Assembly (NCBI RefSeq): GCF_011320075.1
Contig: NZ_JAANPA010000023.1
Location: 1-47,854 of the forward strand
Direction of reading: 5' to 3'
DNA from: Sphingosinicella sp. YJ22
GTDB taxonomy: Bacteria; Pseudomonadota; Alphaproteobacteria; Sphingomonadales; Sphingomonadaceae
Length of the DNA: 47,854 nt
The position numbers were made by a program, and so were the translations under genes. Every line of letters starts with the position of its first letter. Positions within the stretch are counted from its first letter, which is position 1. Under the pieces are notes generated by a model. It made no database searches. It was not told where the DNA came from and worked only from the letters and a program-made list of their open reading frames with translations. Below, piece by piece: positions 1 to 47,854 of the stretch.

Positions 1-108
1 TCGCCGCCCTCCGGCGGCAAGCCGGGCGGCGGTAGGCCCGACACCAGGGGCCCGCGCACGCCCGGGAGCAAGCCGCCCCGCGGGCCGCGGCCGCCCCGTT
101 CCAAATGA
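1..108 (+). CDS. C-terminal tail of an unidentified P/G/R/K-rich protein (5' end outside window)
   Basis: Frame 1 is open from the first base to a TGA at 106-108 and encodes 35 residues made almost only of Pro, Gly, Arg, Lys and Ser. Low-complexity basic tails like this are common at the C termini of DEAD-box RNA helicases and RsuA/RluB-type pseudouridine synthases, but nothing here decides between them. An open frame of this length is weak evidence in such GC-rich DNA, so the composition is the main argument. The aldolase gene follows 65 bases downstream on the same strand. Confidence 0.45.
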   Translation, partial: SPPSGGKPGGGRPDTRGPRTPGSKPPRGPRPPRSK

Positions 109-173
109 CCCCATTTGTACCCCGTCCGCGCCTGCGATAGGGACGCGGCGACACGGCGTTTCGAACGAACATC

Positions 174-1079
174 ATGGAGATGAATCAAGTGGACATGACC
201 TCGAAGATCGCGACCGGCAACGGCTTCATCGCCGCGCTCGACCAGAGCGGCGGTTCGACCCCCAAGGCCCTCAAGGGCTACGGCATCGAGGAAGGCGCCT
301 GGGGCAGCGACGAGGAGATGTTCGGCCTCATCCACCAGATGCGCAGCCGAATCATCACGTCGCCGTCGTTCAGCGGTGACAAGGTGCTCGGCGCGATCCT
401 GTTCGAGCGCACCATGGACGGCCAGGTCGACGGCAAGCCGACCCCCCGGGCGCTGAAGGACAAGGGCGTCGTCCCCTTCATCAAGATCGACAAGGGTCTC
501 GAGGATGAGGCGAACGGCGTCCAGCTGATGAAGCCGATGCCGGAGCTCGACGCGCTGCTCGGCCGCGCCAAGGACCTCGGCGTGTTCGGCACCAAGGAGC
601 GCTCGGTCATCAACCTCGCCAACCGCGAAGGCATCGCCGCGGTGGTGAAGCAGCAGTTCGACGTCGCCCGCCAGGTGCTCGCCGCCGGCCTCGTCCCGAT
701 CATCGAGCCGGAGGTCAACATCAAGAGCCCGGAGCGCGCCGAGGCCGACGCCATCCTGCTCGACGAGCTGGTCAGGGCGCTCGACTCTATGCCGGGCGAC
801 GAAAAGGTCATGCTGAAGCTCAGCATTCCGGCAGAGGCCGGCCTGTTCGACCCGCTCGTCGATCATCCCCGAGTGCTTCGCGTCGTCGCCCTGTCGGGTG
901 GCTACAGCCGTCCCGACGCCTGCCGGGAGCTTTCGAAGAACCGCGGAATGATCGCCAGCTTCAGCCGCGCTTTGCTCGAGGACTTGCGCCACCAGATGAG
1001 CGACGCGGAGTTCGACCGCGCGCTGGGCCAGGCGATCGACGAGATCTACGAGGCCTCGACCGACAAGGTCGCCGCCTGA
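174..1079 (+). CDS. fda: Class I fructose-bisphosphate aldolase
   Basis: It cleaves fructose-1,6-bisphosphate to dihydroxyacetone phosphate and glyceraldehyde-3-phosphate through a Schiff-base lysine, in cytoplasmic glycolysis and gluconeogenesis. The 301-residue length and the N-terminal block GFIAALDQSGGSTPKAL match the short bacterial class I family. Further family blocks are ILFERTMDG, the lysine-containing VPFIKIDKG, PIIEPEVNI and VMLKLSIPAEAG; the Schiff-base lysine probably lies in VMLKLS. ATG codons at 174, 180 and 195 are all in frame and none has a clear ribosome site; 174 is used because it keeps the whole N terminus. It ends 6 bases before a convergent lipoprotein gene, leaving no room for a separate terminator. 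Confidence 0.93.
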   Translation: MEMNQVDMTSKIATGNGFIAALDQSGGSTPKALKGYGIEEGAWGSDEEMFGLIHQMRSRIITSPSFSGDKVLGAILFERTMDGQVDGKPTPRALKDKGVVPFIKIDKGLEDEANGVQLMKPMPELDALLGRAKDLGVFGTKERSVINLANREGIAAVVKQQFDVARQVLAAGLVPIIEPEVNIKSPERAEADAILLDELVRALDSMPGDEKVMLKLSIPAEAGLFDPLVDHPRVLRVVALSGGYSRPDACRELSKNRGMIASFSRALLEDLRHQMSDAEFDRALGQAIDEIYEASTDKVAA

Positions 1080-1085
1080 CCCAGC

Positions 1086-1454
1086 CTATCGGTTGTATTC
1101 GAACGTGAAGCGGTAGGCGCCGGGCTCGGTCCCGGCGCCGGCCACCCGGCCCGGCTCAGCCGCGACCAGGGCCAGCCGGCCGCCGGCATGCGTGACCGGC
1201 TCGCCGAGGGTGAGGTTGTAGGTGGCGCTGCCCGCTGAGCTGCGCACTTCCGTCCGAAGCACGACCCTGCCGGCCCATATGCAGCGTGCGTTGATCGGGC
1301 AGCGGCTGTCCTCAACCACGCGCAACGGACGAATGCTCAACCCGTTCACCGTGGCGATCTCGCCGAGCCCTGCCGTCGGCCCCGCCACCGCCGACGGCGT
1401 GGTGACGCAGGCGGCCAGGGTGGCGGCGAGGAGCGGAAGGATGAGGCCTTTCAT
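1086..1454 (-). CDS. Small predicted lipoprotein of unknown function
   Basis: 122 residues. The N terminus MKGLILPLLAATLAACV is a lipoprotein signal peptide with lipobox LAAC, so the mature protein probably starts at Cys16 and is membrane-anchored. The body has two further cysteines spaced five apart in a VEDSRCPINARCIWAG block that may form a disulfide, then beta-rich segments ending in TFEYNR. I do not recognise an enzymatic motif. It is convergent with the aldolase gene and divergent from thiE, whose ATG lies 35 bases away, so the two divergent promoters would have to share a very short interval. Confidence 0.75.
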   Translation of the reverse strand: MKGLILPLLAATLAACVTTPSAVAGPTAGLGEIATVNGLSIRPLRVVEDSRCPINARCIWAGRVVLRTEVRSSAGSATYNLTLGEPVTHAGGRLALVAAEPGRVAGAGTEPGAYRFTFEYNR

Positions 1455-1489
1455 TGGACCTGCCGTGCGGCTCGGCTAATGAGCGCGTC

Positions 1490-2173
1490 ATGAACGACGA
1501 TGACGACCTCCGCCTCGACCCCAATTTCGCTGCCCGCTTCGAGCGGCAGGGCAGGGGCGACTGCCAGCTGTACCTGATCTCGCCGGCGGACGTCGGCGGC
1601 GGGTTCGCCGACCGCTTGCGCGCGGCGCTGGACGGCGGCCCGGTCGCCGCCTTCCAGTTCCGAGTGAAGGACGTCAACGAGCATGAGGCGGCGCGGCTTG
1701 CCGAGCCCCTGCAGGCGATCTGCGCGGAGCGCGAGGTCGCCTTCATCGTCAACGACAGCATGAGCCTGGCCAAGCGCATCGGCGCCGACGGAGTCCATCT
1801 TGGCCAGCAGGACGGCGATCCGCGCGAGGCGCGCGCCCTGCTCGGCCCGTCGGCGCAGATCGGCGTGACGTGCCACGACAGCCGCCACCTCGCCATGGAG
1901 GCGGGCGACGCGGGCGCCGACTATGTCGCGTTCGGAAGCTTCTTCCCGACCACCACCAAGGCCGTCCGCCACCATCCCGATCCGTCGATCCTGTCCTGGT
2001 GGGCGACCCTGTTCGAGCTGCCCTGCGTCGCGATCGGCGGAATCACGCCCCATAACGGCCGGGTGCTGGTCGAGGCGGGGGCCGATTTCCTGGCGGTGTG
2101 CAATGCGGTGTGGGCGCATCCCGACGGCCCCGGCGCTGCCGTCGCCGCCTTCCAGGAGATCATGAAGCGGTAG
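1490..2173 (+). CDS. thiE: Thiamine-phosphate synthase family protein
   Basis: ThiE joins hydroxymethylpyrimidine diphosphate and thiazole phosphate to give thiamine phosphate in the cytoplasm. The 227-residue product carries the TIM-barrel family blocks: LYLISP, FQFRVKD, FIVNDSMSLAKRIGADGVHLGQQD, IGVTCHDS, ADYVAFGSFFPTTTK and VAIGGITPHN. A TTG codon lies in frame at 1454, but the ATG at 1490 is preferred because the extra residues are not family-like and the TTG overlaps the divergent gene. No TPP riboswitch can be seen: only 35 bases separate it from the divergent start. The catalytic blocks look intact, so thiamine synthesis is the likely role. Confidence 0.88.
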   Translation: MNDDDDLRLDPNFAARFERQGRGDCQLYLISPADVGGGFADRLRAALDGGPVAAFQFRVKDVNEHEAARLAEPLQAICAEREVAFIVNDSMSLAKRIGADGVHLGQQDGDPREARALLGPSAQIGVTCHDSRHLAMEAGDAGADYVAFGSFFPTTTKAVRHHPDPSILSWWATLFELPCVAIGGITPHNGRVLVEAGADFLAVCNAVWAHPDGPGAAVAAFQEIMKR

Positions 2174-2188
2174 CGAAAGGCACGGGCG

Positions 2189-2926
2189 ATGAGGATCATT
2201 GGCAGCTATGTCAGCCCCTATGTGCGCAAGGTCCTCGCCTGCCTCGCGCTCAAGCAGCTGAGCTACGAGATCGACCCGATCACGCCCTTCTTCGGCGGCG
2301 ACGCATTCGATCGGCTGAGCCCGCTGCGCCGAATCCCGGTGCTCATCGACGGCGACCTCACGCTGTGCGATTCCTCGGTCATCTGCGCCTATCTCGACGA
2401 GAAATATGGCGGGTATCACTTGCTGCCCGCCTTGCCCGAGGACCGCGCCCGCGCCCGCTGGCTTGAGGAGTTCGCCGACACCCGCCTCGGCGACCTGTTC
2501 ATCTGGAGCCTGTTCTACCAGCGCTTCGTTCGGCCCGCAGTGTGGGGCGAGGAGGGAGACCAGGCGCGGATCGACAAAGCTCTGGATGAGGGTATTCCGG
2601 CCGCACTGGACTATCTCGAGGGCGAGCTGCCCGCCAACGGGTTCCTGTTCGGCAAGATCGGCCTCGCCGACATCGCGCTCGCGAGCTTCTTCCGCAACGC
2701 GGCCTATGTCGAGTTCGAGGTCGATGCGCACCGCTGGCCGCGCACCGCCGCCTTCGTGGAGCGGACGCTCGCGAACGACGTCTTCGCCGATCTGCTGCCA
2801 TTCGAGCTGGCCCAGATCAGCACCAATCCGGCCGGGCGACGCAAGGCCCTGCTGGCCGCCGGGGCGCCGCTGGTCGCGGAGAGCGTCGGAACCTCCACGC
2901 CCCGGCGAGGGATGATGGCCCTCTAG
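2189..2926 (+). CDS. Glutathione S-transferase family protein
   Basis: 245 residues with the two-domain GST layout. An N-terminal thioredoxin-like domain (about 1-80) has SPYVRKVL at the active-site helix, the cis-proline segment RRIPVLID and the glutathione-gamma-glutamyl site DSSVICAYLDEKY. An all-helical C-terminal domain contains the N-capping-box-like GKIGLADIALASFF. The active-site position holds SPYV, so Ser or Tyr may activate the thiol. Substrate unknown. It starts 15 bases after thiE, suggesting cotranscription. Its TAG stop is interlocked with the stop of the convergent DUF72 gene inside one CTAG. Confidence 0.88.
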   Translation: MRIIGSYVSPYVRKVLACLALKQLSYEIDPITPFFGGDAFDRLSPLRRIPVLIDGDLTLCDSSVICAYLDEKYGGYHLLPALPEDRARARWLEEFADTRLGDLFIWSLFYQRFVRPAVWGEEGDQARIDKALDEGIPAALDYLEGELPANGFLFGKIGLADIALASFFRNAAYVEFEVDAHRWPRTAAFVERTLANDVFADLLPFELAQISTNPAGRRKALLAAGAPLVAESVGTSTPRRGMMAL

Positions 2927-3657
2927 CGCTCCGCCTGGCGCACCATCGTCTTCAATGTCTGGGCGTCATGGATGGCGTGAGCGTCGATGTCGTTGTTGAA
3001 ATAGCACCAGACGCTGCGGCCGCTGCGCGCCTGGCCAACGATCCAGTCGGTCCACCCGAGCAGCGCCTCGTCCGGATAGCGGCCCCAATATTTGCCCGAC
3101 GTCCCGTGGAAGCGGACATAGGCGGCGGCGCCGACGGCCCGGCGCTCGCTCGCCGATCCCGGCATGTCGTGCACGCAGAAGGACGCGTCGAAGCGCTCGA
3201 GAAGATCAAACGTCTCGGGAACATACCAGCTTTTATCACGAAATTCGAAGACGTTGATCACGTCCCTTGGCACCAGTTCGAGAAAACTTTCGAGCCGTTC
3301 GAGGTTCAGTTTGAACTGTGGCGGAAGCTGGTAGAGGATCGGCCCGAGCCTGTCGCCGAGATGGCGGAACGGCGGCATCATCCGCGCGAGCGGCTCCTCG
3401 CAATCCTTCAGCTTCTTGGCCTGGGTGAGAAAGCGGTTCGCCTTGACCGCGTAACAGAAGCCAGGCGGCGCCTGTTCGCGCCACTTGTCGAACGTCTCGG
3501 GCGCAGGGAGGCGATAGAAGCTGTTGTTGATCTCGACCGTGTCGAAATGCTCGGCGTAGAAGGCGAACCAGCGGCGCGCCGCGAGGCCCTTCGGATAGAA
3601 GAGCTCGCGCCAATGCTTGTAGTTCCAGCCCGAGCAGCCGATCCGGATGCGCTCCAT
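2923..3657 (-). CDS. DUF72 (YecE-like) protein
   Basis: 244 residues. The opening IRIGCSGWNYKHWR, followed by FYPKGL, the segment FDTVEINNSFYRLP, the FCYAVKANRFLT block and the later VYVRFHGT-type segment (here AYVRFHG) are hallmarks of the DUF72/YecE family. The family has a TIM-barrel-like fold and no settled biochemical role. It is probably cytoplasmic since there is no signal peptide. The ATG at 3657 gives the family N terminus directly. It is transcribed opposite to the GST gene and shares the final CTAG with it. Confidence 0.9.
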   Translation of the reverse strand: MERIRIGCSGWNYKHWRELFYPKGLAARRWFAFYAEHFDTVEINNSFYRLPAPETFDKWREQAPPGFCYAVKANRFLTQAKKLKDCEEPLARMMPPFRHLGDRLGPILYQLPPQFKLNLERLESFLELVPRDVINVFEFRDKSWYVPETFDLLERFDASFCVHDMPGSASERRAVGAAAYVRFHGTSGKYWGRYPDEALLGWTDWIVGQARSGRSVWCYFNNDIDAHAIHDAQTLKTMVRQAER

Positions 3658-3726
3658 GGGCCGGGAACGACGCAGACGCGCGTCGGTTCAGGCGTAAGCC
3701 CACGATCGTGGCCCGGCCATGAAAGG

Positions 3727-3760
3727 AGAAGAGCGGCCGCCCGCAGGAGACCGCTCCTCT
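3727..3760 (-). terminator. Candidate intrinsic terminator after the small secreted protein
   Basis: Read on the minus strand, AGAGGAGCGG and CCGCTCTTCT form a 10-bp stem with one G-U pair around a 14-base loop, followed by CCTTTC. It lies 17 bases past the stop codon at 3777. Because of the G-U pair the stem is perfect only in the minus-strand RNA, which fits a terminator for that gene. The T tract is short, so termination efficiency is uncertain. Confidence 0.4.
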
Positions 3761-3776
3761 GCTTGGGTCGATCGGA

Positions 3777-4034
3777 TCAGATAGGCCAGTCCGCCGGGTC
3801 CCACTCGCCGCGGGCGAGGGACTGTCCTTCGGCCGTTACGCATGCGCCGCGATTCTTGTAGCCGCGGCTTTCCCAATAGGTGGTTCCGCCCGTCGTCGGA
3901 CCGATATGGTCGCAGAGCCGGCCCGCCCAATAGCCATAGGCATTGCCGTTGGGCACCGCGGCGACGCTCGTCGGAATTGCGATCGTCGCGATGGCGCTGC
4001 ACGCCGCTGCGGCCGCAAGTAGGTGCTTCTTCAT
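3777..4034 (-). CDS. Small secreted protein, unknown function
   Basis: 85 residues from an ATG at 4034, which has a strong ribosome site (CAGGAGG) 6 bases upstream. A longer in-frame ORF exists, but its extra residues do not look like a protein start. The N terminus MKKHLLAAAAACSAIATIA is a signal peptide, probably cleaved after SVAA. The mature part is about 60 residues, rich in Gly, Tyr and Trp, with two cysteines (LCDH and GACVTAEG) that could form a disulfide. I do not recognise a family. A hairpin follows the gene, suggesting a monocistronic unit. Confidence 0.7.
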   Translation of the reverse strand: MKKHLLAAAAACSAIATIAIPTSVAAVPNGNAYGYWAGRLCDHIGPTTGGTTYWESRGYKNRGACVTAEGQSLARGEWDPADWPI

Positions 4035-4130
4035 CAAGGCCTCCTGTTTACGGAGTTGCTCAAGAAGCTTGCCGGCCCCCGCCTTACATACGCGCGTCAG
4101 TCGACAAGCGCGCTGTCTCCAGCGAGCCCG

Positions 4131-4159
4131 AAGACACACCCGGCGACGATGAGAGTCAA
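4131..4159 (-). promoter_or_regulatory. Candidate sigma-70 promoter for the small secreted protein
   Basis: On the minus strand TTGACT (4159-4154) is followed after exactly 17 bases by TGTCTT (4136-4131). This would give a leader of about 90 bases before the ATG at 4034. The -35 is near consensus; the -10 is poor. It lies in the 171-base gap between this gene and the TonB-receptor stop, which otherwise shows nothing clear. Confidence 0.35.
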
Positions 4160-4205
4160 TGTGAAATTAACCATATCTCCGTCCTGAAGCGGGACGGGAA
4201 TTCGC

Positions 4206-6431
4206 TCAGAATACGCGCCTGATGCTGAAGCCGATCGTTCGGCCCAGAGGGTCGAGATAGGCAGGCTGAAGCCCCTCGGGAACGGCGCCGGCGGTGGTCC
4301 GGACCCGCGCTCGTGAATCGAAGAGATTGCCGAGCTGCAGGGTCACCCGCGTCCCGGCCGTCCAGCGCTCGCGCGGCATGAGCTGGCCGAGATCGGCGAA
4401 GAGCCGCAGGTCGAAACGGGCGACCGAGGAAAAGGTCAGCATCTCCCCACTTGTCGTCCTTGCCCTGCTTTCGCCTTCGATGGACCCGTTCAGGCTCGCG
4501 CCGACGCCTCCGACCCCGACGGAAGCCTGCGCCTCGATGAGGTGACGCGAACGGCCGCCGCCAAGTCCGGCGACGCTTCCATCCAGGAAGTCGAGGAGAG
4601 GCAGGCCGTCGCGAACCAGCAAATCGTCGCGAATACGGACGGTGTGGAACAGGGCCAGGTTGAGGCGCCCGCCCGGGTCGGCGGCGGCCGCCGCTTCCCG
4701 AGCCGACGATGTCTCCCCGCGGAGACCAGGGCGCCGCCTGATCGGGATGTGCCAGTTGAGGCCCCAGCGGAACTGGTCGCGCCCGGCTCGGCTGAAATTG
4801 ATCAGGCTCTGGTCGACGGCGACCAGCCTGCCGGCGGAGTCGCGGACGAACCTGTCCGGAAAAGCCTGCTCGACCTCGCGGGTGATCGCGGGAAACGATC
4901 CGGCCAGGTTTTGCTCGCGGATCCGCGAGTAGGTCGCGGAGAGGTTCAGGCCCTGGACCGGCCGAAGCGTCGCTCCGGCGCGGAAGGTGTCGCGCCGGCT
5001 TGCGCGCAGGAACGGATTCCCGCCCGTCCGCAGGCGGACGATCGCCGTCTCGCCGCGGACGAAGTCGAACACCGGCACGTTGTCGAGCGCGACGGCAGGA
5101 TTGCCGAGATCCTCCAGGGACGGAGCCTCTTCCTCGTGAATATAGCCAAGGGCGACGGTCAACGGCCGCACCGGCGCCCAGTTCGCGCTCCCCTCGAAGC
5201 GGAAATGGGCCTCTTCGAAATCGTCGAAGGTCGCGCCGACGGTCACGCCCAATGTCAGGTCGCCGACGCCCCGCCCGCCTTGGTCCCTGCTGCTGAGCGG
5301 TAGGTCGAGCCCAATTGACGCCGCCGCCTGCGACCGGCTGAGCTCGACCTCCGGGAGGGGCGCGAGCGTCGATCGGCTCCGCGACGTCAGTTCGCTGAAC
5401 GCGACCCGGAGGCTGATCCCGGCTTCGCCGGCGGGCAGCCGGGCGATGGTCCGGCTGGCGAGGCCCTCGAGGTTGAAATCGATCCGCTCGCTCTCGGCCA
5501 GATAGGCGGCTGCCCCCGCAAGGGCCCCGCGGGTCTGGCCGGCGTTGAGCTGCCCGTCGGCCGCCGCGGTCCATTGCCAGCCCGCGCTGTCGCCGTGAGC
5601 CGAGGCCCCGATGCGGACGCTGACATCCTCGCGCACCCGGCGCAGCGGCTGGGCGGATGCGGAGGCGTCCGACGGTCCGGTCAAGTCCGTGGTCCGACGG
5701 ACCTCCGCCCGAGCGGTCGCGGCGTGGGAGATGCCTTCGGGACGAGACCGCGCCACCGTTCCGGCGATCGTCAACCTGTCCAGCTCGGGCAGGAGGCTGC
5801 GGAAGCTGCCAAGGCCTCCGGAAACACGCCGCTCGCTCTCGAGCAGGTCCTCGTTGTGAACCGCCGTGACGTTGAGGTTCCAGCGGGTGCCCGATCCGCT
5901 CCGGGCGATCGTGAAGCTTCCTTCCGGGCTTTCCCGCCCGCCCGCGGTCGCCTCGCGGTAGGTCACATCCACGACGCGTGTCGCGTAATTGGGACGAAGC
6001 ACGATGTTGAGGACCTTGGAGCCGACCCGGTAGCCGTAGCGCCGCGCCACCTCCTCGGACAGGATGTCGACCCGCAGGATCGCCTCCGGGGGGAGGTCGC
6101 CGATTTCGGAGAAGCTGCCGAGCCGCCTGCCGTTGAGCAGGACGACCGTCGGCCCGCCGCCGGCGCTGGTGCCCCGGGTCTCCAGCGCCAGCGCGTCGAC
6201 GAGCTCGCGCACTGTGCTCGCGCCATAGGCGGCGACGTCGGCGGGCTGGAGCTGGCGCTCCGGCTCGGGATTGCCGAAGGCGGCGCCATATGGCGCGGTG
6301 ACGATGATCGTATCTTCCTCGGGAGGCACGAGCTGGAAGTCGGCGGGCACTTGGGCACGCGCCGGCGTCCATGCATTGAGCATGAGCGCAAGGGCGACGA
6401 ACCACCAAGTCCAGCGACTCCGGCTCCGCAT
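4206..6431 (-). CDS. TonB-dependent outer-membrane receptor-like protein
   Basis: 741 residues. An N-terminal signal peptide ends near ARAQ (about residue 27). A possible TonB box (DTIIVTAP) is followed by a plug domain: the VRELVDALALETRG segment, VVLLNGRRLGSF, PPEAILRVDILSEEVARRYGYR and VLNIVLRP. The rest is a predicted beta-barrel with alternating aromatic/polar strands and a final aromatic (IRRVF), as expected for BAM recognition. Such proteins import siderophores, vitamins or glycans across the outer membrane with TonB energy; the ligand is not evident. No transport genes adjoin it. It is on the shorter side for this family. The start at 6431 gives the signal peptide directly. Confidence 0.85.
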   Translation of the reverse strand: MRSRSRWTWWFVALALMLNAWTPARAQVPADFQLVPPEEDTIIVTAPYGAAFGNPEPERQLQPADVAAYGASTVRELVDALALETRGTSAGGGPTVVLLNGRRLGSFSEIGDLPPEAILRVDILSEEVARRYGYRVGSKVLNIVLRPNYATRVVDVTYREATAGGRESPEGSFTIARSGSGTRWNLNVTAVHNEDLLESERRVSGGLGSFRSLLPELDRLTIAGTVARSRPEGISHAATARAEVRRTTDLTGPSDASASAQPLRRVREDVSVRIGASAHGDSAGWQWTAAADGQLNAGQTRGALAGAAAYLAESERIDFNLEGLASRTIARLPAGEAGISLRVAFSELTSRSRSTLAPLPEVELSRSQAAASIGLDLPLSSRDQGGRGVGDLTLGVTVGATFDDFEEAHFRFEGSANWAPVRPLTVALGYIHEEEAPSLEDLGNPAVALDNVPVFDFVRGETAIVRLRTGGNPFLRASRRDTFRAGATLRPVQGLNLSATYSRIREQNLAGSFPAITREVEQAFPDRFVRDSAGRLVAVDQSLINFSRAGRDQFRWGLNWHIPIRRRPGLRGETSSAREAAAAADPGGRLNLALFHTVRIRDDLLVRDGLPLLDFLDGSVAGLGGGRSRHLIEAQASVGVGGVGASLNGSIEGESRARTTSGEMLTFSSVARFDLRLFADLGQLMPRERWTAGTRVTLQLGNLFDSRARVRTTAGAVPEGLQPAYLDPLGRTIGFSIRRVF

Positions 6432-6713
6432 GACGGCGAGAATAGCGGCCGCAGCCGCACCGAGACGACGGCTGCTTGCGGCGGCTGGTCCCGGAGCGGG
6501 ACATGCAATTTGGCGTCCTCAATTTCGCAAGACTAAACAGTGCACTAAGAGTGGACGCTCAGATACGACCTAGACTTGGAAGCACTTCGTCCTGGGATGG
6601 GGTTTCCTGGATGAAAAGCATGTGTATACAGTGTCCTGTCGGCCACTATTCAAACCCGTTCTAGCATACGGAACGATGCGGGAGCGAAATGGGTTCTTCG
6701 CTGCGGTGGATAG
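6432..6713. other. 282-base divergent intergenic region (TonB receptor / M23 peptidase)
   Basis: This is the largest gene-free stretch. It holds a perfect 6-bp hairpin GTCCCG-GAG-CGGGAC at 6488-6502 in the receptor's leader, and an inverted repeat CGTTC-N9-GAACG at 6657-6675 that includes CTAGCATA upstream of the peptidase. The AT-richer segment 6506-6660 probably holds both promoters, but I see no pair of consensus hexamers worth calling. No tRNA, small RNA or short coding frame could be supported. Confidence 0.5.
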
Positions 6714-7355
6714 ATGAACCGGCTCAAGACCCTTCTCACCGTGGTCGTCACCGCGACCATCACCAGCCTGTTCTGGATCGTCGTCTACAACGGCGCGGCG
6801 TCGACCAGCAGCGCCAGCACCGCGACCGCCAATGCGGTCGCCGACCTGCCGCCGGGCAAGGCCGTCACCGCGACTCTCGAGGGGCCGGCGCGGCTGGTCG
6901 TGGCGCCGTCCGGCCTCGCCATACCCGTCGCCGGGATCGGCTCGCGCGACCTCGTGGACACCTATACCCAGTCGCGCTCCGGCGGCGCGCGCGTCCACAA
7001 TGCGATCGACATCATGGCGTCACGGGGCACTCCGGTGGTCGCCGCGGCGCCGGGAACCGTCGAGAAGCTGTTCTTCAGCGACGGCGGCGGCGGAATCAGC
7101 GCCTATGTCCGCTCCGATGACAGGCAGTGGATATATTATTACGCGCATCTCGACGCCTATGCGCCGGGCCTGCGCGAGGGTCAGCGGATCGCGCGCGGCG
7201 CCCCGATCGGCACGGTCGGCTCGACCGGCAACGCCAATCCCGCCGGCCCGCACCTCCACTTCGCGGTCAACCGCATGGCGCCCGGCGAGCGCTGGCACGA
7301 AGGCACGCCGGTCAATCCCTACCCGCTCCTTGCCGGAAATCGGGCATCCCGCTAA
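6714..7355 (+). CDS. M23 (LytM) family metallopeptidase, membrane-anchored
   Basis: 213 residues. One N-terminal membrane segment (about 7-26) is followed by a Ser/Thr/Ala-rich linker. The C-terminal LytM domain (about 75-210) carries the zinc ligands His95 and Asp99 (HNAID) and the HLH motif with His182, plus the family segments [40 protein letters not shown]. All four signature positions are present, so it is probably an active peptidoglycan endopeptidase facing the periplasm. The ATG at 6714 is the only start that preserves the membrane anchor. efp begins 38 bases downstream. Confidence 0.9.
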
Positions 7356-7393
7356 AGGCGCCGCCACAGTTTCTCCTGACCAGCGAGCAGAGC

Positions 7394-7957
7394 ATGAAGA
7401 TCAGCGGCGTGGACATCCGTCCCGGCAACATCATCGAGTATGAGGGCGGCATCTGGCGCGCCGTGAAGATTCAGCACACCCAGCCCGGCAAGGGCGGCGC
7501 CTATATGCAGGTCGAGCTGAAGAACCTCCGCGACGGACGCAAGAACAATGTCCGCTTCCGCTCCGCCGAGACGGTCGAGCGGGTCCGTCTCGACACCAAG
7601 GATTTCCAGTTCCTCTTCGCCGACGGCGACACGCTCACTTTCATGGACAAGGAAACCTACGAGCAGACGACGCTGCCGCGGGACCTACTCGGAGACGCCG
7701 CGGCCTTCCTTCAGGACGGCATGGACGTGATCATGGAGCTCTACGACGAAGAGGCGATCAGCGTTCAGCTGCCCGACACGATCGAGGCGACGATCGTTGA
7801 GGCCGACGCCGTGGTGAAGGGCCAGACCGCTTCGTCCTCCTACAAGCCGGCCATTCTCGACAATGGCGTCCGGATCATGGTGCCGCCGCATATCGCATCG
7901 GGAACCCGGATCGTCGTCGACGTGTACGAGCAGACCTACGTCCGCCGCGCCGACTGA
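7394..7957 (+). CDS. efp: Elongation factor P
   Basis: EF-P binds between the P and E sites of stalled ribosomes and restores peptide-bond formation at polyproline stretches. The 187-residue product has the usual KOW-like domain I, with the loop PGKGGA and the modifiable lysine at residue 33, then two OB domains and the C-terminal signature family block ([16 protein letters not shown] at the end). The open frame extends upstream to 7127, but that part is a shadow of the peptidase gene; the ATG at 7394 gives the family start [12 protein letters not shown]. No beta-lysylation gene (epmA/epmB) is nearby. Confidence 0.97.
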
Positions 7958-7966
7958 TCCGGCATC

Positions 7967-8284
7967 ATGCCCCTGATCGTCACCGACAGCAGCAGCTTCA
8001 CGGCAGAGCGCGCATGGGGCGCGCGCGACCTTGCCGAGGTGGAAGGCGCGACGGTTCGGCTTCACTGGACCGATAAGGCCTATCAGTGGCACGTCAACGA
8101 CGGCACGGAGGTGTTCGTCGTTCTCGATGGCGCGGTCGACATGCATTATCGCGAGTCCGGCTCGGAACATTCGGTCCGGCTGGAACCGGGATCGATCTTC
8201 GTCGCTGGGGTGGGTGAGGCTCACGTCGCAGTCCCGATCGGCGAGGCGCGCATCCTCGTCGTCGAACGCAAAGGTAGTATCTAA
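7967..8284 (+). CDS. Cupin-domain protein
   Basis: 105 residues forming a single small beta-barrel. The segments WHVNDGTEVFVVLDGAVDMHY and LEPGSIFVAGVGEAHVAVP correspond to the two cupin motifs: His at the first motif, Glu, and a late His as potential metal ligands, with the second motif shortened. Function cannot be told; single cupins of this size include isomerases and sensory barrels. It sits 9 bases after efp and 2 bases before the inositol-phosphatase gene, so the three are likely one operon. Confidence 0.8.
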   Translation: MPLIVTDSSSFTAERAWGARDLAEVEGATVRLHWTDKAYQWHVNDGTEVFVVLDGAVDMHYRESGSEHSVRLEPGSIFVAGVGEAHVAVPIGEARILVVERKGSI

Positions 8285-8286
8285 TC

Positions 8287-9120
8287 GTGGTAGCCCATTC
8301 CGGCCTGATCACCGTCATGCAGCGCGCCGCCCGCAAGGCAGCGCCGCGAATCCGTCGCGACTTTGGCGAGGTCGAGCAGCTGCAGGTCAGCCGCAAGGGC
8401 CCGGCCGACTTCGTCTCGAACGCCGACAAGCAGGCGCAGCGCACGCTCGTCGAGGAGCTCCAGCACGCCCGCCCGGACTGGAGCCTCTATCTCGAGGAAG
8501 GCGAGTCGATCGAAGGCGACCCGACCAAGCCGCGCTGGATCGTCGACCCGATCGACGGCACCTCGAACTTCCTCCACGGAATCCCGCATTTCGCCATCTC
8601 GATCGCGGTCCAGGAGCCCAAGCCGGGCGGTGCCGGTAGCGGTGGGGGCTGGGGCGAGATCACCCAGGGCCTGATCTACCAGCCGCTCACCGACGAGAGC
8701 TTCTGGGCAGAAAAGGGCAGGGGCGCCTGGCTCCAGGACCGGCGCCTGCGCGTGTCGTCGCGCCGCTATCTCGACGAGGCGCTGGTCGCCACCGGCATTC
8801 CGTACCGGGGCCACGGCCATCTCGACCGCTTCCAGAAGATCCTCGCCGCGCTGGCCCCGGAAGTGGCCGGGATCCGCCGCTTCGGCTCGGCCGCGCTCGA
8901 CCTCGCCTGGGTCGCTGCGGGCCGCTACGACGGCTTCTGGGAGGAGGACCTCCAGCTGTGGGACATCGCCGCGGGCGTGCTGATGGTGCGCGAGGCGGGC
9001 GGCTTCGTCACCGATTTCCGCGGCGCCGACCGGGCGCTCGAGAGCTGTCAGGTGCTGGCCGCCAACGACCAGCTCCATTCAAAGCTTCACAAGCTGGTGG
9101 CGGGAGCGCTGCGCGCCTGA
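8287..9120 (+). CDS. Inositol monophosphatase family protein
   Basis: 277 residues from a GTG. The metal-binding motifs of the Mg-dependent phosphatase superfamily are intact: EEGES near residue 71, WIVDPIDGTSNF (Asp87, Asp90) and LQLWDIAAGVLMVREAGG near 218. The family removes phosphate from inositol phosphates, fructose-1,6-bisphosphate or related substrates; in proteobacteria SuhB also acts in rRNA antitermination. The exact substrate is not determinable here. The C terminus overlaps the convergent membrane-protein gene by 34 bases. Confidence 0.92.
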   Translation: MVAHSGLITVMQRAARKAAPRIRRDFGEVEQLQVSRKGPADFVSNADKQAQRTLVEELQHARPDWSLYLEEGESIEGDPTKPRWIVDPIDGTSNFLHGIPHFAISIAVQEPKPGGAGSGGGWGEITQGLIYQPLTDESFWAEKGRGAWLQDRRLRVSSRRYLDEALVATGIPYRGHGHLDRFQKILAALAPEVAGIRRFGSAALDLAWVAAGRYDGFWEEDLQLWDIAAGVLMVREAGGFVTDFRGADRALESCQVLAANDQLHSKLHKLVAGALRA

Positions 9121-9587
9121 CCGAGCGCGCGCTGAAGCAGGCTCACGTCATGCGCTGAATCGTGCATGATCGCCTGGCGCGAGGCGCGGTAGATCACCCA
9201 GCCGGTCATCGCGAGCACGCCGACCAGCAGCGGCAGCAGCCGCAGCTCGCCGGTGAGCAGCACGAGCCCGACCGCGAGCATCAGGTTGAGCCCGCCGAAC
9301 GCGGCGAAGATCCGCTCGTGAAGCATCGGGAAGGCCATCCGCGCGGCGCCGCCGGCGCGCTTGAAGCCGTGCATGCCGCGGGTCCCGGCGATGTCGTGGA
9401 AATAGAAGCGGCCGCTGGTGCCCGGCACCAGCGCGTCGCGCAGCTTGTCGGACACGACGATGTCGCCGACCGTCTCCTGGCTGCCGTCCATTCGGCGCAC
9501 GGTGACGCCGCTGTAGAGGGACTGGCCGAGCAGGCTGCGCTTCAGGCGCGCCACCATCAGGGTCCCTTCGATCGGCCGGTGCATCAT
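9087..9587 (-). CDS. Small membrane protein, unknown function
   Basis: 166 residues if started at the ATG at 9587; the frame stays open back to 9761, but the added 58 residues look non-coding and intrude on the nuo promoter area. The N-terminal half is a soluble stretch with MDGSQETVGDIVVSDK and GRFYFHDIAGTRGMHG. Two hydrophobic segments follow (LMLAVGLVLLTG and LLPLLVGVLAMTGWVIY), then a basic tail. It resembles uncharacterised sphingomonad membrane proteins, but I cannot name a family. The 3' end overlaps the phosphatase gene. Confidence 0.65.
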   Translation of the reverse strand: MMHRPIEGTLMVARLKRSLLGQSLYSGVTVRRMDGSQETVGDIVVSDKLRDALVPGTSGRFYFHDIAGTRGMHGFKRAGGAARMAFPMLHERIFAAFGGLNLMLAVGLVLLTGELRLLPLLVGVLAMTGWVIYRASRQAIMHDSAHDVSLLQRALGQARSAPATSL

Positions 9588-9764
9588 CTCGCGTCGTCTC
9601 CGCTGGGCAGGTGGGGCGCTCAATGCCTCAGAAGCCGGGAGGTTCACATGAACGGTCGATGACTCGGCCGGCCCGTTCGACCAATCCGTCGCGGGTTCGA
9701 TCAAGCCCGCCAACCGCGCGACGAAAATGCCGCGCGAGCGCGCGAATTCAGGCTTCCGCAAGCC

Positions 9765-9793
9765 TTGCCCGCTCCGACCTTCGGCCCTAGAAG
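9765..9793 (+). promoter_or_regulatory. Candidate promoter of the nuo operon
   Basis: TTGCCC (9765-9770) and TAGAAG (9788-9793) are 17 bases apart and 40 bases ahead of the nuoA start. The -10 overlaps a CTAG, as at the tpiA promoter candidate. A start codon at 9765 is also in frame with nuoA but would consume the promoter. The rest of the gap 9588-9764 shows nothing I can assign. Confidence 0.4.
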
Positions 9794-9833
9794 CCGCGCC
9801 AAGTCTTCAAAGGCCTTGTGGAGTTCTCTAAAA

Positions 9834-10214
9834 ATGGCGTCGTCCGTCGCCGCCGGCTACCTGCCGATCCTGCTGTTCCTCGCCGTGGCGCTGGCGCTGT
9901 CGGCGGCCTTCGTCGTGCTGCCGATGATCGCCTCGCGCTTCACCGGCTCGGCCAATCCCTATCCGGACAAGGTCGCCGAATATGAATGCGGCTTTCCGGC
10001 GTTCGAGGACAGCCGCTCGCAGTTCGACGTGCGCTTCTACCTGGTCGCGATCCTGTTCATCATCTTCGACATCGAGGCGGCCTATCTGTTTCCATGGGCG
10101 GTCAGCCTCGACCAGATCGGCTGGGTCGGCTGGGCCTCGATGATGATTTTCCTCGCCGAGCTCGGCCTCGGCTTTGCTTATGCCTGGAAGAAAGGAGCGC
10201 TGGAGTGGGAGTGA
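9834..10214 (+). CDS. nuoA: NADH-quinone oxidoreductase subunit A
   Basis: Membrane subunit at the junction of the peripheral and membrane arms of respiratory complex I, near the quinone site. 126 residues with three membrane helices and the conserved loop [26 protein letters not shown], whose ECG cysteine marks this subunit. The ATG at 9834 has GTGGAG 10 bases upstream; the longer frame from 9765 adds a non-family extension. First gene of the nuo operon; its end overlaps nuoB by 10 bases. Confidence 0.96.
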
Positions 10215-10759
10215 TCCTCGATCCGCGCCACGAGAATCTCCGTCCCACTGGTGACCAGGGTCCCGACCTGGACTTCTTCAACCAGCTGCAGGGCGAAGTG
10301 TCCGACAAGGGTTTCCTGGTCACCTCGACCGAGGAACTGTTCCAGTGGGCGCGCACCGGCTCCTTGTGGTGGATGACCTTCGGCCTCGCCTGCTGCGCGG
10401 TCGAGATGATCCACGTCAACATGCCGCGCTATGACCTCGAGCGGTTCGGCGCCGCGCCGCGCGCCAGCCCGCGCCAGTCGGACGTGATGATCGTCGCCGG
10501 CACGCTGTGCAACAAGATGGCTCCGGCGCTTCGCCGTGTCTACGATCAGATGAGCGAGCCGCGCTACGTCATCTCGATGGGCAGCTGCGCCAATGGCGGC
10601 GGCTATTATCACTACAGCTACAGTGTCGTTCGCGGCTGCGACCGGATCGTGCCGGTCGACATCTACGTCCCGGGTTGCCCGCCGACCGCGGAGGCCCTGC
10701 TCTACGGCGTGATGCAGCTGCAGCGTAAGATCCGCCGCGAAGGGACGATCGAACGGTGA
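10205..10759 (+). CDS. nuoB: NADH-quinone oxidoreductase subunit B
   Basis: Carries the terminal [4Fe-4S] cluster N2, which hands electrons to quinone. 184 residues. All four cluster ligands are visible: tandem Cys63-Cys64 (LACCAVEM), Cys128 (GSCANGGG) and Cys158 ([11 protein letters not shown]). Two GTG codons, 10205 and 10211, are in frame; 10205 has AAAGGAG exactly 7 bases upstream, so it is preferred. Its tail overlaps nuoC by 4 bases. Confidence 0.96.
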
Positions 10760-11415
10760 CCAGCCCCGCGCCCCTCGTTCCCGCCCGCGACGGCATCGTC
10801 GACGACGTGAAGGCGGCGATCGGCGACGCCTTCCTGTCGGCCAAGGACGCCGTCGGCGAGGTGTCGATCGACGTCGCCCGCGAGCGCGTCGCCGATGTCA
10901 TCCGCATCCTTCGCGACCAGTTCGAATATCAGCAGCTGATGGAGATCGCCGGGGTCGACTATCCGGAGCGTCCGGAGCGCTTCGACGTCGTCTATCACCT
11001 GCTCTCGGTGACGAAGAACCACCGCATCCGCGTTCGCGTCACCACCGACGAGGACAAGCCGGTTCCGTCCGTGGTGCCGCTGTTCCCGGTCGCCGGCTGG
11101 CTCGAGCGCGAGGTGTTCGACATGTACGGAGTGCTGTTCGACGGCAATCCGGACCTTCGGCGAATCCTTACCGACTATGGCTTCAGCGGCCATCCGTTCC
11201 GCAAGGACTTTCCGCTGACCGGCTATGTCGAGCTGCGCTATTCCGAGGAGCAGAAGCGGGTCGTCTACGAGCCGGTCAAGCTCGCCCAGGACTTCCGCAG
11301 CTTCGATTTCCTGAGCCCCTGGGAAGGTGCCGAATATATCCTTCCGGGCGACGAGAAGGCGCCGCAGCAGCCGGGCGCGCCGACTCCGCTGAAGGCCGAT
11401 GAGGTGAAGAAGTAA
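10756..11415 (+). CDS. nuoC: NADH-quinone oxidoreductase subunit C
   Basis: Hydrophilic 30-kDa-type subunit of the peripheral arm. 219 residues. The family signature [22 protein letters not shown] followed by [13 protein letters not shown] is intact. The GTG start at 10756 lies inside nuoB's stop (GTGA). The C-terminal 30 residues are Pro/Ala/Lys-rich and probably disordered. It is separate from nuoD, unlike the fused nuoCD of enterobacteria, as is normal for alphaproteobacteria. Confidence 0.95.
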
Positions 11416-12650
11416 TGGCGACGAACGCCACCGAGATCTGGTCCGAGAAGGAAGCGGCGACCACCGGCGCGACCGAGTCCCAGATCGCCAACTACACGAT
11501 CAACTTTGGCCCGCAGCACCCCGCGGCGCACGGCGTGCTGCGCCTCGTGCTCGAGCTCGACGGCGAGATCGTCGAGCGCGTCGATCCGCATGTCGGCCTC
11601 CTCCACCGCGGCACCGAGAAGCTGATCGAATACAAGACCTACATGCAGGCTCTGCCCTATTTCGACCGGCTCGACTACGTGTCGCCGATGTCGATGGAGC
11701 ACAGCTGGGTGCTCGCCGTCGAGAAGCTGCTCGGCCTCGAAGTGCCTCTGCGCGGCCAGTATCTGCGGGTGTTCTTCGCCGAGCTCACCCGCATTTCGAA
11801 CCACCTGCTCAACATCGGCAGCCACGTCATGGACGTCGGCGCGATGACCCCGAACCTGTGGCTGTTCGAGCTTCGCGAAGACCTCATGAACTTCTACGAG
11901 CGCGCGTCGGGCGCTCGCATGCACGCCAATTATTTCCGCCCCGGCGGAGTTCACCAGGACGTGCCTCTGAAGCTCCTCGTCGACATCGGCGAATGGCTCG
12001 ACAGGCGCCTGCCGGTTTTGTTCGAGGATGCATTGAGCCTCGTCGTCGACAACCGCATCTTCAAGCAGCGCAACGTCGACATCGCCGTCGTCTCCAAGGA
12101 GGACGCGCTGGCTTGGGGCTTCTCCGGCCCGATGATCCGCGCCGCGGGCATCCCGTGGGACATCCGCAAGAGCCAGCCCTACGACGTCTATGACCGCATG
12201 GACTTCGAGGTGCCGGTCGGCACCAAGGGCGACTGCTACGACCGCATGATGGTCCGCGTCGAGGAGGTCCGCCAGTCGGCGCGGATCATGAAGCAGTGCC
12301 TCGCCGAGATGCCGGAAGGCCCGGTCGCAAGCCTCGACCGCAAGGTGGTGCCGCCCAAGCGCGCCGAGATGAAGCAGTCGATGGAAGCGCTCATCCACCA
12401 CTTCAAGCTCTACACCGAGGGCTTCCACGTCCCCGCCGGCGAGGTCTATGTCGCCACCGAGAGCCCGAAGGGCGAGTTCGGAGTCTATCTGGTCAGCGAC
12501 GGCACCAACAAGCCGTACCGCTGCAAGATCCGGCCGACCGCGTTCAGCCACCTCCAGGCGATGGACTTCATGACCAAGGGCCACATGCTGGCCGACGCCA
12601 CCGCAATCCTCGGCGCGATGGACATCGTGTTCGGTGAGTGCGACCGGTGA
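11415..12650 (+). CDS. nuoD: NADH-quinone oxidoreductase subunit D
   Basis: 49-kDa-type subunit that forms most of the quinone pocket. 411 residues. Signature blocks [40 protein letters not shown] and the C-terminal DIVFGECDR are all present. The ATG overlaps nuoC's stop by one base (TAATG). The short N-terminal extension before YTINFGPQ is not unusual. Three small genes are inserted between this gene and nuoE. Confidence 0.97.
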
Positions 12651-12790
12651 TGATGGTGCTCGCCATCTTCGGCGGCGCCTTGCTGGTGCTGGCCTATTGG
12701 GCCGCGATCCTCTGGCTGGGGGCGCGCGCCGATCGCTCTCACCTCGAGCGCGAGCGTATTCAAAAGGTGTTCGGGGAGCGCCGCCCGTGA
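12650..12790 (+). CDS. Nuo-insert X1: 46-residue membrane microprotein
   Basis: A very short frame between nuoD and the next gene. The product has one strong membrane helix (about 2-24, rich in Leu, Ala, Trp) followed by a basic/acidic amphipathic tail, LERERIQKVFGERRP. The ATG overlaps nuoD's stop by one base (TGATG) and the stop overlaps the next start (GTGA), which is strong positional evidence that it is translated. The ribosome site is weak, so translation is probably coupled. No homologue recognised. Confidence 0.65.
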   Translation: MMVLAIFGGALLVLAYWAAILWLGARADRSHLERERIQKVFGERRP

Positions 12791-13002
12791 CGATGGCTCT
12801 TTCGGTCGCCCGCTGGCTGCTTCTGGTCTGCATCGCCGTTTGGGCGATCGCGCTGGCCGCGGCGTTGCTCGGCGGTCCGATCGGACCGGCTTATGTCGTC
12901 GCCCAGGGCGCAATTTTCGGCATCGCCTTGTCGGCGCTCGCCACGCTCATCCTGCAGGCGGTGCGCTTCTTCCGTTACCGAAGGAATGGCGGTCATGCCT
13001 GA
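12787..13002 (+). CDS. Nuo-insert X2: 71-residue membrane protein
   Basis: Two predicted membrane helices (about 6-28 and 38-60) and a short basic C terminus, FFRYRRNGG. The GTG at 12787 is chosen over the ATG at 12793 because GGGGAG lies 8 bases before the GTG, and the GTG overlaps the stop of X1. It overlaps X3 by 8 bases. No family is recognised. Topology and size resemble single-purpose accessory proteins of respiratory complexes; that is inference only. Confidence 0.7.
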   Translation: MTMALSVARWLLLVCIAVWAIALAAALLGGPIGPAYVVAQGAIFGIALSALATLILQAVRFFRYRRNGGHA

Positions 13003-13204
13003 ACGCACCGGACGTGGCCGCGGTCCCGCCCTCGTGGCGGTCGCGGTCGTCATCATCCTGCTCGGAGTCGTCGTCGCGATGCTCCACCGCATGGGCATGG
13101 TCCCGTTGTGGGTGAGCACTGCCGGCACCGTGCTAATGGCGATCGGCGCGATCGCCGTCGCGCTCGCGGCCAACCGCGCCTACCGGAACGGCGGCAATGA
13201 CTGA
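12995..13204 (+). CDS. Nuo-insert X3: 69-residue membrane protein
   Basis: The product begins with a basic stretch (MPERTGRGRG), then has two hydrophobic helices (about 11-30 and 36-58) and ends in a short polar tail (RAYRNGGND). The ATG at 12995 is within the end of X2, with AAGGA 9 bases upstream. It is followed by a 39-base gap to nuoE, the largest break in this part of the operon. No family is recognised. Confidence 0.7.
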   Translation: MPERTGRGRGPALVAVAVVIILLGVVVAMLHRMGMVPLWVSTAGTVLMAIGAIAVALAANRAYRNGGND

Positions 13205-13243
13205 CCGCGCGCTTCGCACCGAAATCTGTTTGGAACTGATCTG

Positions 13244-13912
13244 ATGGCCGAGACCAATCGCCTCACCGCGACCCCCGAGATCCGCGAGCGCTGGGGCGCT
13301 TTCGCGTGGACGAAGGAGAATGACGCCCAGGCCAAGGTCGTTATCGGCCGCTATCCGCCCGGGCGCCAGCAGAGCGCGATCATCCCGTTGCTCGACCTCG
13401 CCCAGCGCCAGGTCGGCGCCGAGACCAGCACCCAGGGCTGGCTGCCGATCCCGGTGATCGAGTTCGTCGCCGCTCAGCTCGGAATGCCGTTCATCCGCGC
13501 CTACGAGGTCGCGACCTTCTACACGATGTTCAACCTGGCGCCGGTCGGCCGTTTCCATGTCCAGGTGTGCGGCACCACGCCGTGCATGCTGCGCGGCTCC
13601 GACGACGTGCTCGCCGCCTGCGCCAAGAAGGGCCTCAAGAAGGGCCACACCACCGCTGACGGCCTGTTCACGCTGACCGAGGTCGAGTGCCTCGGTGCCT
13701 GCGCCAACGCGCCGATGGTCCAGATCAACGACGACAATTTCGAGGACCTGACCTTCGACTCCATGACCGCCGTGCTCGACGCGCTCGCCCGCGGCGAGTC
13801 TCCGAAGCCGGGCCCGCAGGTCGACCGCCAGACGAGCTGCCCCGAGGGCGGCCCGACCAGTCTGCCCGAGATGGTCGGCGAGAATCACGACTATCGGGGG
13901 AGGTGGGAATGA
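13244..13912 (+). CDS. nuoE: NADH-quinone oxidoreductase subunit E
   Basis: 24-kDa-type thioredoxin-fold subunit of the NADH dehydrogenase module, holding [2Fe-2S] cluster N1a. 222 residues. Ligands are Cys109, Cys114, Cys149 and Cys153 in CGTTPCM and CLGACANAPM. The C-terminal 50 residues (Pro/Gly-rich, with one additional cysteine in TSCPEGGPTSLPEM) extend beyond the ligand domain, as in other alphaproteobacterial NuoE proteins. It overlaps X4 by 4 bases. Confidence 0.96.
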   Translation: MAETNRLTATPEIRERWGAFAWTKENDAQAKVVIGRYPPGRQQSAIIPLLDLAQRQVGAETSTQGWLPIPVIEFVAAQLGMPFIRAYEVATFYTMFNLAPVGRFHVQVCGTTPCMLRGSDDVLAACAKKGLKKGHTTADGLFTLTEVECLGACANAPMVQINDDNFEDLTFDSMTAVLDALARGESPKPGPQVDRQTSCPEGGPTSLPEMVGENHDYRGRWE

Positions 13913-14094
13913 AGCAGGGCTCGGCCTTCGTCACCGCCATCGTCCTCGTCCTGCTCGTCCTCGCCGCGCTCAAGCTGATCGGCGTGGTGATCGGCTTTGC
14001 GCTCAAGGTGGCGCTGGTCGTCGTGCTGGCGGGGGTCGGCGTCGTCGCCTGGCTCGCCGTCCAGAAGCGTCTGGAGGACTGGCGTGCGCCCTGA
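13909..14094 (+). CDS. Nuo-insert X4: 61-residue membrane protein
   Basis: Nearly the whole product is hydrophobic: a Val/Leu/Ala/Ile-rich run from about residue 8 to 50 that can make two helices split at Lys33, then a short charged tail [10 protein letters not shown]. The ATG at 13909 overlaps nuoE's stop (ATGA) and has a very purine-rich ribosome site (GGGGGAGGTGG) just upstream. It overlaps the next gene by 11 bases. No family recognised. Confidence 0.7.
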   Translation: MKQGSAFVTAIVLVLLVLAALKLIGVVIGFALKVALVVVLAGVGVVAWLAVQKRLEDWRAP

Positions 14095-14440
14095 CCTTGC
14101 TCTCATCGCCCTTGCGGCGCTGAGCGCCGCCGGTTGCGCCCAGGCCCGCGAGCCCGGCAACCAGGTTGCGGCGCCGGCCAATGTCGCGCAGGCGCCGGCG
14201 AGCCCGGCCGACAACGCCCAGCGCCTGGTCGCGCAGCGGCTCGGCGGCGTGCAGAACCTGTCGTTCGGCGAGGCGCAGATCTTCATGAGCAACGGCGCCA
14301 CCGTGGTGTGCGGCCGTTACCAACAGGCGGGTCAAGCCCCGCAACGTTATGTGGCCGTCGGTGACGAGGACGTCTTCATCGAGGGCGAGTTCGTCGGCGA
14401 CATGAACCAGGCCGTGGCCGAGGCTTGCAGGAACATTTGA
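14084..14440 (+). CDS. Nuo-insert X5: predicted lipoprotein
   Basis: 118 residues from a GTG at 14084, which has GGAGG 6 bases upstream. The N terminus is a lipoprotein signal peptide with lipobox SAAGC (Cys18). After an Ala/Pro-rich linker, a small domain (about 45-118) contains VVCGRYQ and ends in a second cysteine, AEACRNI, which could pair with it. It is oriented to the periplasm or outer membrane. Its stop overlaps the nuoF start by one base (TGATG). Function unknown; periplasmic location is unexpected next to cytoplasmic NADH-module genes. Confidence 0.75.
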
Positions 14441-15732
14441 TGCTCGAGGACAAGGATCGCATCTTCACCAACGTCTACGGGTTCCAGCCCTGGAACCTGA
14501 AGGCGGCGCGCGCCCGCGGCGACTGGGACGACACCAAGACGCTGATGGCGCTTGGCCAGGACGCGATCATCGACATCGTCAAGGATTCGGGCCTTCGCGG
14601 CCGCGGCGGCGCCGGCTTCCCGACCGGCATGAAGTGGAGCTTCATGCCCAAGGAGCCGACTCCCGGCCGGCCCAACTTCCTGGTCATCAACGCCGACGAG
14701 TCCGAGCCGGGCTCGTGCAAAGACCGCGAGATCATCCGCCACGATCCCCACAAGCTGATCGAGGGCGCTCTGCTCGCCGGCTTCGCGATGCGCGCCCGCG
14801 CCGCCTACATCTACATCCGCGGCGAGTTCATCCGCGAGGCGGAGACTCTCTTCGCCGCGGTTCAGGAGGCCTATGACGCGGGCCTGCTCGGCAAGAACGC
14901 CGCCAAGTCGGGCTACGACTTCGACCTGTTCGTCCACCGCGGCGCCGGTGCTTACATCTGCGGCGAAGAGACCGCGATGCTGGAGAGCCTCGAGGGCAAG
15001 AAGGGCCAGCCGCGCCTCAAGCCGCCATTCCCCGCGGGCGCCGGCCTCTACGGCTGCCCGACCACCGTCAACAACGTCGAGTCGATCGCGGTCGTGCCGA
15101 CCATCCTCCGCCGCGGCGCCGCCTGGTTCAGGCGCTTCGGCCGCGAGAAGAACGAGGGCACCAAGCTCTTCCAGATCAGCGGCCATGTGAACAAGCCGAC
15201 CGTGGTCGAGGAGGCGATGAGCATCCCGTTCCGCGAGTTGATCGACCGCCACGCCGGCGGCATCCGCGGCGGCTGGGAAAACCTCCTCGCGGTGATCCCC
15301 GGCGGCTCGTCGGTGCCTTTGGTGCCGGCGGCCGAGATCATGGACGCGCCGATGGACTTCGACGGCCTCAAGGCGCTCGGCTCCGGCCTCGGCACCGCCG
15401 CGATCATCGTCATGGACAAGTCGACCGACATCGTCCGCGCGATCAGCCGAATCTCCTATTTCTACAAGCATGAGTCCTGCGGCCAGTGCACGCCATGCCG
15501 CGAGGGCACCGGCTGGATGTGGCGGGTCATGGAGCGGCTTCGCGAGGGCAATGCCGACATCCACGAGATCGACACGCTTTACGACGTCACCAAGCAGGTC
15601 GAGGGCCACACCATCTGCGCCCTCGGCGACGCCGCCGCCTGGCCGATCCAGGGACTTATCCGTCACTTCCGTCCGGAGCTTGAGCGGCGCATAGAGGAGC
15701 GTCAACACCAACGACTGGAGGCTGCAGAATGA
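14440..15732 (+). CDS. nuoF: NADH-quinone oxidoreductase subunit F
   Basis: 51-kDa-type subunit that binds NADH and FMN and cluster N3. 430 residues. Visible motifs: NADH-binding [19 protein letters not shown]-binding [16 protein letters not shown], the [20 protein letters not shown] block and the cluster ligands in [15 protein letters not shown] with a last Cys in HTICALGD. The ATG at 14440 gives the family start [11 protein letters not shown]; a TTG at 14425 is in frame but within the lipoprotein gene. It overlaps X6 by 4 bases. Confidence 0.97.
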
Positions 15733-16388
15733 TCGCATCGCATCTCTTCCTCGTCGCGGCGCTCACTGTTTCCGGAAGCGCGCCAGCATCGGTGGCTCTT
15801 CCCCTCGCATCCCTCTCGGCAAGCCAGGCCGCGGCGGTGAGCCCTCGCCAGACCATGAACGGCTTCGCCCGCTGCCTCGCTGCGGCGCGGATCGACGTGG
15901 CGCGGGGCGTTCTCGCCCTTCCGACTGCGAGCAACGAGCAGATGACGGCCGCTGCCGCGATGCTCAACGGCGGTGATCCCTGTGGGGGTGACGGCGAGTT
16001 CGAACTCGAACTGCGCGGCATCAACCTGATCGGCGGCCTCGCCGAAGGCCTGCTCGACGCGCAGCCGCAGGCCCGCAACGTGGCGACCCTTGCCTCGTGG
16101 GATGACGAGGCGATCGGCCGAAGCGCGCTTCGTCCGCGGAATGGCAACGAAGATCTGGGCCTTTGTGTGGTTCGACGGGCGCCGCAGGAGGCGCAGCGCG
16201 TGCTCGAGACGGCCCCGGACTCGGCCGCCGAACAGCAGGCGATCAGCGCCATCGTTCCCCATCTCGGGCCGTGCACGCCCGCCGGCGCGAGTCTGCGGTT
16301 CGACAGACCGACGATCCGCGCTCAGCTGGCGATCGCGCTGTATCGCGCATCGACCTTCCTCCGCACTGCGTCCGCCACCGGGAACTGA
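15729..16388 (+). CDS. Nuo-insert X6: secreted protein with two Cys-36-Cys repeats
   Basis: 219 residues with an N-terminal signal peptide (about 1-20). Four cysteines, 49, 85, 146 and 182, fall in two pairs each exactly 36 residues apart. The segments following Cys49 and Cys146 resemble each other, so the protein appears to contain two copies of one unit: Cys, a helix with a VL core, Pro-Cys, then about 10 residues and a hydrophobic helix. X7 just downstream has the same arrangement. The ATG at 15729 overlaps nuoF's stop (ATGA). Probably periplasmic with two disulfides. No family recognised. Confidence 0.75.
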
Positions 16389-16422
16389 TCGATGCCGTTC
16401 CTTGAGGTCTGTTGTATGAAAG

Positions 16423-16446
16423 CGGAGGTGCCGAAAGGCGCCTCCG
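16423..16446 (+). other. Strong stem-loop with GAAA tetraloop inside the nuo operon
   Basis: CGGAGGTGCC and GGCGCCTCCG form a 10-bp stem with one G-U pair closed by a GAAA loop of the stable GNRA type. It sits in the 83-base gap between the two Cys-repeat genes, the widest gap since nuoA apart from the nuoI-nuoJ repeat. No T tract follows, so it is not a standard terminator; RNA processing, stability or attenuation are possible roles. Confidence 0.6.
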
Positions 16447-16471
16447 TGCCCCAAGCCGGCGAGGCCGCGGA

Positions 16472-17158
16472 ATGACTCCGATCCTGCTCGCTCTTGCCGT
16501 CGTCGCTCAGCCCGGTCAGCCCCCGGAGCAGCCGCAGGAGCCGCTCCGCGAAGAATTTCCGGCGTCGCGCGGGCTCACGCCCAACCACGACCTGTTCTAT
16601 GACGACGTGCCGGTGTCGACCGCCGAGGCGCGCGTCGCCATGCAGCGCTTCGGCGGCTGCGTCGCCCAGCGCAGCCGGCAGCTCGCGGTGGACACGATCG
16701 GCAGCGACTTCACCACGCAAACCTATCGTTCCCGGCTCCAGCGGCTGGTGCGCGCCAACGAGGATTGCTTTCGCGAGGGCGGGCGCCGCATGCTCTCGTC
16801 CAACCTGCTCTTCGCCGGCGCCATCGCCGAAGCGCTGGTCGAGAGCGACGCCCAGCCGCTCAACGTCCGCCTCGCGCGCGCCGCGATGCAGCCGGCGCCG
16901 CGCGCTTATGCGCCGAGCGATCAGGTCGCGATCTGCGTCGTTCGCTCGCTTCCCGACGAGACCGGCCGGTTGATGGCCAGCGAAGTCGGAAGCGCGGAGG
17001 AAGAGGCCGCGGTTCGTGCGCTTGCCCCGGCCGTCGAGGCTTGCGCGACGAGCCGGCGGCTCGAAACCAACAGCGCCGGGCTTCGGGCGATCCTCGCCAC
17101 CGCGGCCTATCGCAGCATCAACGGCGCCGCCGCCACCGGCACGGCGCAACGCGACTAA
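16472..17158 (+). CDS. Nuo-insert X7: secreted paralogue of X6
   Basis: 228 residues from the ATG at 16472 (GAGG 7 bases upstream); an upstream in-frame start at 16412 would run through the hairpin and is rejected. A short signal sequence (about 1-13) is followed by a Pro/Glu-rich linker. Cysteines 63, 99, 155 and 191 again form two pairs exactly 36 apart. Shared features with X6 include CVVR after the third cysteine, a [20 protein letters not shown] helix after the second, and a C-terminal AAYRS/ALYRA helix after the fourth. Function unknown. Confidence 0.75.
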   Translation: MTPILLALAVVAQPGQPPEQPQEPLREEFPASRGLTPNHDLFYDDVPVSTAEARVAMQRFGGCVAQRSRQLAVDTIGSDFTTQTYRSRLQRLVRANEDCFREGGRRMLSSNLLFAGAIAEALVESDAQPLNVRLARAAMQPAPRAYAPSDQVAICVVRSLPDETGRLMASEVGSAEEEAAVRALAPAVEACATSRRLETNSAGLRAILATAAYRSINGAAATGTAQRD

Positions 17159-17182
17159 AGAAACGGAAGGACCGGGCCTCCC

Positions 17183-19204
17183 ATGCCCAAGCTTACGGTT
17201 GACGGAATTGAAGTCGAGGTGCCGCAGGGCGCCACGGTGCTCCAGGCCTGCGAGGCCGCGGGGAAGGAGATTCCGCGCTTCTGCTATCACGAGCGGCTGT
17301 CGATCGCCGGCAATTGCCGCATGTGTCTGGTCGAGGTGAAGCCGGGGCCGCCCAAGCCGCAGGCGTCGTGCGCGCTGCCGGCGGCGGACAATCAGGAGAT
17401 CGTCACCAACTCGCTGACCGTGAAGAAGGCGCGGGAAGGGGTGCTCGAGTTCCTGCTCATCAACCACCCGCTGGACTGCCCGATCTGCGACCAGGGCGGC
17501 GAGTGCGACCTCCAGGACGAGACCATGGCCTATGGCCGCGGTCACAACCGCTATGACGAGAACAAGCGGGCGGTCGCCGAGAAATATATGGGTCCGGTGG
17601 TCAAGACCTTCATGACCCGCTGCATCCACTGCACCCGCTGCATCCGCTTCATGGAAGAGGTCGCCGGAGTCGAGGATCTCGGCGCGGTCGGCCGCGGCGA
17701 GGATATGGAGATCACCTCCTATCTCGAGGATGCGCTGAAGAGCGAGCTGTCGGGCAACGTCGTCGATCTCTGCCCGGTCGGCGCGCTGACCTCGAAGCCC
17801 TACAGCTTCGAGGCGCGGCCGTGGGAGCTTCGCAAGACCCCGGCGATCGACGTGATGGACGCGGTCGGCACCAACATCCGCCTCGACAGCCGCATGCGCG
17901 AAGTGATGCGCGCGCTTCCGCGCCTCAACGAGGACGTCAACGAGGAATGGGCGTCGGACAAGACCCGCCACGCCGTCGACGGGCTTCTGCGCCGCCGCCT
18001 CGACCGGCCGTGGATCCGGGTGAAGGGCAAGCTCCAGCAGGCGAGCTGGAACGAGGCGTTCGGGGCGATCGCCAAGGCCGCCAAGAAGGCCGGCTCCAGC
18101 GTCGCCGCGATCGCCGGCGACCTCGTGGACGTCGAGACGATGTACGCGGCCAAGAAGCTGCTCGCGTCGCTCGGCTCGGACCTGGTCGAGGGCCGCCAGA
18201 CCGGTCTCGACTATGACGCGTCGAACATCGCCGCGGTCAATTTCAACACCACCATCGCCGGTCTTGAGACCGCCGACGTGGTGCTGCTCGTCGGTACCAA
18301 CCCGCGCTGGGAAGCGAGCCTCGTCAACACCCGCATCCGCAAGGCGGTGAAGCGCGGCGCGAAGGTGTTCGCGATCGGCCCGGAGGTCGACCTCACCTAC
18401 CCGGCGGCCTGGCTCGGCAACGACCTGTCGCTGCTAGCCAAGCTGCCAAAGGAAGCTGCCGACGCCCTCACCGGCGCGGCGCGGCCGGCGGTGATCGTCG
18501 GCGGCGCGGCTCTGAAGGTGCCGGGTGGGCAGGCGGCTGCGCTCGCGCTCGTCTCCGCCTTCAACCTGATCCGTGACGGCTGGAACGGCTTCAATGTCCT
18601 CCACACCGCCGCGGCGCGCACCGGCGGGCTGATGCTCGGCTACGCGCAGGCCGGTGGCATGGCCGCGATCGCCGAAAAGGCGCCGAAGCTGCTCTTCATG
18701 CTCGGCGCCGACGAGATGGACTTCGCGTCGTTCGCCGGCGCGACCAAGGTCTATATCGGCCATCATGGCGACAAGGGCGCCGCCGCGGCCGACATCGTCC
18801 TTCCGGGTGCCGCTTACAGCGAGAAGCACGGCATCTACGTGAACCTCGAAGGCCGCGTTCAATATTCCGAGAAGGCCGTCGATCCGCCGGGCGATGCCCG
18901 CGAGGACTGGTCGATCTTCCGCGCGCTGTCGGAGGTGCTCGGCAAGCCGCTGCCGTTCGACAGCTACAGCCAGCTCCGCCAGGCGCTGTTCGCCGAGGAT
19001 CCGCGCTTCGCCCAGCCGGAGCTCGTCGCCTTCGACTGGGCGCCGCCGACGCTCGCCGCCGCGAAGATCGCCAAGGGGACCGAGGTCGCCTATCCGGTCC
19101 AGGACTTCTATCTCACCAATCCGATCGCCCGCTCCTCGCCGACGCTCCAGCGCTGCTCGGCCGAGATCCTGCACGGGCAGGACTTCGCGGAGGCCGCGGA
19201 ATGA
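17183..19204 (+). CDS. nuoG: NADH-quinone oxidoreductase subunit G
   Basis: 75-kDa-type subunit with three or more Fe-S clusters and a molybdopterin-oxidoreductase-like C-terminal domain. 673 residues. N1b ligands Cys34, Cys45, Cys48 and Cys63; the His-Cys3 cluster with His95, Cys99, Cys102 and Cys108; and the N4 motif CIHCTRC with a distal cysteine in DLCPVGAL are all visible. The length is that of the short alphaproteobacterial form. X8 overlaps the stop by 4 bases. In the first 110 residues the only cysteine outside these clusters is Cys23. Confidence 0.97.
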   Translation: MPKLTVDGIEVEVPQGATVLQACEAAGKEIPRFCYHERLSIAGNCRMCLVEVKPGPPKPQASCALPAADNQEIVTNSLTVKKAREGVLEFLLINHPLDCPICDQGGECDLQDETMAYGRGHNRYDENKRAVAEKYMGPVVKTFMTRCIHCTRCIRFMEEVAGVEDLGAVGRGEDMEITSYLEDALKSELSGNVVDLCPVGALTSKPYSFEARPWELRKTPAIDVMDAVGTNIRLDSRMREVMRALPRLNEDVNEEWASDKTRHAVDGLLRRRLDRPWIRVKGKLQQASWNEAFGAIAKAAKKAGSSVAAIAGDLVDVETMYAAKKLLASLGSDLVEGRQTGLDYDASNIAAVNFNTTIAGLETADVVLLVGTNPRWEASLVNTRIRKAVKRGAKVFAIGPEVDLTYPAAWLGNDLSLLAKLPKEAADALTGAARPAVIVGGAALKVPGGQAAALALVSAFNLIRDGWNGFNVLHTAAARTGGLMLGYAQAGGMAAIAEKAPKLLFMLGADEMDFASFAGATKVYIGHHGDKGAAAADIVLPGAAYSEKHGIYVNLEGRVQYSEKAVDPPGDAREDWSIFRALSEVLGKPLPFDSYSQLRQALFAEDPRFAQPELVAFDWAPPTLAAAKIAKGTEVAYPVQDFYLTNPIARSSPTLQRCSAEILHGQDFAEAAE

Positions 19205-19491
19205 GCGATTTACCACGCGTGGTTCAGCGCGCGCCCGCATTTTTCTACGCCGCCGCCGTTCTGTTCTTCATCGCCTCGATCGTGCTGCTTCATCTTCAGC
19301 TGGAAAATTCGATGGGTGCCGGACGGGCTGATCCAGCACTCGAACCCTACACGAGACTTGCTGTTCTGAGTGGATGGCTCCAGGCGGCGGAGGGAGCGAT
19401 TTACATCGCCGCCAACGGCCTGCTCATCCACATCCTGCTCGCCATCTGGAGCAATGTTCGGGGAACCCTGCGTTCCGGAGTTGACGAATGA
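19201..19491 (+). CDS. Nuo-insert X8: 96-residue membrane protein
   Basis: Two predicted membrane helices (about 14-33 and 64-85) flank a polar loop of some 30 residues, [18 protein letters not shown]. The second helix contains [19 protein letters not shown]. Both ends overlap the neighbours by 4 bases (ATGA with nuoG, ATGA with nuoH), so it is translationally coupled on both sides. No family recognised. Its position between the peripheral-arm nuoG and the membrane-arm nuoH is notable. Confidence 0.75.
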
Positions 19492-20609
19492 CTGAGTGGT
19501 TCCAGAGCACCTGGTTGGGTGAAGGCTTCGGCTGGTTCCTCGCCACCCTGATCCTCATCCTGCTCATCGCTCTGCCGCTGATGCTCGCGGTGGCGATGAT
19601 CATTTATGCCGATCGCAAGATCTGGGCGGCGATGGCGCTCCGCAAGGGGCCCAACGTGGTCGGCCCGTTTGGTCTGCTTCAGAGCTTCGCCGACGGCCTC
19701 AAGGTCTTCCTCAAGGAGACCATCGTCCCGGCCAGCGCCAACCGCGGCCTGTTCCTGATCGCTCCGATCATCACCTTCACGGTGGCGCTGCTCGCCTGGG
19801 CGGTGGTCCCGTTCGGCCCGGGCGCGGTACTCGCCGACATCAATGTCGGCCTCCTGTACCTGCTCGCGGTGTCGTCGCTCGGCGTCTACGGCATCATCAT
19901 CGCCGGCTGGGCGTCCAACTCCAAATATCCCTTCTATTCGGCGCTCCGCGCGGCCGCTCAGATGGTGAGCTACGAGGTGTCGATCGGCTTCGTGCTGATC
20001 CCGGTCATCCTGTGGGCGGGTAGCTTCAATCTGAGCCACATCATTGCGGCCCAGCAGGGTCACATCCTCGGCGTGTTCAACGGCTTCGGCCTGAACCCCT
20101 TGCTGTTCCCGCTTGCGGTGATCTTCCTCATCTCCTCGATGGCCGAGACCGCGCGCGCGCCGTTCGACCTCACCGAGGCGGAGAGCGAGCTCGTCGCCGG
20201 CTACCAGACCGAATACAGCTCGATGAGCTTCGCGCTCTTCTGGCTCGGCGAGTACGGCAACGTCCTCCTCATGTGCGGCATGAACGCGGTGCTCTTCTGG
20301 GGCGGCTGGCTGCCCCCGGTCGACTGGGACCCGCTCTACTGGTTCTTCTTCGGCCCCGTGGCGACCGGCTTCTTCTGGTTCTTCGCGAAGATCTTCCTGT
20401 TCTTCTTCATCTTCAGCTGGGTGAAGGCGACCGTCCCGCGCTTCCGCTACGACCAGCTGATGCGCCTCGGCTGGAAGATCTTCCTGCCCATCTCGCTGAT
20501 CTGGGTTTTCCTGGTGTCGGGCTACCTCATGCTGACCCGCTATGACGGCCAGCCTGTGGCGCCGGCCTCTGAAGCGCCCGCAATTTCGACCGTGAGTATC
20601 GCCCAATGA
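19488..20609 (+). CDS. nuoH: NADH-quinone oxidoreductase subunit H
   Basis: Membrane subunit forming the quinone entry channel with nuoB/D and the start of the proton path. 373 residues, about eight membrane helices. Family blocks are [26 protein letters not shown], the acidic loop [17 protein letters not shown] and the C-terminal [13 protein letters not shown]. The ATG at 19488 overlaps X8. A short Ala/Pro tail follows the last helix. Confidence 0.97.
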
Positions 20610-21091
20610 GCATCGCTCATACGATCAAGAGCTTCACCCTCTGGGAGTTCGTGAAGGCGCACGCCCTCACGCTGAAATATTTCTTCAAGCCCAAGGCGAC
20701 GATCAACTACCCGTTCGAGAAGAACCCGATCGGCCCGCGCTTCCGCGGCGAGCATGCGCTGCGCCGTTATCCGAACGGCGAGGAGCGGTGCATCGCGTGC
20801 AAATTGTGTGAGGCGGTGTGCCCGGCGCTCGCCATCACCATCGAGGCCGAGCCGCGCGAGGACGGCAGCCGCCGCACCACGCGCTACGACATCGACATGG
20901 TGAAGTGCATCTATTGCGGCCTGTGCCAGGAAGCCTGCCCGGTCGACGCCATCGTCGAGGGGCCGAACATGGATTTCGCCACCGAGACCCGCGAGGAATT
21001 GCTCTACGACAAGGCCAAGCTTCTCGCCAATGGCGACAAGTGGGAGCGGGCGCTCGCCGCCAACCTTGCCGCCGACGCCCCCTACCGTTAA
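20606..21091 (+). CDS. nuoI: NADH-quinone oxidoreductase subunit I
   Basis: Ferredoxin-like 23-kDa-type subunit carrying clusters N6a and N6b between nuoG and nuoB. 161 residues. The two eight-cysteine motifs are complete: Cys62, 65, 68 and 72 ([12 protein letters not shown]) and Cys101, 104, 107 and 111 ([12 protein letters not shown]). The ATG overlaps nuoH's stop by 4 bases. A 190-base repeat-bearing gap follows, the only place in the operon without tight packing. Confidence 0.97.
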
Positions 21092-21142
21092 TCGCCCCGA
21101 CAGATTCGCAAGCCGCAGGCATCATGATCAGCCATTTCGTCG

Positions 21143-21160
21143 TTCCCGCGAGAGCGGGAA
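21143..21160. repeat. Repeat hairpin TTCCCGC-GAGA-GCGGGAA
   Basis: A perfect 7-bp stem with a GAGA loop in the nuoI-nuoJ gap, embedded in the longer sequence CGTTCCCGCGAGAGCGGGAA. It belongs with the hairpins at 29291-29310 and 47357-47374: all close a GNRA loop, with different but self-complementary stems and similar flanks. Palindromic intergenic repeats of this type are common in sphingomonad genomes. Confidence 0.7.
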
Positions 21161-21176
21161 TCCAGAACAGCATGCT

Positions 21177-21276
21177 CCTCCCCGGAACGGGGAGGGGGAC
21201 CGCCGCGCGGAGCGCGGGGGTGGAGGGGGGCCCCTCCGTCAGCCCTGCGGGCTGCCACCTCCCCGTGCCGGGGAGG
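21177..21276. repeat. BIME/REP-like inverted element between nuoI and nuoJ
   Basis: About 100 bases bounded by two copies of the same hairpin, CCTCCCCG-NNN-CGGGGAGG, at 21177-21195 (loop GAA) and 21258-21276 (loop TGC). The interior contains a palindromic GGAGGGG/CCCCTCC junction near 21222-21237, so the element reads as two units in inverted orientation. Composition is unlike the surrounding genes. Its right-hand hairpin supplies the GGGAGG ribosome site of nuoJ. Confidence 0.7.
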
Positions 21277-21281
21277 ATTGC

Positions 21282-21890
21282 ATGATCGCGATCTTCGTCT
21301 TCTACCTGTTCGCGACCCTGGTCGTCCTGTCGGGCTTCATGACCATCTTCGCGCGCAACCCGGTCCACAACGTGCTGTGGCTGATCCTCGCCTTCTTCAA
21401 CGCGGCGGGCCTGTTCCTGCTGCTCGGCGCCGAGTTCCTCGCCTTCCTGCTGGTCATCGTCTACGTCGGCGCGGTCGCGGTGCTGTTCCTGTTCGTCGTG
21501 ATGATGCTCAACATCGACTTCGCCGAGCTTCGCGCCGGAATCTCCCGCTACTGGGCGATCGGCGGCGTCCTCGCCGTGGTTCTGTTGTTCGAGACGCTGG
21601 CCGCGCTGCTCGCCTGGAACGAGGGCGGCATCCAGATTGCCGGCCGCGCGCCGACGCCCGCGAACGTGCCGAACATCGAGGCGCTCGGGGCCATCCTCTA
21701 CACGCGCTACCTGTTCATCTTCGAGGCCGCCGGCATCGTCCTCCTGGTCGCGATGGTGGGCGCCATCGTCCTCACCAGCCGCCGCCGCGGCGGCCTTCGC
21801 CCGCAGAATGTGAGCAAGCAGAACCGCCGCCGTCCGGAAGAGGCGACGGTCAACATGAAGCCCGGCGTCGGACAGGGGGTCGAGCTGTGA
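21282..21890 (+). CDS. nuoJ: NADH-quinone oxidoreductase subunit J
   Basis: Membrane-arm subunit with five predicted helices. 202 residues. It has the conserved [32 protein letters not shown] region, with a conserved glutamate, and [18 protein letters not shown], which contains the pi-bulge helix of this family. The open frame extends upstream through the repeat, but the ATG at 21282 gives the family start. GGGAGG 5 bases upstream lies within the repeat element. Its Arg/Lys-rich tail overlaps nuoK by 4 bases. Confidence 0.96.
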
Positions 21891-22192
21891 TCGGCCTGGG
21901 TCACTTCCTCGCGGTCGGCGCGATCCTGTTCGTGCTCGGCGTGTTCGGCATCTTCCTCAACCGGAAGAACGTCATCGTCATCCTGATGGCGATCGAGCTC
22001 ATCCTGCTCGCCGTGAACATCAACCTTGTCGCCTTCTCGGTCTTCCTCGGCGACATGACCGGCCAGGCGTTCGCGATGTTCGTTCTCACCGTCGCCGCCG
22101 CGGAAGCGGCGATCGGCCTCGCCATCCTCGTCATCTACTTCCGTAACCGCGGCACGATCGCGGTTGACGACATCAACCAGATGAAGGGCTGA
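21887..22192 (+). CDS. nuoK: NADH-quinone oxidoreductase subunit K
   Basis: Small three-helix membrane subunit, homologous to MrpC, with two conserved membrane glutamates for proton transfer. 101 residues, the standard length. The glutamates are in [14 protein letters not shown] and [15 protein letters not shown] start at 21887 overlaps nuoJ's stop (GTGA). One base separates it from nuoL. Confidence 0.96.
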
Positions 22193-22193
22193 C

Positions 22194-24242
22194 GTGATCC
22201 AGGCGATCGTCTTCCTGCCGCTGCTGGCGGCAATCGTCGCGGGCCTCGGCGGCCGCTTCATCGGCAATTTCGCCGCGAAGCTGGTCACCACCGGCGCCCT
22301 GTTCGCGTCGATGCTGCTGTCCTGGCCGATCTTCCTCGGCTTCCTCGCCGGCACCGGCCACGCCGAGAGCGTGCCCGTTCTGACCTGGATCAATTCCGGG
22401 GACCTGCAGGTCAATTGGTCGCTGTGGGTCGACAGCCTGACCGCGGTGATGCTGGTCGTGGTCACGACCGTCTCGGCGCTCGTCCACCTCTACAGCTGGG
22501 GCTATATGGCGGAGGACCCGTCGCAGCCCCGCTTCTTCGCCTATCTGTCGCTGTTCACCTTCGCGATGCTGATGCTGGTGACGGCCGACAACCTCATCCA
22601 GATGTTCTTCGGCTGGGAAGGCGTCGGTCTCGCCTCCTATCTTCTGATCGGCTTCTGGTACCACAAGCCGTCGGCCAACGCGGCGGCGATGAAGGCGTTC
22701 GTCGTTAACCGAGTCGGCGACTTCGGCTTCATGCTCGGCATGTTCGGCATCTTCCTGGTGTTCGGCACCGTCTCGATCGCCGACATCCTCGGCGCCGCGC
22801 CCAGCCAGGTCGGCTCGACGATCGGCTTTCTCGGCTACCGGGTCGATACTCTGACGCTGCTCTGCATCCTCCTGTTCATCGGCGCGATGGGCAAGTCGGC
22901 GCAGCTCGGCCTCCACACCTGGCTTCCGGACGCGATGGAAGGCCCGACTCCGGTGTCCGCTTTGATCCACGCCGCGACCATGGTCACTGCTGGGGTCTTC
23001 ATGGTGTGCCGCATGTCGCCCCTGTTCGAGCAGAGCGACACGGCGCTCGCGGTCGTCACTTTCGTCGGCGCCGCGACCGCTTTGTTCGCGGCGACCGTCG
23101 GCACAGTTCAGAATGATATCAAGCGGGTAATCGCCTATTCGACCTGCTCGCAGCTCGGCTACATGTTCTTCGCCGCGGGCGTCGGCGCCTATGGCGCGGC
23201 GATGTTCCACCTGTTCACCCACGCCTTCTTCAAGGCTCTGTTGTTCCTTGGCGCGGGCTCGGTCATCCACGCCATGCACCACGAACAGGACATGCGCTTC
23301 TACGGCGGCCTCAGGAAGTCGATCCCGCTGACTTTCTGGGCGATGATGATCGGCACCCTGGCGATCACCGGCGTCGGCGTGATCCAGGTCGCGGGCCTGC
23401 CGAGCTTCGGCTTCGCCGGCTTCTTCTCCAAGGACGCGATCATCGAGAGCGCCTATGCGAGCGGCGCCGCGGTATCCGGCTTCGCCTTCTTCGTCGGCGT
23501 GGTCGCGGCGATGCTGACCAGCTTCTACAGCTGGCGCCTGATGTTCCTCACCTTCTGGGGCAAGCCGCGCTGGGCCGCCTCCGAGCATATCCAGCACGCT
23601 GTTCACGGCCATCATGAGACCCCGGATGAGGAGCATGGCGACAGCAGCCATGAGGACCTCCACCCGCCCGAAGGCACGGCCGGCTACCACCCGCACGAAA
23701 GCCCGTGGACGATGCTGGTGCCGCTCGCGCTGCTGTCGCTGGGCGCAATCGCGGCGGGCATGGTGTTCCACCACGCCTTCATCGACAGCCACGAAGGCGA
23801 GCATTTCTGGCACGGCGCCATCGCGTTCGACACGCACCTGATGCATGCCATCCACGAAGTGCCGTTGTGGGTGAAGCTGTCGCCGGCGATCGCCATGATC
23901 ATCGGCTTCGCCTTCGCCTTCTACGCCTATATCCGGCGGCCGAGCTTCGCGGCGGCGGCGGCGGATCATTTGCGCGTCCTCTACACCTTCTTCTACAACA
24001 AGTGGTATTTCGACGAACTCTACGACCGCATGCTCGTGCGCCCGTCGCTGTGGTTCGGCCGCCTGTTCTGGAAGCGAGGCGACGAGGGCACGATCGACCG
24101 CTTCGGGCCGAACGGCATCGCCGCTCTCGTCACCGCCGGCACGCGCGTCACGGCGCGGCTGCAGTCCGGCTATGTCTACACCTACGCCTTCTGGATGCTG
24201 CTCGGCATCACCGGCCTCGTCACCTGGATCTTTGCGCGGTGA
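22194..24242 (+). CDS. nuoL: NADH-quinone oxidoreductase subunit L
   Basis: Largest antiporter-like subunit at the tip of the membrane arm, with the long lateral helix. 682 residues from a GTG. Family blocks: [59 protein letters not shown] and [19 protein letters not shown]. An extramembrane loop (about 461-503) is unusually rich in His, Asp and Glu, with about ten histidines in 45 residues, a feature also seen in other alphaproteobacterial NuoL proteins. nuoM overlaps by 4 bases. Confidence 0.97.
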
Positions 24243-25819
24243 ACCAGCTCGATTTCCCTATCCTGTCGCTGATGCTGGCGATCCCGACGATCGCCGCGGT
24301 TGCCTGCCTGTTCGTCAGCGCGTCGGCGGCCCGCGCGATCGCGCTCGGCGCCACGCTCGTCGACCTCGCGCTCGGCATCCTGCTGTGGGCGACCTACGAT
24401 GTCGGCGGCGCCCAGTGGCAGTTCGTCGAGCATGTCGACCTGTTCGGCCGTTTCGCCTGGGCGCTCGGCATCGACGGCATCGCGCTGATGCTGATCATGC
24501 TCAGCGTGTTCCTGATGCCGATCTGCATCCTCGCGAGCGCCGCTATCAAGGACCGAGTCCAGGAATATATGACCTGGTTCCTGATCACCGAGGTGCTGAT
24601 GCTCGGCGTGTTCATGGCGCAGGACATCTTCCTCTTCTACATCTTCTTCGAGGCCGGCCTCATCCCGATGTACCTGATCATCGGCATCTGGGGCGGCGCC
24701 AACCGCATCTACGCGGCCTACAAGTTCTTCCTCTACACGCTGCTCGGATCGGTGCTGATGCTGATCGCGATGCTGTGGATGGTGAACTATGCCGGTTCCA
24801 CCAGCATCCCGGTCCTCTTGAACACCGACTTCCCGGCGGAAGCGCAGACCTGGCTGTTCCTCGCCTTCCTCGCCAGCTTCGCGGTCAAGCTGCCGATGTG
24901 GCCGGTCCACACCTGGCTTCCCGACGCCCACGTGCAGGCGCCGACCGCCGGTTCGGTGATCCTCGCCGGCGTGCTTCTGAAGCTCGGCGGCTATGGCTTC
25001 GTGCGCTTCTCGCTGCCGATGTTCCCGGAGGCCTCGAACCAGCTGTTCTGGCTGATGATGGGCCTCAGCCTCGTCGCCATCGTCTACACCTCGCTTGTCG
25101 CTTTGGTGCAGCAGGACATGAAGAAGCTGATCGCCTATTCGTCCGTCGCCCACATGGCGTTCGTGACGATCGGCCTGTTCGCCTTCAACCGGCAGGGCAT
25201 CGAGGGCGGCCTCATCGTCATGCTGAGCCACGGTTTGGTGTCGGGCGCGCTCTTCCTGTGCGTCGGAGTCGTCTACGACCGCATGCACACCCGCGAGATC
25301 GACCGCTACGGCGGCGTCGCCAACAACATGCCGGCCTACGCCGTCCTGTTCATGCTGTTCACCATGGCGTCGATCGGCCTTCCGGGGACCAGCGGCTTCG
25401 TCGGCGAGTTCCTCAGCATGCTCGGCGCCTACCAGGCGCACAGCCTGGTCGCCTTCATCGCGGCGACCGGAATCATCCTCGGCGCAGCCTACATGCTGCT
25501 ACTCTACTGGCGGATCGCCTTCGGCACAGCGCGCACGCCGGAAGCCGCCGCGATGCGCGACCTCAATCCGCGCGAGTTCCTGTTCATGGCCCCGATCGCT
25601 GCCGTGGTGCTGTGGATGGGCGTCTATCCCGAGAGCTTCATGGCGCCGATGCGCAAGGACGTCGGCATCCTCGTCGAGCGGATAGCGCGGGCGGCCCCCG
25701 CAGGGGACGCCCAGCTTACCGCGGGCACGCCGCGGCCCGCGGCCGATGCCCATGTCGCGCCCGGCGCCGCCGAAGGCCACGACACGCCCGCACCCACCGG
25801 CGCTGAGGAGGCGCATTGA
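24239..25819 (+). CDS. nuoM: NADH-quinone oxidoreductase subunit M
   Basis: Second antiporter-like membrane subunit. 526 residues, about 14 helices, with the conserved [18 protein letters not shown] segment (glutamate of the proton channel) and [37 protein letters not shown]. The GTG at 24239 lies in nuoL's stop. The C-terminal 50 residues after the last helix are Ala/Pro/Gly-rich and likely disordered, longer than usual. The stop overlaps the nuoN start by one base. Confidence 0.97.
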
Positions 25820-27264
25820 TGTACCGCGATTTGCTCCTCGTCGCCCCGGAGCTGTTCCTCACCTTGGCCTCGCTTGTCCTGCTGCTGTGGGCGGCATGGG
25901 GCGGCGACAAGGCCGCCAAGGCGATCAGCTGGGTTGCCGTCGCGTGCCTCGCGGCCGCCGCCTTCCTGATCCCGGCCGAGACGGGCGCCGACGCCGTCGC
26001 CTTCGCCGGCCTCGTCACCAGTGACCTGTTCGCCGGCTTCTCGCGCGTGCTGATCTACGGCGCCGCCGCGGTTGCCTTGCTCGCCGCCGCGGGCTGGTTC
26101 GGCCGGGCAGGGGACTATAAGGCCGAATATCCGGTGCTGGTCATCTTCTCGGCGATCGGCATGGGCCTGATGGTCACCGCGAGCGACCTGCTCACCCTCT
26201 ATGTCGGCCTCGAGATGCAGAGCCTGTCGGCCTACGTCCTCGCGTCCTTCCAGCGCAGCGACGCGCGCTCGGCCGAGGCCGGCCTCAAATATTTCGTGCT
26301 CGGCGCGCTCGCCAGCGGCCTGCTCCTCTACGGTATCTCGCTGCTCTACGGCTTCACCGGCTCGACCATGTTCGGCGACATCGCCACCGCCCTCGGCTCG
26401 CCGGCCGAGGAGGGCATCGAGATGGGCCGCCTGTTCGGCATCGTCTTCGTGCTCGCCGGCCTCGCCTTCAAGGTCTCGGCCGTGCCGTTCCACATGTGGA
26501 CCCCGGACGTCTATGAAGGCGCGCCGACGCCGGTCACCGCTTTCTTCGCCTCGGCGCCGAAGGTCGCGGCGATGGCGTTGCTCGTCCGCGTCGCCGTCGA
26601 GGCGATGGGTCCCGTAGCCGATGCCTGGCAGCAGATCATCATCTTCATGGCGCTGGCCTCGACCATCCTCGGCGGAGTCGCCGCGATCGGCCAGCGCAAC
26701 ATCAAGCGCCTGCTCGCCTACAGCTCGATCAACAATGTCGGCTTCGCGCTCGTCGGCCTCGCCGCCGGCGGCCAGGCAGGCGCATCGTCGGTGCTGTTTT
26801 ACATGACGGTCTATATCGTCATGACGCTGGGCTCGTTCCTGGTCGTGCTGCGCATGCGCGATGCCGACGGCGAGCCCGTGGAATCGATCGCCAGCCTGTC
26901 TGGCCTGTCGCGCACCCGCCCCGGCCTCGCCGCGGCGATGGCTGTGTTCATGCTGAGCCTTGCCGGCATCCCGCCGCTGTTCGGCTTCTGGCCGAAATTC
27001 GTGGTGTTCGAGGCGGCGGTGCGCGCCGACCTGGTGTGGCTCGCGGCCGTCGCCATCGCGACCTCGGTGATCAGCGCCTTCTACTACATCAAGATCGTCA
27101 AGATCATGTATTTCGACGAATCCGCGCCCGCCTTTATCAAGGAGCGCGAGCCGATCGGCGCCGCTCTGATCCTGGCCGCCGCGCTGGCGGTGTCGCCGCT
27201 CGGCTACCTCGCGATCCCCTATTTGACGCCGCTCACCGACGCCGCGGCCGCCTCTTTGTTCTAG
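25819..27264 (+). CDS. nuoN: NADH-quinone oxidoreductase subunit N
   Basis: Third antiporter-like subunit. 481 residues. Family segments include TLYVGLEMQSLSAYVLASFQR, SAEAGLKYFVLGALASGLLLYG, KVSAVPFHMWTPDVYEGAPTPVTAF and NIKRLLAYSSINNVGFAL. The ATG at 25819 is preferred over TTG at 25816: GAGGAGG is 7 bases upstream and it makes the usual one-base TGATG overlap. It ends the nuo genes; birA follows within 6 bases. Confidence 0.96.
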   Translation: MYRDLLLVAPELFLTLASLVLLLWAAWGGDKAAKAISWVAVACLAAAAFLIPAETGADAVAFAGLVTSDLFAGFSRVLIYGAAAVALLAAAGWFGRAGDYKAEYPVLVIFSAIGMGLMVTASDLLTLYVGLEMQSLSAYVLASFQRSDARSAEAGLKYFVLGALASGLLLYGISLLYGFTGSTMFGDIATALGSPAEEGIEMGRLFGIVFVLAGLAFKVSAVPFHMWTPDVYEGAPTPVTAFFASAPKVAAMALLVRVAVEAMGPVADAWQQIIIFMALASTILGGVAAIGQRNIKRLLAYSSINNVGFALVGLAAGGQAGASSVLFYMTVYIVMTLGSFLVVLRMRDADGEPVESIASLSGLSRTRPGLAAAMAVFMLSLAGIPPLFGFWPKFVVFEAAVRADLVWLAAVAIATSVISAFYYIKIVKIMYFDESAPAFIKEREPIGAALILAAALAVSPLGYLAIPYLTPLTDAAAASLF

Positions 27265-27269
27265 CCCGG

Positions 27270-27956
27270 GTGCCGATCGAGACCGTCCTCGAGACCGGCT
27301 CCACCAATGACGACCTGATCGCGCGCGCCGCCACAGGCGCGCCGGAAGGCCTGTGGCTGCGCGCCGAGGTCCAGACCGGCGGCAAGGGCCGGCAGGGACG
27401 GGCGTGGATGTCGCCGCCGGGCAATCTCTACGCCAGCACCCTGGTACGGCGGCGCCCGGGCGACCCGCCGGCGCCAACTTTGGCCTTGGTGTCCGCCGTC
27501 GCTTTGCATGAGGCGGCGGCGATCTACACGCCCGCCGTTCGCATCAAATGGCCCAACGACCTGCTCGCCGAAGGCGCCAAGCTCGCCGGAATCCTGCTCG
27601 AACGCTCGGGCGAGGCGGTGGTGATCGGGTTCGGAGTCAATCTGGCGCACCACCCGGAGGGGCTGGAGCGCCCCGTGACCAGCCTCCAGCGGCTGACCGG
27701 GACCGCGCCCGAGCCCGGGGCCTTCGTCGAGCTGCTCGCGGAGACTTTCGCGCGCTGGCTCGGCCGCTGGCGCGGGGAAGGCGTGGCGCCCGTTCGCCGC
27801 GCCTGGCTCGCCGACGCCCATCCTCTCGGTACGGCCCTGTCGACATCGGAGGGCGACGGCCTGTTCGACGGCCTCGACGAGGACGGAGCATTGCGCCTAC
27901 GCCTGGCTGATGGCAGCTCGCGCACCATCCACGCCGGCGACGTGTTCCTGATTTAG
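27270..27956 (+). CDS. birA: Biotin--[acetyl-CoA-carboxylase] ligase, monofunctional
   Basis: It adenylates biotin and attaches it to the carrier lysine of biotin-dependent carboxylases. 228 residues, with ETGSTNDDLIARA, the biotinyl-AMP-binding KGRQGRAWMSPPGNLYAS, VRIKWPNDLLAEGAKLAGIL and IGFGVNLAHHP. There is no N-terminal helix-turn-helix, so it is not the bio-operon repressor form. The GTG at 27270 is the only reasonable start after nuoN; its ribosome site is weak. It is convergent with the acetyltransferase gene and shares TTAG with it. Confidence 0.9.
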   Translation: MPIETVLETGSTNDDLIARAATGAPEGLWLRAEVQTGGKGRQGRAWMSPPGNLYASTLVRRRPGDPPAPTLALVSAVALHEAAAIYTPAVRIKWPNDLLAEGAKLAGILLERSGEAVVIGFGVNLAHHPEGLERPVTSLQRLTGTAPEPGAFVELLAETFARWLGRWRGEGVAPVRRAWLADAHPLGTALSTSEGDGLFDGLDEDGALRLRLADGSSRTIHAGDVFLI

Positions 27957-28450
27957 GGCCGTTTCAGCTCGTAATAGACGCTGTCGCACCATTCCTCGCC
28001 GAGCAGCCAGGTCCGCTGGGCGCGGTGGGTGAAGGTGAAGCCCAAACGTTCCAGCAGCCGGATCGATGGCGTGTTGCGCGGATCGATGTCGGCCCTCAGC
28101 GCCGGCAGGTCGAAACGGCCGAAGATGTGGCCGATCACCGCGGTCATCGCCTCGGTGGCATAGCCTCTGCCCCAATGATCGGGGTGGAGGATGTAGCCGA
28201 TCTCCGGCAGCTTGTAGCAGCCGCATTTGCCGATCGTCTCGCCATCCAGCTCGACGATGAAGTCGCAGCCCCCGCGCTCGGGCGCGGCGATCATGTCGCC
28301 GAGCCATTCGCGGGTCTGGTCGAGGCTCTCGTGCGGCAGCGACGACCAGTAGCGCATCGCCTGGCGGTTGCTGAGGATCCGGTGCATCGCCGTCAGGTCA
28401 TCCGTCCGCGCCTTGCGCAGCAGCAGCCGTTCGGTGCGGATCGCGTCCAT
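27953..28450 (-). CDS. GNAT family N-acetyltransferase
   Basis: 165 residues from the ATG at 28450 (MDAIRTERLLLRKAR), the typical start of RimJ/RimL-like GNAT enzymes; an upstream start at 28468 adds only six residues. The acetyl-CoA-binding motif A is HWGRGYATEAMTAVI, and the late segment SIRLLERLGFTFTHR is characteristic. It transfers acetyl from acetyl-CoA to an amine, probably a protein N terminus or a small molecule; the substrate is unknown. It sits on the opposite strand within an otherwise co-directional block, suggesting an insertion. Confidence 0.87.
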   Translation of the reverse strand: MDAIRTERLLLRKARTDDLTAMHRILSNRQAMRYWSSLPHESLDQTREWLGDMIAAPERGGCDFIVELDGETIGKCGCYKLPEIGYILHPDHWGRGYATEAMTAVIGHIFGRFDLPALRADIDPRNTPSIRLLERLGFTFTHRAQRTWLLGEEWCDSVYYELKRP

Positions 28451-28496
28451 GGGCCCTGCGCTAGCCAAGCCGCCGATGCGTGGCTAGTGACGGCGC

Positions 28497-29279
28497 ATGC
28501 TTCTCGCCATCGATGCCGGCAACACGAACCTTGTCTTCGCCCTTGTTGAGGACGGCGTGATCCGCGCTCGCTGGCGCATCGCGACCGACCCCCGGCGCAC
28601 TGCAGACCAATATGCGGTTTGGCTGCACCAATTGCTCGAGCTCGAGGGCTTCACCAGGGCGGATGTCGATGCGGTGATCATCGGCACGGTGGTGCCGCGC
28701 GCTCTCCACAATCTCGAAGTGCTCGCGACAAAATATTTCGGAGTCGAGCCGCTGGTCGCGGGGCAGGGCGAGGCCGACTGGGGCATCGAGCTGGACGTCG
28801 TCGAGCCGCGCAGCGTCGGCGCCGACCGCGCCCTCAACGCCATTGCCGCCCACGCCCTGCACGAAGGCGACCTCATCGTCGTCGACTTCGGCACCGCGAC
28901 CACCTTCGACCTCATCGACTATGACGGCGCCTACAAGGGCGGAATCATCGCCCCCGGTATCAACCTGTCCCTGGACGCGCTGGTCAGCGCCGCCGCCAAG
29001 CTGCCGCGCATCGCCATCGAGGCGCCGACCGAGCGCAGCGTCATCGGCCGAACCACCGAGGACCAGATGCATATCGGCATCTTCTGGGGCTATGTCGCGA
29101 TGATGGAGGGCCTGATCGAACGGATGAAGGCCGAGGTCGGGCGCCCGGTGAAGGTCGTCGCCACCGGCGGACTCGCGGTGCTGTTCGACCAGCACAGCGA
29201 GATGTTCGACGTGATCGAGCCGGACCTCACCATCCAGGGCCTTGCGATGCTTCACGCGCGGAGCGTCCAGGCGGACTGA
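28497..29279 (+). CDS. coaX: Type III pantothenate kinase
   Basis: Phosphorylates pantothenate, the first step of coenzyme A synthesis. 260 residues of the ASKHA fold. It has the phosphate-1 motif [14 protein letters not shown], the GADRALNAI segment, the phosphate-2 motif [12 protein letters not shown] and the ATGGLAVLF motif near the end. This type needs no feedback inhibition by CoA. The ATG at 28497 has no strong ribosome site. Two CTAG sites upstream (28461 and 28484) may be promoter parts. Confidence 0.95.
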
Positions 29280-29286
29280 GCCGTTC

Positions 29287-29371
29287 GGTCATTCCAGCGA
29301 AAGCTGGAATCTGTTTTCCTTCACCTGCGTCAGAAAAGTGAAAGAGGGATTCCAGCTTTTGCTGGAATGGC
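29287..29371. repeat. MITE-like inverted repeat between coaX and the RNase J gene
   Basis: Two hairpins, ATTCCAGC-GAAA-GCTGGAAT (29291-29310) and ATTCCAGC-TTTT-GCTGGAAT (29349-29368), flank a 38-base centre. The right half is an imperfect inverted copy of the left half, including the inner TTCAC/GTGAA arms, so the whole is an 80-base palindromic element. It occupies almost the whole 106-base gap within a likely operon. No transposase. Confidence 0.75.
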
Positions 29372-29385
29372 GGTAAGGCGCCCGC

Positions 29386-31026
29386 ATGAAACCCGGCAAC
29401 GAACTCCTCTTCCTCGCGCTCGGCGGTTCCGGCGAGATCGGCATGAACGTCAATCTCTACGGCACCAAGGGCAAGTGGCTCATGGTCGACCTCGGCATGA
29501 CCTTCGCCGACCCGGGCTATCCGGGAGTCGAGCTGATCCTTCCGGACCTGTCGTTCATCGAGGAGCGCAAGCAGGACCTGGTCGGAATCGTCCTGACCCA
29601 TGGCCATGAGGACCATATCGGCGCGATTCCCTATCTCGCCGCCGACCTCGGCGTGCCGCTTTACGCGACGCCGTTCACTGCCGGTCTGATCGCCGAAAAG
29701 CTCAAGGAAGAAGGCCTCACCGAAGACGTGAAGGTCAACATCATCGAGATCGGCGGCGACGTCCGAATCGATCCATTCTGCATTCGCTTCGTGCCGCTCG
29801 CCCACTCGATCCCCGAGGGCAATGCCCTGATCATCGAGACTCCCTACGGCAAGGTCTTTCACACCGGCGACTGGAAGCTCGACGAGTTCCCGCAGCTCGG
29901 CGATCCGGCCGACGCCGCGGCGCTGACCAAGGTCGGCGACGAAGGCATCCTCGCTTTGGTCTGCGATTCGACCAACGTCTTCCAGGAGGAAGCGTCGGGC
30001 TCCGAGGAAGGCGTCCGCGCCGATCTCGACCGGGTCATCGGGGAGGCGGAGGGCAGGGTGCTCGTCACCACCTTCGCGTCGAACGCGGCGCGGCTGCGCA
30101 CCCTTGGCAATGTCGCCAAGGATACCGGGCGGCAGGTTTGCGTCGCCGGCCGTTCGCTCGACCGGATCCTGCGCGTCGCCAAGAGCGTCGGCTATCTGCT
30201 CGATTTCCCCGAGACGATCGATTTCGAGACCGCGATGCAGCTGCCGCGCCGCGAGGTGATGATCATCGCCACCGGCGGCCAGGGCGAATACCGCGCCGCG
30301 CTCGCCCGAATCGCCTTCGACCAGCACAAATTGAGCCTCACCGAGGGCGACCTCGTCGTCTTCTCCTCCAAGCAGATCCCCGGCAACGAGATCGCCATCG
30401 GCCGCATCCAGAACGAGCTCGCGGCCAAGGGCATCAAGATGATCACCGACCGCCAGGCCAACGTCCACGTCTCCGGCCATCCCGGCCGCCCCGAACTCGC
30501 CGCGATGTACGGCTGGATCCGGCCCGACATCATCGTCCCGGTCCATGGCGAGCTTCGCCACATGGCCGAGCATGAGCGCTTCGCCCGCGCCCAGGGCGTC
30601 CCGCGCGGAATCGTCCAGAAGAATGGCGATGTCGTGCGCCTCGCCCCCGACGGCCCGCGCAAGCTTGGCGAGGAGCGGGTCGGTCGCCTCGTCCTCGACG
30701 GCGACGTCATCCTGCCCGCCGACGGCACGACGATGAACGAGCGGCGCAGGATCTCGACCGCGGGGGTGATCGCGGTCGCCGTCCCGCTCGACATCGCTGG
30801 CAAGCTCGCCGGCGACGTCCAGATCGCGCTCGAGGGTGTTCCGGTCGAGGAGGATCGCGATGCGTTCCTCGGCGAAGCGGTCGATGCTGCCGAGGAAGCG
30901 GTTCGCGGGGCGCGCGGCAATGACGAGGACCGGCTGCACGAAGCGGTGCGCCTCGCGGTGCGCCGTTGCGCAACCGACTGGACCGGCAAGAAGCCCGTGG
31001 TTCGGGTCATGATCGTGAGGATGTGA
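29386..31026 (+). CDS. rnj: Ribonuclease J
   Basis: Metallo-beta-lactamase/beta-CASP ribonuclease with 5'-exonuclease and endonuclease activity in mRNA decay and rRNA maturation. 546 residues. The metal site HGHEDH is at 72-77; further motifs are VPLAHSIPEG, FHTGDWKLDE, LVCDSTNV, and the beta-CASP motifs FASNAARLRT and the HVSGHPGRPEL histidine block. It has the usual C-terminal domain with an AIAVAVPLDIAGKL-like segment (here VIAVAVPLD). The birA-coaX-rnj order matches other alphaproteobacteria. Confidence 0.95.
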   Translation: MKPGNELLFLALGGSGEIGMNVNLYGTKGKWLMVDLGMTFADPGYPGVELILPDLSFIEERKQDLVGIVLTHGHEDHIGAIPYLAADLGVPLYATPFTAGLIAEKLKEEGLTEDVKVNIIEIGGDVRIDPFCIRFVPLAHSIPEGNALIIETPYGKVFHTGDWKLDEFPQLGDPADAAALTKVGDEGILALVCDSTNVFQEEASGSEEGVRADLDRVIGEAEGRVLVTTFASNAARLRTLGNVAKDTGRQVCVAGRSLDRILRVAKSVGYLLDFPETIDFETAMQLPRREVMIIATGGQGEYRAALARIAFDQHKLSLTEGDLVVFSSKQIPGNEIAIGRIQNELAAKGIKMITDRQANVHVSGHPGRPELAAMYGWIRPDIIVPVHGELRHMAEHERFARAQGVPRGIVQKNGDVVRLAPDGPRKLGEERVGRLVLDGDVILPADGTTMNERRRISTAGVIAVAVPLDIAGKLAGDVQIALEGVPVEEDRDAFLGEAVDAAEEAVRGARGNDEDRLHEAVRLAVRRCATDWTGKKPVVRVMIVRM

Positions 31027-31030
31027 GGCC

Positions 31031-31291
31031 GTGAAGCTGACCTCGATCCTGGCGATCTACCTCTTGTTCTGGACTCTGTGCCTGTTTCTGGTGATGCCCT
31101 GGCACGTCCGCACCGCCGAGGATGTCGGCGAGAAGGTCCAGCCCGGCCACGCCGAGAGCGCCCCTCACCGTTTCCCGGCCGCCAAGATCTTCCTGCGCAC
31201 CACCTTGCTGTCGGCGCTTCTGTTCGGCTTGTTCTACGCCAATTATTTCGCCGGCTGGCTCACCGTCGACGACCTCGACTGGATGCGCTGA
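31031..31291 (+). CDS. DUF1467 family membrane protein
   Basis: 86 residues from a GTG 4 bases after the RNase J stop. Two membrane helices (about 5-23 and 57-76) bracket a polar loop. The motif PWHVRTAEDVGEKVQPGHAESAP is the signature of DUF1467, a family common downstream of RNase J in alphaproteobacteria. Function unknown. It is convergent with the coiled-coil gene, 3 bases apart. Confidence 0.88.
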   Translation: MKLTSILAIYLLFWTLCLFLVMPWHVRTAEDVGEKVQPGHAESAPHRFPAAKIFLRTTLLSALLFGLFYANYFAGWLTVDDLDWMR

Positions 31292-31294
31292 CGC

Positions 31295-33616
31295 TTAGCG
31301 CCGAAGCCGCTCGATGGCTTGGGCGAGGGCGACGTAGAGCTTGCCCATGTCGGACGACAGCAGGGTGATGCTGAGCGGATCGCCCTCGCGATCGGCGAGG
31401 ACCCGGCGCAGCATCGCCTCGAAATCGTGGACGTAGCGGTTCACCTGGTCGCGGAACTCGGGTTCCTCGTCATAGTGACGCGCGATCTCACGGGCTTCGC
31501 CGGTCTCGAGCAGGCGCACGGCGCGGCGGGTGAACACGCCGCGCTCGCCTTTCAGATAGTCGCGCCATGCCGTGTCGGTGACTTCGTTCGACAGGATCTT
31601 GGTGACGTCGATTGCGGTCGAATTGAGCGATTCGATCAGCAAGGCGACGCTTCGGCCCATGCTGCTCTGGTCCTGCTGCTCGCGCAGCACGCGCTCTTCC
31701 TCGATCCGCGCCTCGAGCGCGGCGGCGCTCTCGCCGATCGTCAGGAGCTGACGGGTGAGGCGCTCGGACGCCGTGCGCGCGGCCGCCGTCGCCTGCTGCG
31801 ACGCGGCCTCAAGCTCGGCGATCTGCTGCTTCACCGCGTCGGTGACCGACTGGTCGACCGCGCCCTTGACCGCGTCCGACAGGGCCGAGGCGCTTTCCGG
31901 AATGACCGCGGAGATCGCCTCGCGGGCGTGCTGGGCCGCCGAACGGGCCGCCTCGCGCACCCGCACCAGCGCCTCGACCAGCTCGGGCCCGGTCTCGCGC
32001 AGCACCGCTGCCGACGCCTCGTCCGCCTCGCCGGCAGCGACTGCAATGTCCTTCAGCTTCTCCTCGACGCTCGCCGCGCCGGCGGTGCCGGCCATGACCA
32101 GATCGTGGAGCAAGGCCTTCTGCCGTTCGATGGCATGCTCGGCCTCAATCAGCCGCTCCAGCGCGCCCTGCGCCGCCGCCTGGGCCTGTGCGACCGGCTC
32201 AACCGCGCCGAGCGCGGTGTGCTGGGCCGTCGCCGCCTTGGCCTGGACGTCGTCGAGCGCCGGGGCGAGGTCGTCGCGCATCCGCGCAGCGACCGAGTCC
32301 ATCGCCGCGCCGACATTGTGCGCCTGGTCGATCATCTCGCCGGCCGCGTCGCGGGAGCGGCCGATCTCGCCGTAGAGCGAGCCGACCAGGCCGCGCAGCG
32401 CCTCGACGCTCTCGCTGAGCCGGGCGGACTGCTCGTCGCCGGCGGCGCCGGTCACGCGCAGCCGCTCGTCGAGCTGATCGATTTCGCGGGCGACGCTTGC
32501 GAGCAGGGCGCGGACCGATTCGTCCTGGGCGGCCAGCTTCGCTTCGATCGTCTCGACCTGGCCGGTGAGCGTTCCGAGCTGCTCGCCGAGCTGGCGGCTG
32601 ACCTCGGCGCCGGCATCGGCGAAGCGCGCGCGGCCTTCCTCGATCGACGCCGCCAGGGCCTGCGCCTGGACGTCGAGCGCCGCTCGGGTCGCCTCCACAG
32701 CCTCGGTGGTGCGGGCAAGCGCCGCGTCGACTGCTGCGTCGAGCCGCGCCGCGGTGCCTTCGAGCTGCTCGGAGGCGACTCCGGCGCTGCTCTCGATTCG
32801 CGAGATGTGCGCGCTCAGCCGCTCGGCCGCGCCGCCCACCGTGGTGTCGGCGTCCTGGGCTCGCGCGGAGATCGCCGACAGCTGCGCCTCCAGCGCGCGG
32901 GCTCGCTCGTGGGCGGTGACTCCGGCCTCCTTCAGCGTCTCGCTGAACGTCCGCGCCGCCTGCTCGGCCTGGGGAATGTCGGCGAGCAGCACGCCCATGT
33001 CGACGCGCGCCTGAGCCGCGGCCGATTCAAGCGCGGCCGACTTGCGTTCGAGCTCTCCGCTCTCGCGCGCGAGATAATGGGTGACACGGCCGAGCCGGTC
33101 AGAGGCTTCCTCGCCGAGCCGCATCAGCCGCGCGCTGCTCTCGGTCAGCTGCGCGCGATTGTCGACCAACCGCTCGGCGATGACGCTAAGCACGCGGTCG
33201 AGCGCCTGCGCCTCACCGCGCATGGCGACGACGGCGCGGGTGAATTTCTCGCTCTCCGAGCGGCTGCTGCGCCCGAAGATGAGCCAGGTGAGGCCGATGA
33301 GGACCAGTGGAACCGAGGCGGTCGCGATCCAGCCGGCGACGTCGACCAGGGACGGCGCCGTGCCCGCTGTCCGATAAAAGGCGAGGCCGCACAGCCCGAG
33401 CCAGCCGACGGCGAGAAACATGAGCAGGCCGGCCAGCAGCGGCTTTCCGCCGCTTTCCGCCTCGGGCTCGGGGGCGCCCAGATCGGGCAGGTCGAAATGC
33501 TCTTCCGCCCAGCCGGATTCGCCCGGCTCCTCCCACTCGACGGCTTCGTCCGGATGCGCCACGGCGATCTCTGCCCCTGAACTCATGACCCGTCTTGTAT
33601 CAGGTTTGGACGCCAA
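31295..33616 (-). CDS. Large membrane-anchored coiled-coil protein
   Basis: 773 residues. An acidic N-terminal segment (about 1-55) is followed by two membrane helices (about 59-81 and 90-112), then about 560 residues of Ala/Glu/Arg/Gln-rich heptad-like sequence, clearly coiled coil, and a C-terminal globular segment (about 650-773) containing ETGEAREIARHYDEEPEFRDQVNRY. I do not recognise a family. The TTG at 33616 is chosen because AAGGAG lies 8 bases upstream; the ATG at 33586 lacks such a site and is the alternative. It is divergent from the Hpt-like gene by 40 bases. Confidence 0.75.
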   Translation of the reverse strand: MASKPDTRRVMSSGAEIAVAHPDEAVEWEEPGESGWAEEHFDLPDLGAPEPEAESGGKPLLAGLLMFLAVGWLGLCGLAFYRTAGTAPSLVDVAGWIATASVPLVLIGLTWLIFGRSSRSESEKFTRAVVAMRGEAQALDRVLSVIAERLVDNRAQLTESSARLMRLGEEASDRLGRVTHYLARESGELERKSAALESAAAQARVDMGVLLADIPQAEQAARTFSETLKEAGVTAHERARALEAQLSAISARAQDADTTVGGAAERLSAHISRIESSAGVASEQLEGTAARLDAAVDAALARTTEAVEATRAALDVQAQALAASIEEGRARFADAGAEVSRQLGEQLGTLTGQVETIEAKLAAQDESVRALLASVAREIDQLDERLRVTGAAGDEQSARLSESVEALRGLVGSLYGEIGRSRDAAGEMIDQAHNVGAAMDSVAARMRDDLAPALDDVQAKAATAQHTALGAVEPVAQAQAAAQGALERLIEAEHAIERQKALLHDLVMAGTAGAASVEEKLKDIAVAAGEADEASAAVLRETGPELVEALVRVREAARSAAQHAREAISAVIPESASALSDAVKGAVDQSVTDAVKQQIAELEAASQQATAAARTASERLTRQLLTIGESAAALEARIEEERVLREQQDQSSMGRSVALLIESLNSTAIDVTKILSNEVTDTAWRDYLKGERGVFTRRAVRLLETGEAREIARHYDEEPEFRDQVNRYVHDFEAMLRRVLADREGDPLSITLLSSDMGKLYVALAQAIERLRR

Positions 33617-33656
33617 CGAAACATCTCCTTAACCAGCCCGGAGTACGGCCTGTCGC

Positions 33657-33959
33657 ATGGCCTATGACCCCGGAGCCCTCACCGCCTCGCTCGCCGCCGC
33701 CGTCGGCAACGACCGAGCGCTGATGGACGAATTGCGCGAGGCCTTCCTGGCCAGCGCCGCGCGCCAGCACGATCTGATGGGCCGCTCGCGCTGCGACGCC
33801 AATTGGGTGATCGCCGCCTCCCGGCTGAAGAGCGTCGCGGCGAGCTTCAACGCGGTCGGCATGGTCGGCCTCGCCGACGAAGCGCTCGACGGCGCTCCCG
33901 GCGACCCGGTGGTGCTGCGCAAGATCGGCGAAGCGCTGGACGCCTTCTCCAAGCAATAG
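33657..33959 (+). CDS. Hpt-like domain protein lacking the phosphoacceptor histidine
   Basis: 100 residues of mainly helical sequence. The stretch AASRLKSVAASFNAVGM followed by LADEAL lines up with the Hpt motif (AHxLKGxAxxxGa...LxxxxxxLE), but the position of the phosphorylated histidine holds Ser55 (TCC at 33819-33821), while Lys58 and the following small residues are kept. If the alignment is right, it cannot carry out His phosphotransfer. It could still bind a receiver or kinase domain. The first 50 residues hold a conserved-looking MDELREAFLASAARQ helix. Confidence 0.65.
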   Translation: MAYDPGALTASLAAAVGNDRALMDELREAFLASAARQHDLMGRSRCDANWVIAASRLKSVAASFNAVGMVGLADEALDGAPGDPVVLRKIGEALDAFSKQ

Positions 33960-34040
33960 GCCGGGCGGCCCCGTCCCGTCTTCAAAGACCGGGTTTATCC
34001 GCTGTTGGCAGGCACCCGCTCGCCACCTAACCTGCCCGCG

Positions 34041-35234
34041 ATGCCCATAGCTGCCTTGTTATCCGCCACCCGCGAAGCGCGCGAGCCCGGCGCTCCGCTC
34101 CGCGCCACTTTCTGGCTCGCCGGCCGCACCCTGATCGAGCGCCAGGCGCGGCTTGCCGCGGCGGCGGGGGTGAAGCGCGTCATCATCATGGTCGAGACCG
34201 TTCCCGGCGAGCTTGCCGCGGCGATCGAGCGGCTGCGGCGCGAAGGCCTTGACGTCGCCACCGCGCGTAACGCCCGCGAAGCCGCTGCGGCGCTGCCCGG
34301 CGGCGGGCGAATGCTCATCATGGCCGATGGCTTCGTCGGCGCGCGCTCGCATATCGAACGCCTCACCGGGGCCGACCGCCCGGCGTTGCTCACCGTCGCC
34401 GACCGCGGTTTCGACGAGCGCTACGAGCGGATCGACGGCGACACGCGCTGGGCCGGAATCGCTCTCGTCGACGCCGAACTGCTGCGCGACGCCGCCCTGA
34501 TGCCCGCCGAGTGGGACGTGGTCTCGACGCTTCTGCGCCGTGCGCTCCAGACCGGGGTGACGCCGCTCGCCATCGCCAGCGAGCGCGAAGCGGCGGAGCT
34601 CGCCATCGTCGAGCGGCGCGAGGATTTCGCCGAGCTCCAGCGGCGCATGCTGAGCAGCATCGCCTGGGCCTCGCCCAACTGGGTGTCGCGCTACCTGCTC
34701 GCACCGGTCGAGCTGCTCGCGACCCGGGCGATCATGACCAAGGACGTAACGCCGACGATGATCGCCGCCGCGGCGGTGGCGCTGACCGCGCTCTCCGTGA
34801 TCGCCTTCGCGCTCGACTGGCGCTGGGTCGGCCTCGTGCCTCTGGTCCTCGCCATGCCGCTTGAGGGAATCGCGCTCCGGCTTGCGCGCCTGCGCCTCAA
34901 GCGGATCGGCGAGCATGCCTGGTGGCGGGTGCTGCTGCCGGTGCTGGAAGGGGCGGCCCTGCTCGCGCTCGCCTACCGCCTCACCGCGAGCGACGGCTGG
35001 GGCATTCTGCTGACCGCGGTCATGGCCATTCTCTTCCTGGTCGCGCTTCGCCGCGAGATCGGCGCCAAGGAGGTGAGGGGAGCGGTCTTTCTCGCCGACC
35101 GCCACAGCCTGCTCCTGGCCATGGTCGCCTTCGCGCTCGCCGGCTATTGGGGTGCTGGAATCGTGGTCCTTCTCGCTTATTCCGCCGCCTCCTTCTTCTG
35201 GGCGCAGGACCAGGCGCATCGCCGCCAGGATTAG
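34041..35234 (+). CDS. Degenerate nucleotidyltransferase / CDP-alcohol-transferase-like membrane protein
   Basis: 397 residues. The N-terminal half (1-200) looks like a nucleotidyltransferase fold: FWLAGRTLIERQARLAAAAGVKRVII parallels the sugar-nucleotide transferase segment after GxGxR...PK, but that catalytic motif itself is missing. The C-terminal half has several membrane helices and a segment (MTKDVTPTMIA... PLEGIALRLARL) that aligns roughly with the CDP-alcohol phosphotransferase region, yet its DxxDGxxAR motif is not intact. The arrangement resembles the fused inositol-phosphate cytidylyltransferase/DIPP synthase. Activity is doubtful. Confidence 0.55.
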   Translation: MPIAALLSATREAREPGAPLRATFWLAGRTLIERQARLAAAAGVKRVIIMVETVPGELAAAIERLRREGLDVATARNAREAAAALPGGGRMLIMADGFVGARSHIERLTGADRPALLTVADRGFDERYERIDGDTRWAGIALVDAELLRDAALMPAEWDVVSTLLRRALQTGVTPLAIASEREAAELAIVERREDFAELQRRMLSSIAWASPNWVSRYLLAPVELLATRAIMTKDVTPTMIAAAAVALTALSVIAFALDWRWVGLVPLVLAMPLEGIALRLARLRLKRIGEHAWWRVLLPVLEGAALLALAYRLTASDGWGILLTAVMAILFLVALRREIGAKEVRGAVFLADRHSLLLAMVAFALAGYWGAGIVVLLAYSAASFFWAQDQAHRRQD

Positions 35235-35270
35235 CGCCGAGTTAACTCTGCTGTGGCTAGGGTGGTTGTG

Positions 35271-36362
35271 ATGGCGGAGGCAGGATCGAAACGGCGCGAA
35301 AGGAGCGACGCGGCGCGTTTGCTGCTGGCCGCCGCGCGTGAGCGTTTCGCCGTCGCCGCGACCGACCTGCTGCTGCCCGAGCAGGCCCGCCTCAGCGAGT
35401 GGCAGCGCCTCACCGCCGCCAACCTTCTGTCCCGCCTCATCCGCTCGATCGAGGACGCCTTGCGCGTGCCGCTCGCCGAGCATTTCGCCGGCCAGGAGAC
35501 CGTCCACGCCGCCTTGTCGTCCGCCCATGTTCCGATCGTGCTGCCGATCCTCGAGCGCGCCGGCGCCCTGGGCGACAGCGACCTTGGCACCGTCCTCGTC
35601 CGCCGGGTCGAGGAGCACCGCTTCTGGAAGGCTTATGGCCAGGGCACCGGCGAGGACCTGCTCTACGCGCTCGTCCGCGACGCCGACGCCGATCTCGCCA
35701 GCGAGGCGATGGAGATGGTCATTGCGCGCAGCCGCCGCTTCGACCGCTTCCAGGAGCCGGTGCTCGGCCATGTCGACCTGCCCGCCGAGCTCCAGCACAA
35801 GCTCGTCTGGCTCGTCGCCGCGGCGCTGCGCCACTATCTCGTTCAGCAGCACGGCCTGCGCGCGGTCGACGCCGCCGTCGAAGCCGCCGCCAGCGCCTTC
35901 GTCGCCCAATATGACGAGGGCGCCGGGCTCGAAGCCGCGGCCGTGCGCCTCAGCCGCCGACTCCACACGCTCGGCCGCCTCGACGGCGCGATCCTGACCC
36001 GCGCCTTGAGCGAAGGCATGCTGCCCTTGTTCATCGCCGGCCTCGGCGTCCGCGCCGGGCTCGATCATGCCGCGGCCTGGGAGATCCTCTCCGACCCGCG
36101 CGGGCGCGGTCCCGCGCTGCTTCTGCGCGCTGGCACCATCGAGCGCGACGATGCCGCCGCCATCCTGCTCCTGCTCAACAGCCGCGGCCGCCTGTTCTCG
36201 GGTGCCGAGGGCGATGCCGCCGCCGAGCAGCTCGAACTCTATGACAGCCTCGACGCCGCCAGCGCCGCCGAGGTGATGCGCCTGTGGCAGGCCGATCCCG
36301 CCTATCGCGCCAGCGTCGCCCGTCTGTCGACCCGCGCCTCGGGGAGCGCGCGGACGGCATGA
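35271..36362 (+). CDS. DUF2336 domain-containing protein
   Basis: 363 residues from the ATG at 35271; GTG at 35253 is also in frame. The all-helical protein has HEAT-like repeats with the segments LLSRLIRSIEDALRVPLAEHF, VLPILERAGALGDSDLGTVLV and VRRVEEHRFWKAYGQG, and a central block HVDLPAELQHKLVWLVAAAL that identify the DUF2336 family, known mainly from alphaproteobacteria. Function is not established. It overlaps the kinase gene downstream by 4 bases (ATGA), so the two are translationally coupled and probably act together. Confidence 0.8.
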   Translation: MAEAGSKRRERSDAARLLLAAARERFAVAATDLLLPEQARLSEWQRLTAANLLSRLIRSIEDALRVPLAEHFAGQETVHAALSSAHVPIVLPILERAGALGDSDLGTVLVRRVEEHRFWKAYGQGTGEDLLYALVRDADADLASEAMEMVIARSRRFDRFQEPVLGHVDLPAELQHKLVWLVAAALRHYLVQQHGLRAVDAAVEAAASAFVAQYDEGAGLEAAAVRLSRRLHTLGRLDGAILTRALSEGMLPLFIAGLGVRAGLDHAAAWEILSDPRGRGPALLLRAGTIERDDAAAILLLLNSRGRLFSGAEGDAAAEQLELYDSLDAASAAEVMRLWQADPAYRASVARLSTRASGSARTA

Positions 36363-37735
36363 CCAACGCGCCCGCCATTGCCGGTACCGTCAACGGACGC
36401 CTCGACGCCGACGGGCGCCTGATCGAGGCCGATCCGCCGCTCGCCGCGCTCCACGAACATGCCGGCGGCCGCCCGGGCGGAGTTCTCGCGGTGCCGCAGA
36501 TCGCCACGCTGGCGCGGCTCGCCCGCCGCCTCGGTATCACCGTCGCTCGCCCCGCCATCGCCGCCGACGGCGAGCGCGACCTCGATCTGTGGGTGCGCGC
36601 CGAGCCGCGCGGCAACGAAGTCACGCTCGAGATCAGCGGCTGGACCGCGCGCGCGGCGCAGGCGACCGGCCAGGTCGAGCCCGAGGAACGCGAGGCGGAC
36701 TTCCTCCGCGCCGGCGCCGACTGGACCTGGGAGACGGACGAGACGCTCGCGCTCACCCAATTGTCGCCGTCCGCGACGACCGCGCTCGGGCGCACCGCGC
36801 GCGAGTTGATCGGCCGCCGGATGGTCCACCTGTTCCGCTTCCGCGAGGCGGCCGACGGCACCATCCCGATCCTCATCGCGCTCGCCGAGCACAGCCGATT
36901 CGATGGCCAGCTCGCCGAACTCGCCGCCGCCCCGGGCAGCCACTACTTGCTGTCCGGAGTCCCGCTGATCGACGGCATGGGCCGCTTCGCCGGCTTCCGC
37001 GGCTCGGCGGTGGTCGTCCATCGTGCCGAGAGCTCGGCCGACGCCGAGCACGACCGGGCAAGCGATGGCGGGGCGTTCGGCGCGCGCCTCGACCAGGCGT
37101 TGCGCACGCCGCTCAACCATATCGTCAATGCCGCCGAATTGCTTCGCGCCCAGCATGAAGGGCCGCTGCGCCGCGAATATACCGCTTATGCCACAGACAT
37201 CGCCTCGGCGGGGCGCCACCTCCTCGCCATGGTCGACGACCTTGTCGACCTGCAGGCGATCGAGCGCGACGACTTCACGCCGGAGATCGAACGGATCGAC
37301 CTCGCCGACGTCGCTCGCCGCGCCGCAGGCCTGCTGTCGGTGCGCGCGGCCGAGCGCCGGGTCCGCATCGACAAGCCCGGCGACGGCGAGGCGCTGCCCG
37401 CGCTCGGCGAGTTCCGCCGGGTCCTCCAGATCATGATGAACCTGTTGGTCAACGCGATCCGCTATTCGCCGGAAGGCTCGATGGTGTGGATCCGCACCGA
37501 GCGCGTCGGCCAGATGGTCGCGCTGACCGTCGCCGATCTCGGCAAGGGCATCGCGCCCGAGGACCAGGACCGCGTGTTCGACAAGTTCGAGCGAGTCGAC
37601 CCGTCGGAGCCCGGCGGCACCGGCCTCGGCCTCTACATTGCCCGCCGCCTCGCCCGCGCGATGGGCGGCGACATCCTGCTCGACAGCGCGCCCGGGCAGG
37701 GCGCCCGATTCACACTGACCCTGCCCGCCGCCTGA
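36359..37735 (+). CDS. Histidine-kinase-like protein with Gln in place of the phosphoacceptor His
   Basis: 458 residues, no membrane helix. A PAS-like N-terminal half (roughly 1-225, with the segment WTWETDETLALTQLSPSAT) is followed by a DHp-like helix pair (about 238-300) and a full ATPase domain (about 345-458). In the DHp motif, DQALRTPLNHI stands where SHELRTPLNHI is normal, so Gln246 (CAG at 37094-37096) replaces the His. The ATPase motifs are intact: Asn365 (NLLVNAIRYS), DLGKGI (393-398), and GTGLGLYIARRLA (420-432). It may resemble DivL, which has Tyr at this place. Confidence 0.85.
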   Translation: MTNAPAIAGTVNGRLDADGRLIEADPPLAALHEHAGGRPGGVLAVPQIATLARLARRLGITVARPAIAADGERDLDLWVRAEPRGNEVTLEISGWTARAAQATGQVEPEEREADFLRAGADWTWETDETLALTQLSPSATTALGRTARELIGRRMVHLFRFREAADGTIPILIALAEHSRFDGQLAELAAAPGSHYLLSGVPLIDGMGRFAGFRGSAVVVHRAESSADAEHDRASDGGAFGARLDQALRTPLNHIVNAAELLRAQHEGPLRREYTAYATDIASAGRHLLAMVDDLVDLQAIERDDFTPEIERIDLADVARRAAGLLSVRAAERRVRIDKPGDGEALPALGEFRRVLQIMMNLLVNAIRYSPEGSMVWIRTERVGQMVALTVADLGKGIAPEDQDRVFDKFERVDPSEPGGTGLGLYIARRLARAMGGDILLDSAPGQGARFTLTLPAA

Positions 37736-37747
37736 CGCGGCTCCGGC

Positions 37748-39049
37748 CTAGCGCTGGTTGACCGGCACGTAATCGCGCTGCGCGGCGCCGACATAGAGCT
37801 GGCGCGGACGGCCGATCTTCTGGTCGGGGTCCGAGATCATCTCGTTCCACTGCGCGACCCAGCCGACGGTGCGGGCGAGCGCGAAGAGTGCGGTGAACAT
37901 CGAGGTCGGGAAGCCGATCGCCGACAGGATCACGCCGGAATAGAAGTCGACATTCGGGTAGAGCTTCTTCTCGACGAAATAATCGTCCTTCAAGGCGATC
38001 TGCTCGAGCTCGCGTGCGGTGTCGAGCACCGGATCGACGATGCCGAGCTTGTCGAGCACCTCGGTCGCCGCCTTGCTCAGCACCTTCGCGCGCGGGTCGA
38101 AATTCTTGTAGACGCGGTGACCGAAGCCCATCAGCCGGAACGGGTCGTTCTTGTCCTTGGCGCGGGCGATATATTCCGGGATTCGTTCGGGACGGCCGAT
38201 CTCGCGAAGCATGTTCAGCGCGGCCTCGTTGGCGCCGCCATGGGCCGGACCCCACAGGCAGGCGATGCCGGCAGCGATGCACGCGAACGGATTGGCGCCC
38301 GACGAGCCGGCGAGGCGAACGGTCGAGGTCGACGCATTCTGCTCATGGTCGGCGTGGAGGATGAAGATCTTGTCCATCGCGCTTTCGATGACGGGATCGA
38401 CCTCGTAGCGCTCGGCGGGGACGCCGAAGGTCATGCGCAGGAAATTGCCGGTGTAGGACAGCGAGTTGTCCGGATACATGAACGGCTGGCCGAGCGTGTA
38501 TTTGTAGGCCATCGCGGCGATCGTCGGCATCTTCGCGATGAGCCGGTGCGACGCGATCATGCGCTGCTCGGGATCGGTGATGTCGGTGCTGTCATGATAG
38601 AAGGCCGACAGCGCGCCGACCACGCCGCACATCACCGCCATCGGGTGCGCATCGCGGCGGAAGCCGCGGTAGAAGGTTGCCAGCTGCTCGTGAAGCATGG
38701 TGTGGCGGGTGATCGTGTTGCTGAACGTGTCGAGCTCGGCGCTGCTCGGCAGCTCGCCGTGGAGGAGCAGGTAGCTCACTTCCATGAAGCTGGATTTCTC
38801 GGCGAGCTGGTCGATCGGATAGCCGCGGTGGAGCAGGATCCCCTGGTCGCCGTCGATATAGGTGATCTTCGACTGGCAGCTCGCGGTCGAGGTAAAGCCG
38901 GGATCGTAGGTGAAGACGTCGGTGTCGGCGTAGAGCTTGCGGATGTCGACCACTCGGGGTCCCACCGTGCCGGTGCGGACGGTGTAATCGTGGCCGCGGC
39001 CGTCGATGATCAGGGTCGCCTTGTCGGCGAGGCTGGGGGCGTCGGCCAT
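37748..39049 (-). CDS. gltA: Citrate synthase (type II)
   Basis: Condenses oxaloacetate and acetyl-CoA in the citric-acid cycle. 433 residues, the long hexameric bacterial type. Motifs: [25 protein letters not shown], the catalytic-histidine block [20 protein letters not shown], and [17 protein letters not shown]. The ATG at 39049 is two bases after the gltX stop, so gltX and gltA form an operon. It is convergent with the kinase gene (12-base gap). Confidence 0.97.
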
Positions 39050-39051
39050 GT

Positions 39052-40491
39052 TCAGTCTTCCTTCTTTGCCTTGTCGGTCAGCCGGGCGAGGCTTTCGTCC
39101 CGCCCGAGCAGCGCCAGCACCTCGAAAATACCCGGGGATGTCGATCGGCCCGTCAGGGCGGCGCGCAAGGGCTGCGCAACCTGGCCGAGCTTCACCCCCT
39201 TGGCCTCGGCCACATCTCGCACCGCCTGCTCGGTGGTCTGCGCCGTCCAGTCCGACAGCGGTGACAGGCTGTCGATCAGGGCGGCCAGCAGGGTCGGCGC
39301 TTCGCCTTCTAGCAAAGCCGCCGCTTTCTCGTCCATGTCAAGCGGCACGCGCTTGAACAGGAAGGCGGCGCCATCGCCCAGTTCCAGGACGCTTTTGGCG
39401 CGCGGCTTGAGCTCCGGCATGGCGCGCGCGAGCAGGGCGCGCTCGTCGGCGGACAGCGCGCGGCCGAGCGCCTGCTCGGTGCGCGGCGCCGCGAGTTCGG
39501 CAAGCCGCTCGTTGTCGGCCTCGCGGATATAATGGCCGTTCAGATTCTCGAGCTTCTTGGTGTCGAAGCGGGCGGGCGATCGGCCGACATTTTCGAGGCT
39601 GAACCATTGCAGTGCCTCGTCGCGGCTGATGATCTCGGCGTCGCCATGGCCCCAGCCGAGGCGTAGTAGATAGTTGGCGACCGCCTCGGGCAGCATGCCG
39701 AGTTCGTCGCGATAGGAATCGACGCCGATCGCGCCGTGACGCTTCGACATCTTGGCGCCGTCCTGGCCGTGGATCAGCGGGACATGGGCATAGACCGGCT
39801 CCGGCCAGCCCATCGCCTTGATGATGGCGAGCTGGCGGAAGGCGTTGTTGAGATGGTCGTCGCCGCGAATGACGTGAGTGACGCCCATGTCATGGTCGTC
39901 GACCACCACCGCGAGCATGTAGGTCGGGCTTCCGTCGGAGCGCAGAAGGACGAAATCGTCGATCTCGCCGTTCTGCACGGCGACGCGGCCCTGGACCTTG
40001 TCCTCGATGACCGTCTCACCATCTTGCGGCGCCTTCAGGCGAACGACGAACGGCGCGTCCGGCGCGGGATCGCTGCAGTCGCGCCACTTGCTGCGGGTGC
40101 GGAACGGGCGGCGCTCGCGCTGGGCTTCCTCGCGCTGAGCGGCGAGCTCCTCCTGAGTCATGTAGCAGCGATAGGCATGGCCGGAGTCGAGCAGCTGCTG
40201 GGCGACCTCGGCGTGGCGCGCCCAGAATTGCGACTGGTAATATTCGTGGCCGTCCCAATCGAGGCCGAGCCAGCGCATGCCGTCGAGGATCGCGTCGATC
40301 GCGTCCTGGGTCGATCGCGCCTTGTCGGTGTCCTCGATCCTGAGCACGAAGCGGCCGCCGTGGCGGCGCGCGTAGAGCCAGTTGAACAAGGCGGTGCGGG
40401 CGCCGCCGATATGCAGGAAGCCGGTCGGCGAAGGCGCGAAGCGGGTGACCACCTGCGCGCCAGGATTCTGTGGCGTCTGACTTGCGCTCAC
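39052..40491 (-). CDS. gltX: Glutamate--tRNA ligase
   Basis: Charges tRNA-Glu in the cytoplasm. 479 residues from a GTG at 40491, which has TTGGAG 9 bases upstream. The frame is open to another GTG at 40566, but that start would overlap comEC. Class I signatures are present: [18 protein letters not shown] (HIGH-type) and [10 protein letters not shown] (KMSKR). The C-terminal anticodon-binding domain is normal, and one gene suffices unless a second gltX exists elsewhere. Confidence 0.95.
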
Positions 40492-40556
40492 GCGCGCTAT
40501 CTCCAAGGATGAGGGCAGGGGCGCCCTCGAAAGTGCGGCGGCCCTAGCATAGCGCG

Positions 40557-42689
40557 GTGCAGCCACGAAAGGGGTGGAGCGGGGTGTTTGCGGCGCCGAT
40601 GACCCGCCTGCGCAGGGCAGCGGGCGCGATCGAGGCGCGCCTGGAGGCGGAGCGCGAGCAGCTTCCTTTGTGGGTGCCGGTCGGGCTGATCGCCGGAATC
40701 GCCGCCTGGTTCGCGTTGCCTGGCCCGGCGCTCTGGGCCGCCTTCCTCGCGACGACCGGAGCCGCCGCGCTCGCCGCGCTCGTCTTCGCCCGCGGGTCGC
40801 GCGCCGCCGCCGCCGTCGCCTGGTTCAGCCTGTTCGTCATGATCGGCTGCGCGCTGATCTGGCTGCGCGCCGAGAGTGTCGCCGCGCCGCGGCTCGAACG
40901 GCCCCAGGCGGCGCGCTTCACGGCGACCATCGTCCGCGCCGACCGGCTCGCCGCGCGCGACCAGATGCGCCTGCTGCTCGCGCCCATGGACGCACCGGCG
41001 CTGCCGCCGCAGGTCCGCGTCGCGGTCCCGCTCGGCCGCGCACCGGACGGTCTCGTTCCTGGCGCGACGGTGCGCTTGCGGGCCTTTCTGATGCCGCCGC
41101 CGCCAATGGCGGTGCCCGGCGCCTACGACTTCGCCCGCACCGCCTGGTTCGCGCGGATCGGCGCCACCGGCCGCCTGCTCGGCGACGTCGAAATGGTGAC
41201 GCCGCTGGCGCGGACCGGCTGGCAGGCCTGGCTCGCCGGCCTTCGCCAGCGCCTGTCCGCGCACATCCAGGGCCGGCTGCCGGGCAGCGAGGGCGCCATT
41301 GCGGCGGCGCTCGCCACCGGCGACCAGGGCGGAGTCGGCATGGAGGATGCCGAGGCGATGCGCGCCTCCGGCCTCGCCCATCTGCTGTCGGTCAGCGGCC
41401 TGCACATCACCGCGGTCGTCGGCGGCACCATCCTTCTCGCCTTGCGCCTGCTCGCGCTCAGCCCGTGGCTGGCGCTGCGCGTCAACCTCGTCCTCGCGGC
41501 CGCGGCGATCGCGGCGTTGACCGGCATCGCCTATACCCTGCTGACCGGCGCCGAGGTGCCGACCATCCGCTCCTGCATCGCTGCCCTGCTCGTCCTCGCC
41601 GGGCTGGCGATGGGCCGCGACGCCATCACCCTGCGCCTCGTCGCGACCGGCGCGATCGTGGTGCTGCTGTTCTGGCCAGAATCGCTGGCCGGGCCCAGCT
41701 TCCAGCTGAGCTTCGCCGCGGTCGCCGCGATCGTGGCGCTGCACGAGCATCCCCGAATCAAGGCGCTGCTCGCGCGCCGCGACGAAGGTGCGGGGAGCCG
41801 CTTCGGCCGTGCCCTGCTCGCTCTGCTTCTCACCGGCGTCGCGGTGGAGCTTGCCATCGCGCCGATCGCCTTGTTCCACTTCCACCAGGCCGGCCTCTAC
41901 GGCGCTCTGGCGAACATCGCCGCGATCCCGCTCACCACCTTCGTGATCATGCCGCTCGAAGCATTGGCGCTGCTGCTCGACCTTGTCGGCCTCGGCGCGC
42001 CCTTCTGGTGGGCGGCCGGGCAGGGGCTGGGGCTGCTCCTGGCGGTCGCCCACGGCGTCGCCGGGGCGCCGGGGGCGGTCGCGCTGATGCCCGCGATCCC
42101 GCCCGCGGCGTTCGCGCTGTTCGTCGCCGGTCTGTTGTGGATCGGACTATGGCGGACCCGTTGGCGCTGGTGGGGCGCGGCTCCCGCCGCGGTGGGCGCT
42201 GCCTGGGCGCTGCTCACGCCGCCGCCCGATCTGCTGGTCACCGGCGACGGCCGCCATCTCGCGCTGCGCACGCCGACCGGCGATCTCGCCATCCTGCGCC
42301 CGCGGGCCGGAGACTATGTTCGCGACCTGCTCGCCGAACTGTCAGGAAGCGAACCGGATTTCGTCGAGATTGCCGCCGCCCGCGACGGTGCGTGCAGCGA
42401 TGCCCTGTGCCGATACGAGCTCCGCCGCCACGGCCGCGCCTGGCATATCCTCGCCACCACCAGCCGCGATTTCGTCCGCTGGGACGAGATGATCGCCGCC
42501 TGCGCCGCCGCCGACATCGTCGTCAGCGACCGCGCCTTGCCAGCGGCGTGCCGGCCGCGCTGGCTGCGCGCCGACCGCCCCTTCCTCGCCGAGCATGGCG
42601 GCCTCGCTTTCACCTTTGGCCGCGGCGCAACCCTCACGACCGTCCGGGATCAGGTCGGCGCCCGCCCATGGCGCGCGACTGCGCGATAG
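40557..42689 (+). CDS. comEC: ComEC/Rec2-family DNA uptake membrane protein
   Basis: Inner-membrane channel protein for natural transformation. 710 residues. The N-terminal DUF4131-like region is followed by the competence domain, with [15 protein letters not shown] and EVPTIRSC, and about ten membrane helices. The C-terminal periplasmic or cytoplasmic part (about 565-710) lacks the HxHxDH metallo-beta-lactamase motif found in full-length ComEC, as in some alphaproteobacterial forms. The GTG at 40557 is preceded at 40545 by a -10-like TAGCAT, which would make the mRNA nearly leaderless. Confidence 0.85.
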
Positions 42690-42733
42690 CCGTTCAGGAC
42701 GCGCTCACCGGTTTCTGCTAAGGCGCCAGGCTC

Positions 42734-43081
42734 ATGGCTATCCTGATCGCTCTCGCGGCTTTTTCGGTCCAGCCTCCGGCGGAGCCCGCGCCGCTTGCGC
42801 CGCCGCGCTTCGGCGGGCTGTTCACCGATTGGCGCGACGCCAGCCGGGAATCGCTTGACCATGAGCGCAGCCGCGCCGCTGCGGCCGGTTCACCTGCGCG
42901 CACCGCCGCCGAGGCTCGCGCGCTCGGCGACCGTGTCGGCCGCATCGTGGCCGAAGGCGCCTGCGCTGAAGGCGAGCGGATCGCGCGCGAGGCCGGCGAT
43001 TTCGCCTTGGTTCGCGCCGTCCAGGACCATTGCCGGCGGCTGCCGACGGGCGCGCTGCCCGCCTGGGCCGAACCTCAGTAG
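42734..43081 (+). CDS. Small secreted or periplasmic protein, unknown function
   Basis: 115 residues. A short hydrophobic start ([12 protein letters not shown]) could be a signal sequence, followed by a Pro-rich linker and a helical region rich in Ala, Arg and Glu with two cysteines, GACAEGE and DHCRRLP, at about 76 and 99. No family recognised. It is 44 bases after comEC and overlaps the end of lexA by 7 bases in convergent orientation. Confidence 0.6.
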
Positions 43082-43734
43082 CGGCGCAGAAGTCCCGCCA
43101 GCCGGCCCTGGATCCTCACCTGGTCGGGCTGGTAGCGCTGCGGGTCATAGTGGCGGTTGGCCGGATCGAGGCGGACCATCTGGCCTTCGCGGCGGAAGGT
43201 CTTCAGGGTCGCCTCCTCCTCGTTGATCAGAGCCACCACGATCTCGCCGTCGCGGGCGACGTCGGTCTTGCGCACCAGTGCATAGTCGCCGTCGAGGATG
43301 CCGACGTCGACCATCGAATCGCCGGCGACCTCGAGCGCATAATGTTCGCCCGGGCCGAGCAGGGCGGCGGGCACCGGCAGGATGTCCTGCCCCTGCAGCG
43401 CTTCGATCGGCGTGCCGGCGGCGATGCGGCCATGAAGGGGGATGTCGAGCACGTCGTTGGCGGCATGCGGCGTCCGCACCGCCGCGCCGCCGTCATTGGC
43501 GGGCATGCCCTTCACGCTCGCGTCCGGCATGCGCAGCACTTCGAGCGCCCGCGCCCGGTTGGGCAGCCTGCGGATGAAGCCGCGTTCCTCGAGCGCCGAG
43601 ATGAGGCGGTGGACGCCGCTCTTCGACTTGAGGTCGAGCGCTTCCTTCATTTCCTCGAAGGACGGCGACACGCCGGTCTCGCCGAGCCGCTGATGGATGA
43701 AAAGCAGAAGCTCGTGTTGCTTGCGCGTCAGCAT
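43075..43734 (-). CDS. lexA: LexA repressor
   Basis: SOS-response repressor with RecA-stimulated autocleavage. 219 residues from the ATG at 43734; the longer frame upstream is a shadow that would run through its own operator. N-terminal winged HTH ([39 protein letters not shown]), cleavage site Ala106-Gly107 (IAAGTPIEA), catalytic Ser140 ([10 protein letters not shown]) and Lys178 (EEEATLKTF). Two GTTC-N7-GTTC sites precede the gene, so it is expected to repress itself. Confidence 0.96.
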
Positions 43735-43750
43735 GAAAATGCTCCCCACA

Positions 43751-43776
43751 GAACGTATGAGGAACGTGTACGGAAC
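43751..43776 (-). promoter_or_regulatory. Tandem overlapping LexA (SOS) boxes
   Basis: On the minus strand, three GTTC half-sites occur at an exact 11-base period, at 43776-43773, 43765-43762 and 43754-43751. Together they make two overlapping alphaproteobacterial LexA boxes of the form GTTC-N7-GTTC, sharing the middle half-site. The nearest half-site is 16 bases before the lexA start codon. Confidence 0.85.
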
Positions 43777-43793
43777 GTCCGCGCACCTGTCAA
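43765..43793 (-). promoter_or_regulatory. lexA promoter
   Basis: On the minus strand a consensus -35 TTGACA (43793-43788) is followed, after exactly 17 bases, by TACACG (43770-43765). The -35 contains the TGA stop of the upstream amidotransferase gene. The -10 lies between two LexA half-sites, so LexA binding would block RNA polymerase directly. Confidence 0.65.
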
Positions 43794-44410
43794 GCAAGCG
43801 GTTTCTGCGGCGTAACGGTGTCTTTGCGGGACGTTCCGGCCTGCGCGTGCCGGACGAAATTGGCGAGCAGGGCATGGCCGTGCTCGCTGGCGATGCTCTC
43901 CGGGTGGAATTGCACGCCCTCGATCGGAAGCGCGCGGTGGCGGACGCCCTGCACGGTGCCGTCGTCTGCCCGCGCCGTCACCGCGAGGCAGCCGGGCATG
44001 TCGTCCTCGCGGATGACCAGCGAGTGGTAGCGCGCAACGGTGAGCGGGGAGGGGAGGCCGGCGAACACGCCGTCGCCGTCATGCGTGACCGGCGACGTCT
44101 TGCCATGCATCACCCGCGGCGCGCGCACGATGGTGCCGCCGAACGCCTGGCCGATCGCCTGGTGGCCGAGGCACACGCCGAGCAGCGGCATGGCCGCTTC
44201 CGCGCATGCTTTCACCAGCGCCAGGCTGATGCCGCCATCCTCGGGCCGCCCGGGGCCGGGGGAGATCAGGATGCCGTCCGCGCCGCTGGCCATCGCCGCC
44301 TCGACCGGAAGCGCGTCGCTACGCTCCACCCGGACCGTAGCCCCCGCCTCGCGCAGGTAATGGACCAGGTTCCAGGTGAAGCTGTCGTGGTTGTCGACGA
44401 CGAGGATCAG
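43790..44410 (-). CDS. trpG: Anthranilate/aminodeoxychorismate synthase component II (glutamine amidotransferase)
   Basis: Releases ammonia from glutamine for anthranilate (TrpG) or aminodeoxychorismate (PabA) synthase. 206 residues if started at CTG 44410. The N-terminal family block [19 protein letters not shown] begins with this CTG. No ATG, GTG or TTG occurs in that frame until the GTG at 44329, which would remove 27 residues of core fold. A GAGG ribosome site lies 8 bases before the CTG. Class I triad: Cys80 (LLGVCLGHQ), His169 and Glu171 (VQFHPES). No trpE, trpD or trpC adjoins. Confidence 0.8.
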
Positions 44411-44420
44411 CGGGGATTCC

Positions 44421-46391
44421 TCACTGCCCGGTGCCGCGCAGCTGCTGGCGAAGCGCGTTGATGCGCTCCTCGTCGCGGCGGATATCGGTGGCTCCCTGGA
44501 TCGCGCGCGCGAACTGCTCCTGAAGCTCCACCGCGCCGGTCTGGTTGAACTGCTGCTGGACCGAGGCGATCAGAGCCGCGCCCTCGGAAGCGGTCGCCGC
44601 GTTGCCCGGGGTGCGCTGCTGGTGGTGGACGATGAGCCAGCCGCTGCCCTCCGGCCCGGCGATCACGCGAGCCCGGCCCTGCGGGATGCTGAACAGGATG
44701 GCGAGCGGCGGCGGCACCGCCTGGCCCGCCCGCGCCAGATCGAGGCGGCGGCGGGTGATCGACGTCGTCGCCGGCAGAGCAACGCCGGCCTGGGCATAGG
44801 CCTGCGCGGGCGCCATGCCGCTGTTGAGGCGCTGGACGATGGCGTCGGCAGCCTGGCGCGCGCGCTGCAGGGCGGTCTGCTGGATGAGCCGCTGGCGGAC
44901 CTGGTCGCGGATCTCGGCGAGCGGCGGCGCCGCCGACGGCATCACGTTGACGAGGCCGATGACCGCGACCCGCGCATTGGGCTGGACGACTTCCATCAGC
45001 GGGTCGCCGTCAGGCTCCATCTCGAAGGCAGCCTGAAGCACCGCGGCGAGGTCGGCGGGGAACTGGAACGGCTGCCCGTCAGCTCCCCGAACGCCCGGCG
45101 CCTGGCCGGTGCGCGCAACCGGCGGCGTCGTCTGCAGAGTGAGGCCCTCGGCGCGCGCGACCTCCTCGAAGCTCTCGCCATTGTCGAGGCGCTCCTGAAT
45201 GCGCTCCTCGGCGGCAATCAGCGCCTCGGCAAGCTTACGCTGCTCGATCGCCGCGGCGATCTCCGGCCGCACCTCGGCGAGCGCTCGGCCCGGCGTCTGG
45301 CTGATCCCGTCGACGCGGACGACCTGGAAGCCGAGCGGCGTGCGGAACGGCCCGACGACGGCGCCTTGCTGGGCGGCGAAGGCGGCATTGGCGACCTCTG
45401 CCGAAGAGAGGGTGGTGAACGCCTGCTGGGTCTGCTGCGGGAAATTGATGTCGCCGGCGGCGAAGCCGGCCTGCTGGGCGGCGTCGGCGAAGCTGGTGCC
45501 GCCGCGCACCCGCTGCGCGAACTGGCGCGCCGCATTCTCGTCCGGCAGGACGACGCGCTGCAGGTTGCGGGTCTGGCGCGGGCCATATTGCGCCTGGTTC
45601 TGCTGATATTGCTGCGCGATCTCCTGGTCGGTCGCGGCCACGCGGTCGCCGAAGCTGTTGCGGTCGAGCAGCGCGTAGCGGATCACCCGCCGCTCGGGGA
45701 TCGCGAACTGGCGCTGGTTGCGCTGGTAAAATTGGGCGATTTCCTGGTCCGACGGGTTGATGTTGGCGGCGAAGGCGCCGGTCGGGACCTGGCCGAACGC
45801 GCCCTGCCGCTGCTCGAGCAGAAGCGACGCGAATTCGGTGGCGACTGCGCGCGGCGCGCGCACCTGGGAGCCGATCGGCGCGAGCATCATGCGCATGATC
45901 TCGCCGCCCGCGATGTCGTCGCGCAACTGCTGCTCGGTGATGCCCTGCTGCGACAGCGCCTGGCGGAACAAAGCCTCGTCGAACTGGCCGGCGACGTTCT
46001 GGAACGCCGGGAAACCGATGATGGTCCGGTCGATCATCTCGCGCGGCAGGACCAGGCCGTGGCGCTGGGCGAAGTCGGCGATCGCGGCCTGGCCGATCAT
46101 TCGCTCGAGCAGCGGCTGGAACGCCTGCTCGACGAACTGGCCGCGATCGAGATCGGTCTGCTCGCGGGCCGCCCGGCGATATTCACCGTCGATCATGGCG
46201 CTGAGAGCGGTGTCGGTCACGCGCTCGTCACCGACGCGGGCGAGCGTCTGCGCGCCTTGACCGCCGATGCCGCCGAGCCCGCCCATGCCGTCGGTGCCGA
46301 AGCCGGTCACGACCATGGCGAGGAGGGCGATGCCGAGGAAGCCCAGCAGGACTCCGTTGCGCAGCTTCTTGCGGAAGGTTTCTTCGGCCAT
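44421..46391 (-). CDS. ppiD: Peptidyl-prolyl isomerase PpiD/SurA-type
   Basis: Inner-membrane periplasmic folding factor. 656 residues from the ATG at 46391; the open frame continues upstream as a shadow. A short cytoplasmic start (MAEETFRKKLRNG), one membrane helix (about 12-30), then a SurA-N-like domain (LPREMIDRTIIGFPAFQ) and a parvulin domain (about 225-340, with RVVLPDEN and GVGPFRTPLGFQVVRV-like VVGPFRTPLGFQVV). Gln-rich linkers are present. The trpG-like gene follows 10 bases downstream. Confidence 0.88.
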   Translation of the reverse strand: MAEETFRKKLRNGVLLGFLGIALLAMVVTGFGTDGMGGLGGIGGQGAQTLARVGDERVTDTALSAMIDGEYRRAAREQTDLDRGQFVEQAFQPLLERMIGQAAIADFAQRHGLVLPREMIDRTIIGFPAFQNVAGQFDEALFRQALSQQGITEQQLRDDIAGGEIMRMMLAPIGSQVRAPRAVATEFASLLLEQRQGAFGQVPTGAFAANINPSDQEIAQFYQRNQRQFAIPERRVIRYALLDRNSFGDRVAATDQEIAQQYQQNQAQYGPRQTRNLQRVVLPDENAARQFAQRVRGGTSFADAAQQAGFAAGDINFPQQTQQAFTTLSSAEVANAAFAAQQGAVVGPFRTPLGFQVVRVDGISQTPGRALAEVRPEIAAAIEQRKLAEALIAAEERIQERLDNGESFEEVARAEGLTLQTTPPVARTGQAPGVRGADGQPFQFPADLAAVLQAAFEMEPDGDPLMEVVQPNARVAVIGLVNVMPSAAPPLAEIRDQVRQRLIQQTALQRARQAADAIVQRLNSGMAPAQAYAQAGVALPATTSITRRRLDLARAGQAVPPPLAILFSIPQGRARVIAGPEGSGWLIVHHQQRTPGNAATASEGAALIASVQQQFNQTGAVELQEQFARAIQGATDIRRDEERINALRQQLRGTGQ

Positions 46392-46520
46392 GTTGGAATG
46401 CGGTCCGTCTGTTAGAAAGGCATGAGCGGTCGCCCGGGAGTGTTGGCAACCCGGGGCGTCAATAGGAAAGGCGCGGCATCGCCGCAAGCATCGCGCCGCG
46501 CGCTTGCGGCCCGCCGCACC

Positions 46521-46549
46521 TTGGCGGGTTCGCCGGCTCTTGCTAGGCG
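46521..46549 (+). promoter_or_regulatory. Candidate promoter of tpiA
   Basis: TTGGCG (46521-46526) and TAGGCG (46544-46549) are 17 bases apart, 29 bases before the GTG of tpiA. The -10 starts inside a CTAG, like the nuo promoter candidate. The remainder of the divergent gap 46392-46520 should hold the ppiD promoter, but no clear hexamers were found. Confidence 0.35.
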
Positions 46550-46578
46550 GCGCGCCATACAGACCAAGGGAGGTTATC

Positions 46579-47331
46579 GTGCACGTCCGCCGCAAGCTCG
46601 TCGCCGGCAATTGGAAGATGAACGGCAGCCTCGATGGCCTCAACGAGGTGATCGCGATCGCCGAGGCGGCGCGCGAGGCGTCCGGCGTCGACGTCGCCAT
46701 CTGCCCGCCGTTCACCCTGATCGCGCCGGCGGGGATGCGCAGCGCCGGGGGAGTCCGAATCGGCGGCCAGGACGTCCATCATCGCGCCAGCGGCGCCCAT
46801 ACCGGCTGCGTGTCGGCCGCCATGCTCAAGGAAGCCGGCGCGAGCCTCGCCATCGCCGGTCATTCGGAGCGGCGCACCGACCAGCACGAGACCGACGCCG
46901 AGGTCCGCGCCAAGGCCGAGGCGGGCCTTGCCGCAGGCCTCGACATGATCGTCTGCGTCGGCGAGAGCGACGCGCAGCGCCGTGCCGGCGATCACAGCGC
47001 GGTGGTCGAGCGCCAGCTCGCCGCTTCCCTGCCCGACGACATCGGAGGCGCCGAGCTGGTAGTCGCCTATGAGCCGATCTGGGCGATCGGCACCGGCAAC
47101 GTCGCGACTCCGGCCGACGTCGCCGAGATGCACGCGGCGATCCGCGCCGCGCTCGTCGCTCGCTATGGCGACGCCGGCCAGCATGTCCGGATCCTCTACG
47201 GCGGCTCGGTCAAGGCCGACAATGCCGCCGAATTGTTTGCGGTCGCCGACGTCGATGGCGCCCTCGTCGGCGGCGCCAGCCTCACCGCGGCGCAGTTCGT
47301 CCCGATCATCGAGGCGGCTGCGCGCAGCTAG
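46579..47331 (+). CDS. tpiA: Triose-phosphate isomerase
   Basis: Interconverts dihydroxyacetone phosphate and glyceraldehyde-3-phosphate. 250 residues from a GTG with GGGAGG 5 bases upstream; the ORF extends further, but the N-terminal GNWKMNG comes at the correct distance only with this start. Signatures: VAGNWKMNG, GHSERR (catalytic His), AYEPIWAIGTG (catalytic Glu), LYGGSVKADNAAEL and GGASL. Confidence 0.96.
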   Translation: MHVRRKLVAGNWKMNGSLDGLNEVIAIAEAAREASGVDVAICPPFTLIAPAGMRSAGGVRIGGQDVHHRASGAHTGCVSAAMLKEAGASLAIAGHSERRTDQHETDAEVRAKAEAGLAAGLDMIVCVGESDAQRRAGDHSAVVERQLAASLPDDIGGAELVVAYEPIWAIGTGNVATPADVAEMHAAIRAALVARYGDAGQHVRILYGGSVKADNAAELFAVADVDGALVGGASLTAAQFVPIIEAAARS

Positions 47332-47356
47332 GCCTTCCGCGACGCTTAAGGGCGTG

Positions 47357-47374
47357 TCCCGGCGAAAGCCGGGA
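47357..47374. repeat. Repeat hairpin TCCCGGC-GAAA-GCCGGGA
   Basis: A perfect 7-bp stem with a GAAA loop in the 148-base tpiA-secG gap, 25 bases after the tpiA stop. It resembles the hairpins at 21143 and 29291 in loop, length and flanks. It could also act as a transcription barrier for tpiA, but no T tract follows. Confidence 0.65.
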
Positions 47375-47479
47375 TCCATGCAGCAGCGCGGGCAGGGGTG
47401 TTGAAGCTTTGGGCGTCATCCACTAAGTCGCCGCGGTGCGCCGTTCCGTCGCGCGACCAGCTTCAGCCTGAAAGACGCC

Positions 47480-47854
47480 ATGTTCCTCTTCCTCCTCATC
47501 GTCCAGACCCTGGTCGCGGCCGCCCTCATCGCCGTCATCCTGATGCAGCGCTCGGAAGGCGGCGGCCTTGCCGGCGGCGGCAGCCCGGCGGGCATGATGA
47601 GCGCGCGCGGCGCGGCTGACTTCCTGACCCGCGCGACCACCGTCCTCGCGACCCTGTTCGTGGTCCTGTCGATCATTCTCGCCGCGCTCGCCGCGCAGAC
47701 CGGCAGCCGCACGATCGATCCCGAGGCGCTGAAGACCCAGCGTCCGCCCGCCGGTTCGCCGGCCGAGCAGCAGCCGAGCCCGTTCAGCGGCGCGCCGCAG
47801 CCCGCTGGATCGGGAGAGCACACGCCTGAGCTCCAGTCACGCGAAGCGATCCGG
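47480..47854 (+). CDS. secG: SecG preprotein translocase subunit (3' end outside window; last part suspect)
   Basis: SecG aids SecYE-driven export across the inner membrane. The ATG at 47480 starts MFLFLLIVQTLVAAALIAVI, then LMQRSEGGGLAGGGSP, then a second membrane helix (about 55-72), which is the SecG layout. The tail is Pro/Gln/Ala-rich, as in alphaproteobacterial SecG. The frame does not stop before the window ends. The final 48 bases (47807 on) match a sequencing adapter, so residues from about 110 on are probably not real. Confidence 0.85.
   Translation, partial: MFLFLLIVQTLVAAALIAVILMQRSEGGGLAGGGSPAGMMSARGAADFLTRATTVLATLFVVLSIILAALAAQTGSRTIDPEALKTQRPPAGSPAEQQPSPFSGAPQPAGSGEHTPELQSREAIR
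47807..47854. other. Probable degenerate sequencing-adapter sequence at the contig end
   Basis: Bases 47807-47840 match the 34-base start of the Illumina TruSeq read-1 adapter (AGATCGGAAGAGCACACG and onward) at 30 of 34 positions by eye. The four differences (at 47807, 47814, 47825 and 47830) are all A-to-G or T-to-C transitions. The last 14 bases would be index plus following adapter. This stretch should not be treated as genome. Confidence 0.8.

Follow-up and report, generated by a model that had tools for sequence, protein, structure and literature searches.

What are two small genes for apparently exported proteins doing in the middle of a respiratory operon? The window, by which we mean the whole stretch of 47,854 nucleotides that was analysed, is an entire contig of the 2.97-Mb genome of Sphingosinicella sp. 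YJ22. On its forward (+) strand it carries nuoF (14425..15732; Pfam Complex1_51K and NADH_4Fe-4S), a gene for the 219-residue protein A (15729..16388), a gene for the 228-residue protein B (16472..17158) and nuoG (17183..19204; Pfam Molybdopterin, NADH-G_4Fe-4S_3 and others), all in the same orientation. The ATG of gene A overlaps the stop codon of nuoF (ATGA), and nuoG begins 24 bases past the stop codon of gene B. Gene B is read from an ATG, and an alternative upstream TTG start is possible at 16412. This gene order suggests that A and B are made from the nuo transcript along with complex I. Further junctions of the nuo operon in the window also carry small genes without a Pfam family.

The repeated units of proteins A and B

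Both proteins have a signal-peptide-like start followed by two units that hold two cysteines each. In protein A these are Cys49 (codon 15873..15875, + strand, as for all features here), Cys85 (15981..15983), Cys146 (16164..16166) and Cys182 (16272..16274), and in protein B Cys63 (16658..16660), Cys99 (16766..16768), Cys155 (16934..16936) and Cys191 (17042..17044). The preliminary description had placed two such genes between nuoF and nuoG, with four cysteines each in pairs 36 residues apart, and the exact positions together with the Pfam assignments of the neighbours confirm this.

AlphaFold2 models, built from an input of the window proteins and the named loci described below, have a mean pLDDT of 85.6 for protein A (119 of 219 residues at 90 or above) and of 85.2 for protein B (146 of 228 residues). 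Helices are predicted at residues 39-53, 55-62, 69-80 and 97-111 in unit A1 (residues 37-111, 15837..16061; Cys49 and Cys85), at 139-150, 152-159, 166-182 and 193-217 in unit A2 (residues 135-217, 16131..16379; Cys146 and Cys182), at 51-67, 69-76, 83-95 and 111-124 in unit B1 (residues 51-124, 16622..16843; Cys63 and Cys99) and at 148-159, 161-169, 175-191 and 201-220 in unit B2 (residues 144-220, 16901..17131; Cys155 and Cys191). All four units thus share an identical predicted helix order, in which the first of four helices carries the first cysteine, the second is short and the fourth is mildly hydrophobic. This is in line with the repeated helical modules for which the preliminary description had suggested a structure prediction. 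Measured from its unit's first cysteine, helix 2 begins at +6 and helix 3 at +20 throughout, and helix 4 at +46 to +48; the third helix stops at the second cysteine in A2 and B2 and four to five residues earlier in A1 and B1. The segments after the second cysteines had been described as hydrophobic helices. As helices they reappear in the models, but their hydrophobicity is only mild (mean Kyte-Doolittle values of 1.05, 0.21, 1.37 and 0.61). The predicted helix order is compatible with one disulfide per module, C1-C2 and C3-C4, and exported proteins with disulfides typically keep their cysteines, in even number, while the remaining sequence drifts.

Does each protein consist of one unit present twice? 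In alignments of single sequences, A1 with B1 (z 5.3) and A2 with B2 (z 13.2) score better than any of 1000 shuffles, while A1 with B2 reaches z 1.9 (49 of 1000 shuffles as good) and A2 with B1 z 0.4 (330 of 1000). The two units inside one protein align no better than shuffled sequences (z 0.09 and 0.14; 420 and 419 of 1000), so that the resemblance within a protein is invisible from the sequences of A and B alone. An earlier claim that the segments resemble one another both within and between the proteins therefore stands between them and fails within them at the level of single sequences; within them, the repeat becomes clear when profiles of the family are aligned with themselves. In a first set of 46 open frames from 99 genomes, which includes A, B and one gene that occurs twice, the N-terminal and C-terminal halves match in hhalign at E 8.9e-17 with the cysteines in register, and their score of 75 compares with a highest value of 14.8 among 200 column-permuted controls. 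On 165 sequences the halves match at E 1.5e-16. With the cysteines masked in these 165 the match persists at E 9.9e-13 and scores 54, where none of 100 permuted controls exceeds 10.7, so that the similarity of the halves does not rest on the cysteines; the 46 frames had been chosen by their cysteine tetrad and the 165 by four aligned cysteines, a circularity that the masking answers in part. A profile of 30 C-terminal halves (28 random ones and the two from the window), run on 59 genomes, finds the N-terminal half of protein A (E 3.1e-4) and that of a third paralogue in the window's genome (E 2.9e-6), and across the 59 genomes it also finds the N-terminal halves of the same genes. The N-terminal half of protein B was missed by this profile at E up to 0.01, and no single-unit gene was recognised with it among the part of the frames inspected in the 59 genomes.

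Judged by the sequences, then, one module occurs twice in each protein, and the duplication is clear in the family profiles. The proposal that one unit occurs four times, through an internal duplication and a gene duplication, is supported by these profiles and by the predicted helix order. The internal duplication is common to the family and is therefore older than the gene duplication. The latter is itself old, because A and B each have their own counterpart in Sphingomonadales bacterium UBA2369, which holds the nearest relative of protein A and also two copies resembling protein B. Protein B has near relatives within the genus, with 53% identity in genome G053 (82% for nuoG there). The third paralogue lies on contig 1 of the window's genome at 84024-84548 (E 2.6e-24 against the family profile); by eye, it is flanked by an exported-protein-like gene and a peptidyl-tRNA hydrolase-like gene.

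Family members, conservation and database searches

We gathered 170 distinct open frames as members, 165 of them with all four cysteines aligned and 164 of these 165 with exactly four core cysteines. C3 and C4 are 36 residues apart in 161 of the 165 and 37 in the other 4, whereas the distance from C1 to C2 ranges from 33 to 43 and equals 36 in 57. The exact spacing of 36 noted at the outset thus holds for A and B and, across the family, for the second pair, but it is not a constant of the first. Among the five members lacking the aligned tetrad, one (the second copy, L153) has lost C1 only and four are incomplete or misaligned, including the member of genome G666, which is cut by an in-frame stop. 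As only these five of 170 lack the full tetrad, co-loss of cysteines says nothing on their pairing. A stop falls inside the matched range in 11 of the 150 matches listed.

Conservation outside the cysteines is sparse. In an alignment of 33 members the four cysteines are the sole invariant columns and the mean column identity is 25%; in a set of 29 sequences, the second unit has two further invariant residues, a Glu and an Arg, and a Glu of the first unit is nearly invariant. With so few invariant residues besides the cysteines, proteins of this type look non-catalytic. Protein A matches the family profile at E 5.9e-48 and protein B at E 2.4e-49, over nearly all of its 182 positions, and both sequences are part of the profile; used alone as a query, each finds the other, at 1.2e-7 and 5.3e-7. 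A crude test for a hydrophobic start detects a signal-peptide-like beginning in 157 of 170 members, compared with 97 of 600 arbitrary ORF positions, which indicates that the family proteins are probably exported.

Could these frames be spurious products of GC-rich DNA, with cysteines that coincide by chance? The chance-level internal similarity of the single sequences and the long overlapping frames on both strands would fit such a view. Between close genomes, however, Nei-Gojobori estimates of dN/dS for the family run from 0.05 to 0.52 and are below 1 in all 18 comparisons, as expected under purifying selection; of the two genome groups compared, one shows few changes. The 170 distinct relatives, 165 of them with the four cysteines, this selection and the confident models (mean pLDDT 85) together refute the reading, to which we attach a negligible probability. 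The corresponding values for nuoF and nuoG are 0.03 to 0.11 in 12 comparisons, and the family diverges faster than these two genes.

The preliminary description knew no named family with this pattern, and the libraries agree. Neither A nor B matches any model in Pfam or NCBIfam, those of complex I subunits included, and PHROGs and PADLOC hold nothing for the family. Over 29 relatives Pfam returned one unrelated match (E 0.081), and over 33 relatives NCBIfam returned eight models with one match each (E 0.017 to 0.081), all of which we take as chance; one of the eight is the NDH-1 subunit H model, at E 0.081. Against PDB sequences the family profile returns nothing even at an E threshold of 10, and Foldseek finds no PDB structure for either model at a threshold of 0.001. 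The best phmmer matches in the PDB, a stretch of GAPDH (E 0.038) and ABC transporters (E 1.5), were likewise taken as chance. A tblastn search of plasmids with protein B gave no match, and no description of the family or of such inserts was found in the titles and abstract openings of the papers listed or in passages of three papers. The family is thus apparently undescribed so far, and we are close to certain that it is a genuine new family of exported double-module proteins.

Distribution and genomic address

The family profile matches in at least 126 of 298 genomes of the window's taxonomic family, a lower bound with at most 11 candidates scored per genome, and in 60 of 96 genera; four of the seven genomes of the window's genus match. 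For comparison, nuoG is found in 284 of the same 298 genomes. None of 46 genomes from other families of the same order matches. In wider samples, with at most eight candidates scored per genome, 4 of 385 genomes of the class and 11 of 398 of the phylum match, all of them members of the window's own family. The 20 named loci all belong to Sphingomonadales, among them Stakelama (Sphingomonadaceae at NCBI) and Tsuneonella (Erythrobacteraceae at NCBI); Stakelama marina and Tsuneonella rigui are examples of species with a member gene adjoining nuoG. Both nuoF and nuoG are present at 17 of the 20; one contig ends before nuoG, and the loci of Sphingomonas desiccabilis and Novosphingobium sp. HII-3 show neither gene.

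Where in the genome do the copies lie? Among the matches listed, places are available for 150 copies, which come from 110 of the 126 genomes, and the position of nuoG was found in 109 of these genomes. In 102 of the 109 a copy precedes nuoG in the same orientation, where the limit was 4 kb from nuoG in one survey and 6 kb in the other and nuoF was verified in a minority; it lies downstream in two (G068 and G613) and elsewhere only in five. The distance to nuoG is at most 50 bases in 79 of the 102 genomes, and 28 of the 102 have more than one upstream copy. Counted by copies, 136 of the 150 listed are upstream, 3 downstream and 10 elsewhere, and the remaining one is from a genome where no nuoG was matched; the survey beyond nuo operons that had been suggested thus found some members there. 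Neither nuoF nor nuoG occurs in seven stretches of 10 to 15 kb around copies outside nuo. A quick tree of 165 of the 170 rows requires about nine switches between a nuo and a non-nuo location, an approximate count, since loci not known to lie elsewhere were labelled nuo, at least one of them (L104) wrongly. Four tandem copies occur in three genomes of one genus, and in genome G618 one continuous open frame of 538 amino acids spans two copies, which makes four units. A four-cysteine protein at the nuoF-nuoG junction of G613 was considered as a remote member and rejected (hmmsearch E 0.047 and 0.031 in one-sequence searches, hhalign E 0.67).

Some genomes have a nuoF-nuoG junction that is free of members. 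We took 18 such junctions from the list of nuoG matches, two of them from genomes with copies elsewhere (G492 and G028). The gap is at most 6 bases in 14 of the 18, and 34, 126, 367 and 409 bases in the others; three of the 18 are from congeners of the window's genome, with gaps of 3, -1 and 126. The two longest gaps (367 and 409) hold other genes, one encoding an aspartyl-protease-like protein (a Pfam match at E 2.6e-4, below the cut-off) and one a membrane-type protein. As nuoF and nuoG adjoin in 14 of the 18, complex I does not need the family gene: the gene comes and goes, and complex I stays.

Possible roles of the family

How might proteins of this kind work? A and B belong to a new family of small, all-helical, probably exported proteins of sphingomonads, and each has two copies of one module, in which a helix that bears the first cysteine is followed by a short helix, a helix to or near the second cysteine and a mildly hydrophobic helix. 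They would share the nuo transcript with the subunits of complex I, and after export each module would be stapled by one periplasmic disulfide. We propose that they serve as structural, non-catalytic and dispensable accessories at the periplasmic face of the respiratory membrane, where they may bind or protect the membrane arm of complex I. As a whole, this picture is the best explanation we can offer, and we hold it tentatively. The copy that 104 of 109 genomes have beside nuoG and the short gaps to nuoF and nuoG speak for a link to complex I; the presence in at least 126 of 298 genomes, set against nuoG in 284, the copies outside nuo and the other tenants of the junction speak against it. 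NuoF and NuoG are cytoplasmic, so that gene order alone implies no contact with complex I. A bolder version, in which sphingomonad complex I would carry a lineage-specific, periplasmic-face set of disulfide-stapled double-module subunits as an independent bacterial outer-face scaffold, comparable to the one made of CX9C proteins in mitochondria, with one to four tandem copies forming a clamp of two to eight modules, seems unlikely to us; the clamp was suggested by the natural four-module frame in one genome.

The same exported, disulfide-stapled modules might instead act elsewhere in the envelope, with the nuo operon as a strong and constant site of expression that collects accessory genes. 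We consider such an unrelated role at least as likely as the complex I reading, if still short of probable. It would account for the patchy presence of the family and its clean absence from 14 of 18 junctions, for the 10 of 150 listed copies outside nuo, for the unrelated genes that two examined genomes carry between nuoF and nuoG and for the other small genes without a Pfam family along the window's operon. A neutral site of expression would, however, be expected to be one of many, and 104 of 109 genomes keep a copy beside nuoG; in two of them the copy lies behind nuoG, which means that the operon was kept while the place differed. Two further readings are much weaker. Redox-active cysteine pairs could couple the biogenesis of complex I to the oxidative state of the periplasm, as two pairs per protein that are almost never lost and a place in the nuo operon might suggest; with spacings of 33-43 and 36-37 instead of a close CXXC-like pair, and with no match in 172 of 298 relatives where nuoG is found in 284, unexpected for an assembly factor, we judge this improbable. 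One to four copies per locus, with more than one upstream of nuoG in 28 of 102 genomes, and the deep divergence of the family could also point to a fast-evolving envelope protein of conflict or competition, such as an inhibitor, an immunity protein or a surface effector, but the steady place in a housekeeping operon, dN/dS below 1 in 18 of 18 close comparisons and the lack of a PADLOC or PHROGs match make this very improbable.

For the complex I reading, known supernumerary subunits offer analogies. The outer side of mitochondrial complex I, which faces the intermembrane space, has small helical, disulfide-linked subunits, one of which, NDUFA8, contains two disulfide-linked helix-turn-helix motifs (PMC8762328). 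A and B resemble the CX9C (CHCH-type) subunits NDUFA8, NDUFS5, NDUFB7 and NDUFB10 by analogy only, as small helical, presumably disulfide-linked proteins; unlike these, they have no twin CX9C but single cysteines 33-43 (first pair) and 36-37 (second pair) residues apart, and the searches gave no sequence match (PDB, E up to 10) and no significant fold match (Foldseek, E up to 0.001) to them. Complex I of Paracoccus denitrificans has the supernumerary subunits NDUFS4, NDUFS6, NDUFA12 and PIMT, and its periplasmic side is described as being without NDUFA8 and NDUFS5 (PMC11522691). These subunits are extra proteins bound to the complex in an alphaproteobacterium, to which A and B would be comparable if they bind complex I; unlike the Paracoccus denitrificans subunits, A and B match no Pfam family and look exported. 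Homologues of NDUFA9, NDUFA12 and NDUFS4 are reported from bacteria in a paper that does not contain the word Sphingomon- (PMC12361115). Exported families of the DUF type form a further likeness, with a signal-peptide-like start, few conserved residues besides cysteines and a patchy, multi-copy occurrence within one taxonomic family, but the family of A and B differs from them in being nearly fixed in a core respiratory operon and in its clear double-module build.

In conclusion, the locus presents a new family that is missing from the libraries searched, has no significant match to a solved fold and occupies a nearly fixed address in the complex I operon. Its presence and its clean absence among congeners make the question of its role directly testable. 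Sphingomonads are known for degrading pollutants and lignin compounds. If binding is true, these pollutant-degrading bacteria would have a complex I with periplasmic accessory subunits that recalls the mitochondrial design; if it is false, the locus would illustrate how genes for unrelated exported proteins come to be taken up into a core-enzyme operon.

Small open frames at the other nuo junctions

The nuo operon of the window also carries further small open frames, one situated 3' of nuoD (12634-13002), two in the nuoE-nuoF junction (13909-14094 and 14075-14440) and one in the nuoG-nuoH junction (19201-19491), and a comparison of these frames with Pfam returned no significant matches. Judged by eye, the small frames at the other nuo junctions of the window look membrane or lipoprotein-like.

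Other occupants of the nuoF-nuoG junction

The stretch between nuoF and nuoG can hold other genes. In genome G613 (locus L153) it is filled by an exported-looking protein of 186 aa with four cysteines arranged as two wide pairs, whose likeness to the family is not significant; two family members lie 3' of nuoG at the same locus. The junctions in genomes G057 and G087 (loci L148 and L154) hold non-family genes: one product resembles an aspartyl protease, and the other is a protein of membrane type.

Dispersed, tandem and fused family copies

Family copies also occur away from nuo. Contig 1 of the Sphingosinicella sp. YJ22 genome itself encodes a third, diverged paralogue that is not near nuo (L068:3446-4582; match 84024-84548). 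The non-nuo copy of genome G666 (locus L224) is broken by an in-frame stop between C1 and C2, and is possibly a gene in decay. Genome G028 carries four copies in tandem (L074:4182-7751), with nuoG on a different contig. In genome G618 (locus L261) a single open frame of 538 aa joins two family members into one protein with four units.
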